Program-made: the position numbers and the translations under genes | Notes under the pieces: generated by a model | What the model was told of the DNA's origin: nothing | The model's database searches: none | The model's input: only the letters and a program-made list of their open reading frames with translations | In this document: one piece after another, positions 1 to 47,928 of the stretch | Layout of the letters: the number at the start of each line of letters is the position of its first letter | Numbering within the stretch: the first letter of the stretch is position 1 | NCBI GenBank assembly: GCA_945787105.1 | Contig: CALZGZ010000079.1 | Span: 1 to 47,928 of the forward strand | Origin: an uncultured Gammaproteobacteria bacterium | GTDB taxonomy: Bacteria; Pseudomonadota; Gammaproteobacteria; Arenicellales; JAANXG01 | DNA length: 47,928 nucleotides | Reading direction: 5' to 3'

Positions 1-86
1 AGCGCCGCATCCAGGGTGGCAAATCCCGTCGGTAGACCCGGCGGCAGGGGATCCAAGCCGCGCCATAGTCGGTGGCTAGTCTGCAT
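1..86 (-). CDS. imuA: ImuA-like SOS mutagenesis protein, N-terminus only (runs off the left edge)
   Basis: Only the first 28 codons are in the window, read leftwards. The peptide begins MQTSHRLWRG and continues with LPTGFATLDAAL. This matches the N-terminal pattern of ImuA (SulA/RecA-like partner of ImuB and DnaE2 in damage-induced mutagenesis), where W-R/K-G is followed by a Pro-Thr-Gly...Leu-Asp stretch. A near-consensus LexA box lies about 200 bp upstream, as expected for an SOS gene. The ATG at 84-86 lies inside the end of an inserted repeat element (80-260). The original start may therefore have been elsewhere, perhaps the ATG at 262-264 on the far side of the element. The call rests on a short peptide plus the LexA box; the rest of the gene is not visible. 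Confidence 0.65.
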   Translation of the reverse strand, partial: MQTSHRLWRGLDPLPPGLPTGFATLDAA

Positions 87-260
87 ATTGCACCCAGGAT
101 CCCGGATGCGGGCGCAGCACGTGCGCAGCTGAGCGCCGCGCCTGGAGCGAGACCCATAATAGCGGGCTATGGATCGAGTGGCGGCCAGGCACAGTGGTGC
201 GAGAACCAGCCAGGATCGGGATAGGCGGGCTAAACAGCCCGGTGTCGGCCGCAATATCTG
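80..260. mobile_element. MITE-like repeat element, copy 1 (between LexA box and imuA)
   Basis: Member of the dispersed family described in the findings. The left end reads TCTGCATATTGCACCCAGGA and is preceded by CTAG at 76-79. The right end, near 250-260, is degenerate (GCAATATCTGA) and no clear second CTAG is seen. The body is very similar to the nested copy at 26638-26876, sharing a GAGCGCCGCGCCTGGAGCGA stretch and an internal palindrome (CCATA...TATGG, 153-171). It contains no convincing gene; the 62-codon leftward frame through it is an artefact. It separates the imuA promoter from the imuA coding region and supplies the present ATG. Confidence 0.75.
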
Positions 261-282
261 ACATAAACTGGTTATTTATATA

Positions 283-298
283 CTGTTTTTATATACAG
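283..298. promoter_or_regulatory. LexA (SOS) box
   Basis: CTGTTTTTATATACAG fits the gammaproteobacterial LexA consensus CTG-N10-CAG (CTGT-N8-ACAG), with the preferred flanking TA on the left side. It overlaps the downstream edge of a leftward promoter and lies 19 bp upstream of a leftward ATG at 262-264. The only leftward gene it can serve is the imuA-like gene, now displaced by the element at 80-260. Confidence 0.8.
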
Positions 299-325
299 TT
301 TACGCCAGGGTATACACGCTTTCAA
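297..325 (-). promoter_or_regulatory. Predicted sigma-70 promoter for imuA
   Basis: On the minus strand there is TTGAAA (320-325), a 17-bp spacer and TAAACT (297-302). The -10 overlaps the LexA box, so a bound repressor would block initiation. The rest of the gap to 405 is AT-rich with T-runs. It may contain a weak terminator, but I see no clean hairpin. Confidence 0.55.
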
Positions 326-405
326 GAAAGCCTGAGAAATTACTTTAAAAACGTGCTTTTTTTATTTATTTTTTAATTGGTTACATTATTTAATAAATGT
401 ATTTT

Positions 406-849
406 CTAGATATCTTTCTCAGCCATTGCCACCACCAAACGCTGCGCTTGGCCAATCCAGTCCTCGCGTTCGATCCTGCCTTTAAACGACAACACCGCAT
501 TGATGCGCTCGATGTCCTCACCACTCAGACAAGCGACTTGTGCGTAGCTCACAATCCCCATTGCGTGCAGCTTGGGTGCGATCACCTCCCCGATCCCCTT
601 GATGCGGGTCAGATCGTCCCCCCCCGCGGCAGCCTGCGAGGTTGCTGCGCGATCAACGGCGCTACGGGTGTCGGTGCTCGCCGTTTGATCGTCAAATTTG
701 CTGCCCTCCCCGCCTGTCGGTGTGTCACGCCGCATTGCCGGACCCTGGCTCCCAGGGTGATCCTGGCGCGAAAACCGCACGCGGTACAGTAGCCAACCGA
801 TGAAAATGATCGTTGCGACCATGTAGATACCCGACCACACTGAACTCAT
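406..849 (-). CDS. Membrane-anchored helix-hairpin-helix protein
   Basis: A 147-residue protein. The start at 849 (MSSVW) is preferred over an in-frame upstream ATG because GGAGGT lies four bases before it. Residues about 7-22 form a single transmembrane helix. A polar linker of about 55 residues follows, then a C-terminal domain beginning DDLTRIKGIGEVIAPKLHAM, which is a helix-hairpin-helix fold of the kind seen in 'flap-endonuclease-like' and NuoE-associated small proteins. Such domains bind DNA or protein; no catalytic residues are visible. It lies 23 bp downstream of fadJ on the same strand and may be co-transcribed with it. The function is unknown. Confidence 0.75.
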   Translation of the reverse strand: MSSVWSGIYMVATIIFIGWLLYRVRFSRQDHPGSQGPAMRRDTPTGGEGSKFDDQTASTDTRSAVDRAATSQAAAGGDDLTRIKGIGEVIAPKLHAMGIVSYAQVACLSGEDIERINAVLSFKGRIEREDWIGQAQRLVVAMAEKDI

Positions 850-872
850 GCGTACCTCCGTTGGATTAGACC

Positions 873-3038
873 TCAACCATCATAAAACCCGCTCCCCTCT
901 CGGCCCTTTTCCAATAACAGGGGTGCCGGCCGGTAGCGGCCGCCGTGTTGATCGTTAAGCTGCTCCAAACGTGATGCAACCGCTTTGACACCGTTTTGGT
1001 CTAGGTATCTAAACGGTCCGCCACGAAACGGCGGGAATCCCAAACCAAACACAGCACCGACGTCGCCGTCCCGCGGGCTCCTTAGGACGCCCTCCTGCAA
1101 GCAGTGTACCGCCTCATTGACCATCTGCAGCGCACACCGTTCGGCAATCTCACGGCTCGACATCGGGTTGCTCGGTGCCACCCCCAGCAGTTGATAAACC
1201 GATTCATCCACTCGTTTGGCACCGCGCTTTTGACTACCGTAGTGGTACATCCCGCGTCGATTTTTACGCCCGAGCCGCTGATCTTGCAGCAATTTTTCAA
1301 TGCCCGGCGGTGGACGCATGCGGTCACCAAACGCCTTACTCAGCCGATCGGCAACCTTGTTGCCGACATCGATCCCCACCTCGTCCAGCAATGCCATCGG
1401 TCCGACCGGAAACCCAAAATCCCGCAATGCGCGATCGACCCGGTCGATGGGAACCCCCTCAGTGAGCAGATAAATGGCCTCGTTCATATACGGGCCAAGA
1501 ATACGCGAGGTATAAAATCCCGGTCCGTCATTGACCACGATGACCGTCTTGCCCTGGCGTTTACCGAATTCCACACAGGTGGTGATCACCCACGGTGCGG
1601 TGACATCCGTGGTGACAATCTCGAGCAACGGCATTTTTTCTACCGGCGAGAAGTAATGCATACCGATCACGTTTTCGGGTCGCTGACCCGCGGCGGCGAT
1701 CTCCGTGATTGGGATTGCCGAGGTGTTGGAGGCAAACACGGTTTTGTCATCGGTAATTGACTCAATATCACGCAGTATGCGCTGCTTGAGGGTCAGGTCT
1801 TCGAACACCGCCTCGATGACCAGGTCGGCATTAGCAAATCCACGGTAATCGACGGTGCCGGTTAATATCGCCAGCGACTGCGCCCGTTGCAGCGGGGTCA
1901 TGGCACGTTTGCTCACGCGGCCGTCCAACAACCGCTGCACATAGGCCAATCCATGGCTTAGTCCGGGACCGTCCTTGTCTTTCAAGCGCACCGGGACCCG
2001 CGCCTTGGTGATGGTGACGTAACTGATACCGGCACCCATTAAGCCTGCGCCCAATACGCCGACCTTGTGGATCGCGCGCGGCTCAATCAGCGGATCGCTA
2101 ATTCCGCGATCTTTTTTTAGTTCGTTACTGGCGAAAAATACGTTGACCAATTGCCTCGCTTCGGGACTCACGACTAATTCTCCGAACGCCTTGGCCTCCG
2201 CGGCCAAACCGGCCTCGAACCCCTGTTCCAATCCGATTTTTGACACCTCCAAAATCCGTTCCGGCGCCGGGTAATTACCCCTGGTTTTACGCAGCAACCG
2301 CTTACGTGCCTGGTCAAACAGGACGCGTCGGCCGATCGGGTTGCCGGCCAATGCCCATTCGCGGAGCTGGTTGAAAGACAGATAGTGCCTTACCGAGGCG
2401 AACGTCCGCGGATGCTCGCGGTGGCGGGATTGTGCCAGCTTGATCGCGGCTTCGATCAAGATTTCCTTGGGCACCAGCTCATCTACGATGCCCACGTGGC
2501 GGGCCCGGTTGGCGCTGAGTTGGCGGCCGGTCAATAACAGATCCAGTGCCCGTTCGGCGCCGATCAAGGCCGGTAAGCGCTGCGTGCCGCCACCACCGGG
2601 CAGCAATCCAAGCTGGACCTCCGGCAAGCCGATGCGTGTTTGCTGATCATTACTGGCGACGCGAAAATCAAGCGCCAGCACCAACTCCAAGCCTCCCCCC
2701 AAACATGCACCGTGAATGGCGGCGACCGACCTGGGTTGCAAACGCGCCAGCCGATTGTTCAGTGCTTGCGCCATCTGCGACAGCGATTGCGCCTGTTCAG
2801 GCGTTGCCACATCCTCGAGCATGTGCAGATCGGCGCCGGCGATAAAACCCTCTGGCTTGCCCGACGCGAATACCAGGACTTCGAGTTCCCTGTTGTTCTC
2901 GACTTCAACGAGGACTGACTCAAATTGCTCAATCAAATCGCGCTTCAACGTATTAACAGACTGGCGCGGGTCATCCATCCACAGGATGGCGATACGGTCA
3001 TCGCGTTTTTCTAAGTGAAATATGGGCGTATCCGACAT
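873..3038 (-). CDS. fadJ: Fatty-acid oxidation complex alpha subunit (enoyl-CoA hydratase / 3-hydroxyacyl-CoA dehydrogenase)
   Basis: 721 residues, close to the FadJ/FadB length. The N-terminal crotonase domain carries the oxyanion-hole GGGLE region with Glu118 and a second catalytic Glu140 in GLPEVQLGLLPGGGG. The NAD-binding Rossmann motif GAGLMGAG lies at 330-337. The dehydrogenase signature HYFSPVEKMP (His461) follows, then a C-terminal helical domain ending FPPFRGGPFRYLD. It performs the hydration and dehydrogenation steps of beta-oxidation with the thiolase encoded just upstream. The start codon follows the fadI stop directly (TAA-ATG), so translation is probably coupled. The order thiolase then alpha subunit resembles fadIJ rather than fadBA; the symbol is assigned on that basis. 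Confidence 0.93.
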   Translation of the reverse strand: MSDTPIFHLEKRDDRIAILWMDDPRQSVNTLKRDLIEQFESVLVEVENNRELEVLVFASGKPEGFIAGADLHMLEDVATPEQAQSLSQMAQALNNRLARLQPRSVAAIHGACLGGGLELVLALDFRVASNDQQTRIGLPEVQLGLLPGGGGTQRLPALIGAERALDLLLTGRQLSANRARHVGIVDELVPKEILIEAAIKLAQSRHREHPRTFASVRHYLSFNQLREWALAGNPIGRRVLFDQARKRLLRKTRGNYPAPERILEVSKIGLEQGFEAGLAAEAKAFGELVVSPEARQLVNVFFASNELKKDRGISDPLIEPRAIHKVGVLGAGLMGAGISYVTITKARVPVRLKDKDGPGLSHGLAYVQRLLDGRVSKRAMTPLQRAQSLAILTGTVDYRGFANADLVIEAVFEDLTLKQRILRDIESITDDKTVFASNTSAIPITEIAAAGQRPENVIGMHYFSPVEKMPLLEIVTTDVTAPWVITTCVEFGKRQGKTVIVVNDGPGFYTSRILGPYMNEAIYLLTEGVPIDRVDRALRDFGFPVGPMALLDEVGIDVGNKVADRLSKAFGDRMRPPPGIEKLLQDQRLGRKNRRGMYHYGSQKRGAKRVDESVYQLLGVAPSNPMSSREIAERCALQMVNEAVHCLQEGVLRSPRDGDVGAVFGLGFPPFRGGPFRYLDQNGVKAVASRLEQLNDQHGGRYRPAPLLLEKGREGSGFYDG

Positions 3039-4334
3039 TTAGCTACTCTCCAGAATCATTGCGGCTCCCAGTCCTCCGGCGGCACACGCGGTGCACAACG
3101 CAAATTCCCCACCGCTTCGTTTCAATTCGTACAATGCTTGCATGATTTGGCGTGCACCGGTTGCGGCAAACGGATGTCCCAAAGAGATTGATCCACCACT
3201 CAAATTGAATTTATTCCAATCAATCTCACCAATTGCGTGATCGCGCCCAAGCCAATGTTGGGCGAATGCCTGCGACGCAAATGCCTGCACATTCGACAAG
3301 ATTTGCGCGGCGAACGCTTCGTGCATATCAATGACATCGATGTCCTGAAGCGACAATCGCGCCCGCTCTAGCGCGATTGGTGTAGCGAAGCTTGGCCCCA
3401 TCAACATCTGCCAATTGGGATCGAGTGCGGCAAAGGCATAACTGCGAATGAAACCCAGTGCCGCAAACCCCTCGGCCTTGGCGCGGTCCTCGCGCATCAG
3501 CACCAGGGCACTGGCGCCATCGGTCAACGGAGAGCTGTTGCCGGCGGTGACGGTGCCGTGACGACGGTCGAACACCGGGGGCAATTTTCGATAATCGTCT
3601 AAATTCGAATCATCGCGAACCAGGTTATCTTTAACCACAGCCAAATATTCCGGGGGCACGTAGGCCTGCATCACATGGTCATTAAAGAAGCCTTCCTGCC
3701 ACGACTTGGAGGCATTGACGTGACTGCGGTGCGCAAACTCATCTTGAGACTTACGGGTAATCGAATTTTCCTTGGCCATCTTTTCGGCACTTTCACCCAT
3801 GCTGTAGTCTGAAGAAGGCTCTTTGAGCGCCGGGGGTACCGGTATGATGTCTTTGAGTCCTACATTTTGGAACGCCGCGAACCGATTGGCCCAGGTCTTT
3901 GCTTTATTTACTTTTACCAACGCACGGGCCAACGGTTTCGACACCGTTATCGGCACGTCGCTGGCACTCTCCGCACCACCAGAGATCCCGCATTCGATGG
4001 CGCCGGCCGTAATTGATTCGGCGATATTCACCGTTGTTTGATAACTGGTGGCACAGGCACGAGAGACGCTGTACGCATCGACGGTTACCGGCATCCCAGC
4101 CCCAATAACGACCTCGCGGGCGATGTTAGGCGCCGTGGGTGAGGGGATGACCTGCCCATATACCACCCGATCCACGCGACCTGGATCGAGCCCGGTACGC
4201 TGCAGCAGCTCGGCAACCACCACTTTACCCAGATCCCGAGCGGTCACTGTTTGATACGCCGTATCTTGCTTGACAAACGGCGTCCGCAACCCCGCCACAA
4301 TGGCCACACGGCTATCATTGGTGTCGGTAAGCAT
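3039..4334 (-). CDS. fadI: 3-ketoacyl-CoA thiolase, FadI type
   Basis: 431 residues (FadI is about 436). The acyl-accepting cysteine is Cys94 in SRACATSYQ. The general-base histidine is His387 in GHPFAATGARQ and the second cysteine is Cys417 in CTACAAGG. It cleaves 3-ketoacyl-CoA to acetyl-CoA and a shortened acyl-CoA. The start at 4334 is backed by a strong ribosome-binding site (AGGAGGAG) seven to eight bases upstream. First gene of the leftward fadIJ pair. Confidence 0.93.
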   Translation of the reverse strand: MLTDTNDSRVAIVAGLRTPFVKQDTAYQTVTARDLGKVVVAELLQRTGLDPGRVDRVVYGQVIPSPTAPNIAREVVIGAGMPVTVDAYSVSRACATSYQTTVNIAESITAGAIECGISGGAESASDVPITVSKPLARALVKVNKAKTWANRFAAFQNVGLKDIIPVPPALKEPSSDYSMGESAEKMAKENSITRKSQDEFAHRSHVNASKSWQEGFFNDHVMQAYVPPEYLAVVKDNLVRDDSNLDDYRKLPPVFDRRHGTVTAGNSSPLTDGASALVLMREDRAKAEGFAALGFIRSYAFAALDPNWQMLMGPSFATPIALERARLSLQDIDVIDMHEAFAAQILSNVQAFASQAFAQHWLGRDHAIGEIDWNKFNLSGGSISLGHPFAATGARQIMQALYELKRSGGEFALCTACAAGGLGAAMILESS

Positions 4335-4363
4335 CGAAAACTCCTCCTGGTGGTTGATCCTCG

Positions 4364-4392
4364 ACGCTATGACGGAGTTTTGATACTGTCAA
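4364..4392 (-). promoter_or_regulatory. Possible promoter of fadIJ
   Basis: The minus strand carries a perfect -35 TTGACA (4387-4392) and, 17 bp on, TAGCGT (4364-4369), a poor -10 match. It would put the transcript start about 20-25 bp before the ribosome-binding site. No convincing FadR or PsrA operator was found. Confidence 0.35.
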
Positions 4393-4921
4393 GCGCCCAC
4401 CAACGCTTTCTGATGTCCCTCGCGAAAACCGGGTATCCGGGGTCGGTGTGTCGACTCGGGTAGTTGAAACGCTAACCACCAACATCGCGCACGCCAACAT
4501 GGTAACCGCTTAGGGCAATAGCGCTTGTAGACAGTGGACTGAGGTGGGACACAATGCGCTACAATCCGCATCGTTATGTGTGTGGGTGGCTAGCCCTATC
4601 CGCCTGACGGATACCGGGATCGAGATAATTCCCCCAAATCGTGTTAGGGCCTTCGCATGGCGACTTAAGGTAGCTCGACGATCCGCTACCGGCGCTGAAC
4701 CAAGTTTTTATTCACGCGCATTTGATATTAGAAATACTGCAAAACAGTGGCCGGTATAAGTTCTCAGCAGCGGGATAACTGGCGAACGTCGCAACGTTCG
4801 CGTATGACTCTTCTGAAGCCAGTGCAGCAAACTATTTGCGGCGGCCGGCAAAAGAGCCGGACACGCGGTGAGCGGGCCCGGCTCCAAGCGATACACTCTA
4901 CATGTCGTATGAACCGCTATC
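4393..4921. other. Long intergenic region between divergent fadIJ and maf
   Basis: About 530 bp with no supportable gene; the short frames across it have no recognisable motifs or ribosome-binding sites. It does contain two clean inverted repeats: GCGAACGT/ACGTTCGC with a 4-base loop (4782-4801), and GAGCCGG/CCGGCTC (4854-4860 with 4878-4884), just ahead of maf. Neither is followed by a T-run, so they are not classical terminators. Confidence 0.5.
4782..4801. repeat. Perfect 8-bp inverted repeat (hairpin or operator)
   Basis: GCGAACGT, loop CGCA, ACGTTCGC. It lies in the gap upstream of maf. It could be an operator half-site pair or an RNA hairpin in the maf leader; there is no T-run. Confidence 0.45.
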
Positions 4922-5506
4922 GTGCCTAACCGCCACCTGATCCTTGCCAGCTCGTCTCGATTTCGTAAGGCGTTATTGGAACGCCTTAGGATTCCGTTTG
5001 AGGTTATTGCGCCGAGCATCGATGAGACACCCAAACACGGGGAAGCGCCGGCAGATCTGGTTAAACGATTATCGATGCAGAAAGCACGAGTCGTTGCGGA
5101 TTCGCGGCCCCACGCGTTGGTGATTGGTTCTGACCAGATAGCGGTACACCAAGATCAGATCGTTGGCAAGCCTCGCGACCACACACACGCCCAAGCACAA
5201 CTGCGCGCCTCATCGGGTGAAGCAATCACCCTGCTTACCGGCTTGGCGCTCATCAACAGCGATAGCGGCCGTGCCCAGGTCGACGTTGTGCCGTACACGG
5301 TAAAATTTAGGACTTTGTCGGAAGCTCAAATAGACAGCTATTTGGCAAAGGAACGACCGTATCAATGCAGTGGGAGCCTGCGCGCGGATGGTCTAGGGGT
5401 GGCATTGCTGGAGCGTTTCGAAGGCACAGATCCGAACGCGTTGATAGGACTGCCTTTGATTCGATTAATTGATATGCTACGCACCGAGGGATTGGAGATA
5501 CTTTGA
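4922..5506 (+). CDS. yceF: Maf-family nucleotide pyrophosphatase (YceF type)
   Basis: 194 residues, the usual Maf length. The N-terminal substrate-binding signature is LILASSSRFRKALLERL. DETPKHGE and GSDQIAV carry the conserved acidic metal-binding and catalytic residues, and GKP follows. The YceF subgroup hydrolyses modified nucleotides such as 7-methyl-GTP, acting as a house-cleaning enzyme. The start is a GTG at 4922 with no obvious ribosome-binding site, though the peptide aligns naturally from there. In many gammaproteobacteria this gene lies near rpmF/rluC; here it stands next to a TPR gene 31 bp downstream. Confidence 0.88.
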   Translation: MPNRHLILASSSRFRKALLERLRIPFEVIAPSIDETPKHGEAPADLVKRLSMQKARVVADSRPHALVIGSDQIAVHQDQIVGKPRDHTHAQAQLRASSGEAITLLTGLALINSDSGRAQVDVVPYTVKFRTLSEAQIDSYLAKERPYQCSGSLRADGLGVALLERFEGTDPNALIGLPLIRLIDMLRTEGLEIL

Positions 5507-5537
5507 TACAATGCTTGGCACCTAGAGAACACCGACC

Positions 5538-6464
5538 GTGAAAGTTCTATCCATAATCGTATTTCTCGTTACATTTTCTGCATCTGCTGCAGTGCCTGCG
5601 CAGTCCGGCCAGGCGGAGATCAATAGAGTTCAAGGATTGATCGAAGCCGGGGAGCTCGACGAGGCTCTGGAAGTCGCCGACGTGTATATCACAGATAATC
5701 CTAAAGACCCACGGATGCGATTTCTCAAGGGGCTAATTCTTACCACAAAAACCGAGTGGCAAGAGGCCATCAAGGTGTTTAGCACACTGTCAAATGATTT
5801 TCCTGAGCTGCCGGCACCGTTGAATAATCTCGCGGTGGTATACGCAGAAACTGGCAATTATGACTTGGCACTGGAAGCGCTCAAAGAGGCGCTGCAGATC
5901 AACCCAGACTATGCCTCTGCGCACGAAAACCTTGGCGACATCTATGTGACACTTGCCGCGCTGTCATACCGGCAAGCGACATCCCACGAAGATAAACAAC
6001 AGACTGCAAGCGCCAAGTTGAAGGTACTCGGACAGTTAATCCCCGATGTGACCGATGCATCGACTTCTGTACCGCAATCAGCGTCTATCGCCTTGCAGCC
6101 GACAGCAGATCCGATCCAATCCCAGGAGGTCGAGACCTTCGTGAACGCCTGGGCAGCTGCGTGGTCGTCGCAAGACGTAGCCAAGTATCTGGATTTCTAC
6201 AGCGATAATTTTCAACCCGGCGAGGGCAAATCACTATCGCAATGGCGGTCCGAGCGTAGGTATAGAGTGGCGTACCCCGGTTACATCCGGGTCAAGATCC
6301 AAGACGTCAACACCCGAATGCTCACCGCAAGCCAGGCGAAGGCGGCTTTCACACAACGTTATGAGTCGAATACGTTCCGGGATACTGCGCGAAAAGAATT
6401 GTTGCTCGAGCGCCAAGGAAATCAATGGAAGATAGTGCAGGAACTGGTCCACCGTGAACCGTAG
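5538..6464 (+). CDS. Exported TPR protein with C-terminal NTF2-like domain
   Basis: 308 residues from a GTG start. Residues 1-21 form a signal peptide (hydrophobic core then ASAAVPAQS), so the protein is probably periplasmic. Residues about 25-135 hold three to four TPR units, for example APLNNLAVVYAETGNYDLAL. After a low-complexity linker, residues about 195-305 (ETFVNAWAAAWSSQDVAKYL through QWKIVQELV) have the pattern of a SnoaL/NTF2-like fold, as found at the end of some L,D-transpeptidase-associated proteins. It probably acts as an envelope protein-interaction factor. The exact role is unknown. It lies 31 bp after yceF and is probably co-transcribed with it. Confidence 0.7.
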   Translation: MKVLSIIVFLVTFSASAAVPAQSGQAEINRVQGLIEAGELDEALEVADVYITDNPKDPRMRFLKGLILTTKTEWQEAIKVFSTLSNDFPELPAPLNNLAVVYAETGNYDLALEALKEALQINPDYASAHENLGDIYVTLAALSYRQATSHEDKQQTASAKLKVLGQLIPDVTDASTSVPQSASIALQPTADPIQSQEVETFVNAWAAAWSSQDVAKYLDFYSDNFQPGEGKSLSQWRSERRYRVAYPGYIRVKIQDVNTRMLTASQAKAAFTQRYESNTFRDTARKELLLERQGNQWKIVQELVHREP

Positions 6465-6503
6465 CTCGGCATGTTGACGCCATGGGCGTGATGCGGGTTA
6501 GTT

Positions 6504-8987
6504 TTAACGTAATATATGCCACGGTGGTGTGCGCCAAAGACGGTATGTACCGAGGATCCCAGCGGCCGTGACGATCGTCACTGCAGCGCCAACCCCTACC
6601 AACCAAGTCCCAATGTGTAATCGGTATGGAATACTCAAAAGGTACTCAGAAATAGCATAGCCGGTGATCATCGCCGCGACGGCTCCGACGCCACCGGCGA
6701 GAATCCCCATCACCACGAATTCCGACACCATACCAATGGATAATTGGCGTCGTGTGGCGCCAAGAGTCCTCAGTATCGCGATCTCTTGTCGCCGTTCTCC
6801 CTGGGTAGTCTGAATGGCCGCATAGAGCACAACGATTCCCGCCAGCACCGTGAATAGGAAAATAGTTTCGAGCACCGAGTTGACGCGGTCGATCAGGCGT
6901 CGTACTTGTTGTAACAGTGCATCGACGTCGATGTTGGTGACATTTGGGAATTGTTTGATTAACGCGCTGAGCTGATGCGCCCGTGAACGCGGAACATAGA
7001 GACTGGTAATATAACTGGCAGGATATCCATTAAGCAGCGCTGGCGGTACCAGCAAGAAAAAATTAGGCCGGAACGAGTCCCACGCGACGGCACGTAGATT
7101 ACTAATCGTAACTGTAATCTCCTGGTCGGCAATCCGATACTTCAACCTATCTCCGAGTTTCAGCTCGAGAGCCTCGGCGTATTGCTGTTCCACGGAAACC
7201 AGCGGAGACGCCCGTTCCTGCGTACGCCACCAGTTGCCCGCCACCAACTTATTATCACTTTGCAGCGATTCCATCCAAGACAAGTTTGCGGCCCGTTGTA
7301 TGACTCGTTGGGCAAATGCATCTTGGAAATCTTGCGGCTGAACTGACTTGCCATTAATTGCAATGAGCCGGGCGCGGACGATAGGCCGAAGATGTGGCTT
7401 AGGCCACTGCTGTTCGCGAAAGAACCTCTCGATCTCCGTGAGCTGGTCGGGTTGGATATTAATAAGAAAGTGGTTGGGTGTCTCTGGGGGTAGCTGGGTG
7501 CGCCAGGCCTGCAATAAATCGCCGCGCACCAAGGTCAACAATAAAATCGCCATGACGCCTATGCCGAGCGCCACTATCTGGCCAGTGGACGAACCGGCCC
7601 GCCGCGCCAAAGCGGCGATCCCGAAACGCCAGGTTACACCCACCCCACACCGCATGCGGCTAACAAGTTGAATCAATAGATAACTGAGCGCAGCCAATAA
7701 AATGATGGTCATCAGACTGCCGCCGAGTACATAACTGGCGAGCACCAAATCACGACCGACCCACATTACCAATGCGGCAAGCGTGAGCATCGAGGTAACG
7801 TAAACGGCGGTGATGTGGTTAGGCAAGGCGCCCAGCTCGCGGCGCAGTACACGCAGCGGTGGTACCTCTCTCAGGCGTAGGATTATAGGCGCCGCAAAAC
7901 CGACTAACGTGACCACGCCGGCCGATAGGCCAACTACTGCGGGCATCAAAGACGGCCACGGGAGGTCACCCGCCACCAACCCGGGGAGCAGGTAAACGAA
8001 TACCTGCTGAGTAGCATAGCCGACGGCACATCCGATGATGCTGCCCGCGGTTCCCAACACCAAAAACTGGGTCATGAACACCTCTAAGATGTTACGCTGT
8101 GTCGCCCCGACACAACGCATCAGGGCAACGGTGTCCAGATGGCGCTGGGCGTAATTCCTCGCTGCACGTGAAATCGCGACACCAGCCAAAAGCATGCTGA
8201 CCAAGGTGGCGAGGCCCAAGAATTGCTCTCCTTTGTGCAACGCGGTACGAAAACGTGGTTGCGCATTACTAGCGTCCTGAAGCACAACACCAACTTCTGC
8301 GCGTTTCCGCATCCATTCGCGAAACGTGTTGATCACACTCACATCGCCGGCAATCAATAAACGATAGCTCGCCAGACTGCCCGGTTGTATCAGTTCCGTA
8401 GACGGTAGATCCGCGATATTCAGCATCAACCTCGGGGCGATGGCGAAAACCGCACCGCCCCGGTCCGGTTCAAGCGTAATCACCTTGTCGATTACAAACT
8501 GCTGGGTTCCGAGCTCAACTCGCGCCCCAACAGTAGTGTTTAACAGCGCGATTAATTGACCATCGACCCACACGGTACCCATAGGCGGGATCCCGGTGGC
8601 GGATGCATCTTCGCGATTGAGGTCCGCAGCTACACGCAATCTCCCGCGAAGCGGGTAGCCCTGTTCCACCGCTTTCACCTCCGCTAGCTGACTGTCTTCA
8701 CCGTGCATGACCACGCTGCGAAAGCTCACGGTTTGTGCGCTTTGCAGTCCAAGGCGTGAGATTTCCGCCGTCCATTCGGATTTGGCGGGATAGGAAGAAC
8801 GCACCACCAGGTCTGCCGCCAGCAGCTCACTCCCTTGGAACTTCAACGCGCGTTGCAGGCGATCCGCAAAAGTCATGACCGAAACCAAGGCGGCAACCGC
8901 CACCGCGAGCGCAGCGATGACCACTTTTAAATCTCCGGCCCGCCGCTGCCGCATCAAAAGCCGTAATGCCAGCGATGCCGTCTTCAA
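6504..8987 (-). CDS. ybbP: ABC transporter permease, YbbP family (FtsX/MacB-like)
   Basis: About 827 residues in the large two-unit FtsX-type architecture. There is one N-terminal transmembrane helix, a long periplasmic domain, three helices, a central linker with more membrane segments, a second periplasmic domain, and three C-terminal helices ending near TPPWHILR. I place the start at the TTG (8987), which overlaps the ybbA stop as TTGA; a longer frame from 9038 would overlap ybbA by 55 bp and adds a non-conserved peptide. With YbbA it forms an ABC complex of unknown substrate, thought to act in lipid or lipoprotein handling. This fits its neighbour tesA. Confidence 0.85.
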   Translation of the reverse strand: MKTASLALRLLMRQRRAGDLKVVIAALAVAVAALVSVMTFADRLQRALKFQGSELLAADLVVRSSYPAKSEWTAEISRLGLQSAQTVSFRSVVMHGEDSQLAEVKAVEQGYPLRGRLRVAADLNREDASATGIPPMGTVWVDGQLIALLNTTVGARVELGTQQFVIDKVITLEPDRGGAVFAIAPRLMLNIADLPSTELIQPGSLASYRLLIAGDVSVINTFREWMRKRAEVGVVLQDASNAQPRFRTALHKGEQFLGLATLVSMLLAGVAISRAARNYAQRHLDTVALMRCVGATQRNILEVFMTQFLVLGTAGSIIGCAVGYATQQVFVYLLPGLVAGDLPWPSLMPAVVGLSAGVVTLVGFAAPIILRLREVPPLRVLRRELGALPNHITAVYVTSMLTLAALVMWVGRDLVLASYVLGGSLMTIILLAALSYLLIQLVSRMRCGVGVTWRFGIAALARRAGSSTGQIVALGIGVMAILLLTLVRGDLLQAWRTQLPPETPNHFLINIQPDQLTEIERFFREQQWPKPHLRPIVRARLIAINGKSVQPQDFQDAFAQRVIQRAANLSWMESLQSDNKLVAGNWWRTQERASPLVSVEQQYAEALELKLGDRLKYRIADQEITVTISNLRAVAWDSFRPNFFLLVPPALLNGYPASYITSLYVPRSRAHQLSALIKQFPNVTNIDVDALLQQVRRLIDRVNSVLETIFLFTVLAGIVVLYAAIQTTQGERRQEIAILRTLGATRRQLSIGMVSEFVVMGILAGGVGAVAAMITGYAISEYLLSIPYRLHIGTWLVGVGAAVTIVTAAGILGTYRLWRTPPWHILR

Positions 8988-9667
8988 TTTAACGCTCCGA
9001 GCAAGCGACCTGCGGACAACTCCAAGCGACGATCGCAACGAATTCCGATCTCCCGGTCGTGGGTAACTAGAATCAAGGTCGTGTCTCGCTCGCGATTCAA
9101 GTCGAATAGCAAATCGATAATCCGGCCTCCGGTTTTCTCGTCAAGATTACCGGTCGGCTCGTCGGCAAAAAGGATCTGCGGGTTCGTTGCGAAGGCGCGG
9201 GCGATAGCGACGCGTTGTTGCTCGCCGCCGGATAGCTGTGACGGATAATGAGCCGTGCGGTCCGCCAGGCCTACCCGGGTCAATCCGGAACGAGCCTCTT
9301 TTTCCGCTCGTGGACGCCCGGTCAATTCCAGCGGCAGCATCACATTTTCGATCGCTGTCAAACTGGGCAGCAATTGAAAATTTTGAAATACAAATCCAAC
9401 CCGTCCGGCCCTGACACGAGCGCGCTCGTCCTCATTGACCTGGCTCAGATCGGTGCCATGTAAAATTACCCGGCCCGCGGTAGGCACATCAAGCCCTGCC
9501 AGGAGTCCGAGCAAGGTCGATTTCCCCGACCCCGACACCCCTACTACCGCCAGTGTCTCGCCCCGGCGTACCGACATCGATACACCATCTAAGATGGTTA
9601 GCACACCCTCGGGACTTGGGACTTGCTTCGTCAGTGCTTCGGCCTGCACAATGGCGTCGGGAGTCAT
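8984..9667 (-). CDS. ybbA: ABC transporter ATP-binding protein, YbbA/LolD-like
   Basis: 227 residues. Walker A GVSGSGKST at 43-51, Q-loop FVFQNFQLLPSLTAIENV, signature LSGGEQQRVAIARA, Walker B ILFADEPTGNLD, and the switch histidine in LVTHD. It powers the YbbP permease encoded directly downstream (TTGA overlap). Its start codon lies only 8 bp from that of the divergent tesA. The two promoters must therefore sit inside the opposing coding regions, or one gene is leaderless. Confidence 0.93.
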   Translation of the reverse strand: MTPDAIVQAEALTKQVPSPEGVLTILDGVSMSVRRGETLAVVGVSGSGKSTLLGLLAGLDVPTAGRVILHGTDLSQVNEDERARVRAGRVGFVFQNFQLLPSLTAIENVMLPLELTGRPRAEKEARSGLTRVGLADRTAHYPSQLSGGEQQRVAIARAFATNPQILFADEPTGNLDEKTGGRIIDLLFDLNRERDTTLILVTHDREIGIRCDRRLELSAGRLLGALN

Positions 9668-9675
9668 TTTATTTG

Positions 9676-10335
9676 ATGTTGCAGCGGTTCGTAGTCGTAT
9701 TATTTCTAACTGCCGTTTCCAGCACTTGGTTGCATACCTCAGCTTGGGCCCAGGCTCCGGCTAAGGCGACAACCCCCTCGGCGTCACAGGCACCGGTCAT
9801 TCTGGTGTTCGGCGACAGCTTAAGTTCTGGTTACGGCGTGCCCAATGCCCAGAATTGGGTGGCATTGTTACAACACCGTATCACTGACCTGGGGTATCCC
9901 CACCGCGTCGTTAACGCCAGCGTCAGCGGCGACACCACCGCGAGCGGCCTGGCTCGGCTCAGGTCCGCATTGCAACGGCATAAGCCGGACATTGTGATCC
10001 TGGAGCTAGGCGGAAACGATGGCCTGCGCGCATTGTCGTTGGCGGCGTTACGTTCCAATCTGGCTTCCATTATAGAGACTGCCCGTCAAGGCAACGCGAA
10101 GATCGTACTTGCGGGAATGCGTATGCCTCCGAATTATGGTACCGCCTATGCCACAGAATTTGGGCGCATTTATACTGAATTGGCCAGCGAATACCAAGCC
10201 ACGCTGATTCCTTTTTTTCTAGAAGGCGTGGCCACGGTACCGAACATGATGCAGGAAGACGGGATTCATCCAACCGTTGAGGCACAGCCCGTGGTTCTCG
10301 AAAACGTTTGGAAACATGTCCAACCGCTGTTGTGA
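9676..10335 (+). CDS. tesA: Periplasmic acyl-CoA thioesterase I / arylesterase (SGNH hydrolase)
   Basis: 219 residues from ATG 9676; an in-frame upstream ATG at 9553 would run deep into ybbA and disrupt the signal peptide. Residues 1-26 form a Sec signal ending AWAQA. The SGNH blocks are all present: Ser48 in FGDSLSSGYG, Gly85 in SGDTTASG, Asn114 in GGNDGLR, and Asp195/His198 in DGIHP. It hydrolyses acyl thioesters and aryl or phospholipid esters in the periplasm. The divergent arrangement with ybbAP is conserved in Escherichia and Pseudomonas relatives. Confidence 0.93.
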   Translation: MLQRFVVVLFLTAVSSTWLHTSAWAQAPAKATTPSASQAPVILVFGDSLSSGYGVPNAQNWVALLQHRITDLGYPHRVVNASVSGDTTASGLARLRSALQRHKPDIVILELGGNDGLRALSLAALRSNLASIIETARQGNAKIVLAGMRMPPNYGTAYATEFGRIYTELASEYQATLIPFFLEGVATVPNMMQEDGIHPTVEAQPVVLENVWKHVQPLL

Positions 10336-10339
10336 GCGA

Positions 10340-11308
10340 TTATCGAATAGTTAAGCGCTGAACAAGCGTCTCCGTACCCAGGGTTTTTGCGATCGCCATA
10401 CCGATACGCTCGGCGAACCGCTCGAGAACGCTTGCTTTGGGTGTGTAATCGACGATTTTTTCCTTGCCGATAACCTCGCGAGCGACATAACTAGCGCTCC
10501 CGAATTCGTCCACCAATCCAAGCTTCTTTGCTTGCTCGCCGGTCCAAAACAGGCCACTGAACACATCTTCGTTGTCGACGAGCCGATCGCCGCGGCCATC
10601 TTTAACCGCGTCAATGAACTGTTCGTGGATTTGATCCAAGAGCTCCTGGTTGTGACCCTCAGCCACTGGATCACGGGGCGAAAAAGGATCCAGCATCCCC
10701 TTGTACCTACCGGCAGTCATCAGTCGTCGATCAATGCCGAGCTTTTTCATCGCCTCGACGAAACCGAACCCATTCATCAACACGCCAATGGAGCCAACAA
10801 TGCTTGCTTCATTGGCATATATCCTGTCTGCCGCCACTGCGACATAGTAACCACCCGAGGCACACACGTCGGAAACCACCGCGTAAACGGGTTTGTTGGT
10901 GTGTTTCTTTCTAAGCCGCTTGATCTCATCATTGATGTAGCGCGATTGAACCGGACTCCCGCCGGGGCTGTTAATGCGGAGAATGATCCCCTTTGCGCTA
11001 TCGGCTTCGAACGCTGCCCGCAATCCGCCGACCACACGATCCGCGTCGACATCACCGTCATCGGCGATTACCCCTTCCAGTTCCACCAGTGCGGAATGGT
11101 CATCAGTCGTCGGAGCGATGCTGTCATCGACAAACAAAAACAATATGACAACCAAATAAATCGCGAAGAATGCTTTAAATAAGATACTCCATCTTCGCGC
11201 CCGCCGCTGTTCCTTGAGACTTTCATAGGCAAGCTGCTCCAGGATATCACGGTCCGAACGAGGACCAACGCTGCCACTCTTTCGGGTGGACTTGAACCAG
11301 CCTATCAT
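10340..11308 (-). CDS. sppA: Signal peptide peptidase, S49 family (SppA)
   Basis: 322 residues. A cytoplasmic N-terminal segment of about 40 residues is followed by one transmembrane helix (about 44-60) and an S49 serine-protease domain. The Ser-Lys dyad is visible: Ser151 in CASGGYYVAVAADRIYA and Lys203 in TAGRYKGMLDPFSPRD. GSIGVLMNGFG (172-182) forms part of the substrate groove. It degrades cleaved signal peptides in the inner membrane. It is of the single-domain length. A GAGGAG ribosome-binding site precedes the ATG and overlaps the end of the Rieske gene. Last gene of the rluC operon. Confidence 0.92.
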   Translation of the reverse strand: MIGWFKSTRKSGSVGPRSDRDILEQLAYESLKEQRRARRWSILFKAFFAIYLVVILFLFVDDSIAPTTDDHSALVELEGVIADDGDVDADRVVGGLRAAFEADSAKGIILRINSPGGSPVQSRYINDEIKRLRKKHTNKPVYAVVSDVCASGGYYVAVAADRIYANEASIVGSIGVLMNGFGFVEAMKKLGIDRRLMTAGRYKGMLDPFSPRDPVAEGHNQELLDQIHEQFIDAVKDGRGDRLVDNEDVFSGLFWTGEQAKKLGLVDEFGSASYVAREVIGKEKIVDYTPKASVLERFAERIGMAIAKTLGTETLVQRLTIR

Positions 11309-11311
11309 TGA

Positions 11312-11680
11312 TTACTCCTCAAATGCCTTGATCGATGCCAATTGATAGCGTTCGCTAATCAACATCACCTGGCCATCTGTTTCCGTGACTGCCAAAGCTA
11401 TCAATCCCGTATCGTTGCACGGACCAGCCCGGCATGCTCCGGAAACCGGGTCATACAACGCGCCATGTGTTGCGCAAATAATATACCGTTTCTCGGTATC
11501 GAAGAACGATCCTGCTGTATAGTCCAGCTGCAACCCCATATGGCTGCAGCGGTTTATATAGGCGCGCACTCGTCCAGCATATCTTATAGCAAACGCCGGC
11601 ATGGTATTTTCACCGTCGCGGACCTTAAACCGTACCCCTCGTCCTCCCTCTACCAGCATAGCACTTCGACAAATTGTCAT
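11312..11680 (-). CDS. Small Rieske [2Fe-2S] protein
   Basis: 122 residues from ATG 11680, chosen because it forms a 4-base ATGA overlap with the upstream phosphatase stop; longer starts at 11701 and 11731 are possible. The cluster ligands are Cys45-x-His47 (CSHMG) and Cys69-x2-His72 (CATHGALYDP). It resembles the stand-alone ferredoxin-like Rieske proteins related to NirD and biphenyl dioxygenase ferredoxins. Its place between a HAD phosphatase and sppA downstream of rluC recurs in several gammaproteobacteria. Its electron-transfer partner is unknown. Confidence 0.88.
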   Translation of the reverse strand: MTICRSAMLVEGGRGVRFKVRDGENTMPAFAIRYAGRVRAYINRCSHMGLQLDYTAGSFFDTEKRYIICATHGALYDPVSGACRAGPCNDTGLIALAVTETDGQVMLISERYQLASIKAFEE

Positions 11681-12333
11681 GCTGCTTGATTGAGGATCCA
11701 TGCGTAAACCTCTGGAAACGAATTCACACAAGCCAATGGATCATGTGCATGCAACTGGGCGACATCGTGCATGCCGTAGGTGACCGCAAGCGCATATACT
11801 CCGGCTTCGTTGGCCATTTGCAGGTCGAATACGGTATCACCCACCATGACTGCCTCGCTGGCCTCGACGCCGGTCTGATCCAAGATATCCAATAACATTT
11901 TTGGATGTGGTTTCGATGGCGCCTCATCGGCGCACCGCGTGGCGGCAAACAGCTGCGAGGTGGCGGTATCCGTGAGCGCCTGATCCAGGCCCCGGCGCCC
12001 CTTTCCGGTGGCCACGGCGAGGAGGTATCCGCGACTGCATAGTTCATGAAGGTATTTCAATACCCCTGGGAACAGCTGCATGACGGTGCGATCTTTGGTC
12101 AGGAAATGTGACCGGTAGCGCTCTACCAACTCACGATGCTGTTCCAAACTCGCGTCTGGAAATAGGGTATTGAAAGCATCATTGAGACTCAAACCGATGA
12201 TTTGGCGCGCCGCATCGCGGTCCAGCGACGGTAGCCCCACATCCCCTACCGCCGCCAGTAAGCAATTTATGATCTTGGCAGCAGAGTCCATCAGCGTCCC
12301 ATCCCAATCGAAGATGATAAGCTTAACCCGCAT
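11677..12333 (-). CDS. HAD-superfamily phosphatase (phosphoglycolate phosphatase-like)
   Basis: 218 residues, HAD subfamily IA. Motif I is IIFDWDGTLMDS with nucleophile Asp9 and Asp11. Motif II is the VATGK region, motif III is KPHPKML, and motif IV is MVGDTVFDLQMA. The family hydrolyses small phosphate esters; the substrate cannot be read from the sequence. The start ATGCGGGTTAAG is well conserved in position. Today it is separated from rluC by a 368-bp element. Without that element the rluC frame would overlap this start by 11 bases, implying ancestral translational coupling. Confidence 0.88.
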   Translation of the reverse strand: MRVKLIIFDWDGTLMDSAAKIINCLLAAVGDVGLPSLDRDAARQIIGLSLNDAFNTLFPDASLEQHRELVERYRSHFLTKDRTVMQLFPGVLKYLHELCSRGYLLAVATGKGRRGLDQALTDTATSQLFAATRCADEAPSKPHPKMLLDILDQTGVEASEAVMVGDTVFDLQMANEAGVYALAVTYGMHDVAQLHAHDPLACVNSFPEVYAWILNQAA

Positions 12334-12343
12334 CGGTCATTAG

Positions 12344-12711
12344 CCTTTATATTGCACCATTAATCGCGGATGATAGCGTCCGGACTTGTCCTGCGCGTAG
12401 TTGCAGGATCGGGCGGCTGGTTCCCTTGCTGTTCCCCTGCTGTTCCCCTGCTGTGCGGGGACAAGGCGGGGACGAGCCCCCTGCTATGCGGGGACAAGCC
12501 CCACGCTGGAGCGAAATGCATAGCTGTAGCTATGGATTGAGGGAAGCGCAAGCACCGGCATTCGCGACCGAGCCCGCGCCGGGATAGTCCCGCCCCTATT
12601 GTTACCAGGCGACCTGGCGCATCGAATGCTGCTTTTTCCTGGAGGAGACATTGCGGGCATCCCGATGTATAGCCACTCATAGGGGCGGAACACCTTGGTG
12701 CGATATACGGG
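12344..12711. mobile_element. MITE-like repeat element, copy 2 (rluC/HAD junction)
   Basis: A full-length 368-bp copy with clear ends. The left end is CCTTTATATTGCACC; the right end is CTTGGTGCGATATACGGG. It is flanked by an exact 4-bp duplication, TTAG, at 12340-12343 and 12712-12715. Inside are three GCTGTTCCCCT-type tandem units (about 12420-12455), GGGGACAAGCC repeats, the palindrome ATGCATAGCTGTAGCTATGG (12516-12535), and a CCGGGATAGTCCCG inverted repeat. It has no protein-coding capacity of its own. Its right end is translated as the last codons of rluC. Confidence 0.88.
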
Positions 12712-13675
12712 TTAGCTGATGCAGGATTGTTTTGAGCTCGTGCGGCAATGGGCACTTGAGCGTGATGTTTCGCCCGGTCACCGGATGTCTAAATTCCAGA
12801 CGTGACGCATGCAGAAACAGGCGATTCAAACCGCGTTCGCGCATCAGCGTGTTAAACCCTTTGTCACCGTATTTGCTGTCTCCGCCAATTGGATGTCCGA
12901 GATAGGCGGCGTGTACTCGCGCTTGATGGGTGCGGCCGGTAATCAGATCAACGTCGACCAGGGTGGCGGTCTCGAACAACACTCTTGGCCGAAAATAACT
13001 CACGGCGCGCTGGCCATCTGACGATACCTGCACCAGCCGTTCGCCGGAGCGCAACATATTCTTTTTCAAGGCCACGTTGACGTCACGCGCCCCCCCTTGC
13101 CAACGTCCTTTTACCAGCGCCAGATAGGATTTTTTAATCCGACGCCCGGTACCGGTATGCTGCCGCAACAATTCCTGGAGCGCAATCAGGGCGTTGCGGC
13201 TCTTAGCGATCAACAGACATCCCGACGTATCGCGATCCAGGCGATGGACCAGTTCTAAATACTCCTGTTCCGGCCGTGCCGCGCGCAACCAATCAATAAG
13301 TCCAGCGGGGATCGTAGTGCCGGCGTGGACTGCGATGCCGGCTGGTTTATCAATCATGAATAGATGATCATCCTCGAACAATATACGCTGCGTCACCTTA
13401 CGCTGACCGACTGTGATCAAGGGTGACGGCCGCATGGCGACACGAATCGGAGGTATCCGAACGTGATCGCCGAGTTGGAGCCGGCTTTTTGGTTTCGCCC
13501 GAGAGCGGTTCACCCGCACCTGACCAGTGCGCACAATACGATAAATGTGGCTACGCGGTACGCCCTTCAACTGGGCGATCAGGAAATTGTCCAGCCGCTG
13601 CCCACTATGGTGCTCGGATACTTCAACGATGCGGCTGCGGTATTCGTGGGGATCGACCATCGGCGCGCGGATCAT
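12677..13675 (-). CDS. rluC: 23S rRNA pseudouridine synthase RluC
   Basis: About 332 residues from ATG 13675 (alternatives: 13660 or a GTG at 13741). The N-terminal S4 RNA-binding domain spans about residues 24-80 (GQRLDNFLIAQLKGVPRSHI). The catalytic motif HRLDRDTSG carries Asp147, and RTHQARVHAAYLGHPIGGDSKYG closes the RluA-type fold. It converts U955/U2504/U2580-type sites in 23S rRNA. The final residues TRISHQGVPPL are encoded by the inserted element at 12344-12711, which provides a new TGA. Before insertion the frame would have ended MTDAG, overlapping the next gene. The new tail is outside the conserved fold, so activity is probably retained. Confidence 0.93.
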   Translation of the reverse strand: MIRAPMVDPHEYRSRIVEVSEHHSGQRLDNFLIAQLKGVPRSHIYRIVRTGQVRVNRSRAKPKSRLQLGDHVRIPPIRVAMRPSPLITVGQRKVTQRILFEDDHLFMIDKPAGIAVHAGTTIPAGLIDWLRAARPEQEYLELVHRLDRDTSGCLLIAKSRNALIALQELLRQHTGTGRRIKKSYLALVKGRWQGGARDVNVALKKNMLRSGERLVQVSSDGQRAVSYFRPRVLFETATLVDVDLITGRTHQARVHAAYLGHPIGGDSKYGDKGFNTLMRERGLNRLFLHASRLEFRHPVTGRNITLKCPLPHELKTILHQLTRISHQGVPPL

Positions 13676-13741
13676 ATCAGATTGAAGGGGTATAAAGACG
13701 CTGCTATAGTCGAGGGGATCGCTAATGTGGACGATCGGCAC

Positions 13742-14136
13742 CTAAGAGTAGCCCAAACCGCTCCCTAGAATAGTCGCAACCACTCACCCCTTGACGAGAG
13801 ACTATGGCTTCGGTTAAAAAGAATAGGTGTAATTAGAAACTTGAAATGGCACTCATAACTATCTGATAGCAAAGAATATATCTAGCCGAGCAATGCCTTG
13901 GCTACGAATCGGCGCTACGCCCGAACGAGACCTTGGAGACGTAGTCGCCGCACAGGGTTCCGCGCCCCTCCCTAGTAAGTTGAACCGCAGGGGCGCCATA
14001 AAATTGCAGGTCCCGCCCCAGCGCGCCGGACCACGCGAGACAGCGTATTCGCACGCACCACAGGCTTTGGGGGTAGCCTGACGCAGCGATGTCCTCGTGC
14101 ATGACGCGCGTAAATTACGGGACCGAAGGAACAATC
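13742..14136 (+). promoter_or_regulatory. Long leader / promoter region of rne
   Basis: About 395 bp separate the divergent rluC and rne. Escherichia coli rne has a 361-nt leader that lets RNase E regulate its own mRNA. This gap is similar in size and holds inverted repeats, for example GCGCCCC (13962-13968) with GGGGCGC (13990-13996). Candidate promoters are TTGACG-17-TTAAAA near 13793 and a TTGAAA near 13840, both weak. No small gene is supported. A leader function is inferred from size and position only. Confidence 0.45.
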
Positions 14137-16278
14137 ATGAAGAGAATGTTGTTTAACGCAACTCATCAGGAGGAGTTGCGAGTGGCCCTCGTTGATGGCC
14201 AAAAACTCCTCGATCTGGATATCGAATCTGCTACCCGCTACGAGAAGAAAGGAAATATCTACAAGGGCCGCGTCACACGCGTAGAGCCTAGCCTGGAAGC
14301 GGCATTCGTCGACTACGGCTCCGAGCGCCAGGGGTTTCTCCCGTTAAAGGAGATCTCCCGCGCCTATTTCACCGATTATTCGCCGAAAACACCGATGGCA
14401 CAGGTACGCATTCAGGATGTCATCAAGGAAGAACAGGAATTGCTCGTACAGGTAGAGAAAGACGAACGGGGTAACAAGGGTGCCGCGCTGACAACGTTTA
14501 TCAGTCTCGCCGGCCGCTACCTGGTGTTGATGCCCAATAATCCCAAAGGCGGTGGTATCTCGCGGCGCATAGAGGGTGAACACCGGTCCGATTTGCGGGA
14601 CATAATTTCGGCGTTGAACGTGCCCAACGAACACGCCTTGATTGCCCGTACCGCCGGGATTGGTAAATCTCAGGACGAATTACAGTGGGATCTCGATTAT
14701 CTGCTGCAGCTATGGGAAGCGATTAGCCAAGCCTCCGAGACCCGATCCGCGCCGTTTCTAGTGTTTCAGGAAACAAATCTCGTGGTGCGTGCGATTCGCG
14801 ACTACCTGCGCAGCGATATCTCAGAAATCATCATAGATGATAAGGAAATCCATGAGCGTGCCTCCAAGTTCATGCAGCAAGTCATGCCGCAAAACCTGGT
14901 CAAGCTGAAATACTACAGCGACACAGTACCTCTTTTTTCAAGATTTCAGATTGAACACCAGATCGAATCAGCCTTTGCCCGTCAAGTTAGCTTGGCGTCC
15001 GGGGGGGCGTTGGTCATTGATCACACCGAAGCCGTGGTAACCATTGATGTCAATTCCGCCCGCGCCACCAAGGGTGCCGATATCGAGGAAACGGCGCTGC
15101 AGACCAATCTAGAGGCGGCAGATGAAGTCGCCCGCCAACTGCGTATCCGCGACCTAGGTGGTTTAATTGTTATCGATTTTATCGACATGACGTCGAATCG
15201 AAACCAACGCACGGTGGAAAACCGGCTGCAAGAGGCCCTCAAGGCCGACCGCGCACGGGTCCAATTGGGCCGCATTTCCCGCTTCGGGCTGCTGGAAATG
15301 TCGCGTCAACGTCTACGCGCGTCTTTGGGCGAATCCAATTATCAGGCATGCCCCCGATGTGTCGGAACGGGCTACGTGCGCAGCATTTCTTCGTCTGCGT
15401 TGAGCATTCTGCGAATTCTCGAAGAGGAGGCGCTCAAAGAGAACACCGAAGCGATTCATGCGCATTTACCAAGGGAGACCGCCACCTTTCTGTTAAACGA
15501 GAAGCGGCACGAGCTCAATATGATCGAAAACCGGCTGGGCACGCAGATCTTTGTCATCCCCACCGACGAACTGGAGACACCGCATTTTCGTATCAGGCGC
15601 CTGCGCAGCGAAGACCTGGCGACGATGCCGATTCGGCCCAGCTATGCGATACAGCTGGAACTCGATGAGACCGATATTTCGTCCACCCAGGCCCGCCAGC
15701 ACACCACACAGGTGGCCGCAGTCGGCATGGATCAGATGCAAGTCGCGGCGCGCCCTGTGATTCCATCAAAACCGGAATTTCGGCGCCTTTTACGCCGCTG
15801 GTGGGACAAATTGTTCGCTACCGCAAAAGCGCCCCCGGTTGCTGCCAGCGACGAAATCCAGCAAGACAGACAACAACGACCACCGGCCCGCGGTGCCCAG
15901 GGACAACGTGGGCGTCCAAGGGGCGGTGGACGCGGCCCACAGCGTGGTGACGGTCGCTCGCGCACACGATCTGGACCGGCAAAAAGCGGCGAACAAAAAG
16001 CGGCGGGTAATGGTCGCGGGCGTCGGCCCCGCGGCGGTCGTTCGCGGCGCTCCGGTCAACGCCGCGAAGCACCCGACGGCGGGAGTGTTGCCAAAGATCG
16101 CCAGGCTAGCCCGCAACAGCGACAGGCTAAACCGACGTCGACACCGGCTGATGACACGTCGATTGTCAAACCAGAGCCACGCAACGTCAGCGATATCAAG
16201 CCAAAATCAACGCCGTCGGAGACCCCGGTGGATGTCAATTTGGACGTCAAACAGGCTGGAGACGGCACTAGGGATTAA
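14137..16278 (+). CDS. rne: Ribonuclease E (short form)
   Basis: 713 residues. The start [13 protein letters not shown] at 14137 has GAAGGAA upstream. The S1 domain lies at about 37-120. The catalytic aspartates are Asp304 (TIDVNS) and Asp347 (IVIDFIDM), and the zinc-link cysteines are Cys405 and Cys408 (CPRCVGTG), matching E. coli 303/346 and 404/407. The C-terminal part is a short, disordered Arg/Gly-rich RNA-binding tail (about 590-660). It lacks the roughly 350 extra residues of the E. coli degradosome scaffold. It initiates mRNA decay and rRNA/tRNA processing. The stop TAA (16276-16278) is part of the TTAA abutting the inserted element downstream. Confidence 0.96.
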
Positions 16279-16609
16279 CCCGCATTTCTCACCCGGCGCC
16301 GCCCCTGTCTGCACGTAAAGAGACCCGGGGCATCGGTTACAGGAAATGGCGACATTCGACGCTCCAGTTTGCTTGCCGAGAATAGCGACCGGGCAATCCC
16401 GGTCCGGACTGGTGCCCGCGCACCTGGGCTTGACCGTCCCGCCAAAGAAACTGGGGTCGGCGTGAACACCCCGGTCCCATTTTCTTTGGCTCCAGGCGCG
16501 GCGCGTGTCCCTGCCTTGGCCCCGCACAGCAGGGGAACAGCAGGGGGCCCAGCTGCACGCGTTCTGCGTCAGCATCCGGGATCTTGGTGACATATGCGGT
16601 CCGGGCTGC
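16279..16609. mobile_element. MITE-like repeat element, copy 3 (rne/rlmD convergent junction)
   Basis: The left end CCCGCATTTCTCACCCGG starts directly after TTAA, which contains the rne stop. The right end CATCCGGGATCTTGGTGACATATGCGG (16573-16599, two overlapping parts) is followed by ten extra bases and then CTAA at 16610-16613, which contains the rlmD stop on the other strand. TTAA and CTAA differ by one base. The interior is larger and different from other copies. It includes a long inverted repeat at 16441-16490 and GGGGAACAGCAGGGGGC units that also occur in copy 2. Confidence 0.75.
16441..16490. repeat. Long imperfect inverted repeat inside element copy 3
   Basis: GCCAAAGAAACTGGGGTCGG (16441-16460) pairs with the complementary stretch ending TTTCTTTGGC (16469-16490), with a loop of eight bases. 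It would form a strong hairpin in either transcript of the convergent rne/rlmD pair. It may act as a bidirectional transcription or RNA-decay barrier. Confidence 0.6.
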
Positions 16610-17944
16610 CTAACGCCGCTCATAGACCGCGATCGATTCGACATGTTGGGTATGCGGAAACATGTCTACGACGCCCGCCGCCGCCAGCCGGAACCCGTGC
16701 ACATTTACGATGACTTCCGTGTCTCTCGCCAGAGTGGCGGGATTGCAAGAAACGCAAACGATCCTCTCCAGATCACATTGAGGAAGCTTTTTGGCAACCT
16801 GTATGGCACCGGTTCGGGGAGGATCTAACAGTAATTTGTTGTACTGTTGCTGGGCAAGCACCTCGCCCGACTGCTCACTGTCCAAATCGGCACATATAAA
16901 TCGTGCGTTATTACATTCGTTGCGCTCCGCGTTATGCTTAGCCCTTTCGATGAGAACACGATTTCCCTCGCATCCCGTTACCTCGGCTGCACAACGTGCG
17001 ATTGGCAACGTAAAGTTGCCCAGTCCACAGAATAGATCCAACACATGGTCGGTGGCGCTTAGCTCGAGCAGCGTCACAACTGCGGTCACCAAAGCACGAT
17101 TGATTTCACGATTGATCTGGATAAAATCTGTGGGGCAGAACTCGATATCGATGCCGTACTCGTCCAAACGGTAGTAGAGCGGCTCGGGGTTTTGCGGTGA
17201 TAACGGATACACCGAATCCAAATCGCCCGGCTGCAAAAACACCTGTACACGATGCTCCTCACCCCATCGGCTAAGGCGCTTTAGATCTTGATCCGTCATC
17301 GGATCGAGGTGACGAAACACCAGCGCCGTAGCATTGTCTCCCGCTGCGACCTCAATCTGAGGTATGCGGGCAGGGCACGACAAACCGGCGATGAGATCAC
17401 TGAGTGACGGTAATAACACCGATATTTGAGGATCTAGTACCTCGCAATCCTGAAGCGGCGTGACGAAACTCTTGCGGCGTTCGCGGAATCCAACCAGTAC
17501 CCCGCCCTTTTTTGGAACAAAGCGCACCCCCAGCCGTGCCTTACGGCGGTATCCCCAAGACGGTCCGTGAAGCGCCGGCAGCACAGTCTCGGGCGTGGTC
17601 TTGCCGATCTTCTCCAAATTTTCGATAAGCTGGTCTTGTTTGATGTCCAATTGGGCTTGCGGGTCCAGGTGTTGCAGGGTGCAACCGCCGCAAGTTCCAA
17701 AGTACCGGCATTTCGCAGTGACGCGCCGGGGTGACGGCGTCAATACATCAACTACCGCTCCGGTGTTATAGGCGCGGCGCCGCTTTCCTGGCCGATAACG
17801 TACCCGCTCACCGGGTAGGGCGTCGTCAATAAATACGATCTTACCTTCAACGCGGGCGACGCCACGCCCATCGTGACTCAACGACGTGACGTCAGCGCTC
17901 GGCAGGCCATCTGGGGAGCCGGGTACGCGCCGGTCTAATGCCAT
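16610..17944 (-). CDS. rlmD: 23S rRNA (uracil-1939-C5)-methyltransferase
   Basis: 444 residues. The N-terminal TRAM domain is at about 15-70. Four iron-sulfur cysteines are present: Cys79, Cys85, Cys88 (CRYFGTCGGC) and Cys167. The SAM-binding DLFCGLGNFTLPIA and LLDPPRTGA follow, and the nucleophile is Cys400 in SCNPATLARD. It methylates U1939 of 23S rRNA. Its ATG overlaps the end of the upstream exonuclease gene by 10 bases, so the two are an operon. Its stop TAG abuts element copy 3. Confidence 0.94.
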   Translation of the reverse strand: MALDRRVPGSPDGLPSADVTSLSHDGRGVARVEGKIVFIDDALPGERVRYRPGKRRRAYNTGAVVDVLTPSPRRVTAKCRYFGTCGGCTLQHLDPQAQLDIKQDQLIENLEKIGKTTPETVLPALHGPSWGYRRKARLGVRFVPKKGGVLVGFRERRKSFVTPLQDCEVLDPQISVLLPSLSDLIAGLSCPARIPQIEVAAGDNATALVFRHLDPMTDQDLKRLSRWGEEHRVQVFLQPGDLDSVYPLSPQNPEPLYYRLDEYGIDIEFCPTDFIQINREINRALVTAVVTLLELSATDHVLDLFCGLGNFTLPIARCAAEVTGCEGNRVLIERAKHNAERNECNNARFICADLDSEQSGEVLAQQQYNKLLLDPPRTGAIQVAKKLPQCDLERIVCVSCNPATLARDTEVIVNVHGFRLAAAGVVDMFPHTQHVESIAVYERR

Positions 17945-18717
17945 GCCTGCAAGAATTCATCCCAATGGGGCTTGTTTTCCTGGCGCAACGTATCACGAAC
18001 TCGATCACACTCGCGCTCCCAGTTCTGCACGGTCAGATTGCCCCTGATGAGTTCCCATCGAAGGTAAATCAGGTAGGTATTCAACGCATCGGTTTCACAG
18101 TAGTTTCGGATCTGATCGATCTCCCCAGCTTGATATTGCTCCCAGACGTTGGCCCCGCTTTGCCCCATCTTTCCCGGTAACCCAAGCAATAATGCAACTT
18201 GATCCAGTGACGCGTATTGACGGGCCTGATACCCGGACAGCACGTCCATTAAGTCCGTGTGCCGATAATGGAAGCGATTCAAATAGTTGTTCCAGCGGAA
18301 ATCGCGATCGTCATCACCCACATCCCAATAACGGGGTGCCGCAATACCGTTAATGAGGGCCCTGTAGTGCAACACCGGCAAATCGAAGCCGCCACCATTC
18401 CACGACACCAAGGTTGGCGTATAGCGCGCGACGCCGTCAAAAAACCGGGTCACCAATTCGGACTCTTGGGAATCCGGCGTACCCAAAGACCATACCTTGA
18501 AGTTCTCGTCTTTACGCAGCACCGCAGAGATGGTCGCTATCTTATGAAAATGCGCGGGTAAAAATTCCGCGTCCGTCTGTTCGCGGCGTTTGGTGAACAT
18601 GATCTGAGCGACCTCGGCATCGCTCAATTCATTCAGTCCGTAGACGCGCCGCCCGCCTTCGGTATCCGGAACCGTTTCGATGTCAAACGCTAATACATTC
18701 ACAGAATTCACCCACAT
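17935..18717 (-). CDS. Predicted 3'-5' exonuclease, PolB-like DEDD family
   Basis: 260 residues. Exo I is LAFDIETVPD, Exo II region is SWNGGGFDLPVL (with the WNG typical of this family), and Exo III is YCETDALNTYLI. It belongs to the stand-alone relatives of the family-B polymerase proofreading domain, uncharacterised but widespread in proteobacteria. The first in-frame ATG (18715-18717) lies within the end of element copy 4. The conserved part begins at Asn6 (NVLAFDIE), and a GTG at 18702 is an alternative that would exclude the element. Either way the element now forms the immediate upstream region. Confidence 0.85.
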   Translation of the reverse strand: MWVNSVNVLAFDIETVPDTEGGRRVYGLNELSDAEVAQIMFTKRREQTDAEFLPAHFHKIATISAVLRKDENFKVWSLGTPDSQESELVTRFFDGVARYTPTLVSWNGGGFDLPVLHYRALINGIAAPRYWDVGDDDRDFRWNNYLNRFHYRHTDLMDVLSGYQARQYASLDQVALLLGLPGKMGQSGANVWEQYQAGEIDQIRNYCETDALNTYLIYLRWELIRGNLTVQNWERECDRVRDTLRQENKPHWDEFLQAWH

Positions 18718-18908
18718 ATTGCACTAGGGATCCCGGATGATGGCGCAGGGACATGCCCTGCGCGTCGTCGCAGGGTCGGGATGCCCCGCCTCTATTCTTA
18801 CCAAGCCACCTGGAACATCGAATGGCGCCATTTATTGGAATAGACACTGCCGCCTCCGCCCGGTGTATTGCCGTGACTAGGGGCGGGGCGTCTTGGCGCG
18901 ATATGCGC
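18711..18908. mobile_element. MITE-like repeat element, copy 4 (cysM/exonuclease junction)
   Basis: The left end is CCCACATATTGCACTAGGGA; the right end is TCTTGGCGCGATATGCG. It is a short version of about 198 bp, lacking the internal ATAGC/GCTAT palindrome. It retains the GGATCCCGGATGATGGCGCA block and the block TTCTTACCAAGCCACCTGG and following bases, both shared with copy 2. No clear target duplication is visible. It lies 14 bp beyond the cysM stop and supplies the possible ATG of the exonuclease gene. Confidence 0.75.
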
Positions 18909-18921
18909 ATCAGGCACTTGC

Positions 18922-19806
18922 TCATGCTGGATAAACGCCCGTCGAAATGTAGCGATCCCCACGATCACAAACAATACTAACGATTACCGCATCCCGCACC
19001 TCTGCTGAGACACTCAGCGCTGCGGCCATAGCGCCACCCGAAGAGACCCCACAAAAGATACCCTCTCGGCGCGCCAACTCACGCATGGTTTGTTCCGCTT
19101 GTTCCTGCGACACGTCTATTACCCTGTCCACCCGGCTCGCATCGAATATTTTTGGAAGGTATTCCTGTGGCCAGCGCCTGATTCCCGGGATCGATGCGCC
19201 CTCAACGGGCTGTACGCCGATGATCTCGACGTGCGGATTTTGTTCTTTGAGAAACTTGGAAACACCCATAATCGTTCCGGTCGTGCCCATTGAACTGACG
19301 AAGTGAGTGATCTGTCCGTCGGTATCTCGCCAAATTTCAGGTCCGGTGCCCAGGTAATGTGCATCGGGATTGTCGGAATTTGCGAATTGGTCGAGGACCC
19401 TTCCCTTTCCGTGCTGTTTCATGTCCTGCGCCAGATCTCGCGCCTCCTCCATGCCGCCTTGTTTTGAAACCAAGATGATCTGCGCCCCGAAGGCCTTCAT
19501 TGCCGCACGACGTTCCTCACTCATATGCTCGGGCATAATCAGAGTCAGTGAGTAGCCCTTGATCGCAGCCGCCATCGCCAAGGCGATGCCTGTGTTGCCG
19601 CTGGTCGCCTCAATGAGGGCGTCTCCAGGGTGAATCTCGCCGCGTACCTCGGCGCCTTTTATCATATTCAGCGCCGGCCGGTCCTTCACTGAACCAGCCG
19701 GATTGTCTCCCTCCAGCTTCGCGTAGATGATATTTGTAGTGTCACCCAGTATGCGTTGCAGTTGGACAAGTGGTGTATTACCGACAAAATCTTCCAGCGT
19801 ACTCAT
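18922..19806 (-). CDS. cysM: Cysteine synthase B
   Basis: 294 residues. The PLP lysine is Lys41 in NPAGSVKDRPA. The substrate loop EATSGNTGIALAMAAAIKGY and the phosphate-binding GTTGTIMG are clear. EGIFCGVSSGGAMAAAL completes the fold. It is the CysM rather than CysK type by its length and the RRWPQEYLPKIF region. It makes cysteine from O-acetylserine (or O-phosphoserine) with sulfide or thiosulfate. It lies 9 bp after recJ on the same strand. The stop is native, outside the neighbouring element. Confidence 0.94.
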   Translation of the reverse strand: MSTLEDFVGNTPLVQLQRILGDTTNIIYAKLEGDNPAGSVKDRPALNMIKGAEVRGEIHPGDALIEATSGNTGIALAMAAAIKGYSLTLIMPEHMSEERRAAMKAFGAQIILVSKQGGMEEARDLAQDMKQHGKGRVLDQFANSDNPDAHYLGTGPEIWRDTDGQITHFVSSMGTTGTIMGVSKFLKEQNPHVEIIGVQPVEGASIPGIRRWPQEYLPKIFDASRVDRVIDVSQEQAEQTMRELARREGIFCGVSSGGAMAAALSVSAEVRDAVIVSIVCDRGDRYISTGVYPA

Positions 19807-19815
19807 CGGGCGATG

Positions 19816-21516
19816 TTAACACGGCTCGATGTGTTCGATGATCAGCTGCGGTGCGCGTATACCCCGATATTCGTTGACATCGAGCCGATATGCCAAATGC
19901 AATGAGGCCGCCGGCGGTGCCGGATGGTTGTCGAAGTATCCAAACGCGATGGCATCCAGAATTCTCTTTCCTTGCGGTCGCCGGACGCGGAGTTTCAAAT
20001 GCCGCAAACCGACGGTACGTTGCTCAATGACCTCGAATTGATCGTCGAATATTGGTTCCGGAAATTGCTGGCCCCAAGGTCCGGACGTACGTAACAACTC
20101 GGCAAACTCGATACCCAACTCATCGTCGTTCAAGGAACCGTCACTAAGTAGCGCCTCCGGCGTGTAGTCTTTACCAAGTACATCAGCGACTGCTCGCTCA
20201 AACACCTGCCGAAACTTGTCTAACGTTTTCTCTTCGAGCGACAATCCGGCGGCCATCGCATGTCCCCCAAACTTATTCAACAAATCCGGATGCTGCGTGG
20301 CGATACCATCCAACAGATCCCTGATATGCAAACCATCTACAGAACGCGCCGACCCTTTGACGATACCAGTGCCATCCGGTGCAAATGCCACCGCCGGTCT
20401 GCCGGTACGCTCGCGGACTCGAGATGCCACCAGCCCGACAATGCCTTGATGCCAAGTGTCGTTGTACAGGCATATCGCCGTCGGAAGGGCTCCATTCAAA
20501 TGGAGTTGATTGACGACTTCATTAGCTTGCTGCTGCATTGCCGACTCGATCTCGCGACGTTCCTGGTTTAGTTTGTCCAATTTTTCCGCGATTTCACGCG
20601 CCTGATCAACGTCATCGGCTAACAAACATGCAATTCCATGCGACATATCCTCCAGGCGGCCCGCAGCATTGAGCCGTGGCCCAACCGCGAAACCGAGATC
20701 TCGTGCGGTAAGACCGGGATACGTTCGATTGGCAGTTTCGAGAATTGCTTTGATGCCCGGCCGACAACATCCAGCATTGATACGCGCCAGACCTTGTGCG
20801 ACCAAAACTCGGTTGTTGTAATCAAGCGGAACTAAATCAGCAACCGTACCTAATGCCACGAGATCCAGCAACTCGGCAAGATTAGGTTCCTTGATCCTGT
20901 GATGGGTAAACCAGCCCAATGCCCTCAAGCGTGCGCGTAACGCCATTAAAACATAAAAGATAACCCCCACACCCGCCAGTGCTTTGCTCGGAAACGCATC
21001 ACCGGGAAGATTGGGGTTAACAATCACATCCGCGGTCGGCAACTGCGCGCCGGGAAGATGATGGTCAGTGATAATTACCGACATACCTAATTCTTGAGCT
21101 ACGCTCACCCCATCGATACTGGCGATACCGTTATCCACGGTAATCAGGACATCGGGCTGTTGCGCGGCCGCGACGCCAACGATCGCCGGTGACAAACCAT
21201 AGCCATACTCAAAACGGTTTGGCACCAGGTATCCAACGTTGTTTGCGCCCATGCGTCTTAGGCCGAGAACACCCACCGCACATGCGGTCGCTCCATCAGC
21301 ATCGAAATCGCCGATGAATAGGATGTGTGCATCCGCATCGAGGGCTTGTTCCAGCAACTCTGTCGCCGCTTCAACGCCTGTCAAGCTCACCGGTGGGAGC
21401 AAACGATTGAGCGAATAGTCCAGTTGCTGAGCACTGGTAATTTGGCGGCCCTGGTAAATCCGGGCAAGCGTGGGATGCAGTCCCGCCAAGCGTGTATCGC
21501 GGACCGTCCGTCTCAC
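19816..21516 (-). CDS. recJ: Single-stranded-DNA-specific exonuclease RecJ
   Basis: 566 residues. DHH phosphoesterase motifs are present: IGDFDADGATA, VDNGIAS, DHHLPG and the GHAMAAGLSL of the DHHA1 domain. A C-terminal OB-fold ends AYRLDVNEYRGIRAPQLIIEHI. It degrades single-stranded DNA 5' to 3' in recombination and repair. The start is a GTG at 21516 with a weak ribosome-binding site, 28 bp after the upstream gene. The peptide aligns with RecJ from its tenth residue or so. Confidence 0.95.
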   Translation of the reverse strand: MRRTVRDTRLAGLHPTLARIYQGRQITSAQQLDYSLNRLLPPVSLTGVEAATELLEQALDADAHILFIGDFDADGATACAVGVLGLRRMGANNVGYLVPNRFEYGYGLSPAIVGVAAAQQPDVLITVDNGIASIDGVSVAQELGMSVIITDHHLPGAQLPTADVIVNPNLPGDAFPSKALAGVGVIFYVLMALRARLRALGWFTHHRIKEPNLAELLDLVALGTVADLVPLDYNNRVLVAQGLARINAGCCRPGIKAILETANRTYPGLTARDLGFAVGPRLNAAGRLEDMSHGIACLLADDVDQAREIAEKLDKLNQERREIESAMQQQANEVVNQLHLNGALPTAICLYNDTWHQGIVGLVASRVRERTGRPAVAFAPDGTGIVKGSARSVDGLHIRDLLDGIATQHPDLLNKFGGHAMAAGLSLEEKTLDKFRQVFERAVADVLGKDYTPEALLSDGSLNDDELGIEFAELLRTSGPWGQQFPEPIFDDQFEVIEQRTVGLRHLKLRVRRPQGKRILDAIAFGYFDNHPAPPAASLHLAYRLDVNEYRGIRAPQLIIEHIEPC

Positions 21517-21546
21517 TATTATTTTGTTATTTGGGCTGATGTTGTT

Positions 21547-22566
21547 TCACTTGTTTGAAGTTAAAAATCGCGACCACGGCGGCCAATTTCGAAGATCCTG
21601 GTCCTGAATCGTGACTGCGCCCAAACCAAAATCCATGATTGTCAACGAGTTCAATTCACGCGCTTTCAGGGCGGCCCACAAGGGACGCCACCATCTATCC
21701 TCCAAATTACGCAATTGCGCACACGCGTAGTCCGGGTCGCCGCTATCGAATACGGACCAGGTATCTCCCAGGACCAAAAGATCTGAACCGACTGATAAGT
21801 TATCAATAATTCCACCCGCATCCTTGGGAGCGGAATTCAATGTTGCGTTGCTTAGCTTGGCCAATCCTCGTGTCAAAGGTTCGTCCGACCACACCCGCCG
21901 CCATACTGCCGCTGTCAGATCCGGCAACTCACCTGAACCCCACGGCCAAATTGTATTGATAGTGTATCGATCTTCCGCCTCTCTGATCGTGTTGACCGGC
22001 GAAGCATGGAATGCCATTTGAATCTCGTTCATCCGCGCATGCCACAACGATTGATTAGTGCCGGCTGGTAGCAGTGCATCCACATCCTTACCGATTGCCC
22101 ACGCGATCGGGGTGGTCACGACACCAGGATCGTCGCGCACTATCAAATACCATTGATCAGAATCCAGGGCATAAACGCGCCATCCATGCTCTTGGTACAA
22201 TCCTTGAATAACCGCGATCAAAGAATTGGCCTCGTCTCGAGTAACCGCCAGCGGCTTGCCCGCGATTAGATATAACTTCGTCAATCGTGGCTGCAAATGC
22301 GCCGGGTCAATGCGCAGACACCAACCTTCGGGGCGTTGATCGGTAATCCCGTAATAACTGACCGCGGCAACTGGCAATCCTCGACCACCCGATTGTTGAC
22401 AATTAAACATTGAAAATGCGACCGACTCGAACGAGTCGGTTTGCAAGGCGCTTACCGAACCACGACTAATTAACTTTTTTAATGCGGAGGAATTGACCGA
22501 CGCCTGGCACGTCCGCATTGCTTGGGACAACCCAGGGATCAAGACAGTAAGATGGCTACCACCCAT
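21547..22566 (-). CDS. Conserved recJ-adjacent protein, phosphoglycerate-mutase-like
   Basis: 339 residues. It begins with a short LTVLIPGL strand typical of this group and includes AFSMFNCQQSGG and WPWGSGELPDL. I recognise it as the family often annotated as 'cofactor-independent phosphoglycerate mutase-like' (COG4255-like), found next to recJ in many proteobacteria. No complete alkaline-phosphatase metal site is evident. The actual function is unknown; the conserved linkage hints at a role connected with recJ or cysM. It is the first gene of the cluster, with an AT-rich upstream region. Confidence 0.6.
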   Translation of the reverse strand: MGGSHLTVLIPGLSQAMRTCQASVNSSALKKLISRGSVSALQTDSFESVAFSMFNCQQSGGRGLPVAAVSYYGITDQRPEGWCLRIDPAHLQPRLTKLYLIAGKPLAVTRDEANSLIAVIQGLYQEHGWRVYALDSDQWYLIVRDDPGVVTTPIAWAIGKDVDALLPAGTNQSLWHARMNEIQMAFHASPVNTIREAEDRYTINTIWPWGSGELPDLTAAVWRRVWSDEPLTRGLAKLSNATLNSAPKDAGGIIDNLSVGSDLLVLGDTWSVFDSGDPDYACAQLRNLEDRWWRPLWAALKARELNSLTIMDFGLGAVTIQDQDLRNWPPWSRFLTSNK

Positions 22567-22807
22567 GCATCTCGAGTGTACAAGAAAATTTAGAATAAAT
22601 ATTCCTAAAAATATCCGGTGCTATAAAGAAGCGGAACTGCGTCGAACTGGTAAACGGCGTTGTTGTTCTTGAAGTGTTACCGAGCACAATATGCTAACTA
22701 TATAGCTTCTGTGCACAACTTCGACGATGGCACACATTGAAACGGCGGCCATGATTCTAAGGTGATGTGCCCCGCGATATAGATTCGCGAACACGCGAAA
22801 CTCGTTG

Positions 22808-23296
22808 TCAAACGCTGCGTTGCAATGTCATACGAATATTGACTTTTCCTCCTTCGCTTCGCGAAATTGTAGAAGACACTACCTCCACAGCTTCCTTTCG
22901 CAGTTGTTCCAGCCATAAAAGCCAACTGTCGAAACTCGCTTCGGTAAGCCACACCTTCACCTGCCCTTCTTGATCTCCCGGCGACATACGGCGAATCACG
23001 CCACGCATCTTTGCGGTTGCCGCCGTGTTTTCAACGACAGTCAAAAGTGGAACATCGTTTTTAGATTTATTGTTTTGCAGTTTCAATAACGGCTTCGCTT
23101 GTTTTGCCTGCTCCTGCATCGACGATAGTGTGGCTTGCTTAGCCGGTACTTGTGTTCGCAATCGCCGCAATGCGTCGTGCCATGGCGCCCACACCAGCGT
23201 ATAAACAAGAATCAGCACTAGAACAACGGCACCTAGAGCTAATACCCGCCGCTCACGGGCGTTTAAATTGCCGAACAATTGTCGAAAATACGTCAT
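22808..23296 (-). CDS. gspM: Type II secretion system protein M
   Basis: 162 residues. A short cytoplasmic start is followed by one transmembrane helix (about 17-36, VLALGAVVLVLILVYTLVWAP), a coiled-coil region, and a ferredoxin-like periplasmic domain. It is the inner-membrane platform partner of GspL. It overlaps gspL by ATGA and is the last gene of the operon. No gspN follows. A 6-bp inverted repeat (TTCGCG/CGCGAA, 22784-22799) lies just beyond the stop without a T-run. Confidence 0.9.
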   Translation of the reverse strand: MTYFRQLFGNLNARERRVLALGAVVLVLILVYTLVWAPWHDALRRLRTQVPAKQATLSSMQEQAKQAKPLLKLQNNKSKNDVPLLTVVENTAATAKMRGVIRRMSPGDQEGQVKVWLTEASFDSWLLWLEQLRKEAVEVVSSTISRSEGGKVNIRMTLQRSV

Positions 23297-24480
23297 CCTT
23301 GCGCCCTGGCGATCTTGAATCGCCCGCTGACTCGGTTGTCTCGTGACCCGGATGACAATAGTTCCACCGCAACCAATGGGTCTTCGGCAAACTTCTTTTT
23401 GAGTGTATCCAGGCCAGCAAAATCCCTAGTGATGCAAGTCACTGTCAGTTCGTTGTCGCGAAAACTAATTTCCTCGATTTTCCCCTGCGCAACAGGTATG
23501 GCACGAGCAACAGCAGATAGTAAGACCTGAAATTCTCCCTCGCCTACATACCCAGACCTCAATTGCTTGAGTCGTTGCTCCATTTGCAGTCTAGGATTTA
23601 CGATGCGGCTGGCATCGGGAAACGTTTCTCGAAACACGGTTTCAATCTGTTCGTTGAGGCGCTTCTCCTGTGATGCGAGTTGGAAATATTCGTAACCACT
23701 GGCGACAAAATAGACAACGAATGCGGCTATCAGCACCGCACCGGCGCTCTTATACCTGCTGACTTCTTGACCCTGATGATGCGGTGTATACGCACCTTGT
23801 AAAACGTTACCAGTGATATCAATGTGCGTATGATGCCTAAGCCACTCTGAAAAATCGGTGCCAATATCCCATTCCCTGATCATCGTTCCACCCATGCCTA
23901 CCAAGTGGCGCGCTATCTCCGGATCTTGACAAGCAATGGCGACGTCTTTGCGAGCAAGGTCATGCCACCACATATCGAGCGAGTAAGTATCCAAGACTAT
24001 TCCTTCATTAGGCCCCGTGCGGATACACACCATGTCTGAATCAGCGCGGACAATGGTCGCGTCGGTCTGTGGATGAATCGGTATTAACAGGTATTCTGGA
24101 ACTAAGGCGTCAACTGGGAATGGTAGTTGACCGATCGCTTGATACCAATTATTGATCTTTGCCTTGTCAAGAATCGCTACGGTAGCGTTCGCCCCCGGTT
24201 TCCAGTCCAGCATCACAAAATGCAGCTGTTCAACATCGCTGGCAAGCGTTTCCTCGAGGGCATAAGGAATCGCGGCCAAGGTCTTGCTGCGACTGCGTGC
24301 CGGGACCTCCACCTTGCGTATCGTCACGTCGTTAGCAGGAGCCACCGCCACCACCTTGTCTATATTCTTGGGTAGCTCCAAAGCGTCGAGCGAGTCAACG
24401 GTACCACGGCCGTCTAAAGTACCGTTATCTTCACACACCACCCACCGATGAGGCTGCTCAATGGCAAAAAAGAAGATCAT
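23293..24480 (-). CDS. gspL: Type II secretion system protein L
   Basis: 395 residues. The N-terminal cytoplasmic actin-like domain (about 1-240) binds GspE. A transmembrane helix lies at about 250-268 (AGAVLIAAFVVYFVASGYEYF). The periplasmic ferredoxin-like domain pairs with GspM. The start overlaps the gspK stop by ATGA, and its own stop overlaps gspM the same way, so the three are tightly coupled. Confidence 0.9.
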   Translation of the reverse strand: MIFFFAIEQPHRWVVCEDNGTLDGRGTVDSLDALELPKNIDKVVAVAPANDVTIRKVEVPARSRSKTLAAIPYALEETLASDVEQLHFVMLDWKPGANATVAILDKAKINNWYQAIGQLPFPVDALVPEYLLIPIHPQTDATIVRADSDMVCIRTGPNEGIVLDTYSLDMWWHDLARKDVAIACQDPEIARHLVGMGGTMIREWDIGTDFSEWLRHHTHIDITGNVLQGAYTPHHQGQEVSRYKSAGAVLIAAFVVYFVASGYEYFQLASQEKRLNEQIETVFRETFPDASRIVNPRLQMEQRLKQLRSGYVGEGEFQVLLSAVARAIPVAQGKIEEISFRDNELTVTCITRDFAGLDTLKKKFAEDPLVAVELLSSGSRDNRVSGRFKIARAQG

Positions 24481-25436
24481 GACAGGCCCCTGCGTCGTCT
24501 GAGTACGGTCACTTTATCGCCATTTGTCTTACGCTGCACAGTGCTCAGCAGAACTGTGGTCAAGCGACCAAATTCTGCTTCGCTTCTTACCTGAAAATAT
24601 TTGCTGTTTATTGTAATCAGTGGTTCGACGTTATTCGATTCGGCGGCCATTTCGGTCCGTGTCAGAAATGTTTCGATATCTCGATACCCCTCTTCACCCC
24701 TACCCTCAATTAACGATTCAACCGCGGCATCCGGTAATATCTCTTTAGTGAGAATCCTCAGCAGCAACGGAGGAGATGTGTTGATATTGATCTTGATATT
24801 GTTTTCCGGTAATGCAGTGATAAAAGGCGATAGTGTGGTCAGTATCTTTTCGTCGAATCCTTTTACCCAGATTAGTTCTCCTATATCGGCAATCATCCGG
24901 TCAGCGGTGCGATAGGAAATATCCAAGCCCAGATAGTCGCTGTCTTCCGCCCCATTGGAGCCGGTTATATCTTGATCTCCGTCAATCCAATCGATGAGCG
25001 CATCGGCTATCGCTTCATTGATCTCCAGTACACTCAAAAGCCGTGTAAATAGCGGATACCAGACTTCGTCACGACCCGATGCAAGATTATTGATATTGAA
25101 CAATCCCTGAAGATCCTGCACTTCGGAAAGCAACGTCCCCTCCTCTACTTTGACTTCGGGCAGTAATACATTCCATGGCTCCAGCAGATGATCGACGTTA
25201 TTTTCTTTCCCGTCTCGTTCCAATATCTTCACCGCCCACTGCTCGGCACCGGTGGCCATTTGAAACCCCTGTTCCGCATCACGTTGATTACTGATTCGTC
25301 GTATTGAGAGGTGCTCTTGTTCGACAAGATAAACGCTCAAAGTCGTAATCAATACCAGAATAAACAATACCGTCAGCAGCGCTACGCCACTAGCCCGCTT
25401 CAACAACGGCGTTTGTATTTGTCGGCGACCTCGCAC
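24477..25436 (-). CDS. gspK: Type II secretion system minor pseudopilin K
   Basis: 319 residues, the usual large size for GspK. The prepilin-like N-terminus is SGVALLTVLFILVLITTLS after a basic leader; cleavage would follow the Gly in ASG. The helical domain includes ADALIDWIDGDQD, the helix-hairpin-like SAM domain of GspK. It caps the pseudopilus tip with GspI and GspJ. The start is a GTG at 25436, five bases after gspJ. Confidence 0.92.
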   Translation of the reverse strand: MRGRRQIQTPLLKRASGVALLTVLFILVLITTLSVYLVEQEHLSIRRISNQRDAEQGFQMATGAEQWAVKILERDGKENNVDHLLEPWNVLLPEVKVEEGTLLSEVQDLQGLFNINNLASGRDEVWYPLFTRLLSVLEINEAIADALIDWIDGDQDITGSNGAEDSDYLGLDISYRTADRMIADIGELIWVKGFDEKILTTLSPFITALPENNIKININTSPPLLLRILTKEILPDAAVESLIEGRGEEGYRDIETFLTRTEMAAESNNVEPLITINSKYFQVRSEAEFGRLTTVLLSTVQRKTNGDKVTVLRRRRGLS

Positions 25437-25440
25437 TTTA

Positions 25441-26055
25441 TCAGGTGCCGGTTGCCAGTTCTAACAGACGACGATACTGTCGCCCAGAACCCAACGTAAC
25501 AAGAAACTCTATACCTTCGGGCATCTTCTCTGAATCCGTCCATTCTGACTGAACCTCGAGAACAGCATTGTCATTGTAGCCCCAGAAAGAGATTACGACT
25601 TCTGATAAGTCCTCCAGTAATATTCGCTCGTACTCTGTGCTGTCTTGATCTCGATCGAGCACCCTCCAGGTGATGCGTGATAACTGACCATCATTAAATC
25701 GCCATGCTACTCGCTGTAGACGCTGAATATTGTTCATCGCTGCGTTCGGTTGTGCTGAGGTAAACCGAAGCAGTTCCCCAGGACCAAGGTCCAAATCGGT
25801 CCCGGAAATCAACGCGGCTTCTTTGTCGCCAAATCCGTCTCGAACCGGTCGAATCAAGGCATAACGCAGGTCCCGCTCCAACAGCATCATGACATTTTGC
25901 AAATTCTTCAGTTCCTCATTTTTTTGTTCGACTATCACACGGTTATCAATAAATCGATTCAACGTGCCGTAGCTTATCGCAGCGATAATAGCGAATATGC
26001 CGATGGCAACCATCATTTCCAGCAGTGTAAAACCCCTATGACGACGCATATTCAT
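25441..26055 (-). CDS. gspJ: Type II secretion system minor pseudopilin J
   Basis: 204 residues. The prepilin leader is MNMRRHRG, followed by FTLLEMMVAIGIFAIIAAISYG with the conserved Glu at +5. The C-terminal beta domain has the GspJ pattern VAWRFNDGQLSRITWRVLDR. It is part of the pseudopilus tip. The start overlaps the gspI stop by ATGA. Confidence 0.92.
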   Translation of the reverse strand: MNMRRHRGFTLLEMMVAIGIFAIIAAISYGTLNRFIDNRVIVEQKNEELKNLQNVMMLLERDLRYALIRPVRDGFGDKEAALISGTDLDLGPGELLRFTSAQPNAAMNNIQRLQRVAWRFNDGQLSRITWRVLDRDQDSTEYERILLEDLSEVVISFWGYNDNAVLEVQSEWTDSEKMPEGIEFLVTLGSGRQYRRLLELATGT

Positions 26056-26531
26056 TTTTCCGTGGAATTACCCTCGGTCGATGGTGATGGTTGTTCCGTG
26101 GAATCACCCTCGGTCGATGGCGACGGTTGTGCCGCGGAACTACCCTGGGTCGGTGGTAGTGGTGGTATGTACCGTGCCAAGTAACCGAACATCCGTGCCG
26201 CGATACGCTCATGGTCGGTGTCGCTAAACACATCGACATCAATACGTAATAAATCAGGGTCAGTGGTAGTACTGATCTTCTGGCGCAGATACCAGGTACG
26301 TCCCCCCATAGACATTTGCTGATCGGATTCAGTGGCAGCCGGCCAGACTCGAGACAACCGAAGTTCCGCCAGGTGATTACTAGCTACCCACGACCCTATG
26401 AGTCGCTCTTCACTGATCTGCAACACCACTGCCGTGCTGCCTATTACCTTGCTGAGGGCACCGAGTCCTACCGAGACGATCAACAGTGCGGCAAGTATCT
26501 CCAATAACGTGAAGCCTGCGCTAGCCCGCAT
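26052..26531 (-). CDS. gspI: Type II secretion system minor pseudopilin I, start codon supplied by an element
   Basis: 159 residues. The prepilin leader MRASAG precedes FTLLEILAALLIVSVGLGALS, with Glu at +5. The ATG at 26529-26531 and the first two codons belong to the end of the inserted element (26525-27034) and its CTAG flank. Deleting the element joins the end of gspH to this gene and gives MKQGSAGFTLLEI, a normal GspI leader, overlapping gspH by 14 bases. The C-terminus carries a Pro/Ser/Thr/Glu-rich tail of about 37 residues from three 36-bp tandem repeats (26058-26165), longer than a typical GspI. Confidence 0.9.
   Translation of the reverse strand: MRASAGFTLLEILAALLIVSVGLGALSKVIGSTAVVLQISEERLIGSWVASNHLAELRLSRVWPAATESDQQMSMGGRTWYLRQKISTTTDPDLLRIDVDVFSDTDHERIAARMFGYLARYIPPLPPTQGSSAAQPSPSTEGDSTEQPSPSTEGNSTEK
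26058..26165 (-). repeat. Three tandem 36-bp repeats in the 3' end of gspI
   Basis: Units at 26058-26093, 26094-26129 and 26130-26165. The first two differ at few positions and the third is more diverged. Translated on the minus strand they give a repeated PSPSTEGDSTEQ-type tail. The 36-bp period keeps the frame, so the copy number can vary without disrupting the gene. Confidence 0.8.
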
Positions 26532-27034
26532 AATGCACCAAGGATCCTGGATGATGACGAAGCGATCGGGCGGCTGGGCGCCGCGCTGGGACGAAATGCA
26601 TAGCCGTAGCTATGGATTGAGTGAAGTGTAAGTCTAGCCCGCATTGCTCACCAGGATCCCGGATACTGGCGCAGGACTCGCGCCACTGAGCGCCGCGCCT
26701 GGAGCGAGATCCATAGCGAGCTATGGGTCGAGTGAAGGCCAAGTGCAGAGGGGCGAGAACCAGCCAGGACCGGGATAGGCGTGACTGCCGTAACACCTGC
26801 AGTCCATACCTGTGGCTCAATGCCTTATATGCATCCGCACACTCGGAGTTTGGCGCCGCCTGGTGAGCAATGCGGGCTTGCCGTTCGGGACCGAGCCAGC
26901 GCCGGGATAGTCCCGCCCCTGTTCTTGTCAAACAATCTGACGCATCGATGTGGCCGTTTCGTGGATTAGACACCACGGCCATGCTCGGTGTATAGCGAAG
27001 AACACGGGCGGCGCGCCTTGCGGCAATATGCGGG
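26525..27034. mobile_element. MITE-like repeat element, copy 5 (outer; gspH/gspI junction)
   Basis: Its ends are CCCGCATAATGCACCAAGGA on the left and CCTTGCGGCAATATGCGGG on the right. The flanks are CTAG (26521-26524) and CTAC (27035-27038), one base apart. It is interrupted by copy 6. With that removed it is about 270 bp and lines up with copy 2 (palindrome ATGCATAGCCGTAGCTATGG at 26596-26615; GCGCCGGGATAGTCCCGCCC near 26893). The CTAC flank contains the gspH stop on the minus strand and the other end contains the gspI start, so it lies between the two without breaking either frame. Confidence 0.88.
26638..26876. mobile_element. MITE-like repeat element, copy 6 (nested in copy 5)
   Basis: 239 bp. 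The left end is CCCGCATTGCTCACCAGGAT and the right end is GCCTGGTGAGCAATGCGGG, a nearly perfect 18-base inverted pair. It is flanked by CTAG (26634-26637) and CTTG (26877-26880). The body closely matches copy 1 and has the palindrome CCATAGCGAGCTATGG (26711-26726). The break point in copy 5 is seen by comparison with copy 2, where the two flanks are joined. This nesting shows that insertions happened more than once. Confidence 0.88.
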
Positions 27035-27598
27035 CTACCCTGCTTCATGCGGTTTACGCTCCACTTCAACGTTCTGATTGGCGTTGAGATTTACAACGTA
27101 TTCAAAATCTCTGCCGATAACTGTCAAGAAAAATGGTTGGATTTCACCTAGCGAATCGACGACCACCAAAGTCTTGTCTTTTTGGTCCGGTCCGGCTGTG
27201 AACTGGATATTCAAGTAATCTGGTATAACGCGTGGGCGCAACGAGTCGTCTTTCTCTACCGGTAACCACTTTTTGTCAAATATGAGAAACTTATAGCGGC
27301 CCTCCGGTTCGTCAATTTCAATTCCATGCAGCCGACCGGTCAGTATGCTTTCATCACGGAGATGTTCAACTAAAGCCGCAAAACGACGCGCTTCCAGCTC
27401 CGCCACCTGATCAATATCACGTTCGAGATTTAACGCAATCACCGCAATACTAATCCCAATCAACAGCACAACCACCATGATCTCGAGCAACGTAAATCCA
27501 CGTTGTCTAATACCTTGGCATGAATACTGCGTGCTTGGGCTGATCACAGCGTACAAAGTATGTGTTGATCGCTCGTTTACACGCCTGATTACATTCAA
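27035..27598 (-). CDS. gspH: Type II secretion system minor pseudopilin H
   Basis: 187 residues. The prepilin motif is RGFTLLEIMVVVLLIGISIAVIALN with Glu at +5, followed by the GspH beta domain. The first in-frame ATG gives a leader of about 33 residues before the cleavage Gly, much longer than the usual 5-10. In-frame GTG or TTG codons nearer the motif (leader about 17) are possible true starts. The stop TAG (27035-27037) forms part of the flank of element copy 5. About 100 bp separate it from gspG, more than other gaps in this operon. Confidence 0.9.
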   Translation of the reverse strand: MNVIRRVNERSTHTLYAVISPSTQYSCQGIRQRGFTLLEIMVVVLLIGISIAVIALNLERDIDQVAELEARRFAALVEHLRDESILTGRLHGIEIDEPEGRYKFLIFDKKWLPVEKDDSLRPRVIPDYLNIQFTAGPDQKDKTLVVVDSLGEIQPFFLTVIGRDFEYVVNLNANQNVEVERKPHEAG

Positions 27599-27697
27599 TG
27601 GACGGTAAATGCGCCGTCGTGCGGAGCCGTGGGCCTAATTGCTAGGCGCGGGTCACTGGTCGGCAATGCACATTTAGCGCGTACGCTGGCTCTTAAC

Positions 27698-28129
27698 CTA
27701 TTTGCTCTCATCTAGATTCCAGTTACCAATGTCCGCAGCCACTTTTTCTCCTCCGGGTTGGCCATCTGACCCATGGGACCAAAGGTCAAAATCCATATTT
27801 TCGCCCGGGCTCAAGTATTGATATGCGTAACCCCACGGATCCGTTGGTAAGCGCTCGATGTAACCGCCAGCTTTCCAGTTTTTCGCGGGTGGATCCCCGG
27901 AGGGTGCGCCGACGAGAGCCTCCAATCCCTGTTCGGTGCTGGGGTAGTTGAAGTTATCGAGTTTGTAGAGTTTCAGCGCGCTGGATAATGCGCGGATATC
28001 GCTTTTCGCCTTCGCAACGAAGGCCTCCTCTTGGCGCCCCAAAACCCGCGGCAAGACCAGCGTGGCCAATAAACCAATAATGACCACAACCACCATGATT
28101 TCAATCAGCGTAAAGCCTTTGTCACGCAT
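27698..28129 (-). CDS. gspG: Type II secretion system major pseudopilin G
   Basis: 143 residues. The short leader MRDKG precedes FTLIEIMVVVVIIGLLATLVLPRVLG. Conserved GspG features are LYKLDNFNYPSTEQGLEAL, LPTDPWGYAYQYLSPGE and the calcium-binding region DLWSHGSDGQPGGE. It polymerises into the pseudopilus that pushes substrates through the secretin. GAGGT lies six bases before the ATG, the best ribosome-binding site of the cluster, fitting its need for high expression. Confidence 0.96.
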   Translation of the reverse strand: MRDKGFTLIEIMVVVVIIGLLATLVLPRVLGRQEEAFVAKAKSDIRALSSALKLYKLDNFNYPSTEQGLEALVGAPSGDPPAKNWKAGGYIERLPTDPWGYAYQYLSPGENMDFDLWSHGSDGQPGGEKVAADIGNWNLDESK

Positions 28130-28138
28130 CTGAATACC

Positions 28139-29356
28139 TCATCCAATCAACTGATTTAAATCAAAGATCGGCAGTAAGATCGCAAGAACGATTACCAGCA
28201 CAATCCCACCCATTACAACGATCATCGCCGGTTCGAAAAAACCGACCAGCACCGCAACGCGAGCTTCCAACTCCCGTTCCAGGGCCGATGCCGCTTTATC
28301 CAGCATATGATCCAATTGTCCACTAGACTCACCGCTAGCCACCATCTGCGTCAATAGCGGCGGAAAATTGTGGCTTTTCCCCAGCGCCCGGCTAATACTG
28401 ACACCCTCAGACACTTCCTCAGCGGCATCCCTCAGATTCCCACGTAATACCAAATTGCTGACAACACCCTCGGTAGCACGCATCGCCGATAGCAGCGGAA
28501 CCCCGCTGCCGGTCATGATTGCCAACGTGCGCGCCATACGAGCGGTATTCAATGTTCTGCTCATACGGCGCACCCCGGGCATGTTCAACAGCATCTTGTG
28601 GAAGATGTACCGTTTCTTCGGGTCGCGCAACAGAAACATCAACCCTAAGACGCTTATCGATAATATGCCTATGATCCAGAAACCGTAGGTTCGTAAAAAA
28701 TCACTGAGGCCGATTAACCCACGGGTCAACAAGGGTAGTTGCTGACCGGTATCCTGGAAGACTTTCACCACCTGCGGAACAACATACGTCAATAGCCCGG
28801 AAACAATCAATATCGCGACTACGGTTAAGATGACCGGATATATCATCGCGATGCTGATGCGCTGCTGCAACCCTTGACGTGCCTCTAAATAGTCCGCCAA
28901 ACCCTCCAATACCACGTCCAAGTTACCGGATTGTTCTCCAGCGGCTACCGATGCATGATAGATCCCCGGAAACGAACGTGGATAATTATCGATCGCATCG
29001 GCCAAAGATCTTCCTTCTAATACCATGGAACGGATTCCGCTCAAGACACTCTTGACCTGATATCCCTCGGATTGTTGTATCAAGGCGGACAAGGATTCCT
29101 CGACGGTAAGTCCTGAGCCGAGTAACGTGGCGAACTGTCGGGTAATCACGCACAGGTCATTGATCTTAATCCGGACACGCCGCGTCGGGCTCCCTGCTTG
29201 TCGTTGTGGTACATCCTCGCCAACAATGATTACCGATAGGGGTGTAAGACCCTTTTCCCGCAGTTGTTGGCGAACCTGACGGGCGGTATCGCCGGTCGAG
29301 ATACCCTTGCGCGTGCGACCGCGGGCGTCCAGGGCTTGGTATTCAAATGCCCCCAT
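28139..29356 (-). CDS. gspF: Type II secretion system inner-membrane platform protein F
   Basis: 405 residues, the standard GspF length. Two repeated cytoplasmic helical domains each carry the family pattern (RQFATLLGSGLTVEESL and ARTLAIMTGSGVPLLSAM). There are three transmembrane segments, at about 170-195, 222-243 and the C-terminus. It anchors the assembly ATPase GspE and the pseudopilus. Confidence 0.95.
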   Translation of the reverse strand: MGAFEYQALDARGRTRKGISTGDTARQVRQQLREKGLTPLSVIIVGEDVPQRQAGSPTRRVRIKINDLCVITRQFATLLGSGLTVEESLSALIQQSEGYQVKSVLSGIRSMVLEGRSLADAIDNYPRSFPGIYHASVAAGEQSGNLDVVLEGLADYLEARQGLQQRISIAMIYPVILTVVAILIVSGLLTYVVPQVVKVFQDTGQQLPLLTRGLIGLSDFLRTYGFWIIGILSISVLGLMFLLRDPKKRYIFHKMLLNMPGVRRMSRTLNTARMARTLAIMTGSGVPLLSAMRATEGVVSNLVLRGNLRDAAEEVSEGVSISRALGKSHNFPPLLTQMVASGESSGQLDHMLDKAASALERELEARVAVLVGFFEPAMIVVMGGIVLVIVLAILLPIFDLNQLIG

Positions 29357-29381
29357 ATCCAGCTAATGCATAACCATGTGC

Positions 29382-30923
29382 TTAATCGGCGAGGGTAACG
29401 CGCAACACCTCATCCAAGCTTGTCTGACCACTGAACACCTTCATAAAACCGTTTTCGGCAAGACTTGGTGATGACCGGCGCACATAACGCAGTAGCTCCT
29501 CCTCACTGGCACGATCGTGAATCATCTGTCGTGCCGCGTCGTCCATCACGATGAGTTCATAGATGCCGGTCCGGCCACGGTAACCGGTGTAATCGCACTG
29601 ATTGCATCCCGCCGATTTGTAGATAGGGGTATCTGCATCCTCATATTTTCCCAGTAACGCCATCTCTTGGGGGGTCGGCACATAGGTTTGTTTACAAGCT
29701 TCACATAAACGCCGCAATAGACGTTGCGACAATACTCCCAATAGGCTCGACGACATCAAGAACGATTCAATTCCCATATCCATGAGTCTGGTCACCGCGC
29801 CAACGGCGGTATTCGTATGCAATGTCGATAACACTAGATGCCCGGTAAGACTGGCTTGAACGGCGATCTCCGCGGTCTCCAGATCCCGTATCTCACCTAT
29901 TAACACCACATCTGGGTCCTGACGCAGTATAGAACGCAACCCACTGGCAAAGGTCAGTCCAATCTTGTTATTAATCTGAGTTTGCCCAACGCCGTCCAGA
30001 TCGTACTCAATCGGATCCTCAACGGTAAGAATATTAAGTTGTTTTCTATCCAGGCGCATCAGCCCTGCATAAAGCGTCGTGGTTTTTCCCGAACCAGTTG
30101 GCCCGGTTACCAGCACAATACCGTGGGGCGCATGAACAAGTTGATTAAAGCGGGACTGAATCGAAGACTCCATCCCCAGTTTGCCAACATCAAGCCGCGC
30201 GGTCTGTTTGTCGAGCAGACGGAGCACCACGCGCTCGGCATGCTGGGTTGGCAAAATAGATACACGCACGTCCACTGGGTGATCGCCCACGCGCAACGAT
30301 ATTCTCCCATCCTGCGGCAAACGCTTCTCGGCGATATCGAGCCGCGACATCACCTTCAGCCTCGACACCAGAGCACCGTGCAATCCACGCTGTGGTTCCA
30401 CCACGTCGCGCAATACCCCGTCAACTCTGAAGCGCACCACAGATTTGCCCTCGAAGGCTTCTAGGTGGATGTCGGATGCCCCCTCACGAATGGCTTGGGT
30501 GAGTAGCGCATTGATGAGGCGGATTATCGGCGCGTCATCCGCTTCTTCCAGGAGATCGGTAGCCTCCGGAAGTTCATGCGTGAGACGCTCGAGATCCAAC
30601 TCCTCTCCGAGGTCAACGACCATCTGCGTGGCCTCGGATTGACTCTTGTCATACGCCTGACGAAGCAAGCTATCGAAGCGGTTCTGATCCAGTTGGTGAA
30701 ACACCACCGATTTGCCGAATTTGCGACGTAATTCAGTGACAATTGCGAGCGACGGGGGTGAGGAACACAAGACGTGATAATGCCGTTGATCACGGTTTGC
30801 TACGAGCAAGTTGTGACGCTTGGCAAACGGATAGGGAACTGCGGCGACGATTTCGGCGTCTATTTCATTCGTCCAATCACGATGATCATCGCTGGTGACT
30901 ACGTTTTCCTGACTGGCGACCAT
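29382..30923 (-). CDS. gspE: Type II secretion ATPase E
   Basis: 513 residues. Walker A is GPTGSGKT (274-281). The Asp box is near 299-306 (LTVEDPIEY). Walker B is DPDVVLIGEIRD (336-347). The His box is STLHTN. The tetracysteine zinc motif Cys407/410/440/443 is typical of GspE. It powers pseudopilus assembly at the inner membrane through GspL and GspF. It starts 7 bases after the gspD stop. Confidence 0.96.
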   Translation of the reverse strand: MVASQENVVTSDDHRDWTNEIDAEIVAAVPYPFAKRHNLLVANRDQRHYHVLCSSPPSLAIVTELRRKFGKSVVFHQLDQNRFDSLLRQAYDKSQSEATQMVVDLGEELDLERLTHELPEATDLLEEADDAPIIRLINALLTQAIREGASDIHLEAFEGKSVVRFRVDGVLRDVVEPQRGLHGALVSRLKVMSRLDIAEKRLPQDGRISLRVGDHPVDVRVSILPTQHAERVVLRLLDKQTARLDVGKLGMESSIQSRFNQLVHAPHGIVLVTGPTGSGKTTTLYAGLMRLDRKQLNILTVEDPIEYDLDGVGQTQINNKIGLTFASGLRSILRQDPDVVLIGEIRDLETAEIAVQASLTGHLVLSTLHTNTAVGAVTRLMDMGIESFLMSSSLLGVLSQRLLRRLCEACKQTYVPTPQEMALLGKYEDADTPIYKSAGCNQCDYTGYRGRTGIYELIVMDDAARQMIHDRASEEELLRYVRRSSPSLAENGFMKVFSGQTSLDEVLRVTLAD

Positions 30924-30929
30924 ACTTGC

Positions 30930-33005
30930 CTAATCACCTTGGCCTTGCGACTCCCACTCGACCTCGGGGAGAACCGGTGGTCCCGCCTCTGGTATCAAGC
31001 GTTCAGTATCCGGCTGACCCAAGCGTTGACGTTGCTGAATGTATTCATATTTCTTCTGAGTGAATCCATCAAGATCGCCACCGGTACGAATCAGTTTCGG
31101 ACGCAGAAATATCATCAGGTTTCGCTTGATTGCAGATTTGGATTTACGCCGGAAAAGTGCCCCCACCAGGGGAAGCTTGCCCAGCACCGGCACCCATTCC
31201 ACGGTATCCAGGAAGTCGTCACGGATCAGGCCGCCCAGAACCACGATCTGTCCGTCTTCCACCTGCACGGTGGCCTTGATCGATCGCTGTTCAGTGATGA
31301 GATCTGAGGCGCCCTGGACGGTGGTCGGACTGACGCTCGAGATCTCCTGGGATATCTCGAGACGAATTGAATTACCCTCGTTGACCTGCGGCGTGACCTG
31401 CAATGTGAGACCGACGTCCTTACGTTCAATGGTCTGAAACGGATTCACGATTCCCTGGGTAACGGCGGTACCGCCATCGGTGGTATCCCCGGTCGTGGTA
31501 GTGACCGCCGTGCCGGTATCGACGTTAGTTGTGAACTGACCGGTAATAAAAGGTACCTCTTGGCCGACGATGATTTCCGCGGGTTCATTATCGAGTGTTA
31601 GCAGGGTCGGCGTGGCCAAAATATTTGTGTTCCTATCCGATCTAAGAGCACGAAGTACGACCTGCAAATCGGGTACCACGTCACCAAAAATGTTCTGCAC
31701 CAGATCGTTAATGAAGCCCAATGTGAGGCCACCGGTGATGTCGCTGAATTCGGTGTTGAACGTGGTTTCCCCGGTAGGTGTATTGGCATATTTCGCTTGC
31801 CACTCGACACCTAAATCCGCTGCTTTGTCCGCCGAGACCTCCGCAATGATGGTCTCGACAACGACCTGCTCGCGACGCACATCGAGTTTTTCGATGACGT
31901 TCTTGATGGTTCTGAAGTCATCATCTGATGCACGCACCACCAAGGCATTGGTCGCCTCATCCGCCTGCACGGTCACCTTGGTCGCCGTCGCCGTCTTTTT
32001 TTCTTGTGCCTGCTCGGACAGAACCACCTGATTCAAAAGTTCCACCAATTCACTGGCGGTCGCGAAGCGAAGGAAAACAACATGGATGTCGCCTTCCGCA
32101 GGTCGCTCGATATCCAACTGATCAATGACCGCCTGCAGCAGGCGAAACTCGTTATCCGGCGCACTGATGATAAGCGCATTAATTGCTTTATCCGCTTGCA
32201 CCGAAACCTGGCCGGCCGGCGATTTGGGGTCTCTGGGTTTCCTCAACGACGTCACCAGCTGCGACAAGATGGCGCCCAGTTCGGTGGCCTCGGCATATTT
32301 CAGGTACACCACGTGAATGTTGGAACGACGATCCGGAATGTCAACGCGTTCGATAATGTGGCGCAACCGTTCAATGTTGGCGGCGGTATCGGTGAACACC
32401 AGAGTGTTGGTCGGTGAATGTGCGGCAAAGTGGCTGGTCGGTGGCAATAGTGGCCGCAGTATCGGTATCAATTCTTGTACTGACGCATGTTTGAGTTGAT
32501 ACACCTGGGTAATCTGGGCATCGCCTCTGAGGTCGATTGGGCTCAACGGCGTCGGCCGTTGCTTGACCACATTGCTGGGCACAATCTTAACCACATCACC
32601 CGATGGAATGGCGGAAAAATTATGCACCTCTAGTACCGATAGAAAAACTTCATACAGTTGTGCCGCCGCTAATGGCCCCCCTGACACCAAGGTCACCTTA
32701 CCTTTAACCCGCGGATCGATGATAAAGTTTCGACCCGTCACTTCGGATACGGTGTTGATCAGCGCGCGTATATCAACGTCTTGAAAGTTCAATGTGATCT
32801 GCTCACCATTCACTTCCGGTGATATACCTTGCCCTAATTGCGCCACAAGAAGTGGCGCAGCGACAGCATCAATCGCAGACGCCGATACAACCTCGTCAGG
32901 TTGACTGCGTAACCAATGGCCCGCTGTGACCCCGCCGGCAAGCATTATCCCGGATAATGTGACCGCGAACCTTATGCGTCGTTTTTGATATCGGCTGTTG
33001 TTCAT
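30930..33005 (-). CDS. gspD: Type II secretion outer-membrane secretin D
   Basis: 691 residues. A signal or anchor segment near the N-terminus (FAVTLSGIMLAGGVTAGHW) is followed by the N0 domain (TLNFQDVDIRALINTVSEVTG), three N-domain repeats (N1-N3) and the secretin core ending LGGLIRDDFLDTVEWVPVLGKLPLVGALFR. A Thr-rich stretch (GTAVTTTTGDTTDGGTAVTQ) lies in the gate region. There is an S-domain-like tail without an obvious pilotin-binding motif. It begins in a 4-base ATGA overlap with fcl, not with a gspC. Confidence 0.95.
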   Translation of the reverse strand: MNNSRYQKRRIRFAVTLSGIMLAGGVTAGHWLRSQPDEVVSASAIDAVAAPLLVAQLGQGISPEVNGEQITLNFQDVDIRALINTVSEVTGRNFIIDPRVKGKVTLVSGGPLAAAQLYEVFLSVLEVHNFSAIPSGDVVKIVPSNVVKQRPTPLSPIDLRGDAQITQVYQLKHASVQELIPILRPLLPPTSHFAAHSPTNTLVFTDTAANIERLRHIIERVDIPDRRSNIHVVYLKYAEATELGAILSQLVTSLRKPRDPKSPAGQVSVQADKAINALIISAPDNEFRLLQAVIDQLDIERPAEGDIHVVFLRFATASELVELLNQVVLSEQAQEKKTATATKVTVQADEATNALVVRASDDDFRTIKNVIEKLDVRREQVVVETIIAEVSADKAADLGVEWQAKYANTPTGETTFNTEFSDITGGLTLGFINDLVQNIFGDVVPDLQVVLRALRSDRNTNILATPTLLTLDNEPAEIIVGQEVPFITGQFTTNVDTGTAVTTTTGDTTDGGTAVTQGIVNPFQTIERKDVGLTLQVTPQVNEGNSIRLEISQEISSVSPTTVQGASDLITEQRSIKATVQVEDGQIVVLGGLIRDDFLDTVEWVPVLGKLPLVGALFRRKSKSAIKRNLMIFLRPKLIRTGGDLDGFTQKKYEYIQQRQRLGQPDTERLIPEAGPPVLPEVEWESQGQGD

Positions 33006-33973
33006 GCCGCCTCGTTATTGTGATTTAGATACCAATTGTACGTTCGTTTGACACCCTCGCGCAGAGAAATTTGCGGCCGCCATCCCATTTCAAAGATTTG
33101 CCCCGAATCCAGCAGTTTTCGCGGCGTTCCATCAGGCATTGATGGATCGAAAACAACTGATCCCTGATAGTTTAGAGTATCGGCGACAAGCTTGCCGAGT
33201 TCTTGAATACTAATTTCCTCCCCAGATCCGATGTTGAGGATCTGTTGAGCGGGCTCGTGTTCCATGACGAACAAGCACGCATCGGCCAAATCATCGACAT
33301 GCAGAAACTCGCGCAGCGGACGCCCGGTACCCCATAAGGACACGGTTTTTTGCCCACCAATTTTAGCCTCATGGATCTTACGAATCACCGCTGGCAAGAC
33401 ATGCGACGTATGCGGATCGAAATTATCGTTGGCGCCATAAAGATTAGTAGGCATCAATGAGATGTATCGTGTACCGTACTGAGCGTTATACGCCTCACAC
33501 ATCTTCAAACCTGCTATTTTGGCCACCGCATAGGGTTCGTTGGTTTTCTCTAACGCGCCCGTCAACAGAAATTCTTCGCGCATCGGCTGTGGGCAATCAC
33601 GTGGATAGATGCAGGAACTACCGAGGAATAACAGGCGCTTCACCCCATGTCTGTACGCGTTGTGTATGACGTTTGCTTGAATCATCAGGTTCTGATAGAT
33701 GAATTCAGCTCGATAGGTATTGTTGGCGTAGATACCTCCGACCTTGGCTGCTGCCAGAATGACGATATCGATGCTGTTTTGCGTGAACCAAGTTTCCACA
33801 TCCTGCTGCCGAAGGAGATCTAACTCCGGTTTCGATCGTGTCAAGATATTCTCGTACCCCGCGGCGCGCAGTCGGCGCTCGATGGCGGAGCCGACCATGC
33901 CCTGGTGGCCGGCAAGGTATATTGTTGCGGTTCTTTGTATCACGATCTGCTCAACCGGCACATACGCTGTCAC
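33002..33973 (-). CDS. fcl: GDP-L-fucose synthase-like NAD(P)-dependent epimerase/reductase
   Basis: 323 residues. The nucleotide-binding motif is GHQGMVGSAI (22-31). The catalytic triad is Ser119/120 (LGSSCIYP), Tyr148 and Lys152 (YAVAK). The NLYG and GTGRPLREFLHVDDLA blocks are diagnostic of the WcaG/Fcl group. It would convert GDP-4-keto-6-deoxymannose to GDP-fucose, but the partner gmd is absent here. The start is a GTG after thrC. It occupies the usual gspC position and overlaps gspD by ATGA. Confidence 0.88.
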   Translation of the reverse strand: MTAYVPVEQIVIQRTATIYLAGHQGMVGSAIERRLRAAGYENILTRSKPELDLLRQQDVETWFTQNSIDIVILAAAKVGGIYANNTYRAEFIYQNLMIQANVIHNAYRHGVKRLLFLGSSCIYPRDCPQPMREEFLLTGALEKTNEPYAVAKIAGLKMCEAYNAQYGTRYISLMPTNLYGANDNFDPHTSHVLPAVIRKIHEAKIGGQKTVSLWGTGRPLREFLHVDDLADACLFVMEHEPAQQILNIGSGEEISIQELGKLVADTLNYQGSVVFDPSMPDGTPRKLLDSGQIFEMGWRPQISLREGVKRTYNWYLNHNNEAA

Positions 33974-33976
33974 CGA

Positions 33977-35137
33977 TTATTTCATATTTTCCAAGATTAC
34001 TCGTTTGACCGCATCCACATCCGCCTCCACCGTGAGTGGTTCCGTACTCTGCTTAATTGCGGTATCAGGATCTTTTAGTCCGTGTCCGGTGAGCGTGCAC
34101 ACCACCCGGCTACCTTGCGGAATTTTGCCTTGACCAATGTCACGTATTGCCCCGGCTACGGAGATCGCCGATGCAGGTTCACAAAAGATACCCTCGCGTT
34201 CCGCGAGCAACTTTTGCGCCGCGAGTATTTCTTCATCAGTTAATTCATCGAACCAGCCGTGGGATTCGCGACTCGCGCTCCACGCTTGATCCCATGATTG
34301 TGGACGGCCGATGCGGATGGCGGTGGCAACGGTTTCGGGATGATCGAGCAATTCGCCTCGCAAGAACGGTGCCGCACCGGTTGCCTGATAGCCCACCATC
34401 TTGGGCCGATCGGTAACGACTTGACGTGTCAACAAATCGCAATCACCCCGGCAAAAGGCGCAAGCCGCAGTGGTATGATCGCCCGGTGTTGAGGAATATT
34501 CGCAGTAACCGATCCAATGGGCGGTGATATTTCCCGCATTACCGACCGGTAGGCAGTGAAAATCCGGCACTCCACCGAGTTGTTCAATAATTTCGAATGC
34601 AGCGGTTTTTTGCCCCTGCAGGCGATAGGGATTGACGGAATTTACCAAAGTCACCGGAACCTGGTCGGCGATTTTCTTGACCAACTCCATACCCGCATCG
34701 AAATTCCCCTTGATCTGTATGACTAGGGCGCCATGCATCATCGCTTGCGCCAGTTTGCCGAGGGCAATTTTACCTTCGGGAATCAAAACAAACGCGGTCA
34801 TGTCGGCCCGCGCTGCATAGGCAGCAGCGGAAGCGGAGGTGTTCCCGGTGGAGGCGCAGATTACCGCGCGGCTGCCGTCTTCAACAGCCTTGGTCACCGC
34901 GACCGTCATTCCCCTGTCTTTGAACGACGCGGTTGGGTTTAGCCCTTCGTACTTCGCATACAACAGGACCTCCCGGTCGCGAACGAGGGGAATATTAGAC
35001 AATTGTATCAACGGGGTATCGCCCTCCCCCAGAGTGATCGCGGACGTATCGGGCTGTAGCGGTAGCCGGTCGCGGTAACGATCGATCAAACCGGTGTAGC
35101 GAACGTCCCGCGGGCCGCCGGGCACGGTGCTAGTCAT
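33977..35137 (-). CDS. thrC: Threonine synthase with a cysteine-containing insertion
   Basis: 386 residues of the short (bacterial, Bacillus-like) type. The PLP lysine is Lys73 in [28 protein letters not shown] and [12 protein letters not shown] contact the cofactor. It makes threonine from phosphohomoserine. Residues about 215-243 carry an extra loop with Cys226-x2-Cys229-x3-Cys233 (CAFCRGDC), where relatives I know go almost directly to the GYQA..GAAP strand. Its ATG overlaps the hom stop by 8 bases, and fcl starts a few bases beyond its own stop. Confidence 0.93.
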
Positions 35138-36458
35138 TGAAGCGCTCCACGCGTATCCGTTTCACTCGCTGGGTGATGGCCGCCAACGCCTCGATCTTTG
35201 ACACCGCTTGGTTCATATACTGTTCTCTCGTTTGCTGAGTGAGGATGATTACCGGGACGGTATTATCGTTTCCCGGCGGTTCCTTTTGCAGAATCGCTTC
35301 GATACTGATCTTGAGATCACCTAGAATCCGCGTCACATCGGCCAGCACACCGGGCTGATCTACCGCAGTCAGACTCAGAAAATACGCGGTTTCGAACGCA
35401 TCGGGCGCGACGATGTCGGTGCTTGCCAGCGAGCCGGGCTGAAACGCCAGATGGGGCACTCGGTTTTCTGGATCAGTGGTCAATGCGCGGACCACGTCAA
35501 CGATGTCGGCAACCACTGCGGAGGCAGTTGGATCCGCGCCGGCACCGGCGCCATAGTGCAACGTTGGTCCGACCGCATCACCGGACACCAATATCGCATT
35601 CATCACCCCGTCAACGTTGGCGATCAGCCGCCGCTGAGGAATCAAGGTTGGATGAACGCGCATTTCGATACCGTCCGGTTTCCGCTTCGCGATACCGAGA
35701 TGTTTGATTTGGTAACCGAGTTCACCGGCATGCTTGATATCGTCGCGGGTCAACTGACCGATACCTTCCGTATAGACCTTGTCATACTGGAGCGGAATAC
35801 CAAACGCTATCGCCGCAAGAATTGTCAGTTTATGCGCGGCATCGATGCCCTCGATGTCGAAACTGGGGTCGGCCTCCGCATAGCCCAACTGCTGCGCATC
35901 CGCGAGCATGTCTGCAAAGTCGCGGCCCTGGTCCCGCATGCCGGTTAGCACATAGTTAGCCGTACCATTAATAATACCGGCAATCTGCTCAATCCTATTT
36001 CCCGCTAAACCCTCACGTATCGTCTTGATGATCGATATCCCACCACCGACTGCGGCCTCAAAAGCCACCATCACCTTGTTGTTTTGTGCGGCCTCGAAAA
36101 TTTCATTGCCATGCACCGCGATCAGGGCTTTATTGGCGGTAACCACATGCTTACGATTGTTAATCGCCCGCAGCATCAATTCCCTGGCATTTTGTTCGCC
36201 GCCGATCAGCTCCACGACCACCTGCACCTGAGGATTCTCAACCACCTCCATGGGGTCCTGTACTAACGCAATCTCCGAGATATCGCAGCCGCGGCCACGG
36301 CCAAGGTCTCGCGTCGCGGCCATCGCGATCTGGATGGCACGTCCAGCCCGGCGCGTAATCTCATTGGCGTTGCGCGCCAGGACGTTGACGGTGCCACATC
36401 CCACGGTGCCGAGCCCCAGCAATCCGATGCTGACTGGTTTCATCGGTGAGTTAAGCAT
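35130..36458 (-). CDS. hom: Homoserine dehydrogenase
   Basis: 442 residues. The Rossmann motif [13 protein letters not shown] lies near residue 13. Catalytic-domain motifs are [18 protein letters not shown] and the substrate-binding [19 protein letters not shown]-terminal ACT domain (about 355-430, [27 protein letters not shown]) gives feedback control by threonine. It reduces aspartate semialdehyde to homoserine. It overlaps alaC by 8 bases and thrC by 8 bases. Confidence 0.96.
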
Positions 36459-37662
36459 TGGCCATCACCTGCTGGCCGCGGCGCAACATCTGCCGAATCG
36501 ACCGCACCGCTTGACGAATACGATGCTCATTTTCGATCAAGCTGAACCGGACATACCCATCCCCATATTCACCGAAACCGATGCCCGGTGAAACCGCCAC
36601 TTTGGCGTGCTCCAACAAGTACTTGCTGAACTCCAGTGAGCCCATATTTCCAAACGGCGGCGGAATCCGCGCCCACACGAACATCGTCGCCTTGGGCTTC
36701 GCAATCGGCCAACCGGCTTGATTCAGACCATCGATTAACACGTCCCTGCGCGTTTGATAGGTGCGCCGCACTTGTTCAACCCATTCCTCGGGACCGTCGA
36801 GAGCCAGAATGGAGGCCACTTGAATCGGCGTAAATAGCCCGTAGTCCAAGTATGATTTGATACGTGCCAACGCGCCGATGAGCACTTCGTTGCCGACCAT
36901 GAATCCCACCCGCCATCCAGGCATATTATAGCTTTTGGAAAGACTAAATGACTCCACGGCGATGTCCTTGGCGCCGGAAACCTGCAAGATCGATGGTGCC
37001 CGATAACCGTCATAGACAATGTCAGCATAAGCCAGGTCGTGCACTACCCAAATGTTGTGTTCCTTCGCGATCGCGACCACCTTCTCGAAAAAGTCGAGTT
37101 CGACGCACTGGGTCGTCGGATTGCTCGGAAAACTCAACACCAGCATCTTAGGAGTAGGCCAGGAGTTGCGAATAGCAGCCTCGAGTTCAGCAAAGAAATC
37201 CACCTCTTCCGTCAGCGGCACGTGGCGAATATCGGCACCCGCGATAATGAATCCCCACGGATGGATCGGATAAGACGGATTCGGCACCAGTACCGCATCA
37301 CCCGGTTCGACCGTCGCCAATGCCAGGTGTGCCAGACCCTCCTTGGACCCGATGGTGACGATGGCTTCGGTCTGGGTGTCGAGCTCGACATTGAATCGCC
37401 GTCCATACCAGTCACAAATTGCCGTGCGCAGACGCGGTATGCCCTTGGACAGCGAGTAGCGATGGGTATTACTGCGCTGAGCGGCCTCGCATAGTTTGTC
37501 GATAATAGGTTGCGGTGGCCGTTGATCGGGATTTCCCATTCCGAAGTCAATGATATCTTCGCCGCGGCGACGCGCGACGGCCTTCAACTCATTAACAATA
37601 TTGAACACATAAGGCGGAAGCCGCCTTATGCGTGGGAACTGGCTCAGCGCATCTGCCGACAT
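36451..37662 (-). CDS. alaC: Alanine/glutamate-pyruvate aminotransferase, AlaC type
   Basis: About 403 residues from ATG 37662; an in-frame TTG at 37683 is the alternative and has a slightly better purine-rich site upstream. PLP class I aminotransferase: the lysine lies in [15 protein letters not shown] and the cofactor contacts in [11 protein letters not shown] and [11 protein letters not shown]. The alaC-hom-thrC order is common in gammaproteobacteria and likely ties alanine synthesis to the aspartate family. First gene of the long leftward operon that reaches gspM. Confidence 0.92.
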
Positions 37663-37704
37663 AATTTTCTTGTCTTTCGTCAACTTTCTTCTACAACCTA
37701 TTGA

Positions 37705-37733
37705 ATTATAGCTATTTTAGTCCAGTTTTTGCC
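37705..37733 (-). promoter_or_regulatory. Predicted promoter of the alaC-hom-thrC-fcl-gsp operon
   Basis: The minus strand carries a perfect -10 TATAAT (37705-37710) with a weak -35 (GGCAAA, 37728-37733) at 17 bp. Transcription would start about 30-35 bp before ATG 37662. The 125-bp gap is shared with the divergent Mth938-like gene. Confidence 0.55.
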
Positions 37734-37808
37734 CGGCGTTAACCGATGGGCGGGCGGCTCGTTGACCCACAGGTTAGAATAACGCCCAGCACACCATACT
37801 ATGCCCAA

Positions 37809-38213
37809 ATGAAACTACACCTCATCCGCAGCGACGACTTATACCTCGTGCAATCAGTCACCGCGGAACGTATCGTCATCAACAATCAAGTCTACACCGC
37901 GAGCATGATCGTCACGCCACAAACGATCATTACCGACTGGCAACCGAGGCGGTTTGAGGACTTGTCCGCGGACGATTTCTTACCGCTGTTAGATCTAGAG
38001 CCGGAAGTAGCGCTACTTGGCACCGGCAACCGGTTACAGTTTCCGGCACCGCACGTCACCACGCCGCTTATACGGCACGCAATGGGACTCGAGGTCATGG
38101 ATACCCCCGCCGCATGCCGCACGTTCAATATTTTAGCTAGCGAAGGAAGAAAAGTCGCGGCCGCATTGGTGTTCGAGGCCGTTAATGACGCTTACCCGCG
38201 TGGCGAACACTAG
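37809..38213 (+). CDS. Mth938 / NDUFAF3-like protein (DUF498)
   Basis: 134 residues from ATG 37809 (MKLHLIRSDD); an upstream in-frame ATG at 37746 lacks conservation. The signatures are WQPRRFEDLSADDFLPLL, LLGTGNRLQFP and the C-terminal RTFNILASEGRKVAAALVFE, all typical of the family that includes human complex-I assembly factor NDUFAF3. The bacterial role is not established. The stop TAG is part of a CTAG flanking element copy 7. Before insertion this stop and that of rpoS would have been the same palindromic CTAG. Confidence 0.88.
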   Translation: MKLHLIRSDDLYLVQSVTAERIVINNQVYTASMIVTPQTIITDWQPRRFEDLSADDFLPLLDLEPEVALLGTGNRLQFPAPHVTTPLIRHAMGLEVMDTPAACRTFNILASEGRKVAAALVFEAVNDAYPRGEH

Positions 38214-38376
38214 CCTGGATACTGCACCAGGCTCACGGACGATGATGCAAAGATTTGCTGTCACCGCTTGAGAGCTTGAAAAAGCATCAGTTGATCTTGG
38301 GAAATCGGAGATCAGCCGCGTCGTATTGCGGTCGATGAGAATCAGGTGCGCGGCGCGACTTGGCGCAATGTCCACG
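38214..38376. mobile_element. MITE-like repeat element, copy 7 (Mth938-like/rpoS convergent junction)
   Basis: 163 bp. The left end is CCTGGATACTGCACCAGG; the right end is CTTGGCGCAATGTCCACG. It is flanked by exact CTAG duplications at 38210-38213 and 38377-38380, each serving as a stop codon, for the plus-strand gene and for rpoS respectively. It is a short and diverged copy lacking the internal palindrome. It is now the only spacer between two convergent genes and the 3' untranslated region of both. Confidence 0.88.
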
Positions 38377-39339
38377 CTAGCACAAGCTGTCGAGAGTAAA
38401 GCCCCGCGTTTCCAACAATGTTCGAAGTTTCGCCAACGCTTCAACTTGAATCTGACGAACACGTTCGCGGGTAACACCGACATCCAAGCCCACCTTCTCT
38501 AGGGTGGCTACGTCTCTTCCGCGTAAGCCGAAGCGGCGCTCCACGACTTCTCTTTGCTTGTCATTTAGTGATCTAAGCCACTCATCAATATGCTGCAGTA
38601 CCTTTTCGTTCTGTAGTACTTCGGCGGGATCTGACGATTTTTCATCGGGTATTGCATCCAGCAACGTGCGATCTGGGTCCGACTCCAGCGGTGCATCCAT
38701 CGATGCGGTCTTGTCGTCCAGATAGAGCATACGCTTGACGTTCTGCACCGGTACGTCCAGCATCTCCGCAATCTCTTCAGCGTTGGGCTCATGATCCAGT
38801 TGTTGCGCTAATTGCTTGGCCGCCCGCTGATAGACGTTGATCTCTTTGAGAATATGAACCGGCAATCGAATGGTACGAGTCTGGTTCATGATCGCGCGTT
38901 CTATAGTCTGCCGAATCCACCAAGTGGCATAGGTGGAGAAACGAAAACCACGTTCCGGATCAAATTTTTCCACCGCTCTAATGAGCCCCAGGTTTCCCTC
39001 CTCGATTAGATCGAGAAACGTCAGTCCCCGGTTAATGTATCTGCGCGCGATCTTCACCACTAAACGAAGGTTGCTCTCAATCATGCGTTTGCGCGCCGCC
39101 TCATCGCCTTTTTGGCACAATCGTCCAAAATAGACTTCTTCCTTGGCAGTCAACAAAGCGGAATAACCTATTTCACGCAGATATATTTGCGTCGCATCTG
39201 CGTAAGAGGACGAGGACCGCCGCCCACCCACGGTGGCCTTCTTAACGGGTTTTGCCATTTTCGCCGCCGCGCGCAACGGCGCATCCGCCGCGGTAGCTTT
39301 GTCAGCCTTGCGGTCCAGTGGTTGTCTAGATCTAGGCAT
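38377..39339 (-). CDS. rpoS: RNA polymerase sigma factor RpoS
   Basis: 320 residues from ATG 39339, supported by GGGGG six bases upstream and the conserved MPRSRQP-type start; a longer frame from 39402 is less likely. Region 1.2 is [21 protein letters not shown]. Region 2 is [37 protein letters not shown]. Region 3 and region 4 ([21 protein letters not shown]) follow. It is the stationary-phase and stress sigma factor. Its stop TAG lies in the CTAG flank of element copy 7, so the mRNA 3' end is now element-derived. Its main promoter is probably inside nlpD, as in relatives. Confidence 0.97.
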
Positions 39340-39370
39340 GACGTTACCCCCTGAGACGTGATTTGTCTCG

Positions 39371-40087
39371 TTATCGTTTGGGAAGATAGCGCGTTGGGTC
39401 AACCGGTGACCCCCGCTTACGAATCTCGAAATGGAGCTTTACCCGGTTGCCTCCGGAACTACCCATCTCCGCTATTTTTTCACCCCTCGCCACCTGGCTG
39501 CCCTCTTTCACCAGGAGTTTTCTGTTGTGCGCATAGGCACTTAGAAACGTTTCATCATGTTTTACGATAATAAGCTGACCATACCCCCGAAGTCCAGTCC
39601 CTGCGTACACCACCTTGCCGGCTGCCGCCGAACGGATCGTCTGGCCGTATTTTCCTGATATATCAATACCTTTGCGCCCAGCACGCGGGGAAAAACCGGC
39701 GCTAATCCGGCCCTCAGTGGGCCACACCCAACCACGAGTTGTGCTGGGCGGGCGCCGCGCAGGCGGAGGTCTCGTTTTTGGTGCCGCGGTTTTCGGCGCC
39801 TGGTACCGCGGCCGGTCGGGCGCCTTGGTCGGTGATACCGGAGGTCGGATGCGCAGTCGTTGACCGGGCTTGATCACGTAGGGCGGATTAATGCGGTTCC
39901 AACGAGCCACAGTTTGAAAATCCAAACCCACGTCCCAAGCAATGCTGTAGAGCGTGTCACCTGAACGCACGACGCGATACGTCGGTTGCGTTACGCCCTG
40001 TGAGTGATCCTTAACCGGAACCAGGCGCCCACCGGCGCACCCAGCCAACAGCACGACACCGGCCAGCACGACGATCCGGCGCGTCAA
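39371..40087 (-). CDS. nlpD: LysM/M23 lipoprotein NlpD (divisome-linked amidase activator)
   Basis: 238 residues from TTG 40087, which overlaps the yqaA stop as TTGA and gives an ideal lipoprotein signal ([15 protein letters not shown], lipidated Cys17). A longer ATG frame from 40141 would bury that signal. A LysM domain follows ([19 protein letters not shown]), then a Pro/Lys/Thr linker and an M23 domain. The first metal-site His is replaced (RKGIDISG) and the HxH motif reads KLHFE, so it is probably a non-enzymatic activator like E. coli NlpD. It lies just upstream of rpoS as usual. Confidence 0.92.
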
Positions 40088-40671
40088 TTTAGATAGCGAA
40101 GAATTACCAGCGCCAGCACTACGAGGCCAAGGACCGCCCATCCGATCTGATCCACTCGTTGATGTAAGAATCGGGAAAATCGCTCTCCACCCCAGTACAG
40201 CAGGGCCGCAACCATAAAGAACCGGGCACCCCGCCCCACCAAGGACGCGACAACAAAGGGTAACACCGCGAGCGCCAGCACACCGGAAGTGACTGTAAAT
40301 AATTTATAAGGAATTGGGGTAAAACCAGCCACAAATACCACCCATATGCCATAGTCACTAAACCAATCTTGAACCCGTTGGAAATTGTCTTGCGCGTGGT
40401 ACATGTCTATCAGCGGCCGTCCCACCTCATCGAACAGAAATAAACCGATCGCATAACCAAGCAGCCCGCCTAGCACCGAGGTGATCGTGGTTAAAGCGGC
40501 GAAATACCACGCCCGTTGGCGTTGTGCCAATACCATCGGCGCCAACATGACGTCGGGCGGAACAGGGAAAAATGACGATTCCGAGAAGCTCAACAGCGCC
40601 AGATAACGGGGCGCATGGCGATGCGCTGCCCATACCAATGCTTTTTTGTATGCCCAAGAAAAGATACGCAT
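40084..40671 (-). CDS. yqaA: YqaA family membrane protein (SNARE-associated/DedA-like)
   Basis: 195 residues with about five membrane segments. The signature stretch is LSFSESSFFPVPPDVMLAPMVLA near the N-terminus, and VFVAGFTPIPYKLFTVTSGVLAL forms the re-entrant region typical of the VTT/DedA fold. These are proposed lipid or undecaprenyl-phosphate transporters. The gene is regularly found between pcm and nlpD. It follows pcm by one base and ends in a TTGA overlap with nlpD. Confidence 0.88.
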   Translation of the reverse strand: MRIFSWAYKKALVWAAHRHAPRYLALLSFSESSFFPVPPDVMLAPMVLAQRQRAWYFAALTTITSVLGGLLGYAIGLFLFDEVGRPLIDMYHAQDNFQRVQDWFSDYGIWVVFVAGFTPIPYKLFTVTSGVLALAVLPFVVASLVGRGARFFMVAALLYWGGERFSRFLHQRVDQIGWAVLGLVVLALVILRYLN

Positions 40672-41334
40672 TTATATCTTTCCTGATAGCAGTGGCACAA
40701 AATTAACCGACTCTATCTCCCGTTGCTCGAAGCCGTCTAATGTTTTCTCTATCAGCATGAGTTTTTGCAGTGTGCGCTCGCCAATCGGTATGACGATTCG
40801 ACCGCCAATCGCGATTTGATCCAATAGTGCGTGCGGCACTTCCGCTGGGGCTGCGGTGGCCAGGATTCCATCATACGGGGCGTGCTCCGGCCAACCTTTT
40901 AATCCGTCACCGTGCAGGAATTTGATGTTACGGTATTTCAAATCGAACAATCGATTGCGCGTCTGTCGGAAGAGCGTCGCGATTCTTTCTACGGTGTAAA
41001 CTTCATCAACTAAATTGGCCAGTACTGCGGTTTGGTATCCACACCCGGTACCGATTTCGAGAACCCGATGCAGACGCTTACCGGTATTGAGTGTCTGAGT
41101 CATCACCGCCACGATATACGGTTGTGAAATCGTTTGCCCGTGACCGATGGGAAGCGCAATATCTTCGTAAGCCCTGCTGGCCAGGGCCTCGTCAACAAAC
41201 ATGTGCCGCGGTACCTGTCGAATTGCTTCCAATACCCGGAGATCGTCGATACCACTCTCCCGCAAACGCTGCATTAACCGTTCTCGAGTGCGCGCCGAGG
41301 TCATACCAATCCCGTGCCGGCGCTGTGGGTTCAT
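40672..41334 (-). CDS. pcm: Protein-L-isoaspartate O-methyltransferase
   Basis: 220 residues from ATG 41334, which overlaps the surE stop (ATGA). The conserved region I is [31 protein letters not shown] and MFVDEAL are hallmark motifs of the PCMT fold. It repairs isoaspartyl residues in aged proteins using SAM. The surE-pcm-nlpD-rpoS order is conserved across gammaproteobacteria and fits a stationary-phase survival role. Confidence 0.96.
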
Positions 41335-42086
41335 GGATTCAGTTCCTTTACCCAATGCCCGATCTCGCCCAAGGTATCGTACCTGGTCAGATCTACGGTG
41401 AGCGGTGTCACCGAAACGAAGCCCTGCCGCACCGCATCAAAATCCGTACCAGGCCCGCAATCTTGTTCTTCCCCCGGCGGTCCCACCCAATAGATAGTCC
41501 TACCTTGGGGATCCCGCGACTTGATGACGGGTTCGGATTTGTGCCGGTTCCCCAACCGCGTGGCCCGATAACCGCTCACGTTTTCAATCGGCAGATCCGG
41601 GACGTTGACGTTCAATATCGTGTCACGTGCCAGTGGATTACGATCCAACATTTCCAGGATCCGAACGGCGACCTCCGCCGCCGTTTGAAAATGTTGCAAT
41701 CGCCCCCCCGCCAATGACACCGCTAACGCCGGAAACCCCAGGAATCGGCCCTCCATGGCTGCCGCCACAGTGCCGGAGTACAAAATATCGTCCCCAAGGT
41801 TGGCGCCGCTGTTGATCCCGGAAATGACCATATCCGGTTCGTGCTGCATCAGCCCCGTGACCGCCAGATGGACGCAGTCGGTGGGCGTACCATCCACATA
41901 GTAAAAGCCGTTATCGGCATTACGCACGCGCAACGGACGGCGTAACGTCAGTGAATTGCTCGAGCCACTTTGATCACGCTCAGGTGCAACCACAATGAGT
42001 TCCGCTCGTTGCCCCAGCGTTTCAGAAAGTTGCTTAAGCCCTGGCGCCATGTAACCGTCGTCGTTACTCAGCAGGATCCGCACCAT
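41331..42086 (-). CDS. surE: 5'/3'-nucleotidase SurE
   Basis: 251 residues. The metal-binding [14 protein letters not shown] near the N-terminus (Asp9, Asp10), [19 protein letters not shown] and [25 protein letters not shown] are invariant SurE motifs. It is a nucleotidase and exopolyphosphatase acting in stress survival. First gene of the surE-pcm-yqaA-nlpD-rpoS run. Its upstream region is occupied by element copy 8. Confidence 0.96.
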
Positions 42087-42176
42087 TGTCCCCTTGACCT
42101 AAACCGAATAGCGCACCAAGGCGGCGAAAAAAAGAGTTAACATTTTGTTTGGCATAAGTAATTCGATCAATGCTGG

Positions 42177-42335
42177 GTGTAACACTTTATGCCCGATTGG
42201 GTTCTATCCCGGCGTCGGCTCGGTCTCGAACGCCTTGACTTGCGTTTCAGCGCGGCTTCCAGGCGCCCGACCCTACGCATATTCGCAGGGCAAATCCCGT
42301 CGCCCTCATCCGGGATCCTTGGTGCAATATACAAG
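42177..42335. mobile_element. MITE-like repeat element, copy 8 (between tRNA-Pro and surE)
   Basis: 159 bp, opposite in orientation to most copies. The right end GGATCCTTGGTGCAATATAC is clear; the left end (GTGTAACACTTTATGCCCG) is degenerate. CTGG occurs on both sides (42173-42176, 42336-42339), one base away from CTAG. The interior shares CCGGGATAGAACCC and GGCGTCGGCTCGGTCTCG-type blocks with copy 2 on the other strand. It lies about 90 bp upstream of surE. Confidence 0.65.
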
Positions 42336-42372
42336 CTGGTACGAGCGATAGCATGGAACACGAAAACTGGAA

Positions 42373-42451
<79 letters not shown>

Positions 42452-42485
42452 ATGATTATTTGTCGAATTGTAAAATTAGGGGGGT

Positions 42486-42851
42486 CTAGTCTCTTAGAAT
42501 CGCGACCACTTCGTCGAGTTCGCGTATTAAATCAGATACGATTTCCTTGCGCACGCCGCGGCCCGATGTAGTGCCTTCATTGACTTCGACTTCGAGTTTA
42601 TTCCTTGCGCCGCTTATGGTAAATCCGTCGACATACAAAAGCATCCGGATCTGGCGAATCAACAATACTTCATGACGCTGATAATAGCGCCTATTTCCGC
42701 GCCGTTTGACGGGTTTTAGTTGAGGGAATTCCTGCTCCCAGTAACGAAGCACATGGGGCTTGACGCCGCACAATTCGCTAACTTCGCCGATGGTGAAGTA
42801 GCGCTTGCTAGGAATCGGCGGCAGAATTGAATTGTCGCCCGGGTCCAGCAT
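42486..42851 (-). CDS. MerR-family transcriptional regulator (ihfA-linked type)
   Basis: 121 residues. The MerR helix-turn-helix is KRYFTIGEVSELCGVKPHVLRYWEQEFPQLKPVKRRGNRRYYQRHEV (about 16-62 in two parts), followed by a short dimerisation helix. There is no cysteine-rich effector site. It is the small regulator habitually found after ihfA; its target and effector are unknown. It starts 9 bases after ihfA. Confidence 0.9.
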   Translation of the reverse strand: MLDPGDNSILPPIPSKRYFTIGEVSELCGVKPHVLRYWEQEFPQLKPVKRRGNRRYYQRHEVLLIRQIRMLLYVDGFTISGARNKLEVEVNEGTTSGRGVRKEIVSDLIRELDEVVAILRD

Positions 42852-42860
42852 TCTGCTCTT

Positions 42861-43178
42861 CTACTTTTCGTTTAAACGTTGTCTCAAATAACCTGCGTTT
42901 GACGCGACACGATCCTTCAGCTTTTGGCTCGCTTTGAAAGTCACGACTCGCCGCGCGGAAATGGGTATCTCTTCCCCGGTCTTTGGATTACGTCCTGGAC
43001 GTGAATTTTTTTTCCTTACCCCAAAGTTGCCAAAGCCAGATAACTTGACCGAAGAACCTTCTTCGAGAGCGCTGCGTACCTTTTCGAAAAACAATTCCAC
43101 GAATTCCTTCGCCTCGCGTTTATTGAGACCGAGTTCGTTGAACAAAGCGTTGGATAAATCCGCTTTTGTTATGGCCAC
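42861..43178 (-). CDS. ihfA: Integration host factor subunit alpha
   Basis: 105 residues. The HU/IHF fold is clear: [31 protein letters not shown], then the beta-arm [21 protein letters not shown], with the DNA-intercalating proline in GRNPKTG. The tail is slightly longer than the E. coli form. It bends DNA as a heterodimer with IhfB. Its place after pheT marks it as IhfA rather than HU. Confidence 0.96.
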
Positions 43179-43195
43179 AATTACCCCTTATGTTC

Positions 43196-46692
<3,497 letters not shown>

Positions 46693-47052
46693 TCACATAG
46701 TCAAGGCCGTTTTCGCCTGCTCCGCAAGATCATTGAACGCCTGTTTATCCTTCACTGCGAGGTCAGCCAGGATCTTTCGGTCGAGAATAATATTCGCTTT
46801 ATTCAGCCCATCCATAAATCGACTGTAATTCATACCGTTCTCGCGGGCTGCAGCATTGATCCGTATGATCCACAGCCGACGAAACTGGCGCTTTCGCTGG
46901 CGGCGATCCCGATAAGCGTACTGCTCGGCGCGATTTACCGCTTGATTAGCGACTCTAAATGTCTTGCTTCGCGCCCCACGATATCCTCGCGCGCGTTCTA
47001 GCACCTTCTTATGTCTTGCTTTAGCGGCGACTCCGCTTCTAACCCGTGGCAT
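46693..47052 (-). CDS. rplT: 50S ribosomal protein L20
   Basis: 119 residues. It begins [19 protein letters not shown], with the strongly basic N-terminal helix that threads 23S rRNA, and [19 protein letters not shown] in the globular part. In E. coli L20 also represses translation of its own operon. It starts 9 bases after rpmI. Confidence 0.98.
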
Positions 47053-47061
47053 GGCTGTTCC

Positions 47062-47259
47062 TCAACTATACGGTAACATACGTCTTACCTGCGCTTCGTC
47101 AGCGGAATGCACAACGAGCACGGAACGCAAATGTCGCTTTCGTTTTTGCGACTTCTTGGTCAAGATATGATTCAGGTGCGATTGTGACCGTCTAAACCGG
47201 CCGGTAGCCGTTCGTTTGAACCGCTTCGCAGCACCTCGATTTGTCTTTAATTTGGGCAT
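47062..47259 (-). CDS. rpmI: 50S ribosomal protein L35
   Basis: 65 residues, standard length. [24 protein letters not shown] and [15 protein letters not shown] are typical. It sits between infC and rplT as in most bacteria. Confidence 0.98.
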
Positions 47260-47275
47260 GTTTACTCCGCGAAAT

Positions 47276-47794
47276 CTATTTCTTTTTCGGGCCGATTACC
47301 ATCACCATCTGCCGGCCTTCCATCTTGGGGTATTGCTCGACGTGGCCTAGATCAGCCAGATCGTGTTCCACCCGTTTCAGTAACTCCAGGCCCAACTCCT
47401 GATGCGCCATTTCGCGGCCACGGAAACGCAGGGTGACTTTGGTCTTGTCCCCGTTCTCCAAGAACCGCTTTAAGTTTTTCAATTTCGTCGTGTAATCGCC
47501 GATATCGGTCCCTGGCCGGAACTTGACTTCTTTGACGTGGATCAGCTTTTGTTTTTTCCTTGCTGCCGCGCGTTGCTTGCTATGCTGATACCGGAATTTG
47601 CCGTAATCCATTACCCGGCACACTGGTGGCTCAACATTTGGCGAGATTTCGACGAGGTCCATACCCGCCTCTCGGGCACGTTCCAGGGCATCTCTTATCG
47701 ATAGGATACCCACTTGTTCTCCATCACTGCCGATCAAGCGCACTTCTGGTGCGTTGATTTGTTGATTAACGCGCTGCTGCTTTTCTGATGCGAT
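47276..47794 (-). CDS. infC: Translation initiation factor IF-3 with AUC start codon
   Basis: About 172 residues when read from ATC 47792-47794. The frame runs [22 protein letters not shown] with GAGGT eight bases upstream and a stop (TAA) seven bases further back. The first conventional start (GTG 47743) would remove the conserved N-terminal QINAPEV segment. [12 protein letters not shown] and the C-domain [17 protein letters not shown] are invariant. The E. coli gene uses AUU, which IF-3 itself discriminates against, giving autoregulation. AUC here implies the same control. Confidence 0.93.
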
Positions 47795-47928
47795 ACCTAT
47801 TTACCTCTGTTGGTGGGTTATTAAGTGACAGATCACCAAAACCGACGGATTGTAATGCCGATTCAGCAGATTCTCAAGACAGAATATCGCGTGAACCCCT
47901 ATTCTAGAAGGATTTTCTTGCCGGTTTC
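47795..47928. other. Upstream region of infC to the window edge
   Basis: 134 bp. It contains the infC ribosome-binding site (GAGGT, about 47803-47807). Relatives usually have thrS immediately upstream, but none of the three minus-strand frames here resembles the end of threonyl-tRNA synthetase. Either the spacer is long or thrS is elsewhere. Confidence 0.4.

Follow-up and report, generated by a model that had tools for sequence, protein, structure and literature searches.

The stretch of DNA analysed here (the window, 47,928 nucleotides) is contig C79 of a 388-contig, 4.8-Mb assembly, whose genome we refer to as G000. On the minus strand of the window, an rluC-like gene (12677-13741; 354 amino acids from the first start codon, with S4 and PseudoU_synth_2 matches) ends in TRISHQGVPPL and is followed by an intact gene for a HAD-family hydrolase of 218 amino acids (11677-12333; HAD_2, matched over the full profile). 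The name rluC is that of the first-pass annotation; the family match cannot separate RluC from its paralogues. Between the two genes lies a MITE-like element of 368 bp (12344-12711, no strand assigned; 60% G+C versus 54% for the window) with no recognisable transposase ORF. The first-pass annotation described its flanks as exact TTAG repeats, and we find these at 12340-12343 on the HAD side and, as an exact match, at 12712-12715 on the rluC side; the empty site of G005, the nearest relative, has a single CTAG here. The element's 16-bp terminal inverted repeats are CCTTTATATTGCACCA on the HAD side (12344-12359, plus strand, first bases CCTTT) and CCCGTATATCGCACCA on the rluC side (12696-12711, minus strand, read as part of the new RluC tail), and they match each other imperfectly, at 13/16 positions. 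Inside the element is a tandem repeat of 11 bp in 3.2 copies (12420-12454, plus strand). The short length and missing transposase, the terminal repeats, the target-site duplication with a known empty site and the dispersal in many copies are those of a MITE.

None of the three ORFs in or across the element had a Pfam match (E 0.01), and simple scans of it found no promoter-like site and no terminator-like site on the operon strand; the plus strand, opposite to that of the operon, has one terminator-like site, with 0.5 expected. RNA folding of 12320-12740 (minus strand) gave z = -2.1, with 3 of 100 shuffles equally stable, and Rfam at gathering scores returned tRNA only for the whole window.

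With the element in place, rluC has 354 codons, ends LHQLTRISHQGVPPL and stops at 12679-12677, its last 35 nt, including the TGA stop, being element sequence (12677-12711, minus strand); the HAD start lies 344 nt past the new stop. When the flanks are joined at one TTAG, rluC has 348 codons, ends LHQLMTDAG, and its TAA overlaps the HAD ATG by 11 nt (ATGCGGGTTAA). The orphaned native end (ATG ACC GAT GCG GGT TAA, MTDAG) is still present on the HAD side (12323-12340, minus strand), overlapping the HAD start by 11 nt. Joined flanks and ORF reading thus bear out both gene ends given in the first-pass annotation, the empty-site tail MTDAG with its TAA overlapping the HAD ATG by 11 bases and the continuation of rluC into the end repeat as TRISHQGVPPL, with the stop at 12677.

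The junction in congeners

Examination of the rluC-HAD junction in relatives had been proposed in the first-pass annotation. Among five congeners, three (G005, G001 and G002) are empty with the 11-nt overlap, one has a native-type tail without HAD at the locus, and one carries the remnant of a different copy. In G005, whose RluC is 94% identical, the empty site reads GAGCTAGAGAGCGATGCGGGTTAA and RluC ends LHELESDAG, its gene overlapping the HAD ATG by 11 nt; in G001 and G002 the tails are KSDAD and QADAD, respectively, each with the 11-nt overlap between rluC stop and HAD start. G004 has the native-type tail NGDAD, and HAD is absent from this locus; an apparent short fusion of both HAD gene ends was seen there between rluC and the next gene (L064 2400-2650). 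The records nearest to the window RluC are those of the uncultured Gammaproteobacteria MAGs FCS_M_Gamma_074 (94%) and ES_Gamma_065 (85%), whose junctions read as those of G005 and G003, respectively. We also considered that the empty site might be an old element scar, ATGCGGGTTAA being equal to the outward-read terminus plus YTAR, and rejected this; ATGCGGGTTAA is taken as native coding sequence because G001 and G002 carry ATGCAGATTAA and ATGCCGATTAA with an equal 11-nt overlap.

At the same spot G003 has CTAC-CCCGTACATCGCACTA and about 79 bp of another family subtype (80% identical to a G005 copy and 76% to the window copy at 42104), which aligns with the rluC copy of G000 only over about the terminal repeat. 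RluC of G003 ends PRTSH, read from the terminal repeat of this other copy (L063 2490-2600), and its HAD gene has lost the native ATG and reads MFGIRNSINTRLKLII from the remnant ATG or from farther upstream; the remnant probably supplies the HAD start, MFGIRNSINTRL. Two insertions are likelier than one, because RluC of G005 is closer to that of G000 than RluC of G003 is, and because the copies differ outside the terminal repeat. A family copy of the same subtype as the G003 remnant lies in the window at 42103-42335, with a tRNA gene at 42378-42451.

A survey of RluC tails tried 47 loci (30 + 17), of which 36 were readable, the window's own included; it was made without 30 distant matches (L108-L137) and without genomes whose match had no fetched locus. 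The TRISHQG tail occurs in none of the 36 besides the window's own, nor was it found in a second pass that read 9 of 10 same-family RluC loci. PRTSH of G003, with its own origin in a terminal repeat of the family, is the single tail that resembles it. Hence no relative lacking the element and carrying this tail was seen among the readable loci.

These observations make it very probable that a MITE with an IS5-like target inserted in the last codons of rluC within the G000 lineage, gave the gene a new tail and pushed HAD apart from it. The insertion, its target-site duplication, terminal repeats and family, the empty site of the relatives and the reading frames can be read from the DNA itself. 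In the event that we propose, a non-autonomous MITE with the target habit of IS5 would have entered a YTAR site in the last rluC codons. The 4-bp duplication would keep the rluC-side frame as CAG CTA A/CC CGT, so that translation would run through the terminal inverted repeat and stop 35 nt inside the element, an 11-residue end, TRISHQGVPPL, replacing the native 5 residues MTDAG. The native rluC end would be stranded beyond the element, so that HAD, once overlapping the rluC stop by 11 nt, would come to start 344 nt past it. Transposition presumably occurred in trans, by an IS5-like transposase, and the new tail is predicted to be translated. The first-pass annotation's claim that a mobile element donated coding sequence to rluC is thus supported by the anatomy of the terminal repeats and duplication, by the family and by the empty sites of congeners. 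Of its further claim, that a coupled pair was split, the separation of two genes that overlap in the empty-site congeners stands; the loss of rluC-HAD translational coupling is what we infer from the sequence. The element could be older or younger than the split from G005, which counts against this event as the best explanation. The closest other copy in the genome is 79% identical among the 40 of 298 candidates scored, so that a recent source copy was not seen; near-identical copies may be missing from the 388-contig MAG.

The changed residues of RluC are 344-354, the PseudoU_synth_2 match covers 126-279, and the stretch alignable with most relatives mostly ends at 343-346. Since the replaced residues lie past both, the effect on RluC is likely to be mild, perhaps near-neutral. 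Between G000 and G005, dN/dS is 0.13 for HAD and 0.18 for rluC, and HAD is still constrained. As the HAD-side end of the element begins with CCTTT, it reads AAAGG on the minus strand, 10 nt before the HAD ATG; this might be a new ribosome-binding site, in a single case, and a CCTTT start is found in 1 of the 168 termini of the paired elements described below.

Other explanations of the junction fare less well. It is unlikely that the element was ancestral to the subgroup of G000, G003 and G005 and cleanly lost from G005, which would then not be a primary empty site. G003 does have family sequence at the same place, with a terminal repeat likewise adjoining rluC, but its remnant belongs to another subtype and matches the rluC copy only over about that repeat; moreover, overlap length and DAx tail in G005 are still those of G001 and G002, and clean loss needs precise excision or recombination. 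Less probable again is an adaptive insertion, with selection favouring either the new tail or the uncoupling of HAD. The possible ribosome-binding site created by the rare CCTTT terminus would fit such selection, whereas the event is a single case, HAD has gone from this locus in G004, and HAD dN, measured against the outgroup G001, hardly differs between G000 (0.165) and G005 (0.158).

An assembly artefact, in which a repeat-mediated false join placed the element between rluC and HAD, we regard as highly improbable. A 388-contig assembly with a repeat family, several of whose listed copies lie near contig starts, is open to such joins; against this, the next best copy is only 79% identical (among the same 40 of 298 scored), the element is in mid-contig with matching duplications, and the genes on either side of it are neighbours at the relatives' empty site.

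The element family and its target

A 421-bp query (the element with short flanks) gave 58 matches in the own genome (40 of 298 candidates scored). The terminus pattern YTARCCCGCATATTGCACCA, at up to 3 mismatches, occurs there 202 + 189 = 391 times, as against 0 for the backwards control. A terminus match was present in 18 of the 20 relatives searched: more than 60 in nine genomes (G001 159, G003 214, G004 166, G005 326, G007 197, G008 238, G011 91, G012 179, G017 63), 1 to 14 in nine, and nil in two. Counts of 1 or 2 mean nothing, because the backwards control gives 0 to 2 per genome. In G000 several of the listed termini are at a distance of about 80-200 bases from the start of their contig (for example on C12, C178, C205 and C335). 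The assembly looks as if broken at near-identical copies, and the true copy number may be higher.

The family end string is CCCGCATATTGCACCA, with YTAR duplications, and the 16-bp terminal-repeat consensus comes from 168 termini that were selected for likeness to it. In loci L002-L030, chosen by similarity to the element without the YTAR pattern, 25 of the 49 termini whose repeat has at most 3 mismatches are flanked on the outside by exact YTAR, whereas YTAR begins at a fraction of 0.0051 of positions. In a larger set (up to 2 mismatches) the share is 139/207, which leans upwards because most stretches were picked with a pattern containing YTAR. YTAR is given as the duplication motif of IS5 in a passage of PMC10359306. 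The element resembles IS5-type insertion sequences in this target duplication (same passage, PMC10359306), and differs from them in having no transposase; no insertion sequence with these ends was present in the genomes searched. No locus bounded by this terminal repeat was found among 2 PF01609 loci of the own genome, 28 PF05598 loci in 8 genomes and 2 PF13586 loci in 10 genomes, some of these loci being cut by contig ends. Because no autonomous partner was found, the target motif is the one ground for kinship with IS5.

Three further arrangements were observed. In G007 (L149 328-2153) a DUF772-type transposase element with CTAG flanks adjoins a family copy, its own ends being different (CAGTCTGTCGGACTTAGC); in the own genome (L141) a family copy lies about 200 bp from a 58-aa transposase-match fragment; and at L187 a 2828-bp pair of ends encloses two called genes.

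Family ends at gene stops and starts

To place the rluC case among other copies, we surveyed the window and 80 own-genome stretches picked for listed family matches, in all 1,265,336 bases or 26% of the assembly, with a home-made gene caller that called 1085 genes and misses some, such as gspI. Paired elements were accepted with up to 4 mismatches between terminal repeats and with flanks within one base of YTAR; there were 84, with identical flanks in 30. Their 168 ends comprise 131 that are intergenic, 19 directly after the stop codon of a gene, 2 with the stop shifted by 1 or 3 nt, 5 with a gene running into the element and 11 called as gene starts inside it. The 19 stop-adjoining ends belong to 19 different elements and have the stop codon exactly in the duplicated flank, the base before TAR not being Y in five of them. 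Background YTAR sites outside elements number 281 at stops, 1963 intergenic and 4389 coding. The stop class shows a modest excess when elements are counted (19 to 65 versus 281 to 1963, that is 19/84 versus 281/2244; p = 0.012) and none when termini are counted (17 to 108, 17/125; p = 0.68). Tolerance at gene ends explains most of the stop pattern.

Five of the 84 paired elements give a C-terminal tail to the neighbouring gene. Besides RluC, the recipients are a metallophosphoesterase (SPHIAPRRQKK), an M28 peptidase (ARRSHQCSKKRD), a PALP-family enzyme (TRILQQGAPPLFSSDM) and one protein without a Pfam match. The PALP tail is the same reading as that of RluC, and this enzyme has other ends in G004, G001 and G002; of the five tails, those of RluC and PALP were the ones compared with relatives.

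In the window, a 163-bp element (38210-38380) lies between two convergent genes, one for a DUF498 protein and one for an rpoS-like sigma factor, and both stop codons are formed by its two CTAG copies. The idea that this pair had once shared one CTAG found no support, the convergent stop lying 99 nt (G004) or 25 nt (G002) beyond the rpoS stop. At 16275-16604 an rne-like gene ends in TTAA adjoining a family terminus (CCCGCATTTCTCACC), and the other end of that element, flanked by CCGG, is less well preserved.

In the outward direction the consensus terminus reads ATGCGGG and then YTAR. Of 177 termini with exact YTAR, 108 have the ATG; such an end can, in principle, provide a start codon together with the residues M-R-(A/V/I)-x. 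Among genes beginning near such ends, 12/33 are in frame with the terminus, as chance predicts (p = 0.42), a count that mixes repeats with and without the ATG. In-frame starts make up 12/21 beside a repeat with the ATG (p = 0.02) versus 2/12 beside a repeat without it. Because the gene caller favours long ORFs, the fairer count is that of genes with another start within 45 nt, 8/17 in frame (p = 0.17). Start-codon donation as a pattern of the family is thus a weak hint at most.

Two individual start codons that appear to be taken from an element end, in a 2-hydroxyacid dehydrogenase gene and in gspI, are backed by relatives. G004 and G001 have dehydrogenases that begin MTKVLITEF and MTKILITEF, respectively. 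The ATG of this start is directly followed by a 65-bp element in G000 and G005, where reading resumes in frame from the element end as MRAKILITEF. Later in-frame starts exist and would shorten the protein. The gspI gene of the window takes its start, MRASAGFTLLE, from the element end at 26525-26531. Native starts are MKKVSAGFT (G003), MKQASAGFT (G004) and MSRVNAGFT (G002); in these three genomes the two genes overlap natively, gspI beginning 14 nt ahead of the last base of the gspH stop. G005 reads MRANAGFT from an element end, and G001 has a related RANAGFT without an ATG. On these readings, gspH-gspI is a second overlapping pair that has been split. The gap between the two genes in the window (26521-27038) holds composite or nested elements, and gspH stops at the far flank.

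Element ends as possible gene boundaries

Since TAA or TAG lies within the palindromic YTAR duplication, a stop codon would be rebuilt on either side. With stops rebuilt in this way and starts supplied by the outward-read repeat, an element could split a pair such as rluC-HAD or gspH-gspI without destroying either gene. A broader reading would be that family ends work as ready-made gene boundaries, split coupled pairs intact and loosen operon architecture over time in the genus. We hold this only tentatively; the stop and start counts do not prove it, and passive tolerance at gene ends is likelier.

Small repeats that give genes stops and short tails are already published, and the rluC element represents a new family doing a known thing. 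As set out in parts of PMC5896051, QMITE1 and QMITE2 of Coxiella burnetii provide functional genes, including mutT, pntAA, recN and ruvB (its Table 2), with a stop and 0-16 C-terminal residues. They are like the present family in being small dispersed MITEs that give 3' gene ends a stop and a short tail, but their direct repeats, compared by description, are variable (2-3 nt or 7-11 nt) and not YTAR (same parts, PMC5896051). For Streptococcus pneumoniae, a section of PMC3049150 counts 58 CDSs that overlap BOX, 36 of them at the extreme 3' end with a BOX-encoded stop codon. Here, too, a repeat supplies the stop at a gene 3' end, although BOX, again compared by description, consists of modular boxA/B/C repeats and belongs to another phylum (PMC3049150, same section). 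The ends of MITEAba12 of Acinetobacter hold short start-codon-bearing frames that might become fused to neighbouring genes, and one real 3' fusion is described (PMC6382973, in excerpt). This is likewise a MITE whose end frames may join neighbouring genes; unlike ours, it has a 9-bp duplication and a known partner, ISAba12, and the fusion truncates the protein by 398 aa, which is no mere exchange of ends (PMC6382973, same excerpt). In-frame fusions by intragenic MITEs are called not unusual in a portion of a review that names Rickettsia palindromic elements (PMC10969869). The four terminal-repeat strings were not found in the open-licence literature searched, and a limited search of open-licence papers turned up no report in which a MITE end takes the place of the start codon in an overlapping pair.

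What the rluC element adds is a clean before-and-after view, given by the empty sites of congeners, of how a MITE rewrites the C-terminus of a conserved enzyme and separates an overlapping gene pair. Since related events of the same family are found at other loci, a single genus would allow comparative study of what lost coupling costs and of how variable protein ends arise.
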